Assembly (NCBI RefSeq): GCF_018889955.1
Contig: NZ_CP076545.1
Location: 1,178,001 to 1,242,000, forward strand
DNA length: 64,000 nt
Source of the DNA: Collinsella sp. zg1085
GTDB taxonomy: Bacteria; Actinomycetota; Coriobacteriia; Coriobacteriales; Coriobacteriaceae
Direction of reading: 5' to 3'
The notes under the pieces were generated by a model. The model saw only the letters and a program-made list of their open reading frames with translations. It made no database searches and was not told the DNA's origin. Each line of letters opens with the position of its first letter. The first letter of the stretch is position 1. Of the stretch, positions 1 through 64,000 are shown one piece after another. A program made the translations under genes and the position numbers.

Positions 1-408
1 TACGACAGCAAAGGTGCGAAACAAACCGCCCGCCATAACAAGCGGGAGAAGCTGCGTCATCGAACCGGAAAGATAATCAAGAATCCAATTGCCGATTGCG
101 GCAGGTGTCAGCTTTACTTTAGGTGCATCGAGGTTTTCTTCAACCACCGCGCCGCGGCTAGCACCTGAAAGCGCAATAAACTCTTCGAGCACTTTGGGCA
201 CATTCTGTCCAATAATAACTTGCAGCTGTGAGCCCGACCACTGAGCCCCCAATACGCCTTTAATTGTTTTAATATCCTCAACATCTGCTTTTGCACTGTC
301 TTTAAGCGTAAGGCGCAGACGTGTCATACAGTTAGTTGCCGAAATAACATTGTCTGCTCCACCTACCTTCTCCAAGACATCAATTGCAATTTGCTTGTTA
401 TCAGCCAT
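1..408 (-). CDS. PTS sugar transporter subunit EIIBC (glucose-sucrose-beta-glucoside class), 3' part missing
   Basis: Reading the minus strand from ATG at 408 gives 136 residues with no stop before the window edge. Residues 1-80 are a PTS EIIB domain with the phosphorylation-site motif ATNCMTRLRLTLKD (Cys27). From about residue 100 a hydrophobic EIIC domain begins (LPLVMAGGLF). The B-then-C order is that of sucrose, trehalose and beta-glucoside permeases. EIIB takes phosphate from EIIA and passes it to the sugar during uptake through EIIC. GAGG just before the ATG fits a ribosome site. A LacI-type palindrome lies about 60 bp upstream and resembles one in front of the isomerase operon at 8.5 kb. 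Whether EIIA is fused downstream is not visible. The substrate is not determinable; the nearby phospho-beta-glucosidase suggests a beta-glucoside. Confidence 0.9.
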   Translation of the reverse strand, partial: MADNKQIAIDVLEKVGGADNVISATNCMTRLRLTLKDSAKADVEDIKTIKGVLGAQWSGSQLQVIIGQNVPKVLEEFIALSGASRGAVVEENLDAPKVKLTPAAIGNWILDYLSGSMTQLLPLVMAGGLFRTFAVV

Positions 409-464
409 GGATTCCTCCCTGTGTGCGTATGAAGGCGAGTTTTACCCGTCTTCATCTTACTTAT

Positions 465-492
465 CAGTAAACAAAATGTTTACTGAACGTTT
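465..492. promoter_or_regulatory. Probable LacI-family operator upstream of the PTS gene
   Basis: CAGTAAAC-AAAAT-GTTTACTG (465-485) is a perfect 8-bp inverted repeat. The overlapping stretch 475-492 (AATGTTTACTGAACGTTT) matches 16 of 18 bases at 8662-8679, in front of the isomerase operon. The regulator is probably the LacI-family protein at 8774-9784. Confidence 0.6.
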
Positions 493-779
493 ATGTATTG
501 TATAGTATGTAAGTGCTCAATCACGCGCCTAACTTATCGGTAAACGGTAGTAAATTAGCGGTGAACGTATCTTAGCATGAAGCGTCATACCCTATGCTTT
601 TGAAATAAAAGATGCCTCATATATCTTGTAATATAGCTGGTAAATATATATTTTTTACCACCATTTTGCTCACGTATATACTATTTCTCCACCAACATTC
701 TCTCTGTTTACATACATTCACTATTCACAAAACCTGTATACTAAACATGTTTATTTACATCAAGCGGCAAGGAGCAATG
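493..779. other. AT-rich intergenic region upstream of the esterase
   Basis: No gene is supported here. A plus-strand reading frame is open from 612, but it has no ribosome site and encodes a low-complexity hydrophobic stretch, so it is taken as a leader. A weaker GTAAAC/TTTAC-like element lies near 539-552. The stretch probably holds the esterase promoter and part of the divergent PTS control region. Confidence 0.5.
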
Positions 780-2105
780 ATGCGCGACTATGAACTCAGC
801 TATACCACGATAAGCACACTCGGAGATTTCGGACCGTGGATTTCATCGATTGTTCTAAAACTTCCAACTCAAGTACGCGCAGCAGACCTTAACCCTCTAC
901 CCTTCAATGTGTATGTTGAACGCCATGAACAAGACGGTACCCTACTCATGCGCCAGGAAGCTCATGAGACACGTGCTATACCATCGCGCGGATACCTTGA
1001 CGTTCTCACTGCATATCCCTGCGACGCCGAAGGGCGACGATGCGCTGAAAGCTCCTATGTTGCCCTAGAACTTCCTGAGTGCCGTCTTACCAAAACCATC
1101 GAGGGTTCTGTTCTGCACTCACGTTTTGTTGAACCCCAATTTCGCATCACGCAAACTGCCACGCTTGCAGGCTCTGAGCCCGTTTGCGGGCTTGTGTATA
1201 CCACATGTGAGCGCTCGCTCACACCTCAGCTAAAGGGCTGGAATAAAGCTCGCATGCAAGAAGCTGTTGATGATATTCAGCTAGAATATGGCTATTTCAC
1301 CCCTAATTTTTGTGATGAGAAGCCACCATTTAGCGGCTTTAGAAAGCAACAGCACAAACCCGAGCGAGCAGCCTTGATTATTTGGCTCCATGGTGCAGGA
1401 GAAGGCGGCCATGAGGTAGAGCGTGCTTATACCGGCAATCGCGTTACCGCACTCTCACAGGCGCCAATTCAAACATATTTTGACGGAGCCGCCTGGGTTT
1501 TAGTTCCTCAATGCCCAAGCTTTTGGATGGACGATGGAGATGAGCAGCTTGGTCGCTCTAATCAAAGCATCTATAGCCGCCCGCTTAAAGCGCTCATTGA
1601 TGAGTTTATTTGTGCACATCAAGACCAAATTGACCCAACGCGCATTATTATTGGTGGACTTTCTAATGGCGGCTTTATGACCATTCGTATGTGTATTGAT
1701 TATCCTGACTTTTTTGCAGGTGGCCTTGCGGTTTGCGCACCCTTTTTCAAAGAAAACCAAGGTGCTGAGGTATTACACGCACTGCACACAACACCTCTTT
1801 GGTTTGTTCATGCTAAGGGTGATGAGTTGGTAAATCCTGCAGACACCGCACTTCCGCTCTATCATGCGCTTATCGCACAAGGGTCAAGGGCGCATTTCAC
1901 CTACTTTGACCGCGTTGAAGACCTCACCGGTGTCTACCGTGAGCCAGATGGGCGCCGAAAGCGCATCTTTAACCATGGAGTCTGGATACATGTCTACAAC
2001 GATTTTTGCCGCACTGAACTTGACGGCACACAGGTAATGCTTAACTCAGAGCCGGTTGGTATATGGGAATGGGCGGCACGCCTCCGACGAACAACACAAG
2101 CCTAG
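780..2105 (+). CDS. Alpha/beta-hydrolase esterase or peptidase (prolyl-oligopeptidase-like fold)
   Basis: A 441-residue protein. The C-terminal half is an alpha/beta hydrolase: oxyanion segment LHGAGEGG (from about residue 204), nucleophile motif GGLSNGG (Ser295), and candidate Asp348 (KGDELVNP) and His399 (NHGVW) completing the triad. The N-terminal 190 residues are a beta-rich region I cannot assign. No signal peptide is seen at the chosen start. ATG at 780 is preferred because AAGGAG lies 5 nt upstream; the ATG at 777 would be only 2 nt away. Similar proteins are annotated as esterases, feruloyl esterases or poly(3-hydroxybutyrate) depolymerase-like enzymes. The substrate is unknown. A hairpin terminator follows directly. 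Confidence 0.75.
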   Translation: MRDYELSYTTISTLGDFGPWISSIVLKLPTQVRAADLNPLPFNVYVERHEQDGTLLMRQEAHETRAIPSRGYLDVLTAYPCDAEGRRCAESSYVALELPECRLTKTIEGSVLHSRFVEPQFRITQTATLAGSEPVCGLVYTTCERSLTPQLKGWNKARMQEAVDDIQLEYGYFTPNFCDEKPPFSGFRKQQHKPERAALIIWLHGAGEGGHEVERAYTGNRVTALSQAPIQTYFDGAAWVLVPQCPSFWMDDGDEQLGRSNQSIYSRPLKALIDEFICAHQDQIDPTRIIIGGLSNGGFMTIRMCIDYPDFFAGGLAVCAPFFKENQGAEVLHALHTTPLWFVHAKGDELVNPADTALPLYHALIAQGSRAHFTYFDRVEDLTGVYREPDGRRKRIFNHGVWIHVYNDFCRTELDGTQVMLNSEPVGIWEWAARLRRTTQA

Positions 2106-2121
2106 AATCACTACGCAATAG

Positions 2122-2158
2122 ATGCGCCGCCGGTAAAGCCTACCAGCGGCGCATTTTA
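2122..2158 (+). terminator. Rho-independent terminator after the esterase
   Basis: Arms ATGCGCCGC (2122-2130) and GCGGCGCAT (2146-2154), with inner GGTA/TACC pairing, followed by a short T run. Confidence 0.75.
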
Positions 2159-2225
2159 TACACGTCAACTCGCATGCAGTAAGACGACTTCCTGCGCCTT
2201 GCCAGTACCCGTTAAAAGCAACAAC

Positions 2226-3656
<1,431 letters not shown>

Positions 3657-3672
3657 CTATCCTTTCTCACAG

Positions 3673-3695
3673 GACTGCATACAGTCTTTGCAGTC
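3673..3695. promoter_or_regulatory. Inverted repeat in the leader of the phospho-beta-glucosidase gene
   Basis: GACTGCA-N9-TGCAGTC is a perfect 7-bp inverted repeat starting 20 bp upstream of the start codon. It could be an operator or an RNA hairpin near the ribosome site. No antiterminator-type (RAT) sequence was recognised. Confidence 0.45.
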
Positions 3696-3802
3696 AGGTT
3701 TATAAACTATATTAAAAACACTCACGCTTTGCCGTCTTTATGCCATGCAAGACAAAGCTATCTAGGTTGTACCCATTTGTACTGAAACAAGGCAGCGTCT
3801 AA

Positions 3803-5302
3803 TTACCCCTCATCAGAAAACGCCATAGCTGCTGCTACAGCGCGGTGCCAGCCCGCTAAGCGCTGCGCGCGTTCATCGGCTGTCATACTTGGCGTTAGAC
3901 GCGCTCGAACACCAGATGTTGCTATAACATCGCGTTGAAATAAACCCTGCGCAATGCCACACGCCCATGCAACACCCAAAGCACTCATTTCATCATTTTT
4001 AGCCACATGCACAGGTGCCTCAATAAGATTACACACCAGCTGCATGAGATAGCCATCTCGTGTAGGACCACCATCCGCCCGCAACTCGGTAAGCGGCATT
4101 GCAGCATCAGCACACATAGCATCAATCACATCAAACACCTGATATGCAATGCTCTCATCCGCCGCACGCGCCAGCTCAGCGCGCCCAAACGAGCGCGTCA
4201 TTCCAAGAATAGCTGCCCGTGTATCTGAGCGCCAATATGGAGCCCCCAGCCCGCTAAACGCGGGAACCACATAGGCATGCACCGAAGGATTTGCCTGGTA
4301 GCAAAGCTGCTCAACCTCTTCGGGAGAAGCTATAAGCTCGAGGTTATCCCGAAGCCACGTCTTAATGGCACCAGCATAGTTGATATTTCCTTCGAGCACA
4401 TGACAGGTCTCACCAGCCATGCGCCAAGCTATAGAGCTGGAAAGCCCATGGGTGCTGAAAACCCGCGTGGCACCAACATTCATCATCACCGATGAACCAG
4501 TACCAAAAGTTGCCTTAGCCTGCCCGTGCTCAAAACATGCCTGTGCAAACAATGCGGCATGTGAGTCGCCCAAAACAGCGTGGATAGGCACCGCGTGAGG
4601 AAGCATGCCTCCAAGTCTTGTCTCACCAAAGCACGCATCAGAATCTAAAACCTCAGGCAGATAAGCGCACTTAATATCAAAGAGCGCACAAAGCTCAGAC
4701 GAGAAGCTAAGCGTATCAAGGTCAAAAAGCTGCGTCCTACTTGCATTAGAATAATCACACGCAAAGCTCTTGCCCTCAGTAAGCGATGACACTAACCACG
4801 CGTCGATAGTGCCCAAGCAAAGCCGTTGATGCTTTGCCGCGCTTTGTACCTCGGGCTCGTGCTTAAGCATCCATGCCATTTTTGCAGCAGGATAATAGGG
4901 TGAGAGCGCCAGCCCCGTCTGATTATATATTCGCTCGGTTAGGCCTACATGTTCTGCTTCGAGCTGTCTGCATATATCCTCAGCGCGCGAACACTGCCAG
5001 ACAATTGCCGGACAAAGCGCGTCGCCGCTCACACGATCCCAGGCAAGCGTTGTCTCACGTTGGTTTGAAATGCCCACGCCAATTATCTTTGCTACATCTA
5101 TCTCCGCTGCTTGAATTGCCTTATGCGCTGCAGCATACACCTGCGTCAAGATTTCATGAGGGTCATGGCTTACCCAACCCAGCTCGTTTACCAGCTGAGT
5201 ATGCGACTGGCTCGCACGCCCCACAATTGCACCATGCTCATCAACAACAAGCACCTTAGTTCCCTGAGTAGACTGGTCAATACCAAGGATATAGTGCGCC
5301 AT
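3803..5302 (-). CDS. FGGY-family carbohydrate kinase (glycerol-kinase-like)
   Basis: A 499-residue FGGY kinase. Glycerol-kinase-like features are visible: the phosphate-binding start GIDQSTQGTK, NQRETTLAWD, the tyrosine segment SPYYPAAK, SNASRTQLFD, LGDSHAALFAQ (catalytic-base Asp) and FGTGSSVMMN. By sequence it is close to GlpK. By context (isomerase plus split transketolase upstream) it may instead phosphorylate the ketose made by the isomerase. GAAGGAG lies 7 nt before the ATG. The leader contains an exact 12-bp direct repeat. It is probably the last gene of the operon that begins at 8542. Kinase assignment is firm; the substrate is open. Confidence 0.85.
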   Translation of the reverse strand: MAHYILGIDQSTQGTKVLVVDEHGAIVGRASQSHTQLVNELGWVSHDPHEILTQVYAAAHKAIQAAEIDVAKIIGVGISNQRETTLAWDRVSGDALCPAIVWQCSRAEDICRQLEAEHVGLTERIYNQTGLALSPYYPAAKMAWMLKHEPEVQSAAKHQRLCLGTIDAWLVSSLTEGKSFACDYSNASRTQLFDLDTLSFSSELCALFDIKCAYLPEVLDSDACFGETRLGGMLPHAVPIHAVLGDSHAALFAQACFEHGQAKATFGTGSSVMMNVGATRVFSTHGLSSSIAWRMAGETCHVLEGNINYAGAIKTWLRDNLELIASPEEVEQLCYQANPSVHAYVVPAFSGLGAPYWRSDTRAAILGMTRSFGRAELARAADESIAYQVFDVIDAMCADAAMPLTELRADGGPTRDGYLMQLVCNLIEAPVHVAKNDEMSALGVAWACGIAQGLFQRDVIATSGVRARLTPSMTADERAQRLAGWHRAVAAAMAFSDEG

Positions 5303-5315
5303 GCAAAAACTCCTT

Positions 5316-5343
5316 CACCGCCATATACCTCCACCGCCATATA
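5316..5343 (-). repeat. Two direct copies of a 12-bp sequence in the kinase leader
   Basis: CACCGCCATATA (plus-strand reading) occurs at 5316-5327 and again at 5332-5343, a 16-nt period, directly upstream of the kinase ribosome site. It is probably a small local duplication. Confidence 0.6.
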
Positions 5344-5366
5344 AAGACAAATACAAGCTTCTTCTA

Positions 5367-6311
5367 TTAGGAGTAACGCGCAAGCATATCGAGTGATGAG
5401 GCCGCAATGCCGTCTTTGTCTAAACCGTAATAGGCAAACACCTCAAGCGATGTTCCCGTGATAACAGGGGTGTCTGGCAGCGCTAAACAACGCAGTGGGC
5501 GCGGATAGCGCTCACTCAAGACCTGTGCTACACGCGCGCCAAGCCCTCCAAACACACTGTGCTCCTCAACACTCAGCACAACACGAGCATGGCGTGCCGC
5601 CTCAAGGAGCACTTCCTCGTCAAGCGGCTTAACGCAATACATATCTACGACCGTTGCAGAAACACCTTGCGCCGCAAGCATATCTGCAGCGTCAAGTGCG
5701 TGGCGCACCATCTCACCGGTAGCAATAAGTGCAACATCGCTACCACGTCGTAAGCAGTTTGCGCGGTTCATCTCAAACGGACAAACCCTGGCGGTATACA
5801 CATCTTCTACCGGATTTCTGCCTACACGCACATAAGCCGGTGCACTATCAGCCAACAAAGCACGCATAAGCCGCTCTGTTTGATGCTGATCTGAGGGCAG
5901 ATACACCCGCATATTAGGAAGCGCACTCAGAGCAGCAATATCTTGCGTTGAGTGGTGGCTCATTCCCAGAGCACCGTAGCTTACGCCACCTGAAATTCCA
6001 ATGATTTTTACATTGACATCTGAATAAGCTACATCGACTTTTACCTGCTCATATGAGCGTGTTGTTACAAAACATGCCGGACTTGCCACAACTGAGCGTT
6101 TTCCTGAGGCCGCCAAGCCTGCCGCAATACCCACCACATCTTGCTCAGCGATACCTACCTCAAGCGCCTGTTGTGGAAAACGCTCAAAAAAAGGCGTTAA
6201 CGACGCCGAGCCCCGCGAATCAGAGCACAACACCACTAAATCAGAATCTGTTGCAGCATGTTCTAAAAGAACATCGCAAATTACCTGTCTGTTGGCACGT
6301 GTCTTAGGCAT
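5367..6311 (-). CDS. Transketolase, C-terminal subunit
   Basis: A 314-residue pyrimidine-binding plus C-terminal half of transketolase. Family features include VVLCSDSRGSA, EVGIAEQDVVGIAAGLAASG (the conserved TPP-activating glutamate) and the terminal domain ending VITGTSLEVFAYYGLD. It works as an alpha2beta2 enzyme with the N-terminal subunit encoded just upstream; their genes overlap by 8 bp (6304-6311), so translation is coupled. GGAGG lies 6 nt before the ATG. The split form is common in archaea and in some bacterial sugar operons. With the isomerase and kinase it probably feeds a pentose or ketose into the pentose phosphate pathway. Confidence 0.93.
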   Translation of the reverse strand: MPKTRANRQVICDVLLEHAATDSDLVVLCSDSRGSASLTPFFERFPQQALEVGIAEQDVVGIAAGLAASGKRSVVASPACFVTTRSYEQVKVDVAYSDVNVKIIGISGGVSYGALGMSHHSTQDIAALSALPNMRVYLPSDQHQTERLMRALLADSAPAYVRVGRNPVEDVYTARVCPFEMNRANCLRRGSDVALIATGEMVRHALDAADMLAAQGVSATVVDMYCVKPLDEEVLLEAARHARVVLSVEEHSVFGGLGARVAQVLSERYPRPLRCLALPDTPVITGTSLEVFAYYGLDKDGIAASSLDMLARYS

Positions 6312-7140
6312 GAGCTACCTCCTTATGCTGAGCAAAATCCGCGATAATCTGCTCGTATTCGTCCTGATTTGGCAGATGATGATGCCAGTTTGCTTTATGC
6401 TCCATAAGGGGTGAACCAAAGCCTTTTATGGTATTCAAAATAATAAGCGTTGGCTTTTCTTTAATAGATTTCGCTTCCTCAAGGGCATTATCAATGGCAT
6501 ATAAATCATGTCCTGAAACAGAAATAACATGCCAACCAAAGGCTAACCAGCGAGTAGCTACATCATCTTGCTGCATAACATCCTCAGTGCTACCAGAGAT
6601 TTGCAGACGATTACGGTCAATCAGCACACACAGATTATCAAGCTTATAGTGGGCGCCACTCATAACAGCCTCCCACACCGAGCCTTCTGCAAGTTCACCA
6701 TCTCCCATAATGGTATAAACCCGCGTTGGTCGAGCGTCCATGCGTGCAGCAAGTGCCATACCCACCGCAACCGGAAGACCATGACCCAACGAGCCTGAAT
6801 TCATCTCAATGCCCGCCAGCTTGTTGTTGGGGTGTCCGATATATGGACTCCCAAACTTTGAGAACCGTGCCTTAACATCGTTACTATCAAGAAAGCCACA
6901 ATCACAAAGAACCGCGTAGTATGCCTCCATCGCGTGTCCCTTAGATAGAATAAAGCGGTCGCGGCCAGGATTATCTACCTGCTCAGGCGCAACCCTCAAA
7001 TGGCGCTTATACAAAACCATCAGCGCATCAATAACGCTCATATCACCACCGATATGACCGCCGCCTCCCGCCATAATAATGTCCACACAATCACGGCGCA
7101 AATCCCAGCGCAACTCTTCAAGTTCTTCCAGCTTACACAT
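6304..7140 (-). CDS. Transketolase, N-terminal (TPP-binding) subunit
   Basis: A 278-residue thiamine-diphosphate-binding half of transketolase. GGHIGGDMSVIDAL, SKGHAMEAYYAVL, GSLGHGLPVAVGMALAAR and the metal/TPP motif MGDGELAEGSVWEA are all visible. The start at 7140 is chosen because GAGGAG lies 6 nt upstream and the isomerase stop codon ends one base before it. A longer frame to 7188 would run into the isomerase gene. It partners with the C-terminal subunit encoded next. Confidence 0.93.
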   Translation of the reverse strand: MCKLEELEELRWDLRRDCVDIIMAGGGGHIGGDMSVIDALMVLYKRHLRVAPEQVDNPGRDRFILSKGHAMEAYYAVLCDCGFLDSNDVKARFSKFGSPYIGHPNNKLAGIEMNSGSLGHGLPVAVGMALAARMDARPTRVYTIMGDGELAEGSVWEAVMSGAHYKLDNLCVLIDRNRLQISGSTEDVMQQDDVATRWLAFGWHVISVSGHDLYAIDNALEEAKSIKEKPTLIILNTIKGFGSPLMEHKANWHHHLPNQDEYEQIIADFAQHKEVAHA

Positions 7141-7141
7141 G

Positions 7142-8542
7142 CTATTCTCCTCTAAGATATGCCTTGATGTCCTCTTCAATGGGGTCATATAAATCAGGTT
7201 TAATCCCTATATACTTACATGCCTCATACAACACAGGCACCACATCGGCATGAATCGCCACACAATGATGGATATAGGGTCCCTCAACAATTTTTGCTTC
7301 TAAACGTTTGAGATTATCCACTTCGACCCAAAGATAGGTGCCCATGCCAGCAGGACCATCAATACCACGCGCACGGCCTAAGAGCAGCGAATACTCGTTG
7401 TTATCGCCATCAAAGCGGGCAAGAGTCAACTCACCTTGCTTAGCCTCAGCAGTTAGAGCACCCGGATGGTCAAAGGCCAGCGGATAACCCAGTTTTGGCT
7501 TGCCGCAGGCTACCGAACAAGGCCAAGGACCGCAGTGCTGAAGTAGCTCCCCGTTCTCATTATCGGGATGTCTCACTGTCCAGTCGGCAAACATAGAACG
7601 ATGACGACCCAAATCGGCAGCTTCTACCAAAAGAGCTGTTATAGCACCATGAATATCGGTTTCGCAGACAATGGGAATCCCCATTTCATTAAGGATTGCA
7701 TTGGCAGCACAAGGCATAATCCCCAACTCAGCTTGCAGTGCATTCCAGCATTGAATGGCACCCGCATTGCAACCGTATTGTTTGATGAGTCGCTGCATAG
7801 CAAGTGCTAAAGCAGCAACTGCGGGAACCTTATCCTCAGGCATCGCAATTTCAAAGCTCGCGCGTACATGCGCAAGCATAGCGCCAAGTGCTTGTGTATC
7901 TTTCTCTGCAGCATGCACCGCCTGAATAAGCTCGGTCATAGGAATAGGTGAAAGCTGAATATTAAACCGCTCAAGGAGCTCACCCTCATTGCACATCGTT
8001 GACCAAAAATCAAAGGGGCGCGTAGACATCTGCAAGATGCGTGTGTGCTTGAAGGTGCGCACAACATTACATACCGCAAGAAAATCCCATACACCGCGCT
8101 CAAATTCTTTATCAGTTACGCGGCAGTTGGTCATATACGTAAACGGCACCTGAAAGCGGCGAAGCACCTTGCCGGTAGCAAAAAGTCCACACTGAGAATC
8201 ACGCAAACGGCGGCCATCTGGCTCGGGTCGCTCATCGCGCGGTCCCCACAGTAGAACCGGTTTTCCCAGCTCACGAGCCAAGCGAGCACAAAGATATTCA
8301 GTTCCAAAATTACAGTGCGCCAACATAATGCCATCTACGGCAGCAGCGCGAAACTTTTCAAGAATTGGCTGAATATGCGTATCGTCAAAGAGTAGACCCT
8401 CTTCATTAATATCATCAATGTCCACCACGTCAACACCAAGCTCACGCAAGCGATGTAGGGTAAGGCCACGATACTTAATGGCATCAGGTGCACTAAAAAT
8501 ACTGCGTCGTGTTGGAACAAACCCGAGTTTAACTCTATCCAT
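7142..8542 (-). CDS. L-fucose/L-arabinose isomerase family protein (COG2407-like)
   Basis: A 466-residue protein resembling the fucose/arabinose isomerase superfamily. Visible features are an N-terminal Rossmann-like region (LGFVPTRRSIFSAPDA), an acidic CETDIHGAITALL segment typical of the metal-binding centre, and a C-terminal barrel with VEGPYIHHCVAIHAD. GAGGGGG before the ATG at 8542 decides the start; the longer frame to 8593 lacks a ribosome site. It is the first gene of an operon with split transketolase and an FGGY kinase, downstream of LacI-type operator repeats. Aldose-ketose isomerase activity is likely; the sugar is not known. Confidence 0.75.
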   Translation of the reverse strand: MDRVKLGFVPTRRSIFSAPDAIKYRGLTLHRLRELGVDVVDIDDINEEGLLFDDTHIQPILEKFRAAAVDGIMLAHCNFGTEYLCARLARELGKPVLLWGPRDERPEPDGRRLRDSQCGLFATGKVLRRFQVPFTYMTNCRVTDKEFERGVWDFLAVCNVVRTFKHTRILQMSTRPFDFWSTMCNEGELLERFNIQLSPIPMTELIQAVHAAEKDTQALGAMLAHVRASFEIAMPEDKVPAVAALALAMQRLIKQYGCNAGAIQCWNALQAELGIMPCAANAILNEMGIPIVCETDIHGAITALLVEAADLGRHRSMFADWTVRHPDNENGELLQHCGPWPCSVACGKPKLGYPLAFDHPGALTAEAKQGELTLARFDGDNNEYSLLLGRARGIDGPAGMGTYLWVEVDNLKRLEAKIVEGPYIHHCVAIHADVVPVLYEACKYIGIKPDLYDPIEEDIKAYLRGE

Positions 8543-8655
8543 ATATCCCCCTCGTGCTTTAGATGTATGTTTGCAGCAACACCACTGAGCCAAGGCTCAC
8601 CCTCTAGCCATAACGGATACATATCGCTCCCGCAAGGTGCTACCGTACAGCACAT

Positions 8656-8697
8656 CTAAACAATGTTTACTAAATGTTTTATATCACTGTTTAGTAA
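8656..8697. promoter_or_regulatory. Operator cluster upstream of the isomerase-transketolase-kinase operon
   Basis: Two overlapping inverted repeats are present: TAAACA-A-TGTTTA (8657-8669) and TTACTAAA (8667-8674) with TTTAGTAA (8690-8697). The element AATGTTTACTAAATGTTT (8662-8679) is shared, with two changes, with the site in front of the PTS gene. It lies between the lacI-type gene and the operon, as expected for a local repressor site. Confidence 0.6.
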
Positions 8698-8773
8698 TTT
8701 AGGGAATACCTTCCGTGAATGGTCGGTTTTGGACCGTGGGCGGTTATACGATTAGTATTGAAAGGCGAAGCAT

Positions 8774-9784
8774 CTATAAAGCACGTACGCTTTCTCGCTC
8801 TACAAAGTAGGTATTTATCTGAGTCTTGCAGGTATAGTTCTTAGGATTTTTAATATTGCCTAGCAAACGACGCACAGCAGTTGCACCCACCTCATGCTTG
8901 AGCACGTGTACGGTGGTTAATGGAGGATTTGAAAACGCGCCAAAGGGTAAATCATCAAAGCCAATGATTGAAATATCTTCAGGAACTCGCAAACCATGCT
9001 CTAACAACGCACGGAGTGCACCTACAGCAAGTACATCATTATCAGCAAAAAATGCCGTTGGTAGCTCTGTTGCATCCACTACATCAAGCCACGCTGACAT
9101 ATCGGTATATGCTGATTCGAGTGTGGTGCCTACGTGCACCATCCAATTGGCACCCCAAACAATTCCTGCTTCTTCAAGCGCCTGATGGTATCCAAGCTCA
9201 CGCGCCTTGAAATTCTGAACCCTAAAGTCTCCTGCAAGATAAAAAATTCTTGTATGTCCCCGCTCAATCAGGTAATTTACCGCGCTAAACGACGCATCAG
9301 TATTTGAAATTACCACCGAATCAAAGGCAAAGCGATTGCTCCAACCATCAAGCACAATAATATGAGCAGCTGCTCCTTCAAATAAAGCATAATCAGCCTC
9401 ACCAAGCTCGGTGCCTAACAGCACAATGGCAGCAGAAGAATCACTAACAAGCTGGGCAATTTCTCCTTTAATGGCATTCACATCAGAAAAATCAAGCGAA
9501 ACAAATGAGGTTGACATGTTATAGTACCGCGCCTGGCGCTCAACACCTTCGATAACAGCAGGGTGAAAGGTGCTCTCATCAACAATCTTGCCATTTTTGC
9601 GCGCCAGCACAAACTGAATGGTATCAAGCTGCTGAGGCTGCTGGTAGCCCATTGATTGTGCCGCTTCAAAAATAAGCTTTGCTGTCTCTTCGCTCACGCT
9701 GCGCTTATGGTTGAGCGCATTTGAAACCGTGGCGGGAGAAAAACCGGTTACACGACTAATCTCGCGAATGCTCACCTTTGCCAT
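8774..9784 (-). CDS. LacI-family transcriptional regulator
   Basis: A 336-residue repressor of normal LacI length. The N-terminal helix-turn-helix and hinge are clear (VSIREISRVTGFSPATVSNALNHKRSVSEE, split here as one segment of the first 32 residues). A periplasmic-binding-protein-like effector domain follows, ending with the family segments DISIIGFDDLPFGAF and PPLTTVHVLKHEVGATAVRRLL. AGGGG lies 7 nt before the ATG at 9784. Its own upstream region has a matching operator (9826-9851), suggesting autoregulation, and similar sites precede the adjacent operon and the PTS gene. The inducer is probably the sugar or sugar phosphate of that pathway. Confidence 0.93.
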   Translation of the reverse strand: MAKVSIREISRVTGFSPATVSNALNHKRSVSEETAKLIFEAAQSMGYQQPQQLDTIQFVLARKNGKIVDESTFHPAVIEGVERQARYYNMSTSFVSLDFSDVNAIKGEIAQLVSDSSAAIVLLGTELGEADYALFEGAAAHIIVLDGWSNRFAFDSVVISNTDASFSAVNYLIERGHTRIFYLAGDFRVQNFKARELGYHQALEEAGIVWGANWMVHVGTTLESAYTDMSAWLDVVDATELPTAFFADNDVLAVGALRALLEHGLRVPEDISIIGFDDLPFGAFSNPPLTTVHVLKHEVGATAVRRLLGNIKNPKNYTCKTQINTYFVERESVRAL

Positions 9785-9825
9785 CTCGCCGCCCCTTACT
9801 CGCGTAAAACCATAGATAGCTATCG

Positions 9826-9851
9826 ACTAAACAAATTAGTAGATGTTTAGT
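9826..9851. promoter_or_regulatory. Operator-like inverted repeat upstream of the LacI-family gene
   Basis: ACTAAACA (9826-9833) and TGTTTAGT (9844-9851) form perfect 8-bp arms around a 10-bp spacer. The half-site matches those at 8656-8697 and 465-492, so autoregulation is likely. Confidence 0.55.
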
Positions 9852-9966
9852 TGCTAGTCTAGTTCAAAAAAGGTACACGGCAAGCAGCTATTCGGCATGT
9901 GCAACAAAGCTGTATAGATTGACGCATCACGTTCTGCAAGGTTTTACCTACACATATACGGCAGAG

Positions 9967-11367
9967 CTATGACAAACCTCCAAGGATTGCCTCTTCTTCG
10001 ACAAGTGTAGCACGCACAAGTTTCATTTGCTGTGCTACTGCCTCAGGAGCTGTTCCTCCCTCAGTGTTGCGGGCAGCTACTATGCGCGCTATATCAAGCT
10101 CGCCCACAATATCGGCCTCAAAACACTCACTTGCACGTCTAAAATCTTCAAGCGCTAAGCCTGCAAAATCACAGCCGCGCTGCTCGCAGACAAGCACCAA
10201 TTGACCTACCACGGCATGTGCCTCACGAAACGGCATACCGCGCTTAACAAGATAATCGGCAATATCGGTTGCTGCTAAATAACCGCTCTGGCACGCTGCC
10301 CACATAGCATCAGCATGAAAAGTACAGGTCAAAAGCATGTCACTCATAAGTTCAAGAGATGCTTGCACCGTATGAGCTGAGTCGAACATGCCCGCTTTGT
10401 CTTCTTGTAAATCTTTATTATAGGCAAGCGGTAAGCCTTTCATGGTCACCAGCAGCTGCATAAGATTGCCATATACCCGCCCTGTTTTACCACGGATTAA
10501 CTCGGCAAAATCAGGGTTTTTCTTTTGCGGCATAATGCTTGACCCAGTTGAAAACTCATCAGAGAAGGTCACAAACCCAAATTCTGATGTGCTCCATATC
10601 ACAAGCTCCTCGCACAAGCGCGAAAGATGCATAGCGCATACTGAGGCCGCATACTGCAAATCAAGCAAAAAATCGCGATCGGATACCGCATCAAGTGAGT
10701 TGGGAATTACATCTGCAAAACCAAGCTCATATGCTGTCATACGCCGATTAAGCGGATAGCTTGTGCCCGCAAGCGCTGCTGCTCCCAAAGATGACATATT
10801 TGCTGCCTGATATGCCTCATAAAACCGCGTAAAATCACGCTTGAACATCCAAGCATAGGCTAAAAGATGATGAGCTAACAACACCGGCTGAGCATGCTGC
10901 AAATGCGTATAACCAGGGAGCACCGTATCTTTCTCTTGCTGAGCTAAGGTATGCAAGGTTGTACGCAGTGTATGTGTTGCCTGCATGAGAGACGCAGCCA
11001 GACGCTTAGCCGCCAAGCGCGTGTCAGTCACTACCTGATCGTTGCGTGAGCGTCCGGTGTGTACGCGTTTGCCAGCCTCTCCAATACGTGCAATCAGCTC
11101 GCGCTCAACTGCCATATGAATATCTTCGTCGTTTATATCAAAGGTAAATGCACCTGCATCAATATCATGCTCTATTGAGGTAAGCCCTGCAACAATTGCA
11201 TCGGCATCATCATGAGAAATAATGCCTTGTTGTGCCAGCATGGTTGCATGTGCCTTTGAGCCCTGAATATCTTCATGATATAGATGTCTGTCAACCGGCA
11301 GCGAAGCACCAAAGGCCTGTGTTGTTTCAGCAACACCCGCCTCAAATCTGCCACCCCAAAGCGCCAT
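9967..11367 (-). CDS. argH: Argininosuccinate lyase
   Basis: A 466-residue member of the fumarase/aspartase superfamily that splits argininosuccinate into arginine and fumarate, the last step of arginine synthesis. The start MALWGGRFEAGVAETTQAFG is typical; HTGRSRNDQV and the mobile-loop signature GSSIMPQKKNPD carry the catalytic residues. AGAGG 6 nt before ATG 11367 decides the start over the ATG at 11373. It lies 61 bp downstream of argG on the same strand, almost certainly one operon under the arginine attenuator at 12894-13179. Confidence 0.96.
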   Translation of the reverse strand: MALWGGRFEAGVAETTQAFGASLPVDRHLYHEDIQGSKAHATMLAQQGIISHDDADAIVAGLTSIEHDIDAGAFTFDINDEDIHMAVERELIARIGEAGKRVHTGRSRNDQVVTDTRLAAKRLAASLMQATHTLRTTLHTLAQQEKDTVLPGYTHLQHAQPVLLAHHLLAYAWMFKRDFTRFYEAYQAANMSSLGAAALAGTSYPLNRRMTAYELGFADVIPNSLDAVSDRDFLLDLQYAASVCAMHLSRLCEELVIWSTSEFGFVTFSDEFSTGSSIMPQKKNPDFAELIRGKTGRVYGNLMQLLVTMKGLPLAYNKDLQEDKAGMFDSAHTVQASLELMSDMLLTCTFHADAMWAACQSGYLAATDIADYLVKRGMPFREAHAVVGQLVLVCEQRGCDFAGLALEDFRRASECFEADIVGELDIARIVAARNTEGGTAPEAVAQQMKLVRATLVEEEAILGGLS

Positions 11368-11428
11368 AATCATCCTCTCGTATCTATTCTTATGCCTATA
11401 GGTTCAATTGCTACACGTACAGCGCGCA

Positions 11429-12790
11429 CTACCGCGCGGCAGCGTGTAGGCTATCTGCATAGTGCTCATGTTGATAGCTTGCATACACCTGCGGTGTCAC
11501 CGCTTTTACTTCTGGCGTCTGAACATCAAGCTCAGAGGCAGTTTTTTCAGATAGCTCACTTACAGAGGGTTCAGCCTGCTCGACCATTTTACGTGCCCAG
11601 GTCTTGAGTGAAAGCGCCTGAATATTGATAAAGCCCTTTGCATCACTCTGGTCAAACGCATCATCGTTATCATAGGTTGCCAAATTAAAATCATAGAGTG
11701 AATAAGCGCTCTTCCGGCCAATCACCACGCATGAACCCTTATAAAATTTGAGCTTAACAACACCGGTAACCGTTGTTTGGGTATATGCAAGAAATGCATC
11801 ATAGGCCTGCTTTAAGGGACTAAACCACTGACCGTTATATACCAAATCTGCCCAAGACTGCTCAATCTCAAGCTTCTTATGCAAGACCGAGCGCTCAAGA
11901 CACAAATCTTCAAGTGCCTTATGCGCCTGAATAAGCGCAAGACCTGCCGGCACCTCATAGCACTCACGCGACTTAAGCCCTACATAGCGATTCTCAATCA
12001 TGTCAATACGACCATAGCCATGAGACCCCGCAAGCTCGTTAAGCTCAGTAATAAGTTGCACCATAGGCATACTCATACCGTTTAAGCTCACAGGCACACC
12101 TGCCTCAAAACCAACTTCAACAACGCAAGGAGTGTCAGGCGCATCAACAGGATTGGTGGTCATCGTCCAAATATCTGAGGGCGGCTCAGCCCAAGGGTCT
12201 TCAAGCACGCCCGCCTCAATGGCACGACCCCACAGATTATCATCAATGGAATATGGCTTTTCAATACTTGCACCAACGGGTACCCCGTGTGCAAGCGCAT
12301 AGGCAATCTCATCGGGTCTCATGCCAAGGTTCCACTCACGAACCGGTGCAATAACCTTAAGCGAAGGGTCAAGCGTCAAAATTGAGGTCTCAAATCTCAC
12401 CTGGTCATTGCCTTTGCCGGTACAACCATGCGCAACATACTGTGCATGATATTTATGCGCCACCGCAACCAGATGAGCTGAGATAAGCGGACGCGACAAG
12501 GCAGAAAGCAGTGGATACTTGTTTTCATACATGGCATTTGCCGCAAGTGCGCACGTAATATATGAGCTACAAAACTCGTCCTGCATATCAATAACTTCAC
12601 AGGCCACTACACCCAGCGACAAGGCCTTTTCTTTGATTTGCTCAAGACCGTCATGCTCTTGCCCAACGTTTCCTAATACAGCAATAACATCTAAATTCTT
12701 TTCTTCTTGCAGCCATTTAACGCAGACTGACGTATCAAGACCACCTGAATAGGCCAAAACTACTTTTTCTTTTTGTGCAGATGCGCTCAT
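11429..12790 (-). CDS. argG: Argininosuccinate synthase with a C-terminal extension
   Basis: A 453-residue ATP-dependent ligase joining citrulline and aspartate. The N-terminal ATP-pyrophosphatase motif AYSGGLDTSV, the citrulline/aspartate-binding region (AHGCTGKGNDQVRFE) and the tetramer region are intact. The family is usually near 400 residues. Here about 45 extra residues follow LKTWARKMVEQ, a Ser/Glu/Thr-rich tail of unknown role. The start at 12790 is preferred because GAAAGG lies 7 nt upstream; the ATG at 12805 has none. First gene of argGH, with an arginine-codon leader and a terminator upstream. Confidence 0.95.
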   Translation of the reverse strand: MSASAQKEKVVLAYSGGLDTSVCVKWLQEEKNLDVIAVLGNVGQEHDGLEQIKEKALSLGVVACEVIDMQDEFCSSYITCALAANAMYENKYPLLSALSRPLISAHLVAVAHKYHAQYVAHGCTGKGNDQVRFETSILTLDPSLKVIAPVREWNLGMRPDEIAYALAHGVPVGASIEKPYSIDDNLWGRAIEAGVLEDPWAEPPSDIWTMTTNPVDAPDTPCVVEVGFEAGVPVSLNGMSMPMVQLITELNELAGSHGYGRIDMIENRYVGLKSRECYEVPAGLALIQAHKALEDLCLERSVLHKKLEIEQSWADLVYNGQWFSPLKQAYDAFLAYTQTTVTGVVKLKFYKGSCVVIGRKSAYSLYDFNLATYDNDDAFDQSDAKGFINIQALSLKTWARKMVEQAEPSVSELSEKTASELDVQTPEVKAVTPQVYASYQHEHYADSLHAAAR

Positions 12791-12893
12791 ACCATATCCT
12801 TTCAAACGGATTACCTATGAGTTCACAAACAGACGGCGCAACGCCTTATAAATGATGTATTACACGAGGTGTTGATATATGAGCTCAACGCAT

Positions 12894-12926
12894 AAAAAAG
12901 TTCGTCGAACTCATACTCGACGAACT
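12894..12926 (-). terminator. Intrinsic terminator of the argGH attenuator
   Basis: On the minus strand AGTTCGTCGA (12926-12917) and TCGACGAACT (12908-12899) form a perfect 10-bp stem with an 8-nt loop, followed by TTTTTT. It lies about 105 bp upstream of argG and 46 nt after the stop codon of the Arg-rich leader peptide. The ascending arm can instead pair with the Arg codons of the leader (CUCGACGA at 12986-12979 with UCGUCGAG at 12923-12916), which would dissolve the terminator. Confidence 0.85.
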
Positions 12927-12972
12927 GAACGTGAACCCAAATAACAGCTAGTGCCTCAAACGATGGGCGACG

Positions 12973-13083
12973 TTATCGTCGTCGAGCAATCGTGCGGCGG
13001 CGTCGGTTGGTGTGTGCAGCAACAAAGGAAGCACCTGCAAGCAGTGCCTGTGAAAACATCTTTGTCGCAGTAGCAACTGACAT
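12973..13083 (-). CDS. Arginine-rich leader peptide of the argGH operon
   Basis: A 36-codon frame starting at ATG 13083 with GAAGGG 9 nt upstream. It ends RRRRTIARRR-stop: seven Arg codons in the last ten, one run at 13005-12994 (CGA CGC CGC CGC) and one at 12984-12976 (CGA three times). The frame is open further up to a TTG at 13161, but that codon lies at the putative -10 box, so the ATG is preferred. The position between a promoter and an intrinsic terminator in front of arginine-synthesis genes is the layout of his, trp or leu attenuation leaders. The peptide probably has no function other than to time the ribosome. CGACG-ATAA-CGTCG at 12981-12968 can form a small protecting hairpin over the last Arg codons and stop. 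Confidence 0.72.
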   Translation of the reverse strand: MSVATATKMFSQALLAGASFVAAHTNRRRRTIARRR

Positions 13084-13150
13084 ACCAACAAACCCTTCAA
13101 CAATGACGCGTTCATCTAAACCCGTATGTCCAGTAAACGCGATAGCGGGT

Positions 13151-13179
13151 ATAGTACGCAAACTCGCTCAACTTAGCAA
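13151..13179 (-). promoter_or_regulatory. Probable promoter of the argGH leader
   Basis: On the minus strand, -35 TTGCTA (13179-13174) and -10 TACTAT (13156-13151) are separated by 17 bp. The predicted start near 13144 leaves about 60 nt before the leader-peptide ATG. Confidence 0.55.
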
Positions 13180-13337
13180 GTTAATTATTTCAAGTTGATA
13201 ACAGAGCAGTTCAGACTTGTAGCACGTCCTGCGTATAAACCGTTTTGGCTGAGCGCGGTATTGTTCTTTAGCACACTCAAGTATATCTCTGCTATCGTTA
13301 AGTGGATATGCACCGTATCAGAGAAAGGTTGCGCTAC

Positions 13338-14177
13338 ATGCTTCCCTGGTATACCGACGACACCAAACTTGAAACCGTCAAGCTCATTGCCAGTGACATG
13401 GACCTCACACTTATTGCCGATGATGGTAGTCTTCCGCCACGGCTAACCGAGCAGATTTTAGCCCTTGATGCAGCCGGGATAACATTTTGTGCAGCAAGCG
13501 GGCGGCCATACTACACCCTGCGCGCCATGTTTGCCGAGCTTGAAGGTCATATGGCCTTTCTCGCCGACAATGGGGCTGCAATATATGACCGTAAAACACC
13601 TGTTTTTCAAAATCTCATTGACCGAGAAACCTATCGTAGACTCCTTCAATTTACCAAGCAGGATGGGCGCGGTTGCCCTTGTGTTTGCGGTATTAACGCG
13701 TGCTATATCCCCCGTACATATCAACACTTTGATGATTACTTTCGGAGTTTTTACTCGGTCATCGATTACCGCGATAACCTAGACGAACTCGATGAAGCCG
13801 TTGATAAATACACGGTTTTCTTCCCCGAGTTTGATAGCGAAGAAATCTATGCAAGCTGCTATGGACCTGCCTTCAATCATGAATTTAGCGTCACAAATGC
13901 GGGCAAACAATGGATTGATATTATGAATCAAGGCGTGAATAAAGGCTCGGCTCTTACCATGTTAAGCGCACGCTTAGGCATCTCCCTTGATGACTGCATT
14001 GCAGCAGGCGACACCTACAACGATATTCAAATGCTTGAGCTTGCAGGTCATGCCTATGTAGTTTCAAACGCAGAGCCTCACATGGACGCGCATGGTACAC
14101 ATCGCATTCCAAGTAATAATGATTATGGTGTTGCAGAAGTGCTCGATGCTATACTTCAGGCGCAGACTAACCGTTAA
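13338..14177 (+). CDS. HAD-superfamily phosphatase, Cof/IIB type
   Basis: A 279-residue HAD hydrolase. Motif I is DMDLTLI (nucleophile Asp and acid/base Asp present; the usual Gly of DxDGT is Leu), motif II is CAASGRP, and motif IV is AAGDTYNDIQML. The IIB cap domain lies between, as in Cof/YidA sugar phosphatases. ATG 13338 is preferred because AGAAAGG lies 9 nt upstream; GTG 13302 and ATG 13308 in the same frame lack a ribosome site. It is transcribed away from argG and not obviously in an operon. Substrate unknown. Confidence 0.85.
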   Translation: MLPWYTDDTKLETVKLIASDMDLTLIADDGSLPPRLTEQILALDAAGITFCAASGRPYYTLRAMFAELEGHMAFLADNGAAIYDRKTPVFQNLIDRETYRRLLQFTKQDGRGCPCVCGINACYIPRTYQHFDDYFRSFYSVIDYRDNLDELDEAVDKYTVFFPEFDSEEIYASCYGPAFNHEFSVTNAGKQWIDIMNQGVNKGSALTMLSARLGISLDDCIAAGDTYNDIQMLELAGHAYVVSNAEPHMDAHGTHRIPSNNDYGVAEVLDAILQAQTNR

Positions 14178-14248
14178 CCTAATAGTTGAGCCCACTAGAC
14201 GAGAAGTCCTTCCTTCCCTAGAATTGCGGGATTATCATATGAGAGACT

Positions 14249-14278
14249 AACCCCGCCATCCCCAACTATGGCGGGGTT
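14249..14278 (+). other. GC-rich hairpin in the leader of kup
   Basis: AACCCCGCCAT (14249-14259) and ATGGCGGGGTT (14268-14278) form a perfect 11-bp stem with an 8-nt loop. No T run follows on either strand, so it is not a standard terminator. It lies 33 bp before kup. I looked for a c-di-AMP (ydaO-type) riboswitch and did not recognise one. Confidence 0.55.
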
Positions 14279-14311
14279 GGCGCATATTCTTGCGGAGACT
14301 GCGAGGGACAC

Positions 14312-16591
14312 ATGGACGCTCATACTGAGCACGCTGCTTTGATTGAAGAGGCTACCGAGAAGGCTCAGGATTTGCGGCGCTCACACACCGCAATTCCTTT
14401 CTCTTTAGGAATGGTGCTGGTGACCCTTGGCGTTGTCTATGGCGACATTGGCACCAGCCCTATGTACGTTATGAAAGCAATTGTTAGCGGCGGTGGCGGG
14501 CTTTCTATGGTCAACCAAGAGCTGGTACTTGGCGCCCTGTCGCTCGTTATTTGGACCTTGACGCTTGTAACAACCGTGAAATACGTCCTTGTTGCCATGC
14601 GTGCTGACAACGGTGGTGAGGGTGGTATTTTTGCACTCTACAGTCTTGTGCGGCGCTATTCTAAGTGGCTTATTTTGCCTGCCATGCTCGGTGGAGCGGC
14701 ACTCCTAGCCGATGGTATCCTCACACCGGCGGTAACGGTTACCACCGCAATTGAAGGCCTGCGTACTATCGATATTGGCGCACGTCTGATAGGTCCTAAC
14801 CAGGGAAAAGTTGTACTTATAACCATAGCTATCATCTCTTTGCTCTTTGTGGCACAGCGCGCCGGCACCTCAAATATCGGACGCGCCTTTGGACCGGTTA
14901 TGACGCTTTGGTTTGGTTTTTTGGGCATTGCAGGCATATCACTGCTCATCACCAATCCAGGCGTATTGCGAGCACTTAACCCTTGGTATGGCGTACAGTT
15001 TTTGTTATCACCCTATAATCGTGCCGGACTTATGGTCTTAGGCTCAGTCTTTCTTGCAACCACCGGTGCTGAGGCACTCTACTCTGATATGGGACACGTT
15101 GGCGCAAAGAATATTTATGCGTCGTGGCCCTTTGTAAAAGCCTGTCTTATTCTTAACTACCTCGGTCAAGGCGCATGGCTTCTAGCCAATGCTGATAATA
15201 TTGAACTTCAAGCCATACCAGACCTCAATCCCTTCTTTGAGATGCTGCCTGAGGGTTTTCGTCCCTTTGCTGTTATTCTTTCCACCCTTGCCGCCATCAT
15301 TGCATCTCAGGCGCTTATCACGGGTTCCTTCACCATTGTGTCTGAGGCAGCACGCCTTAATTTGATGCCTCATCTTCAAATTAACTATCCAAGTGATACC
15401 AAAGGTCAGCTCTATATTCCGCTGGTCAATACCATTATGTGGATAGGCTGCGTATTTGTTGTCTTGCTTTTCCAAAGCTCGGCGCACATGGAAGCAGCCT
15501 ACGGTCTTGCCATCACGCTTACCATGCTCATGACCAGCATCTTACTCTGTGTATATCTTTCTAAGATTATGAAGCGCACCGCATACGCTCTTATTTTCAT
15601 TGTCTTTTTTGGCTTTATCGAGATTATGTTCTTTGGTTCAAGCCTCACCAAGTTTTTACATGGTGGCTATATCACGCTGCTCATGACATTGGTGCTACTT
15701 TGCGTCATGCTTGTGTGGCGTCGGGGAACCGCTATTGAACGCACTCAAACAGTACTTTTGCCCATTAAAGAGTATATCCCGCAACTTGGGCGCTTGCGCG
15801 ACGATGCAAGCTATCCGCTTATTGCAGATAACCTCGTTTTCCTGCTCAACCGAGCCTGCCATGGAAGCATTGACCGCGACGTTCTATATTCAATTTTGGA
15901 CAAATATCCCAAGCGCGCACGCGCATATTGGTTCTTGAATGTCATGGTAACTGACGAGCCGCATACCCGTCTGTACTATGTTGACTCCATTGGTACCGAC
16001 TTTGTCTTTAACGTCACGCTCAAACTTGGCTTCAAAGAAAACCAGCGCATAAACGCTTATCTGCGCCAGATAGTTGGCGACCTCATGGCGAGCGGAGAAC
16101 TCCCTCCGCAAAACCATGAATATTCGGTTTATCATGAACCTTCTCATGTTGGTGACTTCAAATTCTGCATGCTGCGCAAAGCGCTCACCCCTGAAAGTGA
16201 CCTGCTTCATATAGATCATGCGGTTATGACTGCAAAATATGTAATTCGCCGCATCTGTGGCTCACCATCACAATGGTTTGGTCTTGAAAACTCAGCAACC
16301 TTCTTTGAATATGTTCCGCTCTTTGTAAAGCGCCGTCCAAGCGCGCATCTTGAGCGTGTGGGAGCCACATTGCCCAGCAATTTGCAGACTGAGCCCGTGA
16401 CTCTTGCCGCTGAGGATACAACTTTGCAAACTATTCAGTTAGTTGATGAAGAAGAGGCTGAGTCTGATGAACCCTTGGAGGATTTGTTCTCAGAAGGCTT
16501 ACCTGCCGTTGAACATGAAGATTTGCCTCACACCGACGATGCCGAGCGCGAATCCGAGCAAGCTACCGCTGGCGAACATGTAGACAACTAG
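14312..16591 (+). CDS. kup: Low-affinity potassium transporter, KUP/HAK/KT family
   Basis: A 759-residue membrane protein importing K+, probably with H+. After a 30-residue cytoplasmic start comes the family signature LGVVYGDIGTSPMYVMKAI, then about 12 membrane helices with GGEGGIFALYSL and GAEALYSDMGHVG. The cytoplasmic C-terminal domain begins near residue 480. The protein is longer than typical Kup (about 630 residues) because of a very acidic tail over the last 80 residues. GAGGGA lies 3-4 nt before the ATG. Single gene, ended by a hairpin terminator at 16688. Confidence 0.95.
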   Translation: MDAHTEHAALIEEATEKAQDLRRSHTAIPFSLGMVLVTLGVVYGDIGTSPMYVMKAIVSGGGGLSMVNQELVLGALSLVIWTLTLVTTVKYVLVAMRADNGGEGGIFALYSLVRRYSKWLILPAMLGGAALLADGILTPAVTVTTAIEGLRTIDIGARLIGPNQGKVVLITIAIISLLFVAQRAGTSNIGRAFGPVMTLWFGFLGIAGISLLITNPGVLRALNPWYGVQFLLSPYNRAGLMVLGSVFLATTGAEALYSDMGHVGAKNIYASWPFVKACLILNYLGQGAWLLANADNIELQAIPDLNPFFEMLPEGFRPFAVILSTLAAIIASQALITGSFTIVSEAARLNLMPHLQINYPSDTKGQLYIPLVNTIMWIGCVFVVLLFQSSAHMEAAYGLAITLTMLMTSILLCVYLSKIMKRTAYALIFIVFFGFIEIMFFGSSLTKFLHGGYITLLMTLVLLCVMLVWRRGTAIERTQTVLLPIKEYIPQLGRLRDDASYPLIADNLVFLLNRACHGSIDRDVLYSILDKYPKRARAYWFLNVMVTDEPHTRLYYVDSIGTDFVFNVTLKLGFKENQRINAYLRQIVGDLMASGELPPQNHEYSVYHEPSHVGDFKFCMLRKALTPESDLLHIDHAVMTAKYVIRRICGSPSQWFGLENSATFFEYVPLFVKRRPSAHLERVGATLPSNLQTEPVTLAAEDTTLQTIQLVDEEEAESDEPLEDLFSEGLPAVEHEDLPHTDDAERESEQATAGEHVDN

Positions 16592-16687
16592 GGGCTTAAA
16601 GGGATATACCACTGTTCGCGCACAATACCTGCAACGTGATGTCTCAAACATCTAGGGTTTCAAACCTATAGCCTTAAACACGCAAAT

Positions 16688-16725
16688 AAACCCTGCATCG
16701 CACATTCAACGATGCAGGGTTTATA
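16688..16725. terminator. Bidirectional terminator between kup and polA
   Basis: AAACCCTGCATCG (16688-16700) and CGATGCAGGGTTT (16710-16722) form a perfect 13-bp stem with a 9-nt loop. The A and T ends serve both convergent genes. Confidence 0.85.
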
Positions 16726-16794
16726 AGCTATGTTCCTATGCTATGCATGGCAGAACGTAAGTCACCGAGCGTCTGCTCAGCACATACTCACGAG

Positions 16795-19563
16795 CTACTT
16801 TGCCTCGGCCCACGTAATACCGCATGAAATATCAGCAATAAGCGGAACTTTGAGTTCTACAACGTTTTCCATGCGCTCTTTTACCATTGCGCCCAATGCC
16901 TCAAACTCATCGCGTGGACACTCAAAGTCAAGCTCATCGTGTACCTGCAGCATCATACGCGCACGGAACCCACCTGAGCGAAGGCACCGAGCAACGTCAA
17001 TCATAGCAAGCTTAATAATGTCAGCTGCACTCCCCTGCATAGGGTGATTCATAGCGGTTCGCTCGGCAAACATACGCTTTGCAGCGTTGCGCGTTTGAAT
17101 ATCTGGGATAGGGCGACGTCGCCCAAACATCGTCTCAGCAAATCCATGCGTGCGGGCAAAGGCAATTGTTTCATCCAAATATGCCCGAACACCAGGATAT
17201 GCCTCAAAATACCGGTCTATCATCATGCGTGCCTCAGACTGTGAGATACCCAGTGTTTGAGACAAACCATATGCCTGCTGACCATAGACGATCCCAAAAT
17301 TTACTGCTTTTGCGCGGCTCCTGAGCTCAGAAGTAACTTTGTCACGGTCCAATCCAAAAACACGTGCTGCTGTGGCTGCATGAAAATCTTCACCCTCATT
17401 AAATGCAGCAATCAGGTGTGTGTCACCCGAGAGGTGCGCAAGTAAACGAAGCTCAATCTGGCTATAGTCAACTGCAACAAAGACCGAACCCTCGCCCACA
17501 GCAAATGCCGTTTTTACCGTATGTCCAAGCTCTGAGCGCGTTGGGATATTTTGCAAATTAGGCTTTGAGCTCGAAAGTCTTCCCGTAGCTGCAATAGTTT
17601 GATTATAGGTTGTGTGTACTCGTCCGTCTCCTCGGCGCAAGTCACCCAAGGTATCAAGATAGGTAGATTTAATCTTGGTTTTCTCACGATATTCCAAGAT
17701 TAAGCGCACAAATTCATGCTCAGCCGCAAGCTCTTCAAGCACCTTTGCATTGGTTGAATAATAGCCACGTTGGGTCTTTTTGAGCCCACGTGTTGGCAGC
17801 CCCATCTTGTCAAACAAAATCTTTGACAGCTGCATCGGGCTTGAAATATTGAAGTCATCATCTTCTGCCATCGCACGAATAGAACCGTCAAGCTCAGCAA
17901 TTTGAGCAGCTAGTTTGTTTGACATCTCGGAAAGCCGCTTTGGATCAACTGACATACCAGTGCGCTCCATATCCACCAAAACGCAGACGAGCGGCATTTC
18001 AATCGCGGTAAAAACCTGCAAGGCTCCAGCTTTACTCATAGCCTGATAGAGCTTTTCACGCAGGATACGGCTCAAAACGGCACTTTGCGCCGCACGCGGC
18101 AAGGCAGTTTTTGGTGCACCCTCATCTTCTTTAGCAAGTGGAACCGCTGCGTGTAGATAACACTCACACAGATACGCATCATCAAAATCAGTACGGGACG
18201 AGTCTAATAGATAGGCACTAATTGTGGTGTCAAACATTCTGCTTGAATCAATACTTATAGGGTCAATTGAGGCAGAAAGGCTTGAATCAGCAGGTGCAAT
18301 AACATGCAGCAGCTCCTTGAGGTCAGCAGAGACAACTCGAGCTTGCTCAAAGATAAGCTTGAGCACACCTTTTACCTGCCCTGCCTGTGTATCCCATGGA
18401 AGCTTAGATGAATCTCCAATAAGCTGCCCCTCTGCCTCCTCAAGAGCAAAGAGTGTGTCTGTGGTAGCAATCCACAAAGTCCGTGCGGGCACAAACAGAC
18501 TATCTTGCGTATCAGGGTTATCAAGTGCAAGCCCCAGCCAAGCATCAGTTGCAATAGATTTCATAATCGCCTGTGCAAATAAAGCCAAGCTTTCATCTGA
18601 GGTGGCATCAACCCTCACCCATTCATGAGGCATATCCAGTGTCGGTGCGCTTGCAGCGCTCAGAGCATCATCACCCAGCAGCGCGACAAAACGGTTTTGC
18701 ATGGAGTTAATGCCAACCGAGCCTAAAGCCTCTGCAACATCAGAAGCGCTAAACGCGGGAAATTCCAAAGCATGCACGTCAAGCTCAACCGGCGCATTGG
18801 TAAGAATGGTTGCTACTTTGCGCGAGAGCAGTGCGTCATCAATATGCGCGCGCAAATTCTCGCCCATCTTGCCCTTAACTTCATCGGCATGGGCAATAAC
18901 CCCGTCAAGACTGCCGTACTCCATGATGAGCGCACTGGCTTTTTTAGGACCAATACCTGGAACACCCGGAATATTATCGGAGCTATCACCTTTTAGTCCA
19001 TAAAAGTCTGGAACCAGCTCAGGCGTAATGCCCCCATAGAGATCCTGTACGGTATCGGGGGTCATAATCTGCACATCAGAAAGACCTTTTTTGGTGCCTA
19101 CAATCTTGACATGATCTGTTGATAGCTGATACATATCACGGTCACCCGTAATCAGCAACACATCAAATCCGGCAGCCTCGCCAATGCGCGCGGCGGTTCC
19201 TAAAATGTCATCGCCCTCCCAGCCCTGAGCTTCAAGAATAGGAATGTGGAGCTGTGTGAGCAGGTCTTTAATAATGGGAAACTGCTCACGCAAGTTTGGG
19301 TCCATGGGAGGCCGCTGCGCTTTGTAGCTGGGCAGCATGTCCATGCGCACCTGCGGACGCCCCTTATCAAAGGCACAGGCAATCATATCAGGATGAAAGG
19401 CATCAATCATTTTAAGAAACATATTGAGAAAGCCAAAAACGGCATTTGTGTGGCGACCGTCAGGTGCGGTCATATTGGGAGGTACCGCATGAAACGCACG
19501 GTGCATTAACGAATTTCCATCGATAACGGCAAGGGTTTTACGGTAAGTTGCTGTGTCTGACAT
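16795..19563 (-). CDS. polA: DNA polymerase I
   Basis: A 922-residue protein with three regions: a 5'-3' exonuclease (residues about 1-290; VIDGNSLMHRAF, WEGDDILGT, TGDRDMYQL, DNIPGVPGIGPKKA), a 3'-5' exonuclease-like domain (about 320-530) and a family A polymerase (about 540-922; DYSQIELRLLAHLSGD, RAKAVNFGIVYG, MLQVHDELDFE). The first proofreading motif DxE is not seen in the expected position (LGLALDNPD), so this domain is probably inactive, as in many Gram-positive PolA proteins. The start at 19563 is chosen by GAGG 5 nt upstream. Confidence 0.96.
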   Translation of the reverse strand: MSDTATYRKTLAVIDGNSLMHRAFHAVPPNMTAPDGRHTNAVFGFLNMFLKMIDAFHPDMIACAFDKGRPQVRMDMLPSYKAQRPPMDPNLREQFPIIKDLLTQLHIPILEAQGWEGDDILGTAARIGEAAGFDVLLITGDRDMYQLSTDHVKIVGTKKGLSDVQIMTPDTVQDLYGGITPELVPDFYGLKGDSSDNIPGVPGIGPKKASALIMEYGSLDGVIAHADEVKGKMGENLRAHIDDALLSRKVATILTNAPVELDVHALEFPAFSASDVAEALGSVGINSMQNRFVALLGDDALSAASAPTLDMPHEWVRVDATSDESLALFAQAIMKSIATDAWLGLALDNPDTQDSLFVPARTLWIATTDTLFALEEAEGQLIGDSSKLPWDTQAGQVKGVLKLIFEQARVVSADLKELLHVIAPADSSLSASIDPISIDSSRMFDTTISAYLLDSSRTDFDDAYLCECYLHAAVPLAKEDEGAPKTALPRAAQSAVLSRILREKLYQAMSKAGALQVFTAIEMPLVCVLVDMERTGMSVDPKRLSEMSNKLAAQIAELDGSIRAMAEDDDFNISSPMQLSKILFDKMGLPTRGLKKTQRGYYSTNAKVLEELAAEHEFVRLILEYREKTKIKSTYLDTLGDLRRGDGRVHTTYNQTIAATGRLSSSKPNLQNIPTRSELGHTVKTAFAVGEGSVFVAVDYSQIELRLLAHLSGDTHLIAAFNEGEDFHAATAARVFGLDRDKVTSELRSRAKAVNFGIVYGQQAYGLSQTLGISQSEARMMIDRYFEAYPGVRAYLDETIAFARTHGFAETMFGRRRPIPDIQTRNAAKRMFAERTAMNHPMQGSAADIIKLAMIDVARCLRSGGFRARMMLQVHDELDFECPRDEFEALGAMVKERMENVVELKVPLIADISCGITWAEAK

Positions 19564-19723
19564 AAATACCTCAATTAAAGCAGCCAAAGATGTATTGATA
19601 GTGCCTTAAGTCTAGTGGAGTACGCCAAGCTCTGACAGAGTGATAGTCATTTTCCCGAGAATGCCAGAAGCGATTAGGGCTTCTGGTAGGATGCTGATAG
19701 TACAACACAAACAAAGGAGTCTT

Positions 19724-21115
19724 ATGGAACGCCCCTCTGCGTGGAAACATCTCAACGACGAACAACTGCTTGAGATGGAAACACTTACCGAGGCATATCG
19801 CCGCTTTATCAGCAATAACAAAACTGAGCGTGCCTGCGTTGCAAGTGCTATTGAGCTTGCCAAACAGCATGGATACCGCGACATCACCGACGTGCTTGCA
19901 GCACATGAAACACTTAAAGCGGGCGATAAGATTTATGCGGCTATTCACAAAAAGGCGCTCATGCTTGTTAATCTAGGTAGTGATTCGCTTGAAAATGGTC
20001 TCAATATATTGGGAGCGCACATTGATAGCCCTCGCCTTGACCTTAAGCAAAATCCTCTTTATGAGGAGTCTGACCTTGCATATCTCGACACTCATTATTA
20101 TGGCGGTGTAAAGTCCTATCACTGGGTAGCAACACCGCTGGCGCTACAAGGTGTTATCTGCAAAAAAGATGGAACAACTATTGAGGTTAATATTGGCGAT
20201 AAACCTAGCGACCCTATCTTTTGCATAAGTGACCTTCTCATTCATCTCGCCGCTGACCAACTCAAAAAACCTGCCGCCGAAGCCATTGAGCACGAAGCGC
20301 TCGACCTTTTGGTGGGAGGTCGTCCGCTTAAGGTAGAAGGCGATGAGGCTGAGAAGCGCCCAGTTGCCGCATATTTCCTCAAGCTCCTTGCCGAAACGTA
20401 TCAGGTTGATGAAGAAGACTTCTTGTCTGCTGAGCTTGAAGTTGTCCCCGCCGGTGAAGCACGTGAGCTGGGGCTCGACCGCTCAATGATTATGGGATAC
20501 GGACAAGATGACCGTGTGTGCGCCTATACCTCCCTCATAGCGCAGCTTGGCTGCCCACAAGTTAAGCGCACAAGCGTATGTCTCTTGGTGGACAAAGAAG
20601 AAATTGGCTCAGTTGGGGCAACAGGAATGACCAGCCGATTCTTTGAGAACACGATGGCAGAAATTCTTAACTTAACCGGCAACAATGACCCACTCACGCT
20701 GCGCCGCATGCTAGCACATTCTCGCATGCTCTCAAGTGATGTTTCTGCTGGTTTTGACCCCTTGTATGCAGATCGCTTTGAGAAGAAAAACAGTGCTTTG
20801 TTAGGGCATGGCTTATGCTTTAACAAATATACAGGAGCACGCGGCAAAGGCGGCTCAAACGATGCTAACGCTGAATATATGGCACTCATTCGCGACATTA
20901 TGGATTCTGCAGATATTTGCTTTCAAACCTGTGAGCTTGGTCGCGTAAATGCAGGCGGCGGAGGCACCATTGCATACATTCTTGCTGAGTATGGCATGGA
21001 TGTTATCGATTCGGGTGTTGCCGTGCTCTCTATGCACTCCCTATGGGAGGTTGCTAGCAAAGTAGATATATATGAGGCATATCGTGGGTATAAAGCCTTC
21101 TTAGAGCGCTCATAA
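19724..21115 (+). CDS. M18-family aspartyl aminopeptidase
   Basis: A 463-residue metallopeptidase. The zinc-ligand segments LGAHIDSPRLDLK, LLVDKEEIGSVGATGM and the late HSLWE region match M18 (DAP/ApeB) enzymes, which remove N-terminal Asp/Glu in the cytoplasm. AAAGGAG lies 5 nt before ATG 19724; the longer frame to 19640 has no ribosome site. It diverges from polA. A weak hairpin (AGAGCG/CGCTCT, 21103-21121) overlaps its stop codon. Confidence 0.92.
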   Translation: MERPSAWKHLNDEQLLEMETLTEAYRRFISNNKTERACVASAIELAKQHGYRDITDVLAAHETLKAGDKIYAAIHKKALMLVNLGSDSLENGLNILGAHIDSPRLDLKQNPLYEESDLAYLDTHYYGGVKSYHWVATPLALQGVICKKDGTTIEVNIGDKPSDPIFCISDLLIHLAADQLKKPAAEAIEHEALDLLVGGRPLKVEGDEAEKRPVAAYFLKLLAETYQVDEEDFLSAELEVVPAGEARELGLDRSMIMGYGQDDRVCAYTSLIAQLGCPQVKRTSVCLLVDKEEIGSVGATGMTSRFFENTMAEILNLTGNNDPLTLRRMLAHSRMLSSDVSAGFDPLYADRFEKKNSALLGHGLCFNKYTGARGKGGSNDANAEYMALIRDIMDSADICFQTCELGRVNAGGGGTIAYILAEYGMDVIDSGVAVLSMHSLWEVASKVDIYEAYRGYKAFLERS

Positions 21116-21195
21116 CGCTCTTGTATAAACTGCTCCTGTGATGGGTCAGTCAAGAGATGTATGCGCAGGCGCAAACGCGATTGAGAGGAGCTTTT

Positions 21196-21705
21196 ATGCG
21201 AGCAATGCGTAGAAAAAACCGTGCGGTTACACAGCTTGATGACCTGCACGCCATCGTATCTGAGGCACGCATTCTTCGGATAGCTGTACATGACGAGGAT
21301 GGACTCTATATTGTCCCGCTTGACTATGGCTTTGACTGGGATATTTCTAAAGAACAGCCACAGCTCAGCTTTTGGATGCACTCTGCTTCTGAGGGACGCA
21401 AGGTTGACGCATTTCGTGCTCACACAGCACGAAATGAAGCGGTTGCTTTTGAACTTGATATAGATGAGGAGATTATTTCAGGAAAGTTTGCCTGTGCCTA
21501 TTCGCGGGCGTATCGCAGCATCATTGGCTCAGGCATGATAGTAGAAGTAACCGATGAAGCAGAAAAACTACACGGCTTGCAGCAACTTATGGAGCATGTT
21601 GCACCAAATGCCGATGTTCCTATGACAGGTGGCGCACTAGCGCGCGTAAGTGTTTGGCGCCTTGATGTGCAAACTATGAGTGGTAAGGCGCGGAGCGCTT
21701 CATGA
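21196..21705 (+). CDS. Nim-like flavin-binding protein (pyridoxamine 5'-phosphate oxidase fold)
   Basis: A 169-residue split-barrel protein. The start MRAMRRKNRAVTQLDDLHAIVSEARILRIAV and the segment YIVPLDYGFDW match the 5-nitroimidazole reductase (NimA) and pyridoxamine-oxidase-like group; SASEGRKVDAF and CAYSRAYRSIIGSG are further conserved pieces. Such proteins bind FMN or a related cofactor. Nim homologues are common in anaerobes and most are not proven resistance factors. GAGGAG lies 5 nt before the ATG. Its stop overlaps the start of yaaA (ATGA), so the two are co-translated. Confidence 0.85.
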   Translation: MRAMRRKNRAVTQLDDLHAIVSEARILRIAVHDEDGLYIVPLDYGFDWDISKEQPQLSFWMHSASEGRKVDAFRAHTARNEAVAFELDIDEEIISGKFACAYSRAYRSIIGSGMIVEVTDEAEKLHGLQQLMEHVAPNADVPMTGGALARVSVWRLDVQTMSGKARSAS

Positions 21706-22532
21706 GAAAGCCGCTTGCGGTCATTATTTCTCCCGCCAAGACAATGGAATATTCTGAAAGCTTTGATATACAGGATATTCCAGCGCTCACGCCAGAGGCT
21801 ACGCAGCTTCTCAAGCACATGCTCACACTTGATGAGCTTGAGCTCAAGCGTATGTGGAAGGTATCAGACAAGCTCTTCCATGCCTGCCTGAATACGCTTG
21901 AGATGCTCCGAGAAACAGGGTTGCCAATCTCGCGCACCGAGCTTGCAAAACCCTGTTTTTACGGGCGCGTATCTGCTGCTCTTGGTGCCTATCATGGACT
22001 ACAGTACACCAGTATGGCGCCGAAAGTATTGAGCCAACAAGCGCTGGAGTGGATTGATAAGCACCTGCGTATTATCTCGGGTCTTTATGGCTGCGTAAAA
22101 CCTTTTGACGGAGTGCTCCCCTATCGTCTTGAAATGGGAGCACCACTTTCAATGGGAGACACTCAGCATCTTTATGGTTTTTGGGGAGCACACATTGCAC
22201 GCGCACTGATGCCAGAGCCGGGAGAGCTTATCAACCTTGCAAGTGCTGAATATGCACGCGCTGTTCTACCACATCTTCCAGCACACACTCACATAACAAG
22301 CTGCATATTTGCGAGTAACATCAAATGCGGCAAGCCCATTCAACGCGCTACTGCAAGCAAGATTGCGCGAGGTTCTATGGTGCGATGGATGGCAGAGCAT
22401 AATATTCAAGATGCACAAGAACTTATTCATTTTGATGTGGGATATCATCTTCATACTGAGTTGTCAGATGTCTCAACAGACACTCATACGCAGCTTGTCT
22501 TTGTTCCAGATAGCACCAATAAACAGGCGTAA
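21702..22532 (+). CDS. yaaA: Peroxide stress protein YaaA family (UPF0246/DUF328)
   Basis: A 276-residue protein beginning PLAVIISPAKTMEYSE and containing SGLYGCVKPFDGVLPYRLEMG and NLASAEYARAV, all hallmarks of the YaaA family. In E. coli YaaA limits DNA and protein oxidation during peroxide stress and binds DNA; the biochemical reaction is unclear. The start overlaps the stop of the Nim-like gene by 4 bp, a two-gene operon. The following 230 bp are AT-rich and hold no supported gene. Confidence 0.9.
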   Translation: MRKPLAVIISPAKTMEYSESFDIQDIPALTPEATQLLKHMLTLDELELKRMWKVSDKLFHACLNTLEMLRETGLPISRTELAKPCFYGRVSAALGAYHGLQYTSMAPKVLSQQALEWIDKHLRIISGLYGCVKPFDGVLPYRLEMGAPLSMGDTQHLYGFWGAHIARALMPEPGELINLASAEYARAVLPHLPAHTHITSCIFASNIKCGKPIQRATASKIARGSMVRWMAEHNIQDAQELIHFDVGYHLHTELSDVSTDTHTQLVFVPDSTNKQA

Positions 22533-22764
22533 TAGCCGCTTTGTTTTCAAGCACATCAGACTTAAACGTTTTACATCTATTTTGAGATGGGACAAAACTA
22601 CCAACACTCTATACAAAGATGAATTTTTTGCATGCAAGATTATTTCAAACAGAATAGGGAAACATATCCTCCAAGCAAGTATGCCAAGCCACCTACATCT
22701 AAGAAAAGCTCCTTATAGCTTGTAGGCTTTTTGGCAATTGATGTTCAAGGAAAGGAACGTATCC

Positions 22765-23223
22765 ATGTCACACAACCAAGAGCTTCTCGATTCTCTCTCC
22801 TACATTGTAACCGCCCTCTCTCAACAGGCCGATGGTCATGCGGTACAGTCACGTATTTTTGCCTCACAGGGCTTTAGCAAGTTGGCAGATAAATATGCCG
22901 AGCATGCACAAGAAGAGCGCGGCTATGCTGAGAAGATTATGGATCGTATTCTTGACTTGGGCGGCACACTTACTAACGGCGCTAAGGAAGAAACTCCCAC
23001 CTATACCAAGCCGCTTGAGTGGATTGCTTATGACTATGAGGTATCAAAATCAGGTATCGATTATCTCAAAAAGATAATCGACTTAGCTAAAGACGATTTA
23101 GTCACCTATGACCTGCTCAAAGATTATTACAAAGACGAAGAAGAGGATATGTACTGGGGTGAGCAGCAGCTTGAGCTGGTTAAGGTAATTGGCGAGCAAA
23201 ACTGGTTTGCACTCTTTATCTAA
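22765..23223 (+). CDS. Ferritin-like (bacterioferritin/Dps-type fold) protein
   Basis: A 152-residue four-helix protein. ALSQQADGHAVQSRIFASQGFSKLADKYAEHAQEERGYAEKIMDR (one helix pair; positions 18-62) contains the E-x6-Y and EHAQEE metal-site pattern, with LKDYYKDEEEDMYWGEQQLEL in the last helix. It resembles small bacterioferritin-like proteins of anaerobes for iron storage or detoxification. ATG 22765 is chosen because AAAGGA lies 8 nt upstream; the in-frame 22738 start has none. Followed by a strong terminator. Confidence 0.82.
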   Translation: MSHNQELLDSLSYIVTALSQQADGHAVQSRIFASQGFSKLADKYAEHAQEERGYAEKIMDRILDLGGTLTNGAKEETPTYTKPLEWIAYDYEVSKSGIDYLKKIIDLAKDDLVTYDLLKDYYKDEEEDMYWGEQQLELVKVIGEQNWFALFI

Positions 23224-23258
23224 GAGCGTATCTGTTTTATAACATGTATGCACCCTTA

Positions 23259-23300
23259 TCGGGAGCGAAGCGTCACTAAGCTCGCTCCCGATTTTTTATT
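23259..23300 (+). terminator. Rho-independent terminator after the ferritin-like gene
   Basis: TCGGGAGCGA (23259-23268) and TCGCTCCCGA (23282-23291) form a perfect 10-bp stem followed by six T residues. Confidence 0.93.
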
Positions 23301-23336
23301 TCACACAGTCCGACTGTTGGTTAAAGAGTCATATGC

Positions 23337-24320
23337 CTAGAGGTACTTGCGCCAATCGTCCTCATCCTGCATATCTTGCTGCTCCTGTTCTTGCGATACC
23401 ATGCGCTCACGCTCGAGGCAATACTCAGCAAAACTTTGTGATGCACGCTCCGGAAAAGCGCTAAAAACATGGCTAAATGCCTCATGATGCTGATGATAAG
23501 CGCGCCGAGGCACAGCAAAATAAACCTCAGTAAACGAATATAAACCGCTTGCCAGCTCTTCGTGGAACAATTCAGCAACACACTCGGCGTCCCAGCCCGC
23601 CTCGTCGCAACCAAAGGCACTCAAAACCAACTTATCATTGCCTTGCTGCTCAGCAATATGCAAAAGAAAACGAATGCGGCTCCGCAGAGTTTTATTAAGC
23701 GTCTCATCATCAACATGATAGTCTTCACGCGCACGACGCGCATGAGGAGCCGCAACCACTAAAACGTCAGCGTAGGCATGCATATTGCCTTCCGTAAAGC
23801 GAATATGAGGTGTGAGCAGGGCGCGATTCCGATACAGTTCACAGTTAACATTATGTCGGCGGTTTTCTTGATACCAAGCTTTTTGTGTCTGCAATACCTG
23901 AAATAAGTACGATGACGCACACAGCTGCTGCTCTTGCCCCCAATTACCTCGTTCATATCCACCACCCGGATACATAAAGGAAGCGCAGTCAAGCACCGTC
24001 ATATCACAATACAGAGCCCGCCCGCGCCCATGTTCGACGATAACCGAGTGAGCATCCATGTCTAGCACAGAAACATGAGGAAGTGGCCTTTGGTCTTTTG
24101 CCGCTTCGCATGTTACAGAGTCCTCTGATGGCTCAGCTTGTTTAACAGCTAAAACGGGCATGCCATCAAAAAACTTGGTATCAGCAATTGAAGAAGTAAT
24201 CTCAGATGCAAAACGCTCCTGCACAGCAGCAATATGCTTTGTAGCCTCACGCATACGATGCTCGCGACGCCCAGAGCTACGTCCTTGCTGAGATGAATGG
24301 TTACGGGCTGTATTAGGCAT
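23337..24320 (-). CDS. TIGR02452-type microbial PARG-like protein with an altered catalytic motif
   Basis: A 327-residue protein of the bacterial poly(ADP-ribose) glycohydrolase-like family (N-terminal DUF2263 region plus macrodomain). The macrodomain is visible in VLDCASFMYPGGGYERGNWG and VLSAFGCDEAGWDAE. The PARG signature is normally GGG-x(6-8)-QEE; here it is GGG (119-121) followed by QEQ (129-131), so the second glutamate, the key catalytic residue, is Gln131. It may be inactive or only bind ADP-ribose. AAAGGAG lies 5 nt before ATG 24320. It follows uvrA on the same strand by about 100 bp. Confidence 0.82.
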   Translation of the reverse strand: MPNTARNHSSQQGRSSGRREHRMREATKHIAAVQERFASEITSSIADTKFFDGMPVLAVKQAEPSEDSVTCEAAKDQRPLPHVSVLDMDAHSVIVEHGRGRALYCDMTVLDCASFMYPGGGYERGNWGQEQQLCASSYLFQVLQTQKAWYQENRRHNVNCELYRNRALLTPHIRFTEGNMHAYADVLVVAAPHARRAREDYHVDDETLNKTLRSRIRFLLHIAEQQGNDKLVLSAFGCDEAGWDAECVAELFHEELASGLYSFTEVYFAVPRRAYHQHHEAFSHVFSAFPERASQSFAEYCLERERMVSQEQEQQDMQDEDDWRKYL

Positions 24321-24419
24321 CGAAGCTCCTTTCGTACATAAAAACTTATGCACATACTACCATGCTCAATGGCTGATTTCTCAGAGTTATACCGAGCTCT
24401 CCTTCTGTTCTAACAGCGC

Positions 24420-27281
24420 TTAGCGCTGACGGTCACGCTCAAGAATAGGGCCTAAAAATGCGCCCGTATAGCTCTTTGAGCACGCAGCAACTTCTTCAGG
24501 GGTGCCTACAACAACAACCCGACCACCGCCGTTGCCACCCTCTGGACCCATGTCAATCAAGCGGTCGGCAACCTTAATAACATCAAGATTGTGTTCAATC
24601 ACCAATACCGTATTACCCGCATCAACAAGGCGCTGTAACACATCAATAAGCTGGCGCACATCATCAAAATGAAGACCAGTTGTTGGCTCGTCCAAAATAT
24701 AGAAGGTCTTACCGGTTTGCTTGCGGTGCAGCTCTTTTGCTAATTTAACGCGCTGCGCTTCTCCGCCTGATAAAGTAGTAGCAGGCTGACCTAAGCGCAC
24801 ATAGCCCAAACCAACATCAAAAAGCGTCTGCAGTTTTCGTTTAATCTGCGGAATATTATTAAAGAAGGCAAGTGCCTCAGTAACACTCATGTCAAGTACA
24901 TCCGAAATAGATTTGCCACGATATGTCACTTCGAGCGTCTCACGGTTATAGCGCTTGCCCCCACATACCTCGCATGGCACATAAATATCAGGGAGAAAAT
25001 GCATCTCGATTTTTATCTGACCATCGCCTTTACATGCCTCACAGCGCCCGCCTGAGACATTAAAAGAAAAACGCCCGGGTGCATACCCGCGTGCCTTTGA
25101 CTCGGGAACACTTGCAAAAAGCTGACGCAAATCATCCCAAAGCCCAATGTAGGTAGCAGGATTTGAACGTGGGGTACGACCAATGGGCGATTGGTCGATG
25201 TCAATTACTTTATCTATCTCAGTCATACCCTCAAGGCTTTTATAGGAACCCACTGGTCGTGCTGAGCGCTGAATTGCATTGGTTAGGGCGGGAGCAAGGG
25301 TATCGGTAACTAAGCTTGATTTTCCAGAACCCGAAACGCCAGTTACAACTGTTAAGGTTCCAAACTCAATGCTCACATTCACCTTTTTGAGATTATTGCA
25401 AGTAGCACCTGTAATAGTAAGCGCGCCTCTATCCGGATGGCGGCGCTCACGCGGTAGCATAACCATGCGCTTGCCCGTGAGATACTGACCCGTAAGCGAA
25501 TCAGGGCAATCCATAATCTCTTGTGGCGTGCCCGCAGCAACCACCGCACCACCATACTCGCCCGCACCAGGACCCATATCAACAACGTAATCGGCAGCAC
25601 GGATAGTATCTTCGTCGTGTTCAACAACAATCACCGTGTTGCCAATATCGCGCAGACGCTCAAGCGTTGCAATTAAACGCTCATTATCACGCTGATGCAA
25701 GCCAATGGAGGGCTCATCAAGAATATAGAGCACACCCATCAATCCAGCGCCAATTTGAGTTGCCAGACGAATACGCTGCGCTTCACCGCCAGAAAGCGTT
25801 GCAGATGCGCGGTCAAGCGTGAGATAGTCAAGGCCAACATCAACCAAAAAGCGCAGCCGCTCAAGAATTTCTTTAACGATGCGCCCACCAATATAGTTTT
25901 GACGCTCGTTTAAGTTTAAGCCTTCAAAAAAGCTCAAACTCTCGCGACACGACATACAGCAGACCTCATAGATTGATGCCCCACCAACTGTCACCGCAAG
26001 CATCTCCGGACGAAGACGCGCTCCCTTACACGAGGTGCATGCCTCCTCGCGAATATATTTTTCAAGACGTGCCTTGGTATGCTCATTGGTAGTCTCGATA
26101 GCCCGCTCATACAAGATGTTACGCACGCCTGAATATTTGGTAAGCCAATGCGTATTACGTCCGTCTTGCGTGTGATAGTCAACGCGAATCTTGGTATCAC
26201 CCAATCCGTCAAGAAATATCTTTTTGACGCGCGGTTTTAGGTCTTTCCAAGGTGTCGCAGGGTCAACCTTGAGATGTACGCACAGCGCCTTAAAGATTTG
26301 CGGATAATAGTTTGACTTACCAAAAAAGCTACCAAAAACACCTTCACCTACCGACAGGCTTGGGTCTTCGATAAGCGCCTCAGCATCAACTACTTTCTTG
26401 AAGCCTAATCCATCGCAATCAGGACAAGCTCCATAAGGTGCATTAAACGAAAAATCACGCGGTTGTAAATCATCAATTGAATGCCCGTGCTCAGGGCATG
26501 CAAGAGCTAGAGAATAACTTAGCAAATCACCTTCAGCTCCTTCTGGAGCATCGCGATTGGGTAAGAGATATACCGAAACATTGCCGTGCGCTAGCTTTGT
26601 TGCCGTCTCAACTGCCTCAGCAATGCGACCGGTTGCATCGGGGCGAATAACAATACGGTCAACAACAACTTCGATTGTGTGCTTAAACTTTTTATCGAGC
26701 GTTAGTGGGTCTTCAAGGTTAAGCACCTCGCCATCAACACGCACCCGCGGGAAGCCCTCGCGTTTAAGGTCATCAAAGAGCTTGGTAAACTCGCCCTTGC
26801 GACCCACTACCACCGGGGCTAAAACATAGGCCCGTCGTTCAAGGCCTGCTTCAAGAATCTTATCGGCAACCTGATCGGTTGTCTGCTTTTCTATAACGCA
26901 CCCACACTCAGGGCAATGCGGCGTACCTACGCGCGCAAACAAAAGACGTAAATAGTCATAGATTTCTGTTACTGTTCCAACCGTTGAACGGGGATTTTTT
27001 GATGTTGTCTTTTGGTCTATTGATACCGCGGGCGAAAGACCATCAATAGAATCAAGGTCAGGTTTATCCATCTGTCCTAAAAATTGGCGTGCATAACTTG
27101 ATAATGACTCAACGTAGCGCCGCTGTCCTTCTGCATAAATGGTATCGAAAGCCAGCGAGCTTTTACCTGAACCCGACAAGCCAGTAATAACCGCGAGCTT
27201 ACCGCGCGGAATTGAAACGTTAATATCTTGCAAGTTGTGCTCACGGGCACCACGTATCACAATAGACGATGCTTCTGGCAT
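24420..27281 (-). CDS. uvrA: Excinuclease ABC subunit A
   Basis: A 953-residue double ABC-type ATPase that finds bulky DNA lesions with UvrB. Two Walker A motifs (GLSGSGKSSLAFDT, GVSGSGKSSLVTDT), two LSGGEAQR signatures and zinc motifs (CPECGCVIE..., CEACKGDGQIK...CEVCGGKR) are all present. ATG 27281 has GAGGGG 9 nt upstream; GTG 27287 is an alternative. A LexA-type palindrome lies 60 bp upstream, so induction by DNA damage is likely. Confidence 0.97.
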   Translation of the reverse strand: MPEASSIVIRGAREHNLQDINVSIPRGKLAVITGLSGSGKSSLAFDTIYAEGQRRYVESLSSYARQFLGQMDKPDLDSIDGLSPAVSIDQKTTSKNPRSTVGTVTEIYDYLRLLFARVGTPHCPECGCVIEKQTTDQVADKILEAGLERRAYVLAPVVVGRKGEFTKLFDDLKREGFPRVRVDGEVLNLEDPLTLDKKFKHTIEVVVDRIVIRPDATGRIAEAVETATKLAHGNVSVYLLPNRDAPEGAEGDLLSYSLALACPEHGHSIDDLQPRDFSFNAPYGACPDCDGLGFKKVVDAEALIEDPSLSVGEGVFGSFFGKSNYYPQIFKALCVHLKVDPATPWKDLKPRVKKIFLDGLGDTKIRVDYHTQDGRNTHWLTKYSGVRNILYERAIETTNEHTKARLEKYIREEACTSCKGARLRPEMLAVTVGGASIYEVCCMSCRESLSFFEGLNLNERQNYIGGRIVKEILERLRFLVDVGLDYLTLDRASATLSGGEAQRIRLATQIGAGLMGVLYILDEPSIGLHQRDNERLIATLERLRDIGNTVIVVEHDEDTIRAADYVVDMGPGAGEYGGAVVAAGTPQEIMDCPDSLTGQYLTGKRMVMLPRERRHPDRGALTITGATCNNLKKVNVSIEFGTLTVVTGVSGSGKSSLVTDTLAPALTNAIQRSARPVGSYKSLEGMTEIDKVIDIDQSPIGRTPRSNPATYIGLWDDLRQLFASVPESKARGYAPGRFSFNVSGGRCEACKGDGQIKIEMHFLPDIYVPCEVCGGKRYNRETLEVTYRGKSISDVLDMSVTEALAFFNNIPQIKRKLQTLFDVGLGYVRLGQPATTLSGGEAQRVKLAKELHRKQTGKTFYILDEPTTGLHFDDVRQLIDVLQRLVDAGNTVLVIEHNLDVIKVADRLIDMGPEGGNGGGRVVVVGTPEEVAACSKSYTGAFLGPILERDRQR

Positions 27282-27336
27282 AGCCACAATCCCCTCAAAA
27301 GGCCTTGGTTGCTGTTGTATATACCCAGTTTAGAAC

Positions 27337-27362
27337 AAAACACGGACATATGTTCGTGTTTT
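27337..27362. promoter_or_regulatory. LexA (SOS) box upstream of uvrA
   Basis: The core CGGACATATGTTCG (27343-27356) has one mismatch to CGAACNNNNGTTCG. It sits inside a 26-bp palindrome with arms AAAACACG and CGTGTTTT. Compare 35970, 38571 and 42359. Confidence 0.75.
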
Positions 27363-27462
27363 GTCAGAACCATGGGATAAACAGACCTCGTGTAAACAAA
27401 ATCTTAACAAGCTATACCCATCTCAAGACTTTGAGTAGTTCTCACTGTATAACTACCCTAGA

Positions 27463-29655
27463 ATGAATAAATCTTTTGTTCTGAGTTTGATGCGCGAATG
27501 GATATATATGACAACTCCTGTTGATGCAACCCATGCCTTTATTCCTCTGAGCATGCTTGCCATTCTTATATGCCCGAGCGCTCTCGCGGGCTCAATACAG
27601 CTGATGCGTGCTCGTACCCCGCGCTGGGGAACACTCTTGTGGCTCTGCTTGCCAGGTGCGTTGCTCATAGCGCTCAGTAGTTTTCTTGCAACAGGCACTG
27701 TGGATACCACCATTGATATAGAAAGTCTTTACCTATATTCAGCAGGTATAGCATGTACCGGTCTTGTTATGCTGCTGCGCGGACCTGTCATCGATTGGTT
27801 TGGTACACTTCAAGGACCAGCACGCACAAGCCTAACCCTTTTGCGCGATATGGTGATTCTTGGTGTCTGCACCCTTATTGGTGCCTGGTTGCTTGATTTT
27901 GTCTGGCTAAGCGAAGCATCAAAGATTCAGCTTGGCTATTACACCATGACCGTTATTGTAGTAGCCGCTTGCTTTGTCTTTACCTATGTTGTTGGACAGC
28001 GAACCGGATTTTTATGTACGCTTGTTCTTATTGCATGTTTTGCGCTCAGCATTGCTCAGTTCTTTGTTCTTGAATTCAAAAATGCTGCTCTGCTTCCCAG
28101 CGATTTATTAACCCTAGAAACTGCCGCAGCTGTTGGAAATAAATACACGCTAATGTTTAATATCCGCATGCTACACGGCATGCTCGCCTGCTCATGCGGC
28201 TTTTCTTTGCTTTCATTCATCTGGCCAAGCTATCCTAAAACCCTGCGATTCATCAGTATGCATACGGTATGTAATATCATTCTTGCACTCTGCATTGGTC
28301 AGGGCTTATTGAGCGTGTACCATTCTGTTAGCCTCGAAAAGGACTACGGTCTTTCATATGACCGTTGGATGCCCATTACTACCTACAAAAATACCGGTAT
28401 CCTGCCCGGATTTCTTGCTATGCTCCAAGACTTTGCAATCCTTAAACCTGATGCATATAGTGCTCAACATGCTCAGACCATTGAGACGAAGCTTGCTGAG
28501 CAATACGACGCTCTTTGGGACGCAAATCCCACAACCCAAGAAGCCCGTACGCAGTTTGAAGCAGTCAAGCCTGCCATTGTGACCATCATGAATGAGTCGT
28601 TTACTGACCTATCACTCTACCCCGCTGTTGCCGAAGCAGGATATACAGGTCCTGAACAATATAATGCAATTCCCGATGCTCTCATGCGTGGCACACTTAT
28701 GGCTTCAGTGCAAGGTGGAGGTACGGCAAACTCTGAGTTTGAGTATCTCACCGGAACAGCAACAGCCTTTGTAGGTTATGGCAAGATAGCCTATCAAATA
28801 TATAATTTTTCGCATGTCAACAGCCTAGCAAAGCAGCTCGGTGCGCTTGGTTACAAAACCACTGCTATCCATCCCGAAAACCCGCATAACTATAATCGTT
28901 CTTCGGTCTATCCCATGCTTGGCTTTAATCGCTTTTTAAGCTGGGAGGACTTCAAAGATGCGCCGGTTTATCACCATGGAGTAACCGATGCATCAACATA
29001 TCAACGCATTCTTGACATACTCAGAACTGACCCAAACCCGCAGTTTATTTTAGACGTCACTATGCAAAACCATGGTGGCTATGGTGCAGGAACGGTACCA
29101 GACCAAGAATTGCCAGGCGTTTATCCAGCAGGCGTTGATGACCCTGAGGTGCTTACTAACCTTAATACCTATCTTGCCTGCGTCAATGCTTCAGATCGTG
29201 ACCTTGCATGGTTTATTGAGGAACTTCGCAACCTTGACCGTCCGGTTATCCTGGTCTTTTTTGGCGATCATCAGCCTTCGGTGGGTTATAGCATCAATGA
29301 GATTACACACGCTGAGGGAGACGATGAACTGGCTCATATACAGCGCAATCACATGTCAACCTATCTGGTATGGGCAAACTATGACGTAGCTGGTCAAGAA
29401 CAACAAAGCGAGCATCAAGATATGGGCATTTGGACGCTCGGTGCTGAGGTGCTTCATCTAGCCGGCGCACCGTTGACGCCCTACCAAAAAGCTCAACTTG
29501 CCGCCCGTCAAGAAATTAGCTCACTTAATATGTTTGGCTATACGGGTGCCGATGGTACGCTCTATCCCCTTAATTCAAAAGAAAGTCCCTATGCCAGCCT
29601 AGTTGAAGACTTGCGGCGCGTATCCTATCTTGAGTTTGCCGAGAAAACGCGCTGA
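27463..29655 (+). CDS. LtaS-family phosphoglycerol transferase (sulfatase superfamily)
   Basis: A 730-residue membrane enzyme. Hydrophobic helices fill about the first 300 residues; the extracellular sulfatase-fold domain follows. Metal and nucleophile motifs are NESFTDLS, GGGTANSEFEYLTG (nucleophile Thr expected here) and FGDHQPSVG. Relatives make lipoteichoic acid or add phosphoglycerol to cell-surface glycans from phosphatidylglycerol. The start is uncertain: ATGs at 27463, 27490 and 27508 share a frame and none has a good ribosome site. The gene diverges from uvrA and stands alone. Confidence 0.85.
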   Translation: MNKSFVLSLMREWIYMTTPVDATHAFIPLSMLAILICPSALAGSIQLMRARTPRWGTLLWLCLPGALLIALSSFLATGTVDTTIDIESLYLYSAGIACTGLVMLLRGPVIDWFGTLQGPARTSLTLLRDMVILGVCTLIGAWLLDFVWLSEASKIQLGYYTMTVIVVAACFVFTYVVGQRTGFLCTLVLIACFALSIAQFFVLEFKNAALLPSDLLTLETAAAVGNKYTLMFNIRMLHGMLACSCGFSLLSFIWPSYPKTLRFISMHTVCNIILALCIGQGLLSVYHSVSLEKDYGLSYDRWMPITTYKNTGILPGFLAMLQDFAILKPDAYSAQHAQTIETKLAEQYDALWDANPTTQEARTQFEAVKPAIVTIMNESFTDLSLYPAVAEAGYTGPEQYNAIPDALMRGTLMASVQGGGTANSEFEYLTGTATAFVGYGKIAYQIYNFSHVNSLAKQLGALGYKTTAIHPENPHNYNRSSVYPMLGFNRFLSWEDFKDAPVYHHGVTDASTYQRILDILRTDPNPQFILDVTMQNHGGYGAGTVPDQELPGVYPAGVDDPEVLTNLNTYLACVNASDRDLAWFIEELRNLDRPVILVFFGDHQPSVGYSINEITHAEGDDELAHIQRNHMSTYLVWANYDVAGQEQQSEHQDMGIWTLGAEVLHLAGAPLTPYQKAQLAARQEISSLNMFGYTGADGTLYPLNSKESPYASLVEDLRRVSYLEFAEKTR

Positions 29656-29749
29656 GATTTATATGTCATGATTGCCGTGCCGTTCTGTGGGTCTGTGGTT
29701 GTTGACGGCGGTTCTGCTGTTCTGTAGTTTTGTGGAGCTGCATGAGCTC

Positions 29750-31393
29750 TTAGCTTCGATGAGAGGCCTGTTCAATTAGTGCCTGCGCAACGCGAATACC
29801 GTCAGCCGCTGCCGACATAATACCGCCTGCGTATCCCGCTCCTTCACCAGCTGGATACAGACCTGGAGTGCTTATTGAGCAACAGTTAGCATCGCGCAAA
29901 ATAGTTACAGGCGAGCTTGACCGCGATTCAACTGCCGTCAAAACGGCATCAGGGTTGCTAAAGGGTTTCAGCTTATTGCCAAGCATGGGAAGACCGTGGC
30001 GCAAGGTAGAAATAATGTATTGAGGAAGCAACTGTTCAATCTGAGACCATGTTACGCCCAAGGGATAGCTTGGATGAACTGAATGTGGGCCTGAACTTGA
30101 ACGTTGTGCCAAAAAATCCCCTACTAGCTGAGCAGGAGCTTGATAGGGCTGTAGTCCTTGCTGATATGCTGCTTTTTCACATTGTGCTTGCAGGACAATT
30201 CCTGCAAGCACATCATCGCCTGGCAAATCTCCCGGATTAACGTTTACCAGCAAGGCCGCATTGGCATTTTCTTTTGCTCGTGCATAAAGACTGGCACCAT
30301 TGGTGACTGTGCGTCCCTGCTCACTTGCTGCAGCAACCACCTCACCGCCCGGACACATACAAAAGCTAAACAGTGTTCTCTCATGCGGGACATGTGCAAC
30401 CAACTTATAGGGCGCAGCTCCAAGCGCCGGATGACCGGCTGCAGGTCCATATTGTGCTTTATCTATATCTGCTTGCTTGTGCTCTATACGAACACCCATG
30501 GCAAAGCTTTTTCGCGCAAGCGCTATGCCTCGTTTTTGCAACAAAGCAAATATATCGCGTGCCGAATGCCCACAAGACAGAATGAGTGCTTTGGTAGCAA
30601 TACGCTCTTCACCTGTTGCGGTAGTAAGACAAAGCGCCTGCAGAGCACCCTGCGCATCAAGCTCAATATCAGTCAGGCGCACCCGAAAGCGAATCTCCCC
30701 TCCGCATGCCTGAATACGCTTAACAAGCTGAGTGACGACGTTCGGCAATATATCTGAACCAATATGAGGCTTTGCCTGCCATAAAATCTCACGTGGAGCA
30801 CCAGCCTCTACAAAGCTTTGCAGGATAAGCTGATGTGCAGCGCTTTTGGTGCCCGTGGTAAGTTTTCCATCTGAAAAGGTTCCAGCACCGCCCAAGCCAA
30901 ATTGAATATTGCTTTCCGGATCAAGTTGCAGCGTTGTTTTGAAAGTTTCAATTGCCTGCGCTCGCTCATACGCTGGGTCACCGCGCTCAATGATGAGCGG
31001 CTGCAATCCGGCCTCAGCAAGAGCAAATCCTGCAAACAACCCCGCACAGCCTGCTCCTATCACCACAGGACGAGAACGAAGAAATACGCTTTGCGGACGC
31101 TCCCACTTGAGTGTTTCGCGCTGGCAAAGTCTAACCAAGCGCGCATCACTTTGAGACAAGCCTGCAACAAGGCGCTGTTCGTATTTTGGGTTGAGATCTA
31201 CATATGCACTTAAAGTAAGATGCACATCACGTTTTTTTCGGGCATCAACTGATACACGATGCAAACTGAGCTCCTGAATATGCGCATCTGAAATGCCCAA
31301 TCGTTGTACCACCTGAGCACGCGCTACATCGCGCAAAGCCTCCTCACTCAAACCCTGGTCAAGGCTTGCAATGAGCTGCTGAACTTCAATCAT
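29750..31393 (-). CDS. FAD-dependent dehydrogenase (COG2509-like)
   Basis: A 547-residue flavoprotein. The dinucleotide-binding motif GAGCAGLFAGFALAEAGLQPLIIERG (from about residue 118), FGLGGAGTFSDGKLTTG and the C-terminal GLYPAGEGAGYAGGIMSAAADG match the uncharacterised FAD-dependent dehydrogenase family. About 115 N-terminal residues form a ferredoxin-like region before the FAD motif. The start at 31393 is set by GGAG 6 nt upstream and overlaps the stop of the preceding flavoprotein gene by 8 bp. Substrate unknown. Confidence 0.88.
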   Translation of the reverse strand: MIEVQQLIASLDQGLSEEALRDVARAQVVQRLGISDAHIQELSLHRVSVDARKKRDVHLTLSAYVDLNPKYEQRLVAGLSQSDARLVRLCQRETLKWERPQSVFLRSRPVVIGAGCAGLFAGFALAEAGLQPLIIERGDPAYERAQAIETFKTTLQLDPESNIQFGLGGAGTFSDGKLTTGTKSAAHQLILQSFVEAGAPREILWQAKPHIGSDILPNVVTQLVKRIQACGGEIRFRVRLTDIELDAQGALQALCLTTATGEERIATKALILSCGHSARDIFALLQKRGIALARKSFAMGVRIEHKQADIDKAQYGPAAGHPALGAAPYKLVAHVPHERTLFSFCMCPGGEVVAAASEQGRTVTNGASLYARAKENANAALLVNVNPGDLPGDDVLAGIVLQAQCEKAAYQQGLQPYQAPAQLVGDFLAQRSSSGPHSVHPSYPLGVTWSQIEQLLPQYIISTLRHGLPMLGNKLKPFSNPDAVLTAVESRSSSPVTILRDANCCSISTPGLYPAGEGAGYAGGIMSAAADGIRVAQALIEQASHRS

Positions 31394-32636
31394 GTGTAGC
31401 TCCAACATAATGTGCTGCAGACTTACCAGCCAAAATACCGGTTAACCATGCCCATGCCAAATTATAGCCACCGCAATCAGCGTCCATATCAAGCAGCTCA
31501 CCTGCTGCAAATAAGGCCTCACCCGCCGATAGACGCTCATCAACACTGCCAAGCGGTATGCCACCTCGGCGAACCTGAGCTTGTTGTTCTTCGGCTGTAC
31601 CAAAAACGGTAAGCGGCAAAGCCTGAATAGCCGCTTTAACGCGACGTATATCATGCGCAGCATAATCGTAGAGGAGCTTGCCCAGTTCTGGCACAAACAA
31701 ACCATCAAACCAGTGTTCATCTGCTTCAACAAACAAACCACGAATATCTTGTCGATGCGATACGTAAGCCTCTAACTCTTCATCAGTAAAGCTAGGCATT
31801 AAGTTAAGCTGCAGTATATCTCCTGCTTGAGCACGCCGCGAACAATTAAACGACACAATACCTGATATACCGTATGAGCGAAATAAAACCTCACCCGTCT
31901 CAGAATAGAGCTCTCTACCTGCACGAACAAGCGTAAGCTTTGCATGGATGCGGATACCATCAAGTGATGCAAGGTATAAGCCCTGTGGTTGAGCCAGCTC
32001 ACAGGCGAGGGGACACAAGACAGGACGTTCATCGAGATGCGCCAAACCAAACTGCTCGCATATCTGTGTGCTTGCTCCACCTGTTGCGAGTATGAGTGCC
32101 GAGGCATGTATCGACACCGTGTGCCGTTTTGCTTCTGCAAGCACACGACGAGCACGGCGCACGCCCTGGTTCAGCGAAATATGAGAGACAGGTACGCTAT
32201 ACCTAAGCTCCCAGCGTCCTTGCCTTAACTCAGCCGCATTAAGCTCACAAGCGCCCAAAAACTGCACGCCCTGTTGCTCACAGCTCAGTATCAAAGCATC
32301 ACGTACGCTCGCACTACTTCGAGAAGCAGGGTAAAGCCGTCCTTCGAGCTCAGTTGTTACAATGCCAAGCTCATCAAAAAACTGTGCGAGACGCTTTTCT
32401 GCATCCTCGCCCATAATCTGGGCGGCACGCTCAGGATAAAGATAGTGCGTAAAATCTAGGCGAGCATTGCTGATATTGCAGCGTCCATTGCCTGTTTTAA
32501 GGATTGAAAGACCGAGTGCAACATCACGCTCAAGCACCACAACTGTGGCACCTGCTTGCGCAGCTGCATATGCCGCTGCTAAACCTGACGCTCCGCCCCC
32601 TACAATAGCTACATCAACACAGCCTTGCTCTCCCAC
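31386..32636 (-). CDS. HI0933/YhiN-family flavoprotein
   Basis: A 416-residue NAD(P)/FAD-dependent oxidoreductase of the HI0933 (YhiN/BaiN) family. The FAD motif VAIVGGGASGLAAAYAAAQAG is followed by the diagnostic KTGNGRCNISN; LATGGASTQICEQFG and the C-terminal AAGELLDMDADCGGYNLAWAW complete it. It starts at GTG 32636 with AAGGG 7 nt upstream. It overlaps the next flavoprotein gene, so the two are translated together. No substrate can be named. Confidence 0.9.
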   Translation of the reverse strand: MGEQGCVDVAIVGGGASGLAAAYAAAQAGATVVVLERDVALGLSILKTGNGRCNISNARLDFTHYLYPERAAQIMGEDAEKRLAQFFDELGIVTTELEGRLYPASRSSASVRDALILSCEQQGVQFLGACELNAAELRQGRWELRYSVPVSHISLNQGVRRARRVLAEAKRHTVSIHASALILATGGASTQICEQFGLAHLDERPVLCPLACELAQPQGLYLASLDGIRIHAKLTLVRAGRELYSETGEVLFRSYGISGIVSFNCSRRAQAGDILQLNLMPSFTDEELEAYVSHRQDIRGLFVEADEHWFDGLFVPELGKLLYDYAAHDIRRVKAAIQALPLTVFGTAEEQQAQVRRGGIPLGSVDERLSAGEALFAAGELLDMDADCGGYNLAWAWLTGILAGKSAAHYVGATHD

Positions 32637-32723
32637 GCTTCAACCCTTCTTAACTCAAGCTATCAAGCTATACACTTCTCACCCTCACGGGCGAACTTAT
32701 GCATGCTCATGCACATGCGCATG

Positions 32724-33572
32724 CTAATTATGCGTGTGTTGCCCATCATCTGATGTATGAACCCGCGCTTCCAGTGTTTCTGCAGCGTGGAGCGCCTCAG
32801 GCAATAAGCCTTCTGGAATATCCAACTCAACACGTCCAGCATCACAAGCAGCGGCAAACCTTGAATCAATGGGCAAACGACCCAGAATGGGCAACCCATA
32901 TGACGCAGCTACGTCGCTGAGCTTGCTTGGCCCAAAGACCTCAATGTGCTTACCGCAATCTGGACATGCCACATAACTCATGTTCTCAACAACACCCATA
33001 ACCGGTACGTCCATTTTTTCAGCCATGTTGACAGCCTTAGCCACAATCATGCTCACCAAATCTTGTGGACTTGTAACAATCACAATACCATCAACCGGTA
33101 ATGACTGAAATACCGTAAGCGCAACATCACCGGTACCCGGAGGCATGTCAACAAGTAGGTAATCAAGAGGACCCCAGCTTGTATCTGTCCAGAACTGACG
33201 AATAGCCCCTGCAATAACCGGGCCGCGCCAGAGCACCGGATCGGTCTCGTTAGCAAGCAATAGATTGCTCGACATAACCTTGATACCCGTCTCAGATATC
33301 TCAGGTAATAGCAGGTTGCCTATACCACCCACGTGCTTCCCGCTCATACCAAACATCTTAGGAATTGAAGGCCCGGTTATATCGGCATCTAAAATGCCAA
33401 CCGAGTGACCCGCACGACGCAGCTCAGTTGCTAGAGTTCCTGTTACCAAGGACTTACCAACGCCACCTTTACCCGAGAGCACCGCAATAACGCGCTTAAC
33501 TTGAGAGAGTTTATTTGATTCAAACTGCTGTACACCAGATTGACCACCTGCAACTGCATGTTCACAACCCAT
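32724..33572 (-). CDS. mrp: Mrp/NBP35-family Fe-S carrier ATPase
   Basis: A 282-residue P-loop protein. The deviant Walker A AVLSGKGGVGKSLVTGTLA, switch I DADITGPSIPKMFG, VDMPPGTGDVALT and the CPDC pair (MSYVACPDCGKHIE), which binds a bridging Fe-S cluster, are all intact. The family carries and delivers Fe-S clusters. A Cys/His start (MGCEHAV) and a His-rich end (DDGQHTHN) may add metal ligands. GAAGGG lies 7 nt before the ATG. Confidence 0.93.
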   Translation of the reverse strand: MGCEHAVAGGQSGVQQFESNKLSQVKRVIAVLSGKGGVGKSLVTGTLATELRRAGHSVGILDADITGPSIPKMFGMSGKHVGGIGNLLLPEISETGIKVMSSNLLLANETDPVLWRGPVIAGAIRQFWTDTSWGPLDYLLVDMPPGTGDVALTVFQSLPVDGIVIVTSPQDLVSMIVAKAVNMAEKMDVPVMGVVENMSYVACPDCGKHIEVFGPSKLSDVAASYGLPILGRLPIDSRFAAACDAGRVELDIPEGLLPEALHAAETLEARVHTSDDGQHTHN

Positions 33573-33686
33573 ATCGTATCCCTTCTATCAACAGAGCACG
33601 GCGTGCTCTTCCCCTGTATGCAGCCTACCCCAATACATGCCCATAAAGGCAGAAAATACGTATGCAGTCATTAAAACCGCGCGTGG

Positions 33687-35933
33687 CTAGTGTTTCATAT
33701 GCGGTGTAAAGCCTGTTCGCTTACGCTGACCTGCAAACACCGAGCCTTTACGTGCATTTCTCTTTAGGGCTGCTATAACATCATCTTCACTGCTACCCTC
33801 AACGAGTGTCCGCAGATGAACCACCGCATCGCGCAGGCGCGCAGCCTCCTCAAAATCCATCGCCACTGAAGCCTGATGCATATCGTCTTCAAGCTGCAAA
33901 ATGATACGCTGCACTTCTTCTTTTGGGAGCTCGCTTAACTCTTCTGCTAAATGAGCCCCACTTGCACTATCTGTTGGGTGAGTTATACCTGCTTCAGGTG
34001 ATGGCGTATAGAAACTGCCATGACCCAAACTATCATGCTTTTCACGCTCACGCGTGGTAAGGGTATCCGCCGCCTCAGCAATAAAACTTGAAATATCGTT
34101 GATTGCTTTTCTAACAGTTGTTGGCTGAATACCGTGCTCTAGGTTAAAAGCCTCCTGTAAGCTCCGACGACGTTGCGTTTCGCTGATGGCTGCTTGCATA
34201 GAGTCAGTAATGGTATCGGCATACATAATGACATGGCCTTCTGCATTACGAGCAGCACGACCAATTGTCTGGATAAGTGAACGGCGGTTGCGCAAAAATC
34301 CTTCTTTATCGGCATCCAAAATGGCAACTAAAGAAACCTCTGGCAGGTCAAGACCCTCACGCAACAAGTTAATTCCAACCAACACATCGATTTTTCCGCT
34401 ACGCAAATCGCGCAGGATTTCAACGCGATCCATCGTTGCTGTATCAGAGTGCATGTAATTAACACGGATACCAGCATCAAGAAGATGGTCAGTTAAATCT
34501 TCTGCCATACGCTTCGTGAGCGTGGTAACCAAAACACGCTCATGTTTTTGTATACGTTCGTGTACTTCATCAAGCAAATCATCAATTTGACCTTTAACGG
34601 GCCGTACATCAATGATAGGGTCTAAAAGACCTGTTGGTCGAATAATCTGCTCAACGTCGCGCTGCGATACACGCAACTCGTAATCGCCAGGCGTTGCCGA
34701 AACATAAATAAACTGCGGAATCCGTGCTTCAAATTCGTCAAAACGAAGGGGACGATTATCAAGCGCTGAAGGTAGACGAAAACCATGCTCAACAAGGGTT
34801 ACCTTGCGTGAGCGGTCGCCTTCATGCATGCCGCGAATTTGAGGTACCGTAACATGGCTCTCATCAATAATGCAAAGCATATCTTTTGGAAAATAATCGA
34901 TGAGCGTAAAGGGTGGCTCGCCAGGCTTTCTTCCATCCAGATGACGCGAATAGTTCTCGATACCGTTGCAAAAACCCATCGTCTCAAGCAACTCTAAGTC
35001 ATAATGCGTACGCTGCTCTATGCGTTGTGCTTCAAGCAACTTATTAGCTGTTTTAAGCTCAGCTACGCGCGTCTCACACTCGTCTTCAATAGTCTTGAGT
35101 GCGAGACGCACCTTTGGCTTTTCGGTAACATAGTGCGATGCTGGCCAAACTGGGATTGCATCGTATTCACGTAAAAGCTCACCGGTAAGCTCATGAAACT
35201 CTGCAATAAGCTCAACCTCATCGCCAAAAAACTCAAAACGAAGGGGATGTTCTGCATAAGGGGGAAATACATCAACTACATCACCCCGCACCCGAAACGT
35301 TCCACGACTAAGCTCGTAGTCATTACGGTCATACTGAATATCAATCAAATCATGTATAAAATCATCGCGCTCAAGCGGGATTTTTTTATCGATATTAGGT
35401 GCTAAGCCCGCATAGTCCTCTGGACTACCAATACCATAAATGCACGAAACCGAAGCAACTACGATAACGTCTCTTCTCGAAAGTAGCGATGCAGTTGCTT
35501 GATGGCGCAGCATCTCAACCTCTTCATTGATTGACGCATCTTTCTCAATATAGGTATCAGATTGCGGAACATAAGCTTCAGGCTGGTAGTAATCGTAATA
35601 TGAGACAAAATAGACAACTGCATTATGCGGGAAAAACTCTTTTAACTCGCTCGCCAACTGAGCAGCTAAGGTTTTATTGGGCGCCATCACCAAGGTTGGC
35701 TTACCGAGTGCCTCAATAGTTTTTGCCATAGTAAAGGTTTTGCCCGAACCTGTAACACCCAAGAGTACCTGATAACGCTCGTTGCTCTTGACGCCCTCAA
35801 CCAGTGCCTGAATAGCGTCTGGTTGGTCCCCCGATGGCTCATAGGGCGAGACCACCTCAAAGGCAGCAGGCCCCCCTTGCTGTCCAAATCGTTTAAGTTC
35901 ACCGCCTACGCGCTCAACGTCTAAAGCTTCCAT
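33687..35933 (-). CDS. uvrB: Excinuclease ABC subunit B
   Basis: A 748-residue SF2 helicase-like protein. Walker [14 protein letters not shown], the beta-hairpin region ([25 protein letters not shown], positions about 98-122), DESHV motif [11 protein letters not shown] motif VI and a C-terminal UVR motif ([23 protein letters not shown]) are present. The tail goes about 60 residues past the UVR domain and is basic. GAGGAG is 5 nt before ATG 35933. A LexA-type site lies 40 bp upstream. Confidence 0.97.
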
Positions 35934-35969
35934 GGCCACTCCTCTAACATGCTACGCGAGTTCTCATAT

Positions 35970-35983
35970 CGTACATATGTTCT
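35970..35983. promoter_or_regulatory. LexA (SOS) box upstream of uvrB
   Basis: On the minus strand AGAACATATGTACG has one mismatch to the GAACATATGTTC palindrome. The match to the uvrA box, plus uvrB being a classic SOS gene, supports it. Confidence 0.7.
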
Positions 35984-36020
35984 ATAGTTTGCGTCAAGCA
36001 TCTTTTCTATATGAAAAAAC

Positions 36021-36620
36021 TTATGCCACCTGAAACGCTAAGGGATACAGCTGACGGTAACGATCATAGGCATTATTCACACGAATTAAATAAGCTTGTG
36101 TCTCGGGAAAGGTAATTGCATTATGCAAAAAATCACTGCGTGCAATCCACTCATTCACATTGCCAAGCCCAGCGTTATAAGCAGCGATTACGCGGTCGCG
36201 TGCACCGGTAAAATAGTTTGATAAATAGGCAAGGTAGGCACAGCCATATTCTATATTGACAACAGGGTCATCAAGCTTATCGAGCGGGTACTGACTTTCA
36301 TCAACTCGTCCCGTGCGCGCCATATCCGCAGCGGTGGTATCTAAAATTTGCATAAGTCCATGCGCACCCTGAGCAGACTGAGCCTGTGGATTCCAGCTTG
36401 ATTCACAGCTAATCACCGCCGCTACCAAATACGGGTCAAGCTGATGACGCTCTGACGCTGACGCAATCTCTTGCTCATATGACAAAGGGTACTGATAGCG
36501 AAATAAAAGACTTGGTCCATATGAATAGGCCGCTGCCACAAGACCCATGACAAGCACCACGCCTATTGGCAGCAACCGATACCACGTCAAGAAACGAAGC
36601 TTATGTGCGCGCGTTCTCAC
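36021..36620 (-). CDS. Lytic transglycosylase (SLT domain), membrane-anchored
   Basis: About 199 residues. An N-terminal membrane helix (LLPIGVVLVMGLVAAAY) is followed by an SLT domain with catalytic Glu in ISCESSWNPQAQS, then GAHGLMQILDTTAADMA and VIAAYNAGLGNVNEWI. It cleaves peptidoglycan between MurNAc and GlcNAc outside the membrane. GTG 36620 is preferred (AGGGA 6 nt upstream). The stop codon of coaE lies 9 bp before it, so they are co-transcribed. Confidence 0.92.
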   Translation of the reverse strand: MRTRAHKLRFLTWYRLLPIGVVLVMGLVAAAYSYGPSLLFRYQYPLSYEQEIASASERHQLDPYLVAAVISCESSWNPQAQSAQGAHGLMQILDTTAADMARTGRVDESQYPLDKLDDPVVNIEYGCAYLAYLSNYFTGARDRVIAAYNAGLGNVNEWIARSDFLHNAITFPETQAYLIRVNNAYDRYRQLYPLAFQVA

Positions 36621-36629
36621 CAAACATCC

Positions 36630-37235
36630 CTATCTCTCTGCGTGGCAACGTGGTGCCAAGTATGCATCGAGCTGAGCAAAAAGCGCTGGCAAATCAGCAG
36701 TATTAGATATAACATGCGTTGCCATTGCTTCAATCTCGGCGTCAGTAGGTTGCAATTGAGCACGCGCGTCAACATCGTCTGGATGCATTCCCCGCGCAAT
36801 GGCGCGTGTACGTCGTATCTTATAGGGCGCCGTGATAGCTATGATGTCATCAGCCCATGCAAAGGCTTGCTCAAAGCCTCGAGGAGCAGAGATTTCGACA
36901 ACCAGGTGCTGCGATGCTGTTGCTTTTGCACGATACGCTGTTATCTCTTGATATACATCCTCTAAAAGCTGTGGATAGACACATGCGCCCAGGCGCTCTA
37001 TATGCTCAGCCGATTGAAAGGCACGTTTAGCGAGGAGTTGGATATTAAGTCGGTCTTCTATACATATATCGTCACCAAACGCTGCTCTAACACAAGCACG
37101 TACCTCAGCATTCTGCTCATAGAGTAGCTTAGCGCGTTCATCAAGATTGATGAGGCAAGCACCAAGTTGCTGCATATATCGCGCTGCTTGGGTTTTACCC
37201 GATGCAATATTGCCAAGTATATAGATAACCGACAT
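36630..37235 (-). CDS. coaE: Dephospho-CoA kinase
   Basis: A 201-residue P-loop kinase doing the last step of CoA synthesis. Visible are YILGNIASGKTQAARYM (Walker A), LINLDERAKLLYE (substrate site, usually DADxIA; here DERAK), and RGMHPDDVDAR near the lid. Length is normal. AAGGAGG is 6 nt before the ATG. The order uvrB-SLT-coaE in reverse is uvrB downstream of coaE, a neighbourhood often seen in Gram-positive bacteria. Confidence 0.88.
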   Translation of the reverse strand: MSVIYILGNIASGKTQAARYMQQLGACLINLDERAKLLYEQNAEVRACVRAAFGDDICIEDRLNIQLLAKRAFQSAEHIERLGACVYPQLLEDVYQEITAYRAKATASQHLVVEISAPRGFEQAFAWADDIIAITAPYKIRRTRAIARGMHPDDVDARAQLQPTDAEIEAMATHVISNTADLPALFAQLDAYLAPRCHAER

Positions 37236-37292
37236 CTCAAACCTCCTTCTCTCACTTATCTATGAACAAACCCTTACCGTATCAAAACTCTG

Positions 37293-38480
37293 CTAAGCCG
37301 CTGGCAAAGATTGGCGCTTTTCGGGGCGCACCATCATTAACCAGCAACTAAGTAAGGCACCCGCTCCAATCAATGCACCCACATGACCCACATGAGCAAT
37401 GCCTATATGCACAACGATTGCACCGCCAAGCGCTGTTCCGCTCCCGATACCAAGGTTATAAATGCCTGAAAAAATAGACATAGCCACCGCCGAGCTCTCT
37501 TCATCACTTGCCCGAATAACTTCCGACTGAAATGCAATGCTATACATAGTTCCACAGGCACCCCACAGCAGTGAAAGCACAATAATTGTCTCAAGCTGTG
37601 GCACCGCAAGCAACATCAGCCCCAAGGACACCACAACGCCTGCAATGCAAAACAGAGCAAAGAACAGGCGGCGGCGGTCGTAGAGGCGAGACAAAACCGC
37701 ACTTCCCAATAAACCTGCAATGCCAAAAATGGTTAATACCATCGTTATCACACTTGGATCGTGATGGCCTACCTGTGCAAGGTAGGGCTCTATGTAGCTA
37801 TATCCCGTGTAATACGCTGAGGCAAACAAAAGCGTAATCACATATATTGCAATGAGCTGCTTGTTCTTAAATAAACTGGGAAGTTGCTGAATGCGAAACG
37901 GCTCCGTTGCTGGAATACGTGGCAACGTGACTGCTTGATATGTACATACAAGCAAAGCGACAATTCCAACAATGGTAAAAGTCATGCGCCAGCCAACCCA
38001 CAAACCAATTGCCCGCCCAATAGGTAGGCCAAAAATCATAGCAATTGAAGAACCGGTTGCAATCATACTTACCGCGAGTGCCGCATGAGAGCTATCGACC
38101 AAACGCGTTGCCATAATAGCTGCTATTGACCAGAAAATGGCATGAGCTGATGCAACAACCAAGCGAGCAAGCACCAAGACCATAAAGCTTGGCGCCACGG
38201 CACTCAAAAGCTGACCCGCACTAAACACTGCAACAACGCCAATCATCAAACGTTTAAGCTCAATGCGCGATGCTCCAATCATGAGGGGAAGCGAAAGCAC
38301 CATAACACCCCACGCGTACACACTTACCATCAAGCCGGCTTCTGCCTCGTTTAATCCAAAGCTTGTTCCAATATCGGTTAAAAGACCAATTGGCATAAAC
38401 TCCGACGTGTTAAAAATAAAAGCCGAAAAACTCAAGCCAATAAGCTGAATCCATTGTTGCAGCGTAATACGCGAATCCAT
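37293..38480 (-). CDS. MFS exporter (DHA1 family, SotB/YdhP-like)
   Basis: A 395-residue transporter with about 12 membrane helices. The start QLIGLSFSAFIFNTSEFMPIGLLTDIG and GLMVSVYAWGVMVLSLPLM resemble the sugar/arabinose efflux and drug efflux DHA1 group. ATG 38480 has AGGAGGG 3-4 nt upstream. The frame is open to 38888, but that stretch overlaps the divergent TerB gene and is not supported. Substrate unknown. Confidence 0.85.
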   Translation of the reverse strand: MDSRITLQQWIQLIGLSFSAFIFNTSEFMPIGLLTDIGTSFGLNEAEAGLMVSVYAWGVMVLSLPLMIGASRIELKRLMIGVVAVFSAGQLLSAVAPSFMVLVLARLVVASAHAIFWSIAAIMATRLVDSSHAALAVSMIATGSSIAMIFGLPIGRAIGLWVGWRMTFTIVGIVALLVCTYQAVTLPRIPATEPFRIQQLPSLFKNKQLIAIYVITLLFASAYYTGYSYIEPYLAQVGHHDPSVITMVLTIFGIAGLLGSAVLSRLYDRRRLFFALFCIAGVVVSLGLMLLAVPQLETIIVLSLLWGACGTMYSIAFQSEVIRASDEESSAVAMSIFSGIYNLGIGSGTALGGAIVVHIGIAHVGHVGALIGAGALLSCWLMMVRPEKRQSLPAA

Positions 38481-38570
38481 ACACCCTCCTATAGTAAGTG
38501 CAAGGATTATAGGGCATGACACGCACAAAGCTATGAGGGTCACATGTGCTTTCCACTTTTCATAAAAATA

Positions 38571-38584
38571 CGAACATTTGTTTG
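38571..38584. promoter_or_regulatory. LexA-type (SOS) box upstream of the TerB-BrxD unit
   Basis: CGAACATTTGTTTG has one mismatch to CGAACNNNNGTTCG. Flanking AAATAC and GTATTT extend the symmetry. A -10-like TATACT lies at 38594-38599, so a bound repressor would cover the -35 region. Confidence 0.65.
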
Positions 38585-38642
38585 TATTTATGATATACTT
38601 GCTGTATTCACCATTCTTTTTAGCCCACGTAAAGGAGGGTGC

Positions 38643-40463
38643 ATGGGGCAGCACGGGCAACAATTTGGAAGCGTTAATCAGGCCATGGCTCAGTTTTTGC
38701 AAACATATACCAACGGTGTTCAGCAAAATAGCAAGACCACAAAACATGAAACAATAGGCTCTCAGAATGATTCCGCTTGTGCATACCCCGATTTTGTCTA
38801 TAACGCTCACAATGCCTATCAAGATTATACAGAAGAGGGCTTTGACGATGAGGGGGTGATTATAGGAAGTGGCACCTATACCGCTCAAGCACTTCCCTCA
38901 CGCTCACGTACGCGCCATGCAAGAACGCATACGCAAACAGCCTTAGACCTTCCCGCCGCTTATGCACCTCTGTTTGACGTCCCCAATTTATTGCCAACCG
39001 AGCAGCGTAGTTGGTATTCTCATCCCTCGCCTCAACAAAGCTATCTGGAAGCCCAAGCACTGTCTGCTGTAGAAGATAATTATCCCTCTGTTATTGCGTA
39101 TCAGTCGCGCACAGAAACTTATCGAGAATTACCTCCGCAAATCCTTCGTGCTTATATAAGCTGGCGCACACAGCTTCGCCACGGTGCCTACAGTGCTCCA
39201 CCCCTGCATTTTCTCAAGTTATACATACGTGAAATGATATATGGCATTCATATCGCAGACCCAGAGGAGGGCTTTCAAAACATCAAACAGCTCTACGCGC
39301 GCTCGCAAGACCCTGATTCCTTGTTTCTTCTCACCGGTGCGCTTATCGATTATGCTGCCTATTTTGATATTGACGCGAACGAGCTTCAAGAGCTTCCACG
39401 CGTTGCATATCAGTACAAGGTTCATGCGTTTACTGAGGCAAAGCGCGCACTGCAAAACACACTAGAACCAAAGGTTCACCGTTTATTTCCGCTTGCTGCT
39501 CCTAATCTCGAAGAACGCATGGCTATGTCTTTGTTGGATTTAACTAACAATACGCGCGAGCCACTCTTCACCGCACGTAAGATGGCATATGCCTTTAATC
39601 ATGTACTATGCGGTGTTCTTTTGAGCTTAGAGCATCATTATCAGACACGCCGTCAGCGAGATTTATTCAGAGAGCTCTTTGGTTCTCCGATTTTACTCTC
39701 ACATGTTCCCTTTAACTTTATGCAAGTATACGAGGCTCATCCACACGCTGATACCCACTATGTTATTAGCCCTATCCAAGCATATACGTGTAAGCAAGGC
39801 ATATGGACTTCTACCTTTTTCCCGCATGAAATGCCTGGCCAAGAACTCATGAACCAAATCATTCAGGCGAGCGCTCATGCTGTTAGACAAGCGTTTGACC
39901 CAAGCCATACGCCTGAACAACAGATTAAGCTTCCCAAATACCAGCAAAAATTTATTCGTGATGAACTTAGCCACTATCAAAAACTCGGCGGGCACTACAT
40001 TGCTCCTGTCATTCAAATTGATACATCACAGCTGAGTGCTATTCGCACTACTGCCGCTCAACTGCGCGAAGCTCTTCTTACCGACGAAGAACGAGCTGAT
40101 GAATCCTGTACAGTTAAGTTTATTGACGAGGAACATGCAGATGATTGCCAACACGACACATGTGCCTCAAAAGCTCCTGCAGACGATGAGCCCATATGCG
40201 CAGACGAAACGCAAAGTATTCAAGAGCTTTTGCCCTATGAACGTGAATACTTACAAGCCTTGCTTGATAAACGCACCAATCATGCAGCGCATATTCTCAC
40301 GCAGCAACACTGCTCTCTCGACCTTCTCGTCGATCATATCAATGAGTTGTTCTTTGATATACTCGGCGACACACTCCTTGAACTAAGCAATGGTCAGGCC
40401 ACCATCATTGACGATTATCTTGAAGACCTCAAAGGATATTTGCATCATGACATCTCAAGCTAG
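38643..40463 (+). CDS. TerB-N/TerB-C domain protein
   Basis: A 606-residue protein. The first 150 residues are polar and probably disordered. Residues about 155-290 match TerB-N (PPQILRAYISWRTQLRHGAY, then LHFLKLYIREMIYGI and a helical repeat region). Residues about 435-606 match TerB-C (FIRDELSHYQKLGGHYIAP through the acidic helix LLPYEREYLQALLDKR). These domains are known from comparative genomics of tellurite-resistance-like systems, some of which include DNA-processing ATPases and helicases. ATG 38643 is preceded by AAAGGAGGG. The last 17 bp overlap the BrxD-like gene. A LexA-type box lies upstream. I infer a scaffold or sensor role; no enzymatic motif is seen. Confidence 0.82.
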   Translation: MGQHGQQFGSVNQAMAQFLQTYTNGVQQNSKTTKHETIGSQNDSACAYPDFVYNAHNAYQDYTEEGFDDEGVIIGSGTYTAQALPSRSRTRHARTHTQTALDLPAAYAPLFDVPNLLPTEQRSWYSHPSPQQSYLEAQALSAVEDNYPSVIAYQSRTETYRELPPQILRAYISWRTQLRHGAYSAPPLHFLKLYIREMIYGIHIADPEEGFQNIKQLYARSQDPDSLFLLTGALIDYAAYFDIDANELQELPRVAYQYKVHAFTEAKRALQNTLEPKVHRLFPLAAPNLEERMAMSLLDLTNNTREPLFTARKMAYAFNHVLCGVLLSLEHHYQTRRQRDLFRELFGSPILLSHVPFNFMQVYEAHPHADTHYVISPIQAYTCKQGIWTSTFFPHEMPGQELMNQIIQASAHAVRQAFDPSHTPEQQIKLPKYQQKFIRDELSHYQKLGGHYIAPVIQIDTSQLSAIRTTAAQLREALLTDEERADESCTVKFIDEEHADDCQHDTCASKAPADDEPICADETQSIQELLPYEREYLQALLDKRTNHAAHILTQQHCSLDLLVDHINELFFDILGDTLLELSNGQATIIDDYLEDLKGYLHHDISS

Positions 40464-41754
40464 CAATCTCAGCCCACGAGCACCCAAACGAATAGCCGCA
40501 ACGCTGCTCAACTCACTTAAGGGCGGAGTTGTACCACGTATTGGACTTCCCTATATCACCGTGGGTCGCGAGGCAGAAATTCAAGCACTCCTTACCGACC
40601 TTGAGCTTATTCGGTCGGGTGGAGCAAGCTTTCGCTTTCTGGTAGGACGCTTTGGAGCCGGCAAGAGCTTCTTGCTGCAAACCATTCGCACGCATGCTAT
40701 GGGTGAGGGCTTTGTTGTTGCAGATGCCGACCTCTCACCTGAGCGGCGTCTACAGGGCAGTCAAGGGCAAGGACTTGCGACATACCGCGAGCTGATTAAA
40801 AATCTTTCTACTAAGACACGCCCTGAAGGTGGCGCGCTCACACTCATATTAGACAAATGGGCGCTCCAATTTGATACGCACGAAGCAGCGGCGGTATCCA
40901 TTAGCACCCTTCAAGAGCTTGTACATGGCTTTGAACTTACACACGCACTTCTCTCCTACTGGAATGCCAGACATAACAATAATGAGGAGCTTGCATCTGC
41001 ACTCCTGCGCTGGTTTCGTGGTGAGTATCAAACAAAAACTGAGGCACGAAATACTTGCAATATGACAAGCATTATTACTGATGAATCATGGTATGACTAT
41101 ATCAAACTGTTAGCGCGCTTCTTGGTATGTGTTGGTTATCGTGGGCTCATGGTGCTCATCGATGAGCTGGTCAATATATACAAAATCCCAAATGCCATTA
41201 CCAGGCAATATAACTATGAAAAAATGCTCACCATGTATAACGACACCTTACAAGGTAAAGCACAACATCTTGGCATCATTATGGGTGGAACACCGGTGGC
41301 CATCGAAGATAGACGACGGGGTGTCTTTTCTTATGAAGCACTACGGAGTCGCTTAACACAGGGGCGTTTTGCGCGCGAAGATTTACGGGACATGCTGGCA
41401 CCGTTGATTCGTCTTCATCCGCTTAGCTATGAAGAACTCCTTGTCCTCATTGAGAAGCTCGGAGAACTCCACGCTGGATACTTTGGCTATGACATCCACC
41501 ACTCAGAAAAAGACCTTGCTGAGTTTTTACGAATTGAATTCTCCCGCGTAGGTGCTGATACGCACCTTACTCCCCGTGAGGTTATCCGCGATTATATTGA
41601 ACTGCTTGATATTATGTATCAAAACCCCACGTTCACTATGCAAAAGCTGCTGTTGGAGCACCAACCGAGTTCTCCCCGCCTCACAACTCATACATCAGAT
41701 GCAGGCGCTCAAGCGCAAAACAATCACGCAGCTTTTAGTGAATTTACGCTATAA
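40447..41754 (+). CDS. BrxD-like ATPase (DUF2791 / BREX ATP-binding domain)
   Basis: A 435-residue P-loop ATPase. Walker A is VGRFGAGKSFLLQ (about residue 68), Walker B VLIDELVNIYKI (about 237), with the sensor-like IIMGGTPVAIEDRRRG and YEALRSRLTQGRF that typify DUF2791. The start lines KRIAATLLNSLKGGVVPRIGLPYITVGR also match. BrxD with the BrxHI helicase is part of type 2 BREX phage defence; here it pairs with a TerB protein and no pglX or pglZ is seen nearby. ATG 40447 (AAAGGA 10 nt upstream) overlaps the TerB gene by 17 bp, giving coupled translation. Confidence 0.85.
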   Translation: MTSQASNLSPRAPKRIAATLLNSLKGGVVPRIGLPYITVGREAEIQALLTDLELIRSGGASFRFLVGRFGAGKSFLLQTIRTHAMGEGFVVADADLSPERRLQGSQGQGLATYRELIKNLSTKTRPEGGALTLILDKWALQFDTHEAAAVSISTLQELVHGFELTHALLSYWNARHNNNEELASALLRWFRGEYQTKTEARNTCNMTSIITDESWYDYIKLLARFLVCVGYRGLMVLIDELVNIYKIPNAITRQYNYEKMLTMYNDTLQGKAQHLGIIMGGTPVAIEDRRRGVFSYEALRSRLTQGRFAREDLRDMLAPLIRLHPLSYEELLVLIEKLGELHAGYFGYDIHHSEKDLAEFLRIEFSRVGADTHLTPREVIRDYIELLDIMYQNPTFTMQKLLLEHQPSSPRLTTHTSDAGAQAQNNHAAFSEFTL

Positions 41755-41786
41755 AAATGAATACACACGGTGTTGCACAACATAAG

Positions 41787-42200
41787 CTATCGCTCATCTC
41801 GGCAGCTTTTGCATGTTCCTGTGATAACCGTATGCCGCCTATCAACTGCAAAACCATGCTCATCAAGTATGTGCCCAGCAAAACTTTCAAGCATGCTGCA
41901 TGAAAGAGGCAGAACACGACCACAGGCCTCACAGCGAAGCTGTCCTTGATGTGCATCTCCTGGCTGAGCCACAGCATTGCAATATTGCGCAGCTCCACCA
42001 CGCACGTCTGCAACCTTAACCATGGTTCCATCTGCCACAAGACGCTCAAGCGTGCGATAGACCGTAGTGCGACCAACATCAATATGATGGTTATGCAACA
42101 AAGTCATAACTTCATCAACACTCATATAACTATCCGCATGATCATCAAGCACGGCAAGAATTGCCTTGCGCTGTTTTGTATCGTAAGTACCCCTGCTCAC
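41787..42200 (-). CDS. Fur-family metalloregulator (Fur/Zur/PerR type)
   Basis: A 137-residue regulator. The winged helix is clear (YDTKQRKAILAVLDDH, then VGRTTVYRTLERLVADGT). The C-terminal dimer domain has two CxxC pairs, CEACGR and CKSCRDE, the structural zinc site, and a His-containing metal region. GTG 42200 has GGGAG 7 nt upstream and gives the usual Fur length; the frame is open to 42365 but would start inside the LexA box. It lies between the BrxD-like and helicase genes, on the opposite strand. Metal specificity cannot be read. Confidence 0.88.
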   Translation of the reverse strand: MSRGTYDTKQRKAILAVLDDHADSYMSVDEVMTLLHNHHIDVGRTTVYRTLERLVADGTMVKVADVRGGAAQYCNAVAQPGDAHQGQLRCEACGRVLPLSCSMLESFAGHILDEHGFAVDRRHTVITGTCKSCRDER

Positions 42201-42224
42201 CACTCTGCTCCCATCATTCCCAAC

Positions 42225-42248
42225 TTGAAATTGGAAACCATTTTTCAA
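42225..42248. promoter_or_regulatory. Candidate operator of the Fur-family regulator
   Basis: TTGAAA (42225-42230) and TTTCAA (42243-42248) are perfect arms, and the interior AAATTGGAAACCATTTT (42228-42244) is itself symmetrical with one mismatched pair. It lies 25 bp upstream of the regulator's start, in the divergent region shared with the helicase. Confidence 0.5.
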
Positions 42249-42358
42249 AATACTACTGCATTCGGCTGACTCAGCCATCAAGCGCCATGAAACAAGCAAA
42301 GCCTCACGCAATAAAGCACCGTAATACTCACAACTCATGCGCTTAACTATGCTAAAAT

Positions 42359-42372
42359 AGAACAAATGTTCG
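42359..42372. promoter_or_regulatory. LexA-type (SOS) box upstream of the BrxHI/Lhr-like helicase
   Basis: AGAACAAATGTTCG contains GAAC-N4-GTTC with no mismatch. It lies 17 bp before the start codon, next to a -10-like TAAAAT (42353-42358). It is the best match to the consensus in the window. Confidence 0.75.
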
Positions 42373-42388
42373 CTACGAGGAGAAAACT

Positions 42389-44911
42389 ATGGATGCTTTC
42401 GATAGATTTGCGCCCTTCATTCAAGACTTCATCTATGACCATGCATGGGAAGAACTGCGTGGTATTCAAGTTGCTGCAGCAGATATCCTCTTCAATACCA
42501 ATGATAATCTCCTTTTGTGTGCGTCAACTGCATCGGGTAAAACTGAGGCTGCCTTCTTCCCTATTTTGACTGAGTTTTGGGAACACCCACCCCAAAGCGT
42601 TGGGGCCATCTATATTTCGCCGCTCAAAGCGCTCATCAATGACCAATTTCAACGGCTTGATACCCTATGCAAAGAAGCTCAGATTCCTATCTGGCCTTGG
42701 CATGGTGACATCGCTGCTTCACGTAAAGCAAAGCTGCTTAAAAAGCCCTCAGGCATCTTACAAATTACCCCTGAATCACTTGAAGCAATGTTGCTTCATA
42801 GACACACACTTGTTCCTCGTATGTTCTGGGATTTACGCTATGTTGTGATAGATGAGGTTCATGCGCTTTTTCGAGGTGATAGAGGAGGTCAGACGCTCTG
42901 CTTACTTGAGCGGCTTGCGCGTGCGGCGAACGTCAATCCGCGCCGCATTGGTCTTTCCGCCACCATAGGAGACCCTGAGATAACTGCTGCATTTTTGGCG
43001 CGCGGAACTGGACATCCCTGTCGTATTCCGTCCATCGAAGAACCAAGGCGCACGTGGCGGCTCTCTATGGAACACTTCTACCGCGGGGTACAACAAGTAT
43101 CTATAGAACAGAGTGCTTCAGCAGAAACATCTGCAGTGCCGCCGCGCTATCAAGAAGAACCCCAAGGTACTATAGATACTTCTCAATTCGCCAACAACAA
43201 TGTCTCCTCCACCTACCCTCAGCTCGATGAATTGCTGATGCGTGCGCATACCACACAGACATCTGCATTGGCGCTCCAATTGCATGACCACTCAGAACCC
43301 GCATCTCAACCTGCAGAAAACAGCACGAACATGTTGCATAGGGAAATGTGTTTTGCTACAAAGTCTGATGAGCTAGTTCTGTCTCACGCTAACCCCGCCG
43401 ATACATCAGGCATAGACCAAGCTATCCAATATCTTTTTGAGCGCAGCCAAGGTTCTAAGTGTCTTATTTTTTCTAACTCCCGTGAGGAGGCTGAAGAAAT
43501 TTGTTCACTTCTTCGTTCATATGCAGAATTGCTACATGTTCCTGATCGGTTTTTAATCCATCATGGCAATCTTTCATCAAGTATTCGTTCGTCTGCAGAA
43601 GAGATTATGCGCGACGAAGAACGCCTCGATACCACCATTACCACCGCTACGCTTGAGTTAGGTATTGATATTGGGCGGCTTGAACGCGCCTTTCAAATTG
43701 ATGCTCCCTTTACGGTTTCCGGATTTTTACAGCGTATGGGGCGCACAGGACGACGCGGAAGCCCGCAAGAAATGCACTTTGTTATACACGAGGAGTTCCC
43801 CGAAGCACACGCCTCACTCCCCGAACTAATCCCTTGGAAACTCCTTCAAGGCATAGCACTCATACAACTCTATCGCGAGACGCGCTGGGTAGAGCCGCCG
43901 CGCCTTGACGTACTCCCCTATAGCCTGCTCTATCACCAGCTTATGTCAACACTAGCCTCTACCGGTGAGCTGAGTCCCGCGGAGCTTGCAGAACGCATAT
44001 TAACGCTCAGTTTTTTCCATCGCGTCAGTGCTGAAGACCTGAAACAACTCTTACTCCATCTCATAGACATCAATCACGTTGAGCACACCGAAACCGGAGG
44101 ACTTATTGTTGGTCTTGAAGGAGAACGCATTATTCAGTCCTATACCTTTTATGCAGTATTTCAAGAAAACGAAGAGTTCTCTGTTCGTTCAGAACTTGGT
44201 GAGCTGGGCACCATCGTAAACCCACCGCCTCCTGGTGAGCGTATAGCCATTGCTGGGCGGTGTTGGGTTGTTGATGACATAGACTGGAAACGTCATGTGC
44301 TGTGGTGTACGCAGGTAAAAGGCCGTGTGCCAGCCTACTTTGGTGACTGCGCTGGAGATGTTCACAGCGCCATCTTAGAGCGTATGCATAAGGTAGTTGC
44401 TGAGTGCGAGATATATCCCTATCTCCAAAAACGAGCACTCGCTCGTTTAACAGCAGCCCGAAAAACAGCAGAGCTGTCTCATATCACAGGTCCTCATGCA
44501 CAACCGCTCATATCATTAGGTTCAAACCGCTGGGCGCTCTTTCCTTGGCTTGGCAGCTATAGCTTTTTGGCACTTGAGCGCCTCATTAAGCTCGGTACTC
44601 AAGATAAGCTCGGAATTAAGGGATTTGAATCAGCGCGCCCCTACTATATGCAATTCACTATGCGCGATGACATTGATGAACAAAGCTTCTATACGCATCT
44701 ATATGAGGCATGCGAACAGCTCACTGAGCCAGAGGCACTCCTGTATCCTGGAGAAACACCCATGTTCAACAAATATGATACCTATCTACCGGCATCACTT
44801 CTGCGCAAGGGTTTTGCACAAGGAGTGCTTGATATTGATGGTATGAAAGAACAAGTTTTGTCTTGGTATGCCTGCTATGTTAAGCAAGTTGAGCCGCTTA
44901 TTGAGGAGTAG
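42389..44911 (+). CDS. BrxHI/Lhr-like SF2 DNA helicase
   Basis: An 840-residue helicase. RecA domain 1 has CASTASGKTEAAFFP (Walker A, about residue 48), SPLKALINDQFQRL and VIDEVHALFRG (DEVH, about 155). RecA domain 2 has CLIFSNSREEAEE, TATLELGIDIG and QRMGRTGRRG (motif VI, about 448). The C-terminal part holds the winged-helix and Lhr-core region. Between the two RecA domains, residues about 235-350 are a low-complexity Ser/Thr/Gln-rich linker not typical for Lhr. GAGGAG is 6 nt before the ATG. BrxHI helicases pair with BrxD in BREX type 2. The LexA-type box ties it to the TerB-BrxD genes although a Fur-family gene separates them. Confidence 0.88.
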   Translation: MDAFDRFAPFIQDFIYDHAWEELRGIQVAAADILFNTNDNLLLCASTASGKTEAAFFPILTEFWEHPPQSVGAIYISPLKALINDQFQRLDTLCKEAQIPIWPWHGDIAASRKAKLLKKPSGILQITPESLEAMLLHRHTLVPRMFWDLRYVVIDEVHALFRGDRGGQTLCLLERLARAANVNPRRIGLSATIGDPEITAAFLARGTGHPCRIPSIEEPRRTWRLSMEHFYRGVQQVSIEQSASAETSAVPPRYQEEPQGTIDTSQFANNNVSSTYPQLDELLMRAHTTQTSALALQLHDHSEPASQPAENSTNMLHREMCFATKSDELVLSHANPADTSGIDQAIQYLFERSQGSKCLIFSNSREEAEEICSLLRSYAELLHVPDRFLIHHGNLSSSIRSSAEEIMRDEERLDTTITTATLELGIDIGRLERAFQIDAPFTVSGFLQRMGRTGRRGSPQEMHFVIHEEFPEAHASLPELIPWKLLQGIALIQLYRETRWVEPPRLDVLPYSLLYHQLMSTLASTGELSPAELAERILTLSFFHRVSAEDLKQLLLHLIDINHVEHTETGGLIVGLEGERIIQSYTFYAVFQENEEFSVRSELGELGTIVNPPPPGERIAIAGRCWVVDDIDWKRHVLWCTQVKGRVPAYFGDCAGDVHSAILERMHKVVAECEIYPYLQKRALARLTAARKTAELSHITGPHAQPLISLGSNRWALFPWLGSYSFLALERLIKLGTQDKLGIKGFESARPYYMQFTMRDDIDEQSFYTHLYEACEQLTEPEALLYPGETPMFNKYDTYLPASLLRKGFAQGVLDIDGMKEQVLSWYACYVKQVEPLIEE

Positions 44912-44927
44912 ACTGTTCAGAATGTGT

Positions 44928-44941
44928 ACGTGCACACGTAT
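44928..44941. promoter_or_regulatory. Palindrome upstream of the Crp-family gene
   Basis: TACGTG-CA-CACGTA is a perfect 6-bp inverted repeat 100 bp before the regulator's start. It may be its operator. It differs from the TTGAT/ATCAA-type FNR site. Confidence 0.35.
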
Positions 44942-45041
44942 ATGCCGGTACGAGCACTACGGCAAAAATTGATACGCGTGGCGCACAGATACCAAGCTTA
45001 TATTCAACAAGGTGTTGATTTTGTCTAAGGAGATACCAGCG

Positions 45042-45734
45042 GTGACTTACAACCAGCAACAACGCATTGCAGCACTACAACACTGTAGTGCCTTTCAAAA
45101 CCTGCACGAACAAGAAATTGCCTGCATGCTGAGCTGTATGGACGCTCGTGAGCTTTCCTATCAAACAAACGAATATATCCTTCGTATGGGAGATACCACG
45201 CAGTCATTTGGTATTGTGCTTGAGGGAGGTGTGCGCATACAACGAAGCGACATATGGGGCAACGCGATGATTTTAGGCTATGCCAAGCAGTTTGATGTTT
45301 TTGGTGAAAGCTATGCCTGTGTCCCTCAGGCTCAGCTCCTTGTTGACGCCATAGCCGCACGTCCCAGCCGTATTCTTTTTCTCAAACTCAAAACCATACT
45401 CCAGCCCAGCATGCGCGGCTGCCCGCATCACGCTAAACTCGCCGCAAATCTCTTGCAACTTTCAGCTCAAAAGAATATTCAACTTGCAGAACGCAGCATT
45501 CACACCAACCCACGAACTATTCGCGGAAAGATACTTGCCTATTTGAGCACAGAGGCAACACGCGCAAAATCAACACGTTTTACCATACCCTTTAACCGTC
45601 AAGAACTTGCCGACTACTTAGGAGTTGACCGAGCGGCACTTTCAAGTGAGATGAGCCGTTTGCAGCGCGACCAGATACTGTATACCAGACGCTCTCAGTT
45701 TGAATTGCTCGTTGCCCCTGAGGAGCTAAGCTAA
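45042..45734 (+). CDS. Crp/Fnr-family transcriptional regulator
   Basis: A 230-residue regulator. The N-terminal cyclic-nucleotide-binding-type beta barrel (NEYILRMGDTTQSFGIVLEGGVRIQR, as a segment around residues 40-66) lacks the Cys cluster of FNR. The C-terminal Crp-type helix-turn-helix is FNRQELADYLGVDRAALSSEM. GTG 45042 is chosen because AAGGAG lies 9 nt upstream. The effector is unknown. It follows the helicase on the same strand by 130 bp, with a palindrome between them. Confidence 0.9.
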   Translation: MTYNQQQRIAALQHCSAFQNLHEQEIACMLSCMDARELSYQTNEYILRMGDTTQSFGIVLEGGVRIQRSDIWGNAMILGYAKQFDVFGESYACVPQAQLLVDAIAARPSRILFLKLKTILQPSMRGCPHHAKLAANLLQLSAQKNIQLAERSIHTNPRTIRGKILAYLSTEATRAKSTRFTIPFNRQELADYLGVDRAALSSEMSRLQRDQILYTRRSQFELLVAPEELS

Positions 45735-45818
45735 GCCCCCTTGAATAAAGCACACAGCCACCCGTCAGTCATAGCCTCATGTGCACAATCTTTTGCGCCA
45801 AGCTATAACACGCTACCC

Positions 45819-46811
45819 TTATGCGTCATGTAGCGGCGTGCCTAAAAACTCCTGATTAAAGGCTATCTCATCTACAAATTGAGCATCACGATCGGTTGCA
45901 AGCAACAAGAAATTGCGCTCACCACCCCACAGCTCATCGCTTGTTTCAATGATGTGTACATGCTGAAAGACTTCGAGCAAACTCGCTGTTTCCTGCTGCA
46001 AGAACTGCATGTTCGCACCCTTTTGCGATGAAACAACATTCACCAAATACAAACCATCTGAGGCAAGGCGTGCTCGCACAGCTCGTGCCGCCTCCACACT
46101 TGCCAATTGCAACGCGGGATTTCGTCCCACAAATACATCTTGAATAATTACGTCATAGTGCGGACAAGCAATCTCGTCCTCAGACAACACGCGCAGCTGA
46201 CCACCCACCATATCGGCACTAAAACGTGTATTTACAGACCCGAGTGTCTCTACTGTTTGAGGTGTACGCGATACCACCTGCCCGACGCCGCGCTCCAAAA
46301 ACTCACGTCCTTCAGCCTCGATGATACGTAGACTGTTTCCTTGCGCAGTTGATGAATCCTCTAAGCGTGCTTCGAGCTTATCAAGAAAAAACCAGCGCCT
46401 CGCCTCGCGAATAATAGCCGCATCAATCTCAACAACATCAAGATGAATATGACTTTGTGTTGTTAGAAGATGCTTTGGATACGAAAAACCCCCACCGCCT
46501 AAAAGCAAGATATGGTGCGGATACCAATCAGAATGCAGCACGTCATGAAACAGCGCATCGAACCCTCGATAATAAGCAAAAACAGGCTCAAAACAGCGGT
46601 CTTTAAGATAGCTTGCACTTTGGTAGACGCCACCCTGATTAAGAACACGTACCCGCTCGCCCGTCGGATCTCGCGTTAGATACACCTTCATAAAACCAAA
46701 ACGTGAGCGACGAACGTGGATACACTGATACGCTGCTCCAAAGGCAGCGGACGCAAGCACCGAGCCTGCGACAAGCCCGCCAATCGCTAAGGCTGTCTTG
46801 TTATATTTCAT
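45819..46811 (-). CDS. Membrane-anchored spermidine-synthase-fold protein
   Basis: A 330-residue protein. One N-terminal membrane helix (LAIGGLVAGSVLASAAFG) precedes a Rossmann methyltransferase-like domain of the spermidine synthase fold: HHILLLGGGGFSYPKHLL, LDVVEIDAAIIREARRWF and YDVIIQDVFVG. The GGG and acidic ligand positions resemble SpeE, but the anchor and the absence of clear decarboxy-SAM motifs make polyamine synthesis uncertain. ATG 46811 has GAAGGG 9 nt upstream and overlaps the end of the elp3 gene by 11 bp, so translation is coupled. Confidence 0.75.
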   Translation of the reverse strand: MKYNKTALAIGGLVAGSVLASAAFGAAYQCIHVRRSRFGFMKVYLTRDPTGERVRVLNQGGVYQSASYLKDRCFEPVFAYYRGFDALFHDVLHSDWYPHHILLLGGGGFSYPKHLLTTQSHIHLDVVEIDAAIIREARRWFFLDKLEARLEDSSTAQGNSLRIIEAEGREFLERGVGQVVSRTPQTVETLGSVNTRFSADMVGGQLRVLSEDEIACPHYDVIIQDVFVGRNPALQLASVEAARAVRARLASDGLYLVNVVSSQKGANMQFLQQETASLLEVFQHVHIIETSDELWGGERNFLLLATDRDAQFVDEIAFNQEFLGTPLHDA

Positions 46812-48648
46812 CACAGGTATCCCTTCTGCAAAGGCGCTGCTGATACAAGCCGTGCATATGGAAACCCAAGCGCTCGTAATAGCCACGAGTACCAACGGCA
46901 GAAATAACATTCATCCGCTCATAGCCAGCCTCATCTGCAATCTCGAGCGCACGCTGTATCAAAGCCTTTCCCAGTCCCGTATGCTGCGCTGCCTGACCCG
47001 CCTCTCCAAGACGTGCAGTTGCGCCATAAATATGAACCTCACGAATCATTGCTTCACCCAAAGCTATTGGTAAAACATCAATATGCGCAGCTACAAGCTC
47101 TTGTTTTGGCAATGAAAGCCGTAAAAACCCAGCAATATGACCTGTAGCATCAAGCCACTGTAAAAAGTATTCGGTGCTCACACTGGTGTCATAGCAAAAC
47201 TCATGCAGAGACAAGCTTTGCGCATCTACCTCAGCGGTACCCACTTCACGAAAGCGAATCTCCTGAACCGATGTATGTTCTGAACCTTGCGAAAGCCTGC
47301 GCTCAACCATCTGCCGCAAATTAGGTTTTTTATTTCCTGCAACAATATCATCAGAAGAAAAGTCTCGAATCATACGCGAAATGCGACAATATGGCGGCGT
47401 TTCAAGCACGTTATCCTGCAAAACTCTCAGCAAATCATCCTCGTCATACGCTTGCCACGCGCCCGTTTCATAATAGTGATTAAGCTCAGCACTCTCAATG
47501 AGTGCACAGGGATAGAGCTTAACCTCATCAGGACAATATGCTGGATTACTCACAAGCATCCTATATTGTGCGCAATCAATCTCAGGAGTTGCTCCCATAA
47601 GATTGACCATATAGTGCACGTGAAGCTTGAAGCCAAACAAACGCAGCCACGCAAAAGCATGCGCAATGCGCTTAACGCCCATGCCGCGATGATTGATGTC
47701 AAGAATATGCTGGTCAAGGCTTTGAATACCCATTTGCACCTTTGTGCACCCAAGCGCCCGAATGCTGGTAAGTGCCTCTGGTGTTACTGTATCAGGGCGC
47801 GTTTCAATAACAAGCCCAACTACACGATGTATTGCCTGTTCATTAGTCTTTTGCAGCTCATACAAGCTATCCATGTCTGCCTGCTGCATATCTGCAGCCG
47901 CAATCCAACCAGCGTGCCTACCATATAGGCGCTCTACAGCTGTGTTATAGCTCATCGCACCCTGATTAATCTGTGACTGTAAACCAGCTACCGCGCTCAC
48001 ACGCTCATCTTCTGTTTGAGGAAAACCGTGCTCCTCATACCACGTGCGACGCTGAACAACCACAACATCACGCTCTTGCAAAGAAGCATCATCATTAAGC
48101 GCACGAAAAAGCTCTGCAATAAACCAAATGCGATACGGCTCAGGATAATCGCTCCAGGTACCCCCCAATACAATCAGTTCAATCTTATCGGTAGGGTGTC
48201 CCATTTGTTTGAGCGCTGTTAGCCGTGCCGCCACCTGTAAATAGGGGTCAAAATAGTGTTGTTCTGCACGCTCACACGCAGGCTCTTTATGAAGATAGCT
48301 TTTTGGCATGCGCAAGTCGTTCGGGCAAAAAATACAAGAACCCGAGCATGGCCATGGCTTGGTAATAACCGTAATGGTGGCGACCCCCGAAGCACTGCGC
48401 CGTGGCTTCATGCGAAGAAGCGCTATCAAAGCGCGTTCAAGCTCAGGGTCGATATTCCACCGCTGCCAGCGCTTGGGGTCCTCCGCCTTAACCTTCTGGT
48501 AAAAGGGTAAAAGTCGCCGTTTTGCATAGCTTTGTTTTGGTACACCATCGCGCCGAAGCTGCTCATGCATAAGCTTAACCAGCGCCCGGTCATCGAGATG
48601 CTGCCCTTGGCGAAGGCAGTCCACTATGCGACAAATCAAATCTTCCAT
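46801..48648 (-). CDS. Elp3-family tRNA uridine carboxymethyltransferase (radical SAM plus GNAT)
   Basis: About 615 residues. The radical SAM domain has the cysteine cluster CSGSCIFCPNDLRMPKSYL and ELIVLGGTWSDYP; the GNAT acetyltransferase domain fills the last 150 residues (TGLGKALIQRALEIADEAGYERMNVISAVGTRGYYERLGF, part at about 560-600). Elp3 builds the cm5U34 modification of tRNA in eukaryotes and archaea and occurs patchily in bacteria. The start is uncertain: ATG 48648 is natural by family, with ATG 48675 or TTG 48681 as alternatives. It overlaps the gene downstream. Confidence 0.9.
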   Translation of the reverse strand: MEDLICRIVDCLRQGQHLDDRALVKLMHEQLRRDGVPKQSYAKRRLLPFYQKVKAEDPKRWQRWNIDPELERALIALLRMKPRRSASGVATITVITKPWPCSGSCIFCPNDLRMPKSYLHKEPACERAEQHYFDPYLQVAARLTALKQMGHPTDKIELIVLGGTWSDYPEPYRIWFIAELFRALNDDASLQERDVVVVQRRTWYEEHGFPQTEDERVSAVAGLQSQINQGAMSYNTAVERLYGRHAGWIAAADMQQADMDSLYELQKTNEQAIHRVVGLVIETRPDTVTPEALTSIRALGCTKVQMGIQSLDQHILDINHRGMGVKRIAHAFAWLRLFGFKLHVHYMVNLMGATPEIDCAQYRMLVSNPAYCPDEVKLYPCALIESAELNHYYETGAWQAYDEDDLLRVLQDNVLETPPYCRISRMIRDFSSDDIVAGNKKPNLRQMVERRLSQGSEHTSVQEIRFREVGTAEVDAQSLSLHEFCYDTSVSTEYFLQWLDATGHIAGFLRLSLPKQELVAAHIDVLPIALGEAMIREVHIYGATARLGEAGQAAQHTGLGKALIQRALEIADEAGYERMNVISAVGTRGYYERLGFHMHGLYQQRLCRRDTCDEI

Positions 48649-48725
48649 GGCTTCATTGTAACCCCAGATGCACATACTCAAATGAATTGTATAGACTAGT
48701 ACGAGCGACTAAGGAGAAACTCATC

Positions 48726-49556
48726 ATGAAGCAATCAGACATCGATGCGCTATGTAGACTCAATCGAGACTTTTACCAGCATCATGCACAATCCTTTTCT
48801 GCCACGCGCCAAGCCCCTTGGCAGGGCTGGACACGTCTTTTAGCACATATTGAACATGAGCTCGCGCATCAAACCAATGCACTCAGAGTGCTTGACTGTG
48901 CAGCGGGAAATTTGCGCTTTGCTCACTTTTTACAACGCGAGACGCACCTAAAACTGAACCTCTATGATGCACTTGATATAACAGATTCGCTTTTGCATGC
49001 TACACCGCATGATGCAGATACTTCAAATGCAGTTCCCTGCGATATACGCTGCTCAAACACAGCTCAGATGCCTTCAATAATTCAAACGCACACCATAGAC
49101 ATTCTAAAAGCCGTGCGCACCAATACACCGCTTCCGGGACAGGGTTTATATAATCTGGCCGTCTCCTTTGGTTTTATGCATCATATTCCCAGCTCTGAGC
49201 TGCGTATACGCGTTTTTAATGCCCTGATTCAGCGCTGTGTTCCAGGCGCCTGTATAGCGCTTTCATTTTGGCAGTTTATGAACGATAACAGTCTTGCAAA
49301 AAAAACAGCGGCAGTGCATGCATACGCCAAGTCTCAGCCCGAACTACAAGCGGTGCTTGCATCCCTTGAACCTCATGACCATCTCCTTGCTTGGCAGCAA
49401 GATTATCGGTACCTGCGCTATTGTCATCATTTTGACGACAGCGAGATTGATGACATCCTTGCCGCAAGTTCGGCACCTATTACCGAGATTGTGCGTTTTT
49501 CTGCCGACGGAGCAAACGGAAACCTTAACCGCTATCTTCTTGTTCGTCGCATGTAG
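48726..49556 (+). CDS. Class I SAM-dependent methyltransferase
   Basis: A 276-residue methyltransferase. Motif I is ALRVLDCAAGNLRFAHFL; YNLAVSFGFMHHIPSSELRIRVFNAL is the post-II and IV region typical of small-molecule methyltransferases. ATG 48726 has AAGGAG 9 nt upstream. It diverges from the elp3 gene. The substrate is unknown; the elp3 neighbour hints at a tRNA wobble modification (Trm9-like cm5U methylation), but this is only inference. Confidence 0.75.
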   Translation: MKQSDIDALCRLNRDFYQHHAQSFSATRQAPWQGWTRLLAHIEHELAHQTNALRVLDCAAGNLRFAHFLQRETHLKLNLYDALDITDSLLHATPHDADTSNAVPCDIRCSNTAQMPSIIQTHTIDILKAVRTNTPLPGQGLYNLAVSFGFMHHIPSSELRIRVFNALIQRCVPGACIALSFWQFMNDNSLAKKTAAVHAYAKSQPELQAVLASLEPHDHLLAWQQDYRYLRYCHHFDDSEIDDILAASSAPITEIVRFSADGANGNLNRYLLVRRM

Positions 49557-49634
49557 CAAAGATATACGCTGCTCTACCCGCATTATGTCCTCACGCTCGC
49601 ATACAATGGATACCCTTACAAGAAAAGGAGTTAT

Positions 49635-50462
49635 GTGCACGCGCGTCTGCCCAAAAACTTTGTGTTAGAAGAACGTCTCAAACGCTATGAGCGCGCCATT
49701 GAGCTTATGCCGCAAAGCTGGCGAGGCATATGGAAGCACGCTGCCGCACCTCTTGGGCAGGCTCCTTTTAGCGCTCTTTATCTTGATATTGGTTGCGGTA
49801 AAGGTGCAAGCCTTGTTGAGGTGGCACGCGCACACCCTGAACGCTTAGTTATTGGCATTGATGCTGAGCCTATATGTATTGCCTATGCCGCACAGGCAAT
49901 TTATGAGCATAAGCTATCAAACGCACTGGTAATTCCCGCGCGCGCTAACCAGGTGTGTCAACTGTTTGCTGAACATGAGGTTGACTATATAAGCCTCAGC
50001 TTTCCGACACCTTTTCCGCGCAAAAAACAAGCGGCACTTCGCACTACCCAGCTTGATCGCTTGCTTGAATATAAACATGTTCTTGCAACGAACGGTCAGC
50101 TACTCTTACGCACCGACAGTCAGCCTTTTCTGGACTTTAGCCTAACGCAACTGCATGGCGCTGGCTTTTCTATTCGCCTGCTCTCTCACAATCTACGCCG
50201 TGATATGCCCGAGCTCCCCGTGAGCGAATACGAGCGCAAACTTAGTGCAGAGGGCGCTGTAACACTTGGACTGATTGCCGAGCCCAGCGGCCCTGCCACC
50301 CCCGATATGATTCAAACCGCGCGCACAGCAGAACAAAGCCTGTTTGCATATATTCCTGATAATCTATATGAGGATGCTTATATACCCCATGGCATGTCTT
50401 GGGCAATTCAGGCGTTTCGCTATCGACGTGCCAATCAAGAACGAAAGGCACATCATGCCTGA
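49635..50462 (+). CDS. trmB: TrmB-like tRNA (guanine-N7-)-methyltransferase
   Basis: A 275-residue protein. SAM motif I is LDIGCGKGASLVEVA and GIDAEPICIAYAA follows as in TrmB, which makes m7G46 in tRNA. The usual FPDPWPKKRHHKRR-like motif is FPTPFPRKKQAALRTTQ here, so the tRNA-binding and catalytic region has changed while the pattern persists. It starts at GTG 49635 (AAGGAG 4 nt upstream). The stop overlaps the following helicase start by 8 bp, suggesting co-translation of two RNA-directed proteins. Confidence 0.72.
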   Translation: MHARLPKNFVLEERLKRYERAIELMPQSWRGIWKHAAAPLGQAPFSALYLDIGCGKGASLVEVARAHPERLVIGIDAEPICIAYAAQAIYEHKLSNALVIPARANQVCQLFAEHEVDYISLSFPTPFPRKKQAALRTTQLDRLLEYKHVLATNGQLLLRTDSQPFLDFSLTQLHGAGFSIRLLSHNLRRDMPELPVSEYERKLSAEGAVTLGLIAEPSGPATPDMIQTARTAEQSLFAYIPDNLYEDAYIPHGMSWAIQAFRYRRANQERKAHHA

Positions 50463-53073
50463 CGACTTTGATGCCTTCGCTCATGGCTCACTCTCAACAC
50501 TGGCTCCCACGTGGTGGGAGCCAGAACATGGCGAGGAGCCCGAAGAATGGCTCGACGTTGAAACGGCCTATGAGCGCTATGTAGCTTGGGTTAACGCACG
50601 CGGCATTACACTTTGGCAGCACCAAGAAGACGCGCTCTTTGCTCTTGCTACACAAAGCCATCTGGTGCTTGGAACCCCCACAGGATCGGGTAAATCACTC
50701 GTTGCTATTGGGCTGCTTTTTATGGCATGCGCAACTGGACAACGAAGCTACTACACCGCACCAATTAAAGCCTTAGTTTCAGAGAAGTTTTTTCAGCTTG
50801 TTGAGATTTTTGGACGCGATAACGTTGGCATGATTACCGGCGACTCTCACATCAACACCAATGCCCCCATCATATGCTGTACGGCAGAAATTCTGGCAAA
50901 CCAAGCACTTGGCGCGGGCGCCGAAGCTGATATTGGCGCAGTTGCCATGGATGAGTTTCATTTTTTCTCTGACCCAGATCGCGGCTGGGCTTGGCAGGTG
51001 CCCCTACTCACGCTTCCTCACACGCAGTTTCTACTCATGAGCGCCACACTGGGCGATATGAGCTCCATCATTGCCTGTCTTGAACGGCAAAGCGAGCGCC
51101 CAGTTGAAGTCATAGACGATGCCGCGCGACCGGTGCCTTTGAGCTATGAATATGTTAAAACCTCACTTGAAGCCACCGTTGAGCTTGCCCTGCGCGCTGG
51201 ACGAGCCCCTATCTATGCTGTTCATTTCTCTCAGGATAGTGCGCTTGGCAGTGCTCGTGCACTTGCAAGCTATGGAGTTACCAGCAAAGAACAGCGGGAA
51301 GCAATTAAAGAGGCGCTCAAAACTGCCCGATTTAGCACAGCATTTGGAAAAACGCTCAAACACTTACTATCATGCGGAGTTGGTTTGCACCATGCAGGAC
51401 TTCTCCCGCGCTATCGCCTCTTGGTAGAAAAGCTTGCTCAGCAAGGATTGCTGCCAGTTATCTGCGGAACCGACACCCTTGGGGTGGGAATTAACGTACC
51501 GATTCACACAGTACTGCTCACGGGTCTAACCAAATTTGATGGCATACGGCAACGGCGACTTAAATCACGCGAGTTTCACCAAATTGCCGGACGCGCGGGC
51601 CGCTCCGGTTTTGATACAGAGGGCGTTGTTATAGTTGAAGCTCCTGAGTTTGAGATTGAAAATCACAAAGCTGAGCTTAAAGCATACGGTGACCCTAAAA
51701 AGATGAAGCGCCTCAAGAAAAAGAAGCCGCCTGAGGGCTTTGTAACCTGGACGGAGCAAAGCTTTCAACAGCTTATTGAACGTGCGCCTGAAACACTCAA
51801 GCCCCAACTACGCATTACGCACTCCATGGTTCTTGCCGAGGTATCACAAGGTGGCAATGCTTGGGGTCGTATCCTTGAGCTGATTGACAACTCATTGCAA
51901 ACGCCCGTGCAAAAAGAAAACCTAAGGGCGCGTGCGGCAGAAATATTTGCCACGCTGCTCGATGCTCAAATTATTATTCAGACACCCGTGGACGATGTGC
52001 ATACAAGCACCGTTGGTTTTGCACAAGATGTGCCCTCAAACTATCAGCTAACCGTTGATGTTCCCCTTGATTTTGCCCTTGACCAACCGCTTTCTCCTTT
52101 CTTGCTCGCTGCCCTTGAACTCTTAGACCCCGAGTCTGAAAGTTACACGCTCGATCTCATCTCATTTGTTGAGGCAACACTCGAAAACCCCAAACAAATC
52201 CTGCGAGCTCAGGAGCATCAGGCACGGAACCAAGCCATGCTTGCTATGAAAGCTGAGGGTATTGAATATGAAGAGCGTCTTGAAAGACTTGCTGAGATAA
52301 GCTATCCCAAACCACTTGAAGAACAATTACAAGCGGCGTTTGAGCTCTATATCGCAAAGGTTCCTTGGGCGCGCGATTATGAACTTTCACCAAAAAGCAT
52401 CTTGCGCGATATGCTCGAATGTGGCTGCGATTTCAAGAGCTACATTGCACAATACAAAATTGAGCGCTGTGAAGGCATCTTGTTGCGCTATCTCACCGAA
52501 GCCTTCCGTGCACTTGCCAGAACCATTCCAGACGCACACGTAAGCGATGAACTCCGCGAAATCGTATCATGGCTTGGATTGATTATTAGCTCTGTTGATT
52601 CCAGCTTAGTTGAGGAGTGGGAGCAAGCTGGTCAAGCGGTGGGGCTGCCGCGTCTTAATAAACAGGCGGTTGTTATTGATCGGCGTGGACTCACGCTGCT
52701 GGTGCGCAATGCGCTCTTTCACCGCATTCAGCTTGCTGCACGTCAAGATGTTGAACAACTGGGAACTCTTGATGAAGCCTGGGGCTTTGGACATCATCGC
52801 TGGAAACGAGTGCTTGCAAGCTTTTTTGCAGAGCACGAGGAATTGCTTGTTGATGCCGATGCCAAGTCTTATCAATTCTTCCATATCGATGAATCATTAG
52901 AGAACAGTGAGCATATCTGGCGTGTTCAACAGGTCTTTCATGATAGCGAAGGCGACCATGACTTCAGCATTATGGCAGATATTGACATTGATGCTACGCA
53001 GTCAAGCGATGGCGTGGTCTTTTCAAACTATCGCGTTGGTGTCATTGAAGACCTCTTGCATGATGATGAGTAA
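50455..53073 (+). CDS. DEAD/DEAH-box helicase with DUF3516 domain (Ski2-like)
   Basis: An 872-residue SF2 helicase. Motif I is LGTPTGSGKSLVAIGL (about residue 74), motif II MDEFHFFSD (about 166), motif III LMSATLG, and motif VI QIAGRAGRSGFD (about 376). The DUF3516 C-terminal domain follows a basic MKRLKKKKPPEGF loop. The family is actinobacterial and resembles Ski2/Mtr4 RNA helicases, so a role in RNA processing is likely. ATG 50455 has AAAGG 6 nt upstream and overlaps the trmB-like gene by 8 bp. Confidence 0.9.
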   Translation: MPDDFDAFAHGSLSTLAPTWWEPEHGEEPEEWLDVETAYERYVAWVNARGITLWQHQEDALFALATQSHLVLGTPTGSGKSLVAIGLLFMACATGQRSYYTAPIKALVSEKFFQLVEIFGRDNVGMITGDSHINTNAPIICCTAEILANQALGAGAEADIGAVAMDEFHFFSDPDRGWAWQVPLLTLPHTQFLLMSATLGDMSSIIACLERQSERPVEVIDDAARPVPLSYEYVKTSLEATVELALRAGRAPIYAVHFSQDSALGSARALASYGVTSKEQREAIKEALKTARFSTAFGKTLKHLLSCGVGLHHAGLLPRYRLLVEKLAQQGLLPVICGTDTLGVGINVPIHTVLLTGLTKFDGIRQRRLKSREFHQIAGRAGRSGFDTEGVVIVEAPEFEIENHKAELKAYGDPKKMKRLKKKKPPEGFVTWTEQSFQQLIERAPETLKPQLRITHSMVLAEVSQGGNAWGRILELIDNSLQTPVQKENLRARAAEIFATLLDAQIIIQTPVDDVHTSTVGFAQDVPSNYQLTVDVPLDFALDQPLSPFLLAALELLDPESESYTLDLISFVEATLENPKQILRAQEHQARNQAMLAMKAEGIEYEERLERLAEISYPKPLEEQLQAAFELYIAKVPWARDYELSPKSILRDMLECGCDFKSYIAQYKIERCEGILLRYLTEAFRALARTIPDAHVSDELREIVSWLGLIISSVDSSLVEEWEQAGQAVGLPRLNKQAVVIDRRGLTLLVRNALFHRIQLAARQDVEQLGTLDEAWGFGHHRWKRVLASFFAEHEELLVDADAKSYQFFHIDESLENSEHIWRVQQVFHDSEGDHDFSIMADIDIDATQSSDGVVFSNYRVGVIEDLLHDDE

Positions 53074-53159
53074 GCACGCTTATTATTAATATCACAAAAG
53101 CTTGGCCGAGTATCTGCTGATGGTTTATCTTTGATAGATGAAACCTTATCGCGAGCTGC

Positions 53160-53194
53160 AAAACGGCATAGTCGCATATGCTACGACTATGCCG
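53160..53194. terminator. Terminator hairpin between the helicase and the RGG protein gene
   Basis: CGGCATAGTCG (53164-53174) and CGACTATGCCG (53184-53194) are perfect 11-bp arms. A T run follows only on the minus strand, but position suits both convergent genes. The rest of 53074-53357 shows no gene. Confidence 0.7.
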
Positions 53195-53357
53195 CTCTCT
53201 TCAAGGATTATAAAGCCTTCATTGCGTTAGCTAAATAGTGGTACTCATCTACAAAACATGCTTCATATCTGCTTTGTTGTGCAAATTAGTTGGTACGTTT
53301 ATCGGGCAGCATCAAGGCGAAGACTGCGCCGCAAAGACCTTTCTTTACAACACTGCC

Positions 53358-54236
53358 TTACCGGCGACCGTATCCACCGCGGTCTTTGCGAGGACCACGC
53401 TCACCAAAGCCTCCACGGTCGCGATGTCCACTGCGCTCGCCAAAGCCGCCACGCTCACCAAAGCCACCACGGTCGCGACGCTCACCAAAGCCACCACGAC
53501 CACCACGGTCACCACGGTCAGAATGTCCGCCGCGTGAGCCGCCAAAACCCATACGCGGTGCGCCAAACCTGCCATGGCTACGATCGCCATCGCGTGAACC
53601 ACGGCTGTCGCGACTGCCACGATTACCACGGGCACCACGGCTATCAAATGAATCACGGCCGCCACGGCGCTCAGTATCGCCGTCTAAGCCAAGCGCAACC
53701 AATGGGTCAATAATACGGTCAAGCTGAGCAAAAAGCTCTTGGAACTCTGCTGCTCCAAGACCAGGTACCAGCGGCTCATCCTGCGCTGCAATCTCGCCCA
53801 CCCGCTGGGCAGCATCCTCACTTGCAAACACCACAACAGAGCGCATATCAGGCTCAGAAGGCTCAATGCGACCAACAATATCGTGCTTTTCAGCTTGAGC
53901 AAGCAGAGCATCTAGGTCACGCAGACGCATGCCAAGCAAATCAGACATCTCTTTTTGCTCCATCTTGGGCTTGAGCTCCAACAGCTTTATCGCTCGCGCA
54001 AGCTCTTGTACCTGCGAAGATTTCTCCTCAGCACCGCGCTCAAGCGCTACGCGACGACGAAATAATAAGTTTTCAGCATGCTTAATACGCTCAATTAAAT
54101 CAGCATTGAGTTTCTTTTGATCCACCGCAACATGAGACTCCATTGTCTCAACTTCACTCATCACCTCAGGCTCCGAGCTTACAAGCTCGGTTTCAATAGC
54201 AACTTCGCAAGCCTCTACCAGGTTCTCGTCATTCAT
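53358..54236 (-). CDS. Winged-helix protein with a C-terminal RGG-repeat tail
   Basis: A 292-residue protein in three parts: an acidic start (about 1-45), a helical and MarR-like winged-helix region (about 60-165; ELKPKMEQKEMSDLLGMRLR, then DMRSVVVFASEDAAQRV in the wing position), and a tail of about 100 residues rich in Arg, Gly, Asp and Ser (repeats such as RGGFGERGGFGER). RGG tails bind RNA and are seen in bacteria mainly on RNA helicases. Next to it, convergent, lies a Ski2-like helicase. GAGGA is 5 nt before the ATG. Regulator or RNA-binding role is inferred; the family is not recognised with certainty. Confidence 0.72.
   Translation of the reverse strand: MNDENLVEACEVAIETELVSSEPEVMSEVETMESHVAVDQKKLNADLIERIKHAENLLFRRRVALERGAEEKSSQVQELARAIKLLELKPKMEQKEMSDLLGMRLRDLDALLAQAEKHDIVGRIEPSEPDMRSVVVFASEDAAQRVGEIAAQDEPLVPGLGAAEFQELFAQLDRIIDPLVALGLDGDTERRGGRDSFDSRGARGNRGSRDSRGSRDGDRSHGRFGAPRMGFGGSRGGHSDRGDRGGRGGFGERRDRGGFGERGGFGERSGHRDRGGFGERGPRKDRGGYGRR
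53370..53660. repeat. Degenerate tandem repeats coding the RGG tail
   Basis: Imperfect copies of CACGCTCACCAAAGCCNCCACGGTCGC-like units (shown at 20 bases or less: CTCACCAAAGCCACCACGGT) recur through this stretch. They translate to GGFGERRDR-type repeats on the minus strand. The spacing is not regular enough for CRISPR. Confidence 0.8.
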
Positions 54237-54432
54237 GCCATTCCTCTTCCTGCGCCAAACAGCGCCACACGTGCGTTTTCACGCACACTGGGATTATTCA
54301 CATAGATCATCGGTGTCCGTATAAACTCCTTCCGGAGCTCCCAGCGGTTGACCAGTGTAGGCGAAACATGGACTGCATCCACGTTGCGCTTAGCAGTTAC
54401 ATCAAAAGCCCGCTACTTATAGAAATTCAAAA

Positions 54433-54500
54433 GTTCAATTTAGGTTCAATTTTGAACTGCTATAGTCAAATAATATTGAACTACTTGCTCATTCTTGAAC
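54433..54500. promoter_or_regulatory. Cluster of TTCAA/TTGAA half-sites before the XRE-aminotransferase gene
   Basis: GTTCAA at 54433-54438, the pair GTTCAA-TT-TTGAAC (54444-54457), TTGAAC at 54476-54481 and TTGAAC at 54495-54500. The last is 13 bp before the start codon. A HTH-bearing product and clustered sites suggest autoregulation. Confidence 0.6.
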
Positions 54501-54512
54501 TTTAGGAGCTTT

Positions 54513-56066
54513 ATGGGAACAACGAGCTTTGCACAGCGCCTAAAAAATGTCATGGATGACCGTGGCATCAAACAGGTTGACCTTATTCGGGCTGCTGAGG
54601 CTTGTGGTAAAAAGCTCGGCAAAAGCCAATTGAGTCAATATCTCAGCGGCAAGACCATCCCTCGTTCTGATGTAGTGCATACACTGGCGCAGCTCCTTGG
54701 TGTGTCTGAAAACTGGCTCATACAAGGAGAATTGCCTTCGAGCATTCCTATCTCTCACGAGGCACAAGACCTCAAAACCCCTAAACGTTCTGCAAGCACC
54801 GATTTGTCATTTCAATACACACCCCCACAAAACCCAAGGAGTACCCTCATGCGACAATTCAAAAAATCAAGCAAACTTGACAACGTTTTATATGATGTTC
54901 GCGGACCCGTTGTAGATGAGGCTGCCCGCATGGAAGCAGAAGGTGTGCGCGTGCTCAAACTCAATATTGGAAACCCTGCACCATTTGGCTTTCGTACGCC
55001 CGATGAAGTTGTTCAAGATATGCGCCAGCAATTAACTGAGTGTGAAGGGTACTCAGATTCACGTGGACTTTTCTCGGCGCGTAAAGCCATTATGCAATAT
55101 GCCCAGCTCAACCGTATACCCAATGTTGGTCTCGACCAGATTTATACCGGAAATGGTGTCTCTGAGCTTATCAATTTGTGTATGCAAGCCATCGTTGAAA
55201 CCGGCGACGAAATACTAATCCCAAGCCCCGACTATCCGCTTTGGACCGCCTGTGTAACCCTAGCCGGCGGCACGCCGGTACACTATATCTGTGACGAAGA
55301 AGCCGAGTGGAACCCCGACATTGATGATATTCGCAAAAGAATAACGCCTCGTACAAAGGCGATTGTCATCATCAACCCTAATAACCCTACCGGCGCTGTC
55401 TATGCCCGTGAAATCCTTGAAGAAATTGTTAGCATTGCCCGCTCTCATCAACTCATGATTTTGTCTGATGAGATTTATGACCGCCTCATCATGGATGGAT
55501 ATACACATATACCTATTGCATCCTTAGCACCCGATTTGTTTTGCATCACCTTCTCAGGACTCTCAAAAAGTCACATGATTGCTGGCTTTCGTATTGGCTG
55601 GATGATTTTGTCAGGCAATATACGTGCAGCTCAAGACCTTATTGAGGGCATACATATGCTGTCCAATATGCGACTATGCTCTAACGTACCAGCTCAATCT
55701 GTTGTACAAACAGCACTTGGTGGGCACCAGAGCGTCAATAGCTATCTTGTTCCTGGGGGGAGAATTTTTGACCAACGCGAACTGGTTTATGAGGCGCTTA
55801 ACCAGATTCCTGGAATTAGCGCAGTAAAGCCCAAGGCGGCATTTTATATCTTCCCTAAAATTGATACTAAAAAGTTCAATATCACCAATGATGAACAGTT
55901 TGCCCTTGACTTGCTTCATGAGAAGCATGTGCTCTTAGTGCCAGGCAAAGGGTTTAACTGGCATAAGCCCGACCATTTCCGGGTGGTATATCTTCCCCGC
56001 CGACGGGTACTCACCGAATGCATGGAAGACCTCGCCGACTTCTTATCAACGTATCGCCAAAACTAG
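54513..56066 (+). CDS. XRE-type HTH fused to an AlaA-like aminotransferase
   Basis: A 517-residue fusion. Residues about 5-70 are an XRE helix-turn-helix (FAQRLKNVMDDRGIKQVDLI, then GKSQLSQYLSGKTIPRSDV). After a 40-residue linker comes a class I/II PLP aminotransferase: NIGNPAPFGFRTP, YSDSRGLFSARKAI, NPNNPTGAVY and the PLP lysine K352 in SGLSKSHMIAGFRIGW. It resembles AlaA/AlaC glutamate-pyruvate aminotransferase. The full start at 54513 has AGGAG 6 nt upstream. Inside the gene, AAGGAG (54836-54841) precedes ATG 54849, which would give a stand-alone 405-residue enzyme. The fusion is analogous to MocR (GntR-type) regulators but with a different DNA-binding domain. Confidence 0.9.
   Translation: MGTTSFAQRLKNVMDDRGIKQVDLIRAAEACGKKLGKSQLSQYLSGKTIPRSDVVHTLAQLLGVSENWLIQGELPSSIPISHEAQDLKTPKRSASTDLSFQYTPPQNPRSTLMRQFKKSSKLDNVLYDVRGPVVDEAARMEAEGVRVLKLNIGNPAPFGFRTPDEVVQDMRQQLTECEGYSDSRGLFSARKAIMQYAQLNRIPNVGLDQIYTGNGVSELINLCMQAIVETGDEILIPSPDYPLWTACVTLAGGTPVHYICDEEAEWNPDIDDIRKRITPRTKAIVIINPNNPTGAVYAREILEEIVSIARSHQLMILSDEIYDRLIMDGYTHIPIASLAPDLFCITFSGLSKSHMIAGFRIGWMILSGNIRAAQDLIEGIHMLSNMRLCSNVPAQSVVQTALGGHQSVNSYLVPGGRIFDQRELVYEALNQIPGISAVKPKAAFYIFPKIDTKKFNITNDEQFALDLLHEKHVLLVPGKGFNWHKPDHFRVVYLPRRRVLTECMEDLADFLSTYRQN
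54836..54851 (+). promoter_or_regulatory. Internal ribosome site and start codon in the XRE-aminotransferase gene
   Basis: AAGGAG, a 7-nt gap and an in-frame ATG (54849) fall at the domain boundary. Translation from here gives 405 residues with PLP lysine K240, the size of free-standing AlaA enzymes. A second, shorter product is likely. Confidence 0.6.
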
Positions 56067-56088
56067 GTAGCGCGACAACTACAGCAAT

Positions 56089-56130
56089 AGCTACAGGGTG
56101 TGCAACATATGTATGCCCTGTAGCTGTTTT
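56089..56130 (+). terminator. Terminator after the XRE-aminotransferase gene
   Basis: AGCTACAGGG (56089-56098) and CCCTGTAGCT (56116-56125) pair perfectly over 10 bp, followed by GTTTT. The loop is long (17 nt). Confidence 0.7.
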
Positions 56131-56220
56131 CGTATATATTGCGTGTAGCACAATTAAACCGAGTTATCACCGCTCTGCATGACGCACGATTAAGCCACAC
56201 CAGCTGCAAAAGAAACTTAA

Positions 56221-56643
56221 CTAAATAACGTAATCAAAACTCCGTGGTTTTGCCACCAAATCAGCAATGGTAATGCCATCAAGGTAGTCGTTAATTAGAT
56301 GGTCAAGCTCTGCCCACATCTCCTGCATGGGTGCATCCGCGGGGCTTGTAGATGCTTTATTATCTAAACACGATACTGGAGCTAAACTGCCTTCAGTTAT
56401 ACGCAACACCTGACCAACGCGAATCTGGTCAGGAGGCACCATCAAGGTATAGCCGCCACCTTTACCGCGCATACCTGCTAATAAATTGCTACGCACCAAA
56501 ACTGACAAAATGTTTTCGAGATACTTCTCTGAAACCTCTTGGCGAGCAGCAATGTCTTTTAGGGGAATCCGACCTTGAGCTTGATGCTCCGCCAAATCAA
56601 TCATGACACGCAGTGCATAACGACCTTTTGTTGAAACAAGCAT
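56221..56643 (-). CDS. Rrf2-family transcriptional regulator (CymR-like)
   Basis: A 140-residue Rrf2 protein: STKGRYALRVMIDLAEHQ, the helix-turn-helix EVSEKYLENILSVLVRSNLL and GMRGKGGGYTL are family hallmarks. Only one cysteine occurs in the region where IscR/NsrR have three, so it probably does not bind an Fe-S cluster and is nearer CymR, the cysteine regulator. It diverges from cysK, which supports that role. GGAGG is 4 nt before ATG 56643. Confidence 0.88.
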   Translation of the reverse strand: MLVSTKGRYALRVMIDLAEHQAQGRIPLKDIAARQEVSEKYLENILSVLVRSNLLAGMRGKGGGYTLMVPPDQIRVGQVLRITEGSLAPVSCLDNKASTSPADAPMQEMWAELDHLINDYLDGITIADLVAKPRSFDYVI

Positions 56644-56671
56644 CAAGCCTCCTTAAACATATATTCAATAT

Positions 56672-56687
56672 CCTATCAGTTTATAGG
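56672..56687. promoter_or_regulatory. Candidate Rrf2 operator between the regulator and cysK
   Basis: CCTAT-N6-ATAGG is a perfect 5-bp inverted repeat. A related CCTAT-N8-ATAG occurs at 56735-56751. Both lie in the divergent region shared with cysK. Confidence 0.45.
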
Positions 56688-56883
56688 GTTTTTCCCAAAT
56701 GTCAGCACTCCAACACGTATTTGGTTTTCAGAGTCCTATACCAGCTCATAGAATGAACTCAGAGCTGCTAGTATATGTGTGAAATTCATCAGAATATCTA
56801 TTTATCCTATTACCCTAATGGTTGTAGGTAATATATCTCACTATAGAAGATTTACGTACCCATCGCTTAAAAAGGAGCATCCT

Positions 56884-57828
56884 ATGAGCAACATCTATTC
56901 CAGCATTGACCAACTTATCGGCCATACGCCCCTGCTTGAACTTACTCATCTTCAGCAAGAACAAAAACTCGCAGCGCGCATACTGGTAAAACTCGAATAC
57001 TTCAATCCAGCCGGTTCGGTCAAAGACCGTATTGCCAAAGCAATGCTTGATAGCGCTGAGGCGGCAGGTATTATTTCACCTCATGCAGGATATACCATCA
57101 TTGAACCCACAAGCGGTAACACCGGCGTTGGGCTTGCCAGTGTTGCGGCAGCCCGTGGTTATCGCCTCATTATTACCATGCCGGAAACCATGAGTATTGA
57201 ACGTCGCCTGTTGTTAAAAGCATATGGGGCAGAACTTGTTTTGACCCCCGGCGCTGAGGGCATGAATGGTGCAATTGCCAAAGCGAAAGAGCTTGCCCAA
57301 CGTATTGAACAGAGCTTTATTCCGGGTCAATTTGAAAACGACGCCAATCCACGTGCCCATGAAGAAACCACCGGCCCCGAAATCTGGAACGACACAGACG
57401 GTCAAATTGACGCATTTGTGGCTGGTATTGGCACCGGCGGAACCATTACAGGAGTTGGCCGCTATCTCAAAGCCCAAAATCCTGATATTAAGATTATTGC
57501 TGTTGAACCTGCTGGCTCACCGGTCTTGTCTAAAGGGATTGCTGGACCTCATAAAATCCAGGGCATTGGTGCAGGCTTTATTCCTGATGTACTTGACACA
57601 CACATATATGATGAAATTATTGCTGTTGACCATGATGATGCGTTTGCAACTGGACGCACAGTAGGAAAGCATGAAGGTGTTCTGGTGGGCATTTCATCAG
57701 GGGCGGCAATTTGGGCAGCACTGCAAGTTGCTCGCCGTCCTGAATATGCCAATAAAACCATCGTTGCTCTGCTTGCAGATACCGGTGAGCGCTATCTCTC
57801 AACGCCTTTGTTTGGTGAGCAAAATTAA
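56884..57828 (+). CDS. cysK: Cysteine synthase A (O-acetylserine sulfhydrylase)
   Basis: A 314-residue PLP enzyme making cysteine from O-acetylserine and sulfide. The PLP lysine K47 lies in [29 protein letters not shown] is the substrate loop; [16 protein letters not shown] and [11 protein letters not shown] bind the phosphate and cofactor. AAGGAG is 6 nt before ATG 56884. It is followed within about 70 bp by mnmA, linking cysteine supply to tRNA thiolation, with an Rrf2 regulator divergent. Confidence 0.95.
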
Positions 57829-57894
57829 ACTTACGGCAAGCTTGCTTCTGTGCAAGAATATTCAAATTGCAAAGTGTATGTGAAAGGAGCTTGT

Positions 57895-59106
57895 GTGTCT
57901 CGAGGCCGCGTGCTTGTAGCCATGAGCGGAGGCGTTGACTCAAGTGTGACTGCGTATGTCCTCCAGCAAGAAGGATATGAATGTGTTGGCGCTACGATGC
58001 GCCTTACTTGTTCTCGCAGCTTTGGTGATGAGGGTGGACGCACCTGCTGCTCTCTTGCCGATATAGCTGATGCTGAGGCTGTGTGCGCACGCCTTGGCAT
58101 TCCCTATCACGTACTTGATATGCGCGACATCTTTGAGCGCACGGTTATCGATAAGTTTGTTCACAGCTACCAGCAAGGATATACTCCCAACCCCTGCATC
58201 GACTGTAATCGTTTTCTAAAATTTGGTGCCTTGGCAGAATATGCTCTTGAACATGACTTTGACGCTATTGCCACGGGACATTATGCGCAAATTCAGAGCA
58301 TAGCGCCAAACACAGAACTCAACGCATATCCGCTGCTCAATAGCATTCAAACGCGTATTAACAACGAGTCTTTTTGGACCTTGCGCCGCGCGCTGGATTC
58401 TACTAAAGACCAAAGCTACGTTCTCTACGCACTAACACAACACGCGCTAGCACATACCCTACTCCCGCTTGGCAGCCTTATCAAAGAACGCGATGTGCGC
58501 CGCATTGCTGCTGAACAGGGTTTTATCAACGCCGAAAAACAGGATAGTCAGGGAATTTGTTTTGTGCCGGACGGCAATTATGCACACTATATTGAGGAGC
58601 ATACCGGCAAAGCCCTACAGCCAGGAGATATTTTGAACACCCAAGGTGAAGTTATCGGACAACACCTTGGAGCTCTTAACTACACCATTGGGCAGCGCAA
58701 GGGCTTAGGCGTGGCTATGCTTCACCCTGTCTATGTCGTAGATATTGATGCCAAAGCAAATACCGTCACACTCGGCGAAGAGTCTGATTTGATGTCATCA
58801 GGGCTTCTTGCTGATGATTGGATTTGGAGCGTTCCTGCTCATGCGATTCATGAGCTTCTCGATGAAGACTATAACGCTCATGCTGAGGGTCTACCTGTTC
58901 TTGCACGTATTCGCTACCACCAAGAGCCTCAACCAGCGCGTCTTTTGTGGGATACCGAGACAGAACTGCCGCACAGGCGCGTGCGCATCAATTTTGATAC
59001 GGACCAGCGCGCAATCGCTCCTGGGCAAGCAGTTGTTGTCTATGCAGGCGATGTTGTGCTAGGTGGTGGCACAGCAATACAGGCATTCCCACGCCACAAC
59101 GCATAA
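57895..59106 (+). CDS. mnmA: tRNA-specific 2-thiouridylase
   Basis: A 403-residue enzyme making s2U34 in Glu, Gln and Lys tRNAs. The PP-loop is AMSGGVDSSVTAYVL, the first catalytic Cys lies in NPCIDCNRFLKFG, the second in SQGICFVPDGNY, and GQRKGLG with a C-terminal beta barrel completes the family. It starts at GTG 57895 with AAAGGAG 5 nt upstream. The frame is open to 57850 without a ribosome site. Confidence 0.95.
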   Translation: MSRGRVLVAMSGGVDSSVTAYVLQQEGYECVGATMRLTCSRSFGDEGGRTCCSLADIADAEAVCARLGIPYHVLDMRDIFERTVIDKFVHSYQQGYTPNPCIDCNRFLKFGALAEYALEHDFDAIATGHYAQIQSIAPNTELNAYPLLNSIQTRINNESFWTLRRALDSTKDQSYVLYALTQHALAHTLLPLGSLIKERDVRRIAAEQGFINAEKQDSQGICFVPDGNYAHYIEEHTGKALQPGDILNTQGEVIGQHLGALNYTIGQRKGLGVAMLHPVYVVDIDAKANTVTLGEESDLMSSGLLADDWIWSVPAHAIHELLDEDYNAHAEGLPVLARIRYHQEPQPARLLWDTETELPHRRVRINFDTDQRAIAPGQAVVVYAGDVVLGGGTAIQAFPRHNA

Positions 59107-59230
59107 CATGCGCCTATAGAAACTCTTACAACTCTTTTAGCAGGCAAGTCATTTCTTACAACCCTTACGGCACATAAGTCATCTCTTTCAGCGCCTATGA
59201 CGGATAAGCTAGGACATAGCTTGCCGCTAA
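59107..59230. repeat. Degenerate short repeats upstream of the copper operon
   Basis: Two approximate 30-bp units, starting AAGTCATTTCTTACAACCCT and AAGTCATCTCTTTCAGCGCC, lie head to tail with a third looser copy before them. Function unknown; no gene is supported in this gap. Confidence 0.4.
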
Positions 59231-59289
59231 ACTTGCATAGCAAACTAAACTACCTATCCGCTTTTACGTTCGCGTCCCCTCTCGTTTGA

Positions 59290-59311
59290 ATACCCCCGGG
59301 GGGAGGGGTAT
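59290..59311. promoter_or_regulatory. CsoR-type copper operator upstream of copA
   Basis: ATACCCC (59290-59296) and GGGGTAT (59305-59311) form an inverted repeat with a G/C-rich centre, the classic CsoR box. It lies 35 bp before copA and csoR is in the same operon. Confidence 0.85.
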
Positions 59312-59345
59312 CATAACTCAAGAAAGCAGTAGCAAGGAGATTTGT

Positions 59346-61700
59346 ATGGAGCAACTCAAATTTGATATTACCGGCATGACCTGCGCTTCTTGCCAAGCTC
59401 ATGTTGAGCGGGCAGTGCGTGCGCAAAACGGTGTTACAAAGGTACAGGTTAACCTGCTTGCAGGGACTATGACCGTTGACATAGATGATGAGATTATATC
59501 GACAGCAGATATTGTGCGCGCGGTTGAGCACGCGGGCTATGGTGCCAAGCCGCTTCCCACTAGCTCGGCAGCTGTGCACATACATCAATCAGACCAAACA
59601 GGCATATCTGCAAAAGCTACTACTCAAGCGCAGTTGCGCACAAGCGAAAAACTTCATCTCGAAGCTGAAAGCATGAAACAACGCTTAGGCGTCTCTCTTA
59701 TCTTTTGGGTTCCTCTTCTCTATCTTGGCATGGGACACATGCTCAACTGGCCACTCCCTACCGCACTTGCCGGACACGAGCACATGATGAGCCTAGCGCT
59801 TATTATGCTGCTCCTCACCATACCGATTGTTGTTGTTAATAAGACCTATTTCACACGGGGACTCCGAGCTTTGTTTCGTCGTATGCCCACCATGGATACC
59901 CTCATCGCTATCGGTGCTGGCGCAAGTCTTGTCTGGTCGGTCTATGCCCTGTTTATTATGGCTGAGCAGCTGGGACAAGCTGATATACACGGTGCTATGA
60001 CAACTGCTATGGACAATCTCTACTTTGAAGCAGCGGGCACCATTTTAACGCTTGTAACGGTTGGCAAATACCTCGAGGTGCACTCTAAAGCCCAAACCGG
60101 CAGCGCCTTAGAACAGCTCATGCAACTTGCCCCTCAAACAGCCCTCCTTGTTGATGAAGATGGTCATGAAGAACGCATTGATGCGCAACTTATACAAATT
60201 GGTCAGCATATTCGCGTGCTTCCCGGTGAGGCAATTGCGGCAGACGGAATTGTTATTTCGGGAAGTTCAAGCGTTGATGAAAGTATGTTAAGCGGTGAAA
60301 GCATTCCGGTCGAAAAAGAACTAGGCGATACCGTCTCTCAGGCAACCGTCAACGGGTCTGGAAGCTTTGTATTTCAAGCAACCCACGTTGGTGTAGATAC
60401 CACTCTCGCGCAAATTATCAAACTCGTAGAAGACGCAAATGCCACCAAAGCTCCTATTTCTCGCTTGGCCGATAGAGTTTCGGCGGTCTTTGTGCCAGCG
60501 ATACTCCTTATTGCTGCACTCACGTTTGTAGCATGGCTTGCCCTTGGACAAGGCATGCACCCTGCACTCACGGCGGCGGTAGCGGTACTCGTTATCAGCT
60601 GTCCATGTGCTCTAGGTTTGGCAACCCCTGTTGCTATTATGGTTGGCACTGGTCGTGGCGCTGCAGCAGGAATCCTATTCAAATCGGCCGAAGCTCTTGA
60701 GCATCTTCGCGAAATTGATACGGTGGTGCTCGATAAAACAGGGACCATTACCACTGGCCTCCCCGCAGTCACCGATATATACCTTGCAACTGCTCCTGAC
60801 GACACACCGGTTATACGTGAAAAAGCTTTCCTCAAACTCGCTGCGGCGCTTGAGCACAATAGTGAACATCCTCTTGCACAGGCCATCCTTCGCTACACTC
60901 AAGAGCAAGGCATTGTAGCCCGGCCCGTTGAAAACTTCTCTGCAATACCTGGCCAGGGTGTTATGGCAACTGAGGGAGGGCAGAAGCTCTTTGCTGGCAA
61001 TGCGCGCATGCTTGAAGCAGCTGGGATTCAAATTCCTCAAGACCTTGCCGAGCAGCTCAGCGCTGCGGGAAAAACTCCCCTTTACCTTGCGCGCAATGAC
61101 GAATACCTAGGTTGTATCGCCGTTGCAGACACCGTAAAGGAAGGTAGCAAACAGGCAATACAGGCTCTCAAGCAACAACATATCTCAGTTTATATGCTCA
61201 CAGGTGATACGCGCGGCACTGCCAAGGCTATCGGCGCTCAGGTGAATCTTGACGCAGATACCTGCATAGCAGAGGTCTTGCCATCTGAAAAAGAAGCTGT
61301 CATCAAGCGCCTCCAAGAGGCTGGGCATAAGGTTGCCATGGTAGGAGATGGCATTAACGACTCCCCCGCTCTTGCTCGCGCCCACGTTGGCATCGCCATT
61401 GGAACAGGAGCTGATATTGCAAAAGAAGGTGCTGATGTAATCCTGTTGCACAGCGACCTTATGGACGTCGTGCGTGCTCACCGGCTCTCCCAAGCGGTTA
61501 TACGCATTATTAAGCAAGACCTGTTTTGGGCTCTTATCTATAATGCCTGCGGTATCCCCCTTGCTGCCGGTCTTTTTATTCCGCTTACCGGCTGGCAGTT
61601 GAGCCCCTTATTTGGCGCGGCTGCCATGAGTCTCTCAAGCGTGAGCGTCGTGCTCAATGCACTCAGGCTGCAAAGTGTTTCGCTCTCAAAATCTAACTAA
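59346..61700 (+). CDS. copA: Copper-exporting P-type ATPase
   Basis: A 784-residue P1B-ATPase. One N-terminal HMA domain has GMTCASC (Cys13, Cys16). After eight membrane helices come the ion-site CPC (419-421), phosphorylation motif DKTGT (Asp463) and GDGIND (667-672). The CPC plus N-terminal CxxC and the CsoR box point to Cu(I) export. AAGGAG is 6 nt before the ATG. First gene of copA-copZ-csoR. Confidence 0.95.
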
Positions 61701-61758
61701 TACCAACAACTCTAAGCCAACGTATTATCATCAAAGATAGCATGAGAAAGGAACCTAT

Positions 61759-61995
61759 ATGATTCGCTACACCATTTTGACTGAAGGACTACGCTGCGGA
61801 CATTGCGAAGCACGTGTGGAGGCGGCGCTGCTTAAGCTGGGGCAGGTACAGTCTGTCGATGCTAATTTTGAGCAGCAAGAAATTGAGCTTATCAGCGAGA
61901 GCGAGCTCGACGAAACAGCCATCACGCAGGCGATTGAGGGAGCAGGTTCATTTGGCGTGCGCTCTATTTCGCATGACTTACTCGCCAAGCTCTAA
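61759..61995 (+). CDS. HMA-domain copper chaperone (CopZ-like)
   Basis: A 78-residue HMA domain with metal motif LRCGHCEARVE (Cys13, Cys16). The usual MTCxxC is LRCGHC here; the His between the cysteines is uncommon for CopZ. It would hand Cu(I) to CopA. AAAGGA is 7 nt before the ATG. It lies between copA and csoR. Confidence 0.85.
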   Translation: MIRYTILTEGLRCGHCEARVEAALLKLGQVQSVDANFEQQEIELISESELDETAITQAIEGAGSFGVRSISHDLLAKL

Positions 61996-62008
61996 AGCAG
62001 GAACTACT

Positions 62009-62278
62009 ATGCAGGCCGACGCAGAACAGATTCTTCGCTTACTCAAAACAGCACGTGGACAAATTGATGGCATCATGCGCATGGTTGAGGCCGACCGTTA
62101 CTGTATCGATATTTCAACACAGCTCATGGCCACGCAGTCGCTCTTAGGAAAAACTAATGCTGAGGTATTAAAAGCCCATGTAAAAGGGTGCGTTGCAAGC
62201 GCCATACACACCGGAGATAATGCCCAGCAAACAGCAAAAATCAAAGAGATTGAACGTGTCATCGAAAAGCTGAGTTAG
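62009..62278 (+). CDS. csoR: CsoR-family copper-sensing repressor
   Basis: An 89-residue all-helical repressor. The Cu(I) ligands Cys32, His57 and Cys61 are in DRYCIDISTQ and LKAHVKGCV, the C-H-C pattern of CsoR. RLLKTARGQIDGIMRM is the DNA-binding-helix start. AGGA lies 6 nt before ATG 62009 and the copZ-like stop is 13 bp upstream. The longer frame to 61814 overlaps copZ and is not supported. It would release the 59290 operator when copper is high. Confidence 0.93.
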   Translation: MQADAEQILRLLKTARGQIDGIMRMVEADRYCIDISTQLMATQSLLGKTNAEVLKAHVKGCVASAIHTGDNAQQTAKIKEIERVIEKLS

Positions 62279-62356
62279 AGCAATCTTTTTCCACGCCTCG
62301 ACTATGCTATGAATTCTCACGAAAGTATGGGTATACCACATTAAGAGTATGTGTAA

Positions 62357-62376
62357 GCTACTACCATGGTAGTAGC
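62357..62376. promoter_or_regulatory. Perfect 20-bp palindrome upstream of the coiled-coil gene
   Basis: GCTACTACCATGGTAGTAGC is fully self-complementary, 30 bp before the start codon. Its lack of a loop suggests a protein-binding operator rather than an RNA terminator. Confidence 0.6.
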
Positions 62377-62406
62377 AATTGATTCGTACGCGCTTAGGAG
62401 CATGGG

Positions 62407-63819
62407 ATGGATGAACAAAACAAGCCCTCAAACAATGGGAGCAGCAAAAAACTCAGCGATAAGAGTCGCATTCCGGGCATTATGACGCGCGATGAATATG
62501 AACGCATAGGAGACGACCCTGAGCCGCTGCCACAGGGCTTTGAGATTATTTCGGGTACAGGCGGCACGCCTGCCCAAAAGCCAGCTCAAACCCAAAGCTC
62601 CGGTGCTCCATCGAGTATATCTTCTGAAATACTGCCAGAAGATGAAGAGCCATCACCTGCTGAATCTGCATTTTCGTCGGTCTCAGACTTCTTTAGCCAA
62701 GGGGCTCAAGCGCTCAAAAGCTTTGCGGCAGCAAAACGCGCCGTTGACGAAGCTCAGGCTGCCTACGCCGAAGCACATGATAATCATCAGGCACACATAC
62801 AAGAGCTCGAACATCGACGCGACATCATCAAACGCTTTGACAGCATTGTTCAAGAGCAAAATGCTCGGCAAGTAGCTGCTGAGGGTGAGCTTAATGCGGC
62901 TCAAGCTCAGCGCCAGCAGGTAGACACTGATATTGCCACGCTCAAAGATGAACTCAAGCAGATGAAAGACGCTGATACACAGACTGAGAAGCGCCTTAAG
63001 TCTGCAGTTGACGCTGCCGAGGCCAAGGAAGCAAGTGCACGAGAATCAGGTACACGACTCCAGCGCAGACTTGATGATGCGCGACGCAATCTCACCAAAG
63101 TAGAAGAAGAACGTATATCAGGCATTGCTGCTGCCGAACACGCTATTGAAACAGCGCGCATACGCCTACAAACCCTGCGCGAGGCCTTTGCCGAGGTGCA
63201 ACGCAACCCTTCTGCAAATACGGCAGCCTATTCTGTTCGCACATCTGAGCTACAAAATGACATTATTGAGGCGGTTGAGGAGCTGCGACTTGCTGAAGAA
63301 GCTCTGCCGCACATTGAGGCTGACCTTAAAGAGCAACTCACAACAGCACATGCCCTCGTTCAAGATGCCGAAGCCCCTATTAATAGCGCAAAGCAAGCAT
63401 TTCAAGCACTCACTGTAGAGGCTGACAGTGCGCGCGATACGCTTGATAAGGCAAAACAAGATGCTCAAAACCGCCAGCGAGAGCTACGTGAGCGCATATC
63501 AGAGCAAGAAAAAACTGCGCGGGAGCTAGCTCATGTGATAGCGGAAGCTACCGATGAACTCGATGATGCACGTGCACAACTGAGCGAAGCAAGCGATATT
63601 AAGGCACACCCTGAGCGCTTAGCCGAACTCGCAAGTTTAATTCAGCAAGAAGATGCACTGCTCACCAAACAGGCTGCTGAGCTTGCCCAGCTTGAAGCGC
63701 ACGCCAATCACGTTCGCGAGCAAACACGCGACTCACGCCTCAAGTTTATTGCCACTCTTGCAGGTGGCGCCATACTGATTGTGATACTGCTCGTTCTCTG
63801 GTTTATCTTTTTACGCTGA
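62407..63819 (+). CDS. Tail-anchored long coiled-coil protein
   Basis: A 470-residue protein of unknown function. Residues 1-95 are polar (MTRDEYERIGDDPEPLPQGF and Ser/Pro-rich stretches). Residues about 100-440 are almost continuous Glu/Ala/Gln/Lys-rich coiled coil. The last 22 residues are one membrane helix (TLAGGAILIVILLVLWFIFL) with a short end, so it is probably anchored at the C terminus with the coil in the cytoplasm. TAGGAG is 6 nt before the ATG. No enzymatic motif is seen. It may be a cell-envelope or division scaffold; this is a guess from shape. Confidence 0.8.
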   Translation: MDEQNKPSNNGSSKKLSDKSRIPGIMTRDEYERIGDDPEPLPQGFEIISGTGGTPAQKPAQTQSSGAPSSISSEILPEDEEPSPAESAFSSVSDFFSQGAQALKSFAAAKRAVDEAQAAYAEAHDNHQAHIQELEHRRDIIKRFDSIVQEQNARQVAAEGELNAAQAQRQQVDTDIATLKDELKQMKDADTQTEKRLKSAVDAAEAKEASARESGTRLQRRLDDARRNLTKVEEERISGIAAAEHAIETARIRLQTLREAFAEVQRNPSANTAAYSVRTSELQNDIIEAVEELRLAEEALPHIEADLKEQLTTAHALVQDAEAPINSAKQAFQALTVEADSARDTLDKAKQDAQNRQRELRERISEQEKTARELAHVIAEATDELDDARAQLSEASDIKAHPERLAELASLIQQEDALLTKQAAELAQLEAHANHVREQTRDSRLKFIATLAGGAILIVILLVLWFIFLR

Positions 63820-63911
63820 TGTCTTAGTTTTGCACGTCTTTTATTAGCGCTGCACAGAGGCTATTGCTAAGCACAGTATCACGCGCAAGACATCATAAAA
63901 CGCAACGCGCG

Positions 63912-64000
63912 CTACTCGATGAACATCGCATCGCCAAAGCTCAAGAAGCGATACTCCTCACGGATTGCCTCGGCATAGGCTTCCATAATCTGTTCGCGCG
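63912..64000 (-). CDS. queA: S-adenosylmethionine:tRNA ribosyltransferase-isomerase, C-terminal end
   Basis: The minus strand from the window edge reads REQIMEAYAEAIREEYRFLS then FGDAMFIE and a stop. This is the conserved QueA C terminus (AYxxAIxxxYRFxSFGDAMxI). QueA makes epoxyqueuosine on tRNA. Only 29 codons are in the window, so start and integrity cannot be judged. Confidence 0.88.
   Translation of the reverse strand, partial: REQIMEAYAEAIREEYRFLSFGDAMFIE

Follow-up and report, generated by a model that had tools for sequence, protein, structure and literature searches.

The argGH genes of Collinsella sp. zg1085 are preceded by a real, conserved leader reading frame rich in Arg codons and by a coevolving switch helix, and an attenuator model of these parts fits this locus and is partly shared by its relatives. 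Bacterial arginine biosynthesis is textbook ArgR territory, and ribosome-mediated transcription attenuators are familiar from the trp, his, leu, and thr operons. We studied a stretch of 64,000 nt from this genome (GCF_018889955.1, NZ_CP076545.1, positions 1,178,001-1,242,000), referred to as the window, and compared the argG leader region with that of related genomes. The reading that we prefer, and consider probable, is that argGH has a ribosome-sensing leader and that, in the window, the helix P1 serves as an antiterminator, with arginine starvation leading to read-through and sufficiency to termination. For this reading, translation of the leader is taken from conservation, P1 from coevolution, and the position switch from folding, while the codons and the downstream gene suggest the link to the arginine level.

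Under this attenuator model, a leader peptide of approximately 37 codons would end in two Arg runs. When Arg-tRNA is scarce, the ribosome would halt in the first run, leaving the second run, CGA CGA CGA, free to pair with a distal arm and form P1. When Arg-tRNA is plentiful, the ribosome would reach the stop codon and cover the second run, so that P1 would be blocked. In the window, RNA polymerase would accordingly pass into argGH during starvation, and transcription would terminate under sufficiency. P1 can be assigned the role of antiterminator there because its distal arm doubles as the ascending arm of the terminator.

All of the elements lie on the minus strand, running from 13179 to 12790 in the order promoter, leader Shine-Dalgarno (SD) site, leader open reading frame (ORF), hairpin, terminator, and argG, followed by argH (Table 1). 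An earlier note on this DNA had described a 36-codon leader with an ATG and a ribosome site, ending in RRRRTIARRR-stop, and its coordinates proved correct (ATG at 13083, stop codon at 12975-12973). We also recovered the terminator that it had placed before argG (12926-12899, with 10 Watson-Crick pairs, two G-U pairs, and six U's reaching 12894), the complementarity of the Arg codons (12988-12979 with 12923-12914, 10 pairs including one G-U), and the hairpin CGACG-AUAA-CGUCG at 12981-12968, and curated models agree with its naming of argG and argH. The promoter-like pair that it had noted (TTGCTA, a 17-nt spacer, TACTAT) is present, and its -10 element is in register with a conserved block 5' of the leader in relatives (CTTTAGCGTAnTATAGCG); however, the match to the consensus is weak, and a strict promoter scan of the window did not call the pair. 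The divergent neighbor of the leader (13302-14177, plus strand) encodes a Cof-type HAD hydrolase.

Table 1. Features of the argGH leader region, in window coordinates
Feature	Position	Strand	Basis or remark
Putative -35 element TTGCTA of the leader promoter	13174..13179	-	8/12 consensus together with the -10 element
Putative -10 element TACTAT	13151..13156	-	By-eye alignment with a -10-like block in relatives
Leader Shine-Dalgarno site AAGGG	13093..13097	-	Sequence; SD-like counterpart at this position in almost every relative
Leader ORF, 36 aa, MSVATATKMFSQALLAGASFVAAHTNRRRRTIARRR-stop	12973..13083	-	Sequence; C-terminus conserved in relatives
First Arg run, four codons	12994..13005	-	Sequence; conservation
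Second Arg run CGA CGA CGA, 5' of the stop; supplies the 5' arms of both P1 and P2	12976..12984	-	Invariant in all aligned representatives
P2, proximal hairpin holding the last Arg codons and stop	12968..12981	-	97% paired
P1, 5' strand (predicted antiterminator)	12979..12988	-	Coevolution, pair counts, folding
P1, 3' strand, also terminator ascending arm	12914..12923	-	Coevolution, folding
Intrinsic terminator hairpin and six U's	12894..12926	-	Counterparts in L131, L117, and L152
P4, 5' strand of long-range helix	12930..12938	-	24/24 representatives; swap test; pair types
P4, 3' strand, 28 nt 5' of the argG ATG	12819..12827	-	Same swap test; pair types
P5, weak hairpin AUCC...GGAU over the SD site of argG	12796..12811	-	Borderline swap test
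argG, argininosuccinate synthase	11429..12790	-	TIGR00032, 511.8 bits
argH, argininosuccinate lyase	9967..11373	-	TIGR00838, 589.2 bits

Among the 5598 stops in the window, the leader is the sole frame with at least six Arg residues in its last 10 codons. Its final run consists of CGA, which represents 8.5% of all Arg codons across long frames in the window. A pattern search for the leader C-terminus hit 41 of the 45 genomes of the genus Collinsella, with one exact match each, and all eight searched genomes of two sister genera; the reversed control pattern had no match in the same 45 genus genomes. The argG gene lies 190 to 430 nt downstream of the leader in every checked case but one (L128), for which an argG start was not found at the leader locus. 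Because the same C-terminus precedes argG across the genus and its sister genera, the leader cannot be put down to chance. A chance match without regulation would accord with the weakness of the promoter by consensus, but it is hardly credible against this conservation, the coevolution described below, and the uniqueness of the frame in the window.

The leader is likely translated, as judged from how it varies among 24 representatives. Its start codon lies 81 nt 5' of the conserved core in nearly all of them (78 nt in the window and in a single further representative), and most carry an SD-like site before it; the shorter frame of Collinsella aerofaciens has its own ATG and SD site. Within the core, RRQRAISRRR-stop, third codon positions hold 651 of the 776 pairwise differences (125 fall elsewhere), and at the Ala and Ile codons the third base alone varies, except for the Thr of the window. 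Residues upstream of the core drift, with 1191, 1165, and 1357 differences at the first, second, and third codon positions, respectively. The region of the Arg codons is under strong constraint at the RNA level, as could also be expected of a structured RNA, such as a riboswitch or a protein site, in which the reading frame is accidental. We consider this very improbable given the third-position pattern, the constant start codon and SD site, and the placement of an Arg-rich end before an arginine gene; in addition, Rfam, including T-box models, gave no match in the window or at the element in seven relatives.

The core amino acids, and not merely the Arg codons, are under selection, because Ala and Ile differ at the third base only, and this leaves room for nascent-chain sensing. 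In such a scheme, which would resemble TnaC or SpeFL, RRQRAISRRR itself would stall the ribosome as it completes the frame, in response to arginine or a related metabolite and not to a shortage of Arg-tRNA at the codons. Codon starvation alone needs no retention of Ala-Ile-Ser as amino acids with free third positions, and every member's peptide terminates exactly at RRR-stop, as nascent-peptide sensing would have it. However, RNA pairing likewise constrains the TCY codon and the third positions of the Arg codons, the residues upstream of the core drift freely, and the leader peptide had no family match in Pfam (up to E=10) or NCBIfam. We regard sensing by the nascent peptide as unlikely and retain a ribosome halted at Arg codons as the preferred signal.

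The pairing on which the attenuator model depends is present throughout the group. P1, which joins the last Arg codons to the distal arm, was found in 24/24 representatives, and cognate arms outperform swapped arms, with 0/5000 permutations (which ignore relatedness) reaching the observed value. In a fixed alignment, 91.3% of P1 cells are paired, a proportion as high in 3/500 shuffles, and one pair changes from C-G to U-A. The distal arm lies 45 to 67 nt past the leader stop; in the Enorma group it occupies a shifted register, still matching CGACGACGA. The proximal hairpin P2 is paired in 97% of cells over 23 sequences with little variation, and because its sequence hardly varies, P2 is compatible with the alignment rather than proven by it.

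To model the switch, only the RNA left free by a mock ribosome was folded for each ribosome position. In the window, P1 reaches 0.94 and the terminator 0.00 with Arg codon 1 in the A site, and 0.78 and 0.18, respectively, with the ribosome at Arg codon 3; the terminator takes over, at 0.98 to 0.99, once the ribosome stands at codon 4, codon 8, or the stop. The window RNA without a ribosome also prefers P1 (0.74 to 0.88), so that read-through would be expected from a leader that is not translated, barring kinetic trapping of the codons by P2. This predicted ribosome-free preference is a weak point of the simple attenuation model. Across the 24 species, we folded transcripts ending just past the distal arm (P1') with the ribosome at the second Arg codon, and P1 was dominant in all 24 (0.52 to 0.91, compared to approximately 0.2 for shuffled sequences). 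Because P1 dominates after an early stall in all of these species, the sensing step appears to be common to the whole group. The sensing half of the model, a translated Arg leader whose codons would pair with a downstream arm, is well supported by conservation and coevolution.

The output half, a terminator sharing an arm with P1, is conserved solely in the four-species clade of the window. Only the window and three sister species (L131, L117, and L152) show this overlap; together they form one clade in the argG tree, and the terminator stem of the sister species carries a compensating A-U to G-C change. At equilibrium, the folded terminator of these three species wins despite an early-stalled ribosome, so they would need cotranscriptional kinetics for the switch to operate. 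The C. intestinalis, C. stercoris, and C. provencensis types (class B) have a terminator just past P1' that forms in both ribosome states, and no terminator was found between the leader and argG in the remaining representatives. An intrinsic terminator is therefore ruled out as the common output, being excluded by P1 in one clade and separate or absent elsewhere. The earlier note had called the attenuator complete. Folding with the mock ribosome reproduces the stalling logic of that note in the window, and the Arg run and P1 are conserved and coevolving, but "complete" overstates the case for the family, because the overlapping terminator is restricted to one clade and a second conserved, long-range helix is present.

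This helix, P4, which the earlier note did not describe, is present in 24/24 representatives and reaches 16 contiguous pairs at its longest. Its two strands lie before P1' and, in most cases, 27 to 48 nt 5' of the argG AUG (95 nt in one representative). The helix coevolves: both strands change at several positions, and 0/20,000 permutations, which ignore relatedness, reach the observed value. P4 crosses P1, and because the helices cross, the two must form a pseudoknot or be alternatives. P4 is without a place in the simple attenuation model. In the window, P4 can form in read-through RNA only. Nearer to the gene, an anti-SD pairing of approximately 4 to 6 bp (P5 in the window, likewise new relative to the earlier note) is found in most representatives in two different sequence versions, with a borderline swap test in which 1000/20,000 swaps reach the observed value. 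We also considered whether P1 opens the argG SD site and rejected this, as nested folding gives similar access in two ribosome states (0.37 and 0.43).

These elements raise the alternative that P1, the crossing P4, and the SD hairpin together control argG translation or mRNA fate in the way of the LEU element and that the terminator was added locally, in the clade of the window. The universal and coevolving P4 with its end close to the argG start, the anti-SD pairing, and the lack of a P1-overlapping terminator in most representatives all agree with this account. However, the equal access to the SD site across ribosome states (under nested folding) and the borderline anti-SD swap test count against it, and we judge control at the level of argG translation to be rather unlikely as the main explanation. 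For the window, transcription attenuation through P1 remains the reading that we prefer.

The element is taxonomically narrow. In a GTDB-wide pattern scan, its hosts were Collinsella, Enorma, and "Candidatus Limicola," and no argG lay near the remaining pattern matches (Streptomyces, Planctomycetota, and others). A covariance model also confined the element to Collinsella and sister genera and recovered no distant homologues at convincing scores outside the Coriobacteriaceae. Weaker matches resembled chance and were taken as such because the inspected ones sit in coding sequence or unrelated frames; extra copies at other genes were rejected on the same inspection, the candidate matches scoring at most 35 bits. 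The leader was absent in 4 of the 45 genus genomes. One of these (G021) has no argG above the cutoff, two (G024 and G027) are incomplete genomes in which neither leader nor argG was found, and the fourth (G026, L019) has argG without a leader, its closest argG being that of C. aerofaciens, itself leader bearing. Upstream of argG in two genomes of a sister genus (L165 and L175, from G214 and G213, respectively), a frame ending in ..RICALPRRR-stop with CCCCGACGACGATAG may represent a leader relative that has decayed. In the Collinsella genomes G018 (L030/L065) and G008 (L031), argG groups with sister genus g22 and the leader is of the Collinsella type; judging from these sequences, argG seems to have been displaced beneath a kept leader. 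Comparable tree conflict for argG is seen in Enorma genomes G220 and G222.

The leader does not stand in for a lost ArgR. ArgR is encoded in 44 of the 45 genus genomes, scoring just under the curated cutoff, which rules out ArgR loss as the reason for the leader, and its presence counts against the attenuator reading. A TATGCA..TGCATA palindrome lies near argG in most leader-less relatives and is absent from leader-bearing genomes, which suggests that the leader may have taken the place of ArgR at argG, with the qualification that this motif was chosen after viewing the leader-less sequences. In the window genome, argC is absent above the cutoff and ornithine carbamoyltransferase is present; argGH here therefore probably converts citrulline to arginine. 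Seven genomes (G000, G001, G005, G015, G034, G035, and G067) have argG and the leader yet no argC above the cutoff, and these presumably make arginine from citrulline only. C. stercoris and a relative carry a Corio-PBP RNA (RF02945) near argG (L103:4908-4981 and L134:6374-6447).

With the attenuators of the trp, his, leu, and thr operons, the clade of the window shares a short leader with a run of end product codons, a terminator, an antiterminator involving the codon region, and biosynthetic genes downstream. The codon-run ORF with an SD site was found here as in those systems; a terminator between leader and gene was found in the window and three sisters and not in most relatives, and an antiterminator chosen by the ribosome to the exclusion of the terminator emerges from folding of the window and is ambiguous at equilibrium in the sister species. 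Unlike those systems, the end product is arginine and the genes are argGH, the terminator overlap is confined to one clade, and an additional conserved long-range helix crosses P1 and approaches the argG start. The LEU element of actinobacterial leuA combines a leader with a pseudoknot; here, P1 and P4 coevolve and cross and could form either a pseudoknot or alternatives. In the LEU element, the codon run pairs with the leuA SD site, whereas the codon run here pairs with an internal arm and not with the SD site of the first gene (PMC1262725). According to the same study, which makes no mention of Coriobacteriia, the regions preceding actinobacterial arginine operons showed no conserved RNA structure (PMC1262725).

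Arginine sensing by leader translation is known from other settings. The Salmonella orf34/speF leader (DUF2618) likewise has consecutive Arg codons and relies on the position of the ribosome and on alternative RNA structures to sense arginine, but it controls ornithine decarboxylase via Rho and mRNA decay (PMC6386406), and the SpeFL/DUF2618 peptide is unrelated to the leader here by the Pfam search described above. In the Staphylococcus aureus rbfL leader, pausing at Arg codons also signals arginine shortage, but there the pausing blocks the ribosome-binding site of a biofilm regulator, with no attenuator and in a nonbiosynthetic operon (PMC13009471). The earlier note knew of no described case for arginine synthesis in Actinobacteria, and likewise no arginine biosynthetic operon under ribosome-mediated attenuation turned up in our search of open-licence PubMed Central papers. 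That this is the first leader-peptide switch in arginine biosynthesis is not proven, as the claim rests on that body of literature.

Taken together, these elements may constitute a new Coriobacteriaceae family of arginine-sensing leader RNAs, with one conserved sensor and clade-specific outputs, in which argG was taken over from ArgR and the leader was kept despite argG replacement. The sensor would be the RRQRAISRRR-stop peptide with P1, and the outputs would be the overlapping terminator in the clade of the window and P4-mediated control elsewhere. We offer this joint reading tentatively, as a possibility that falls somewhat short of probable. Collinsella is a common human gut genus, and in it arginine synthesis would join the operons under leader-peptide control. 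The group also provides a natural series that combines a fixed sensor with outputs apparently varying by clade, so that the gain and loss of terminators by an attenuator may be directly studied.
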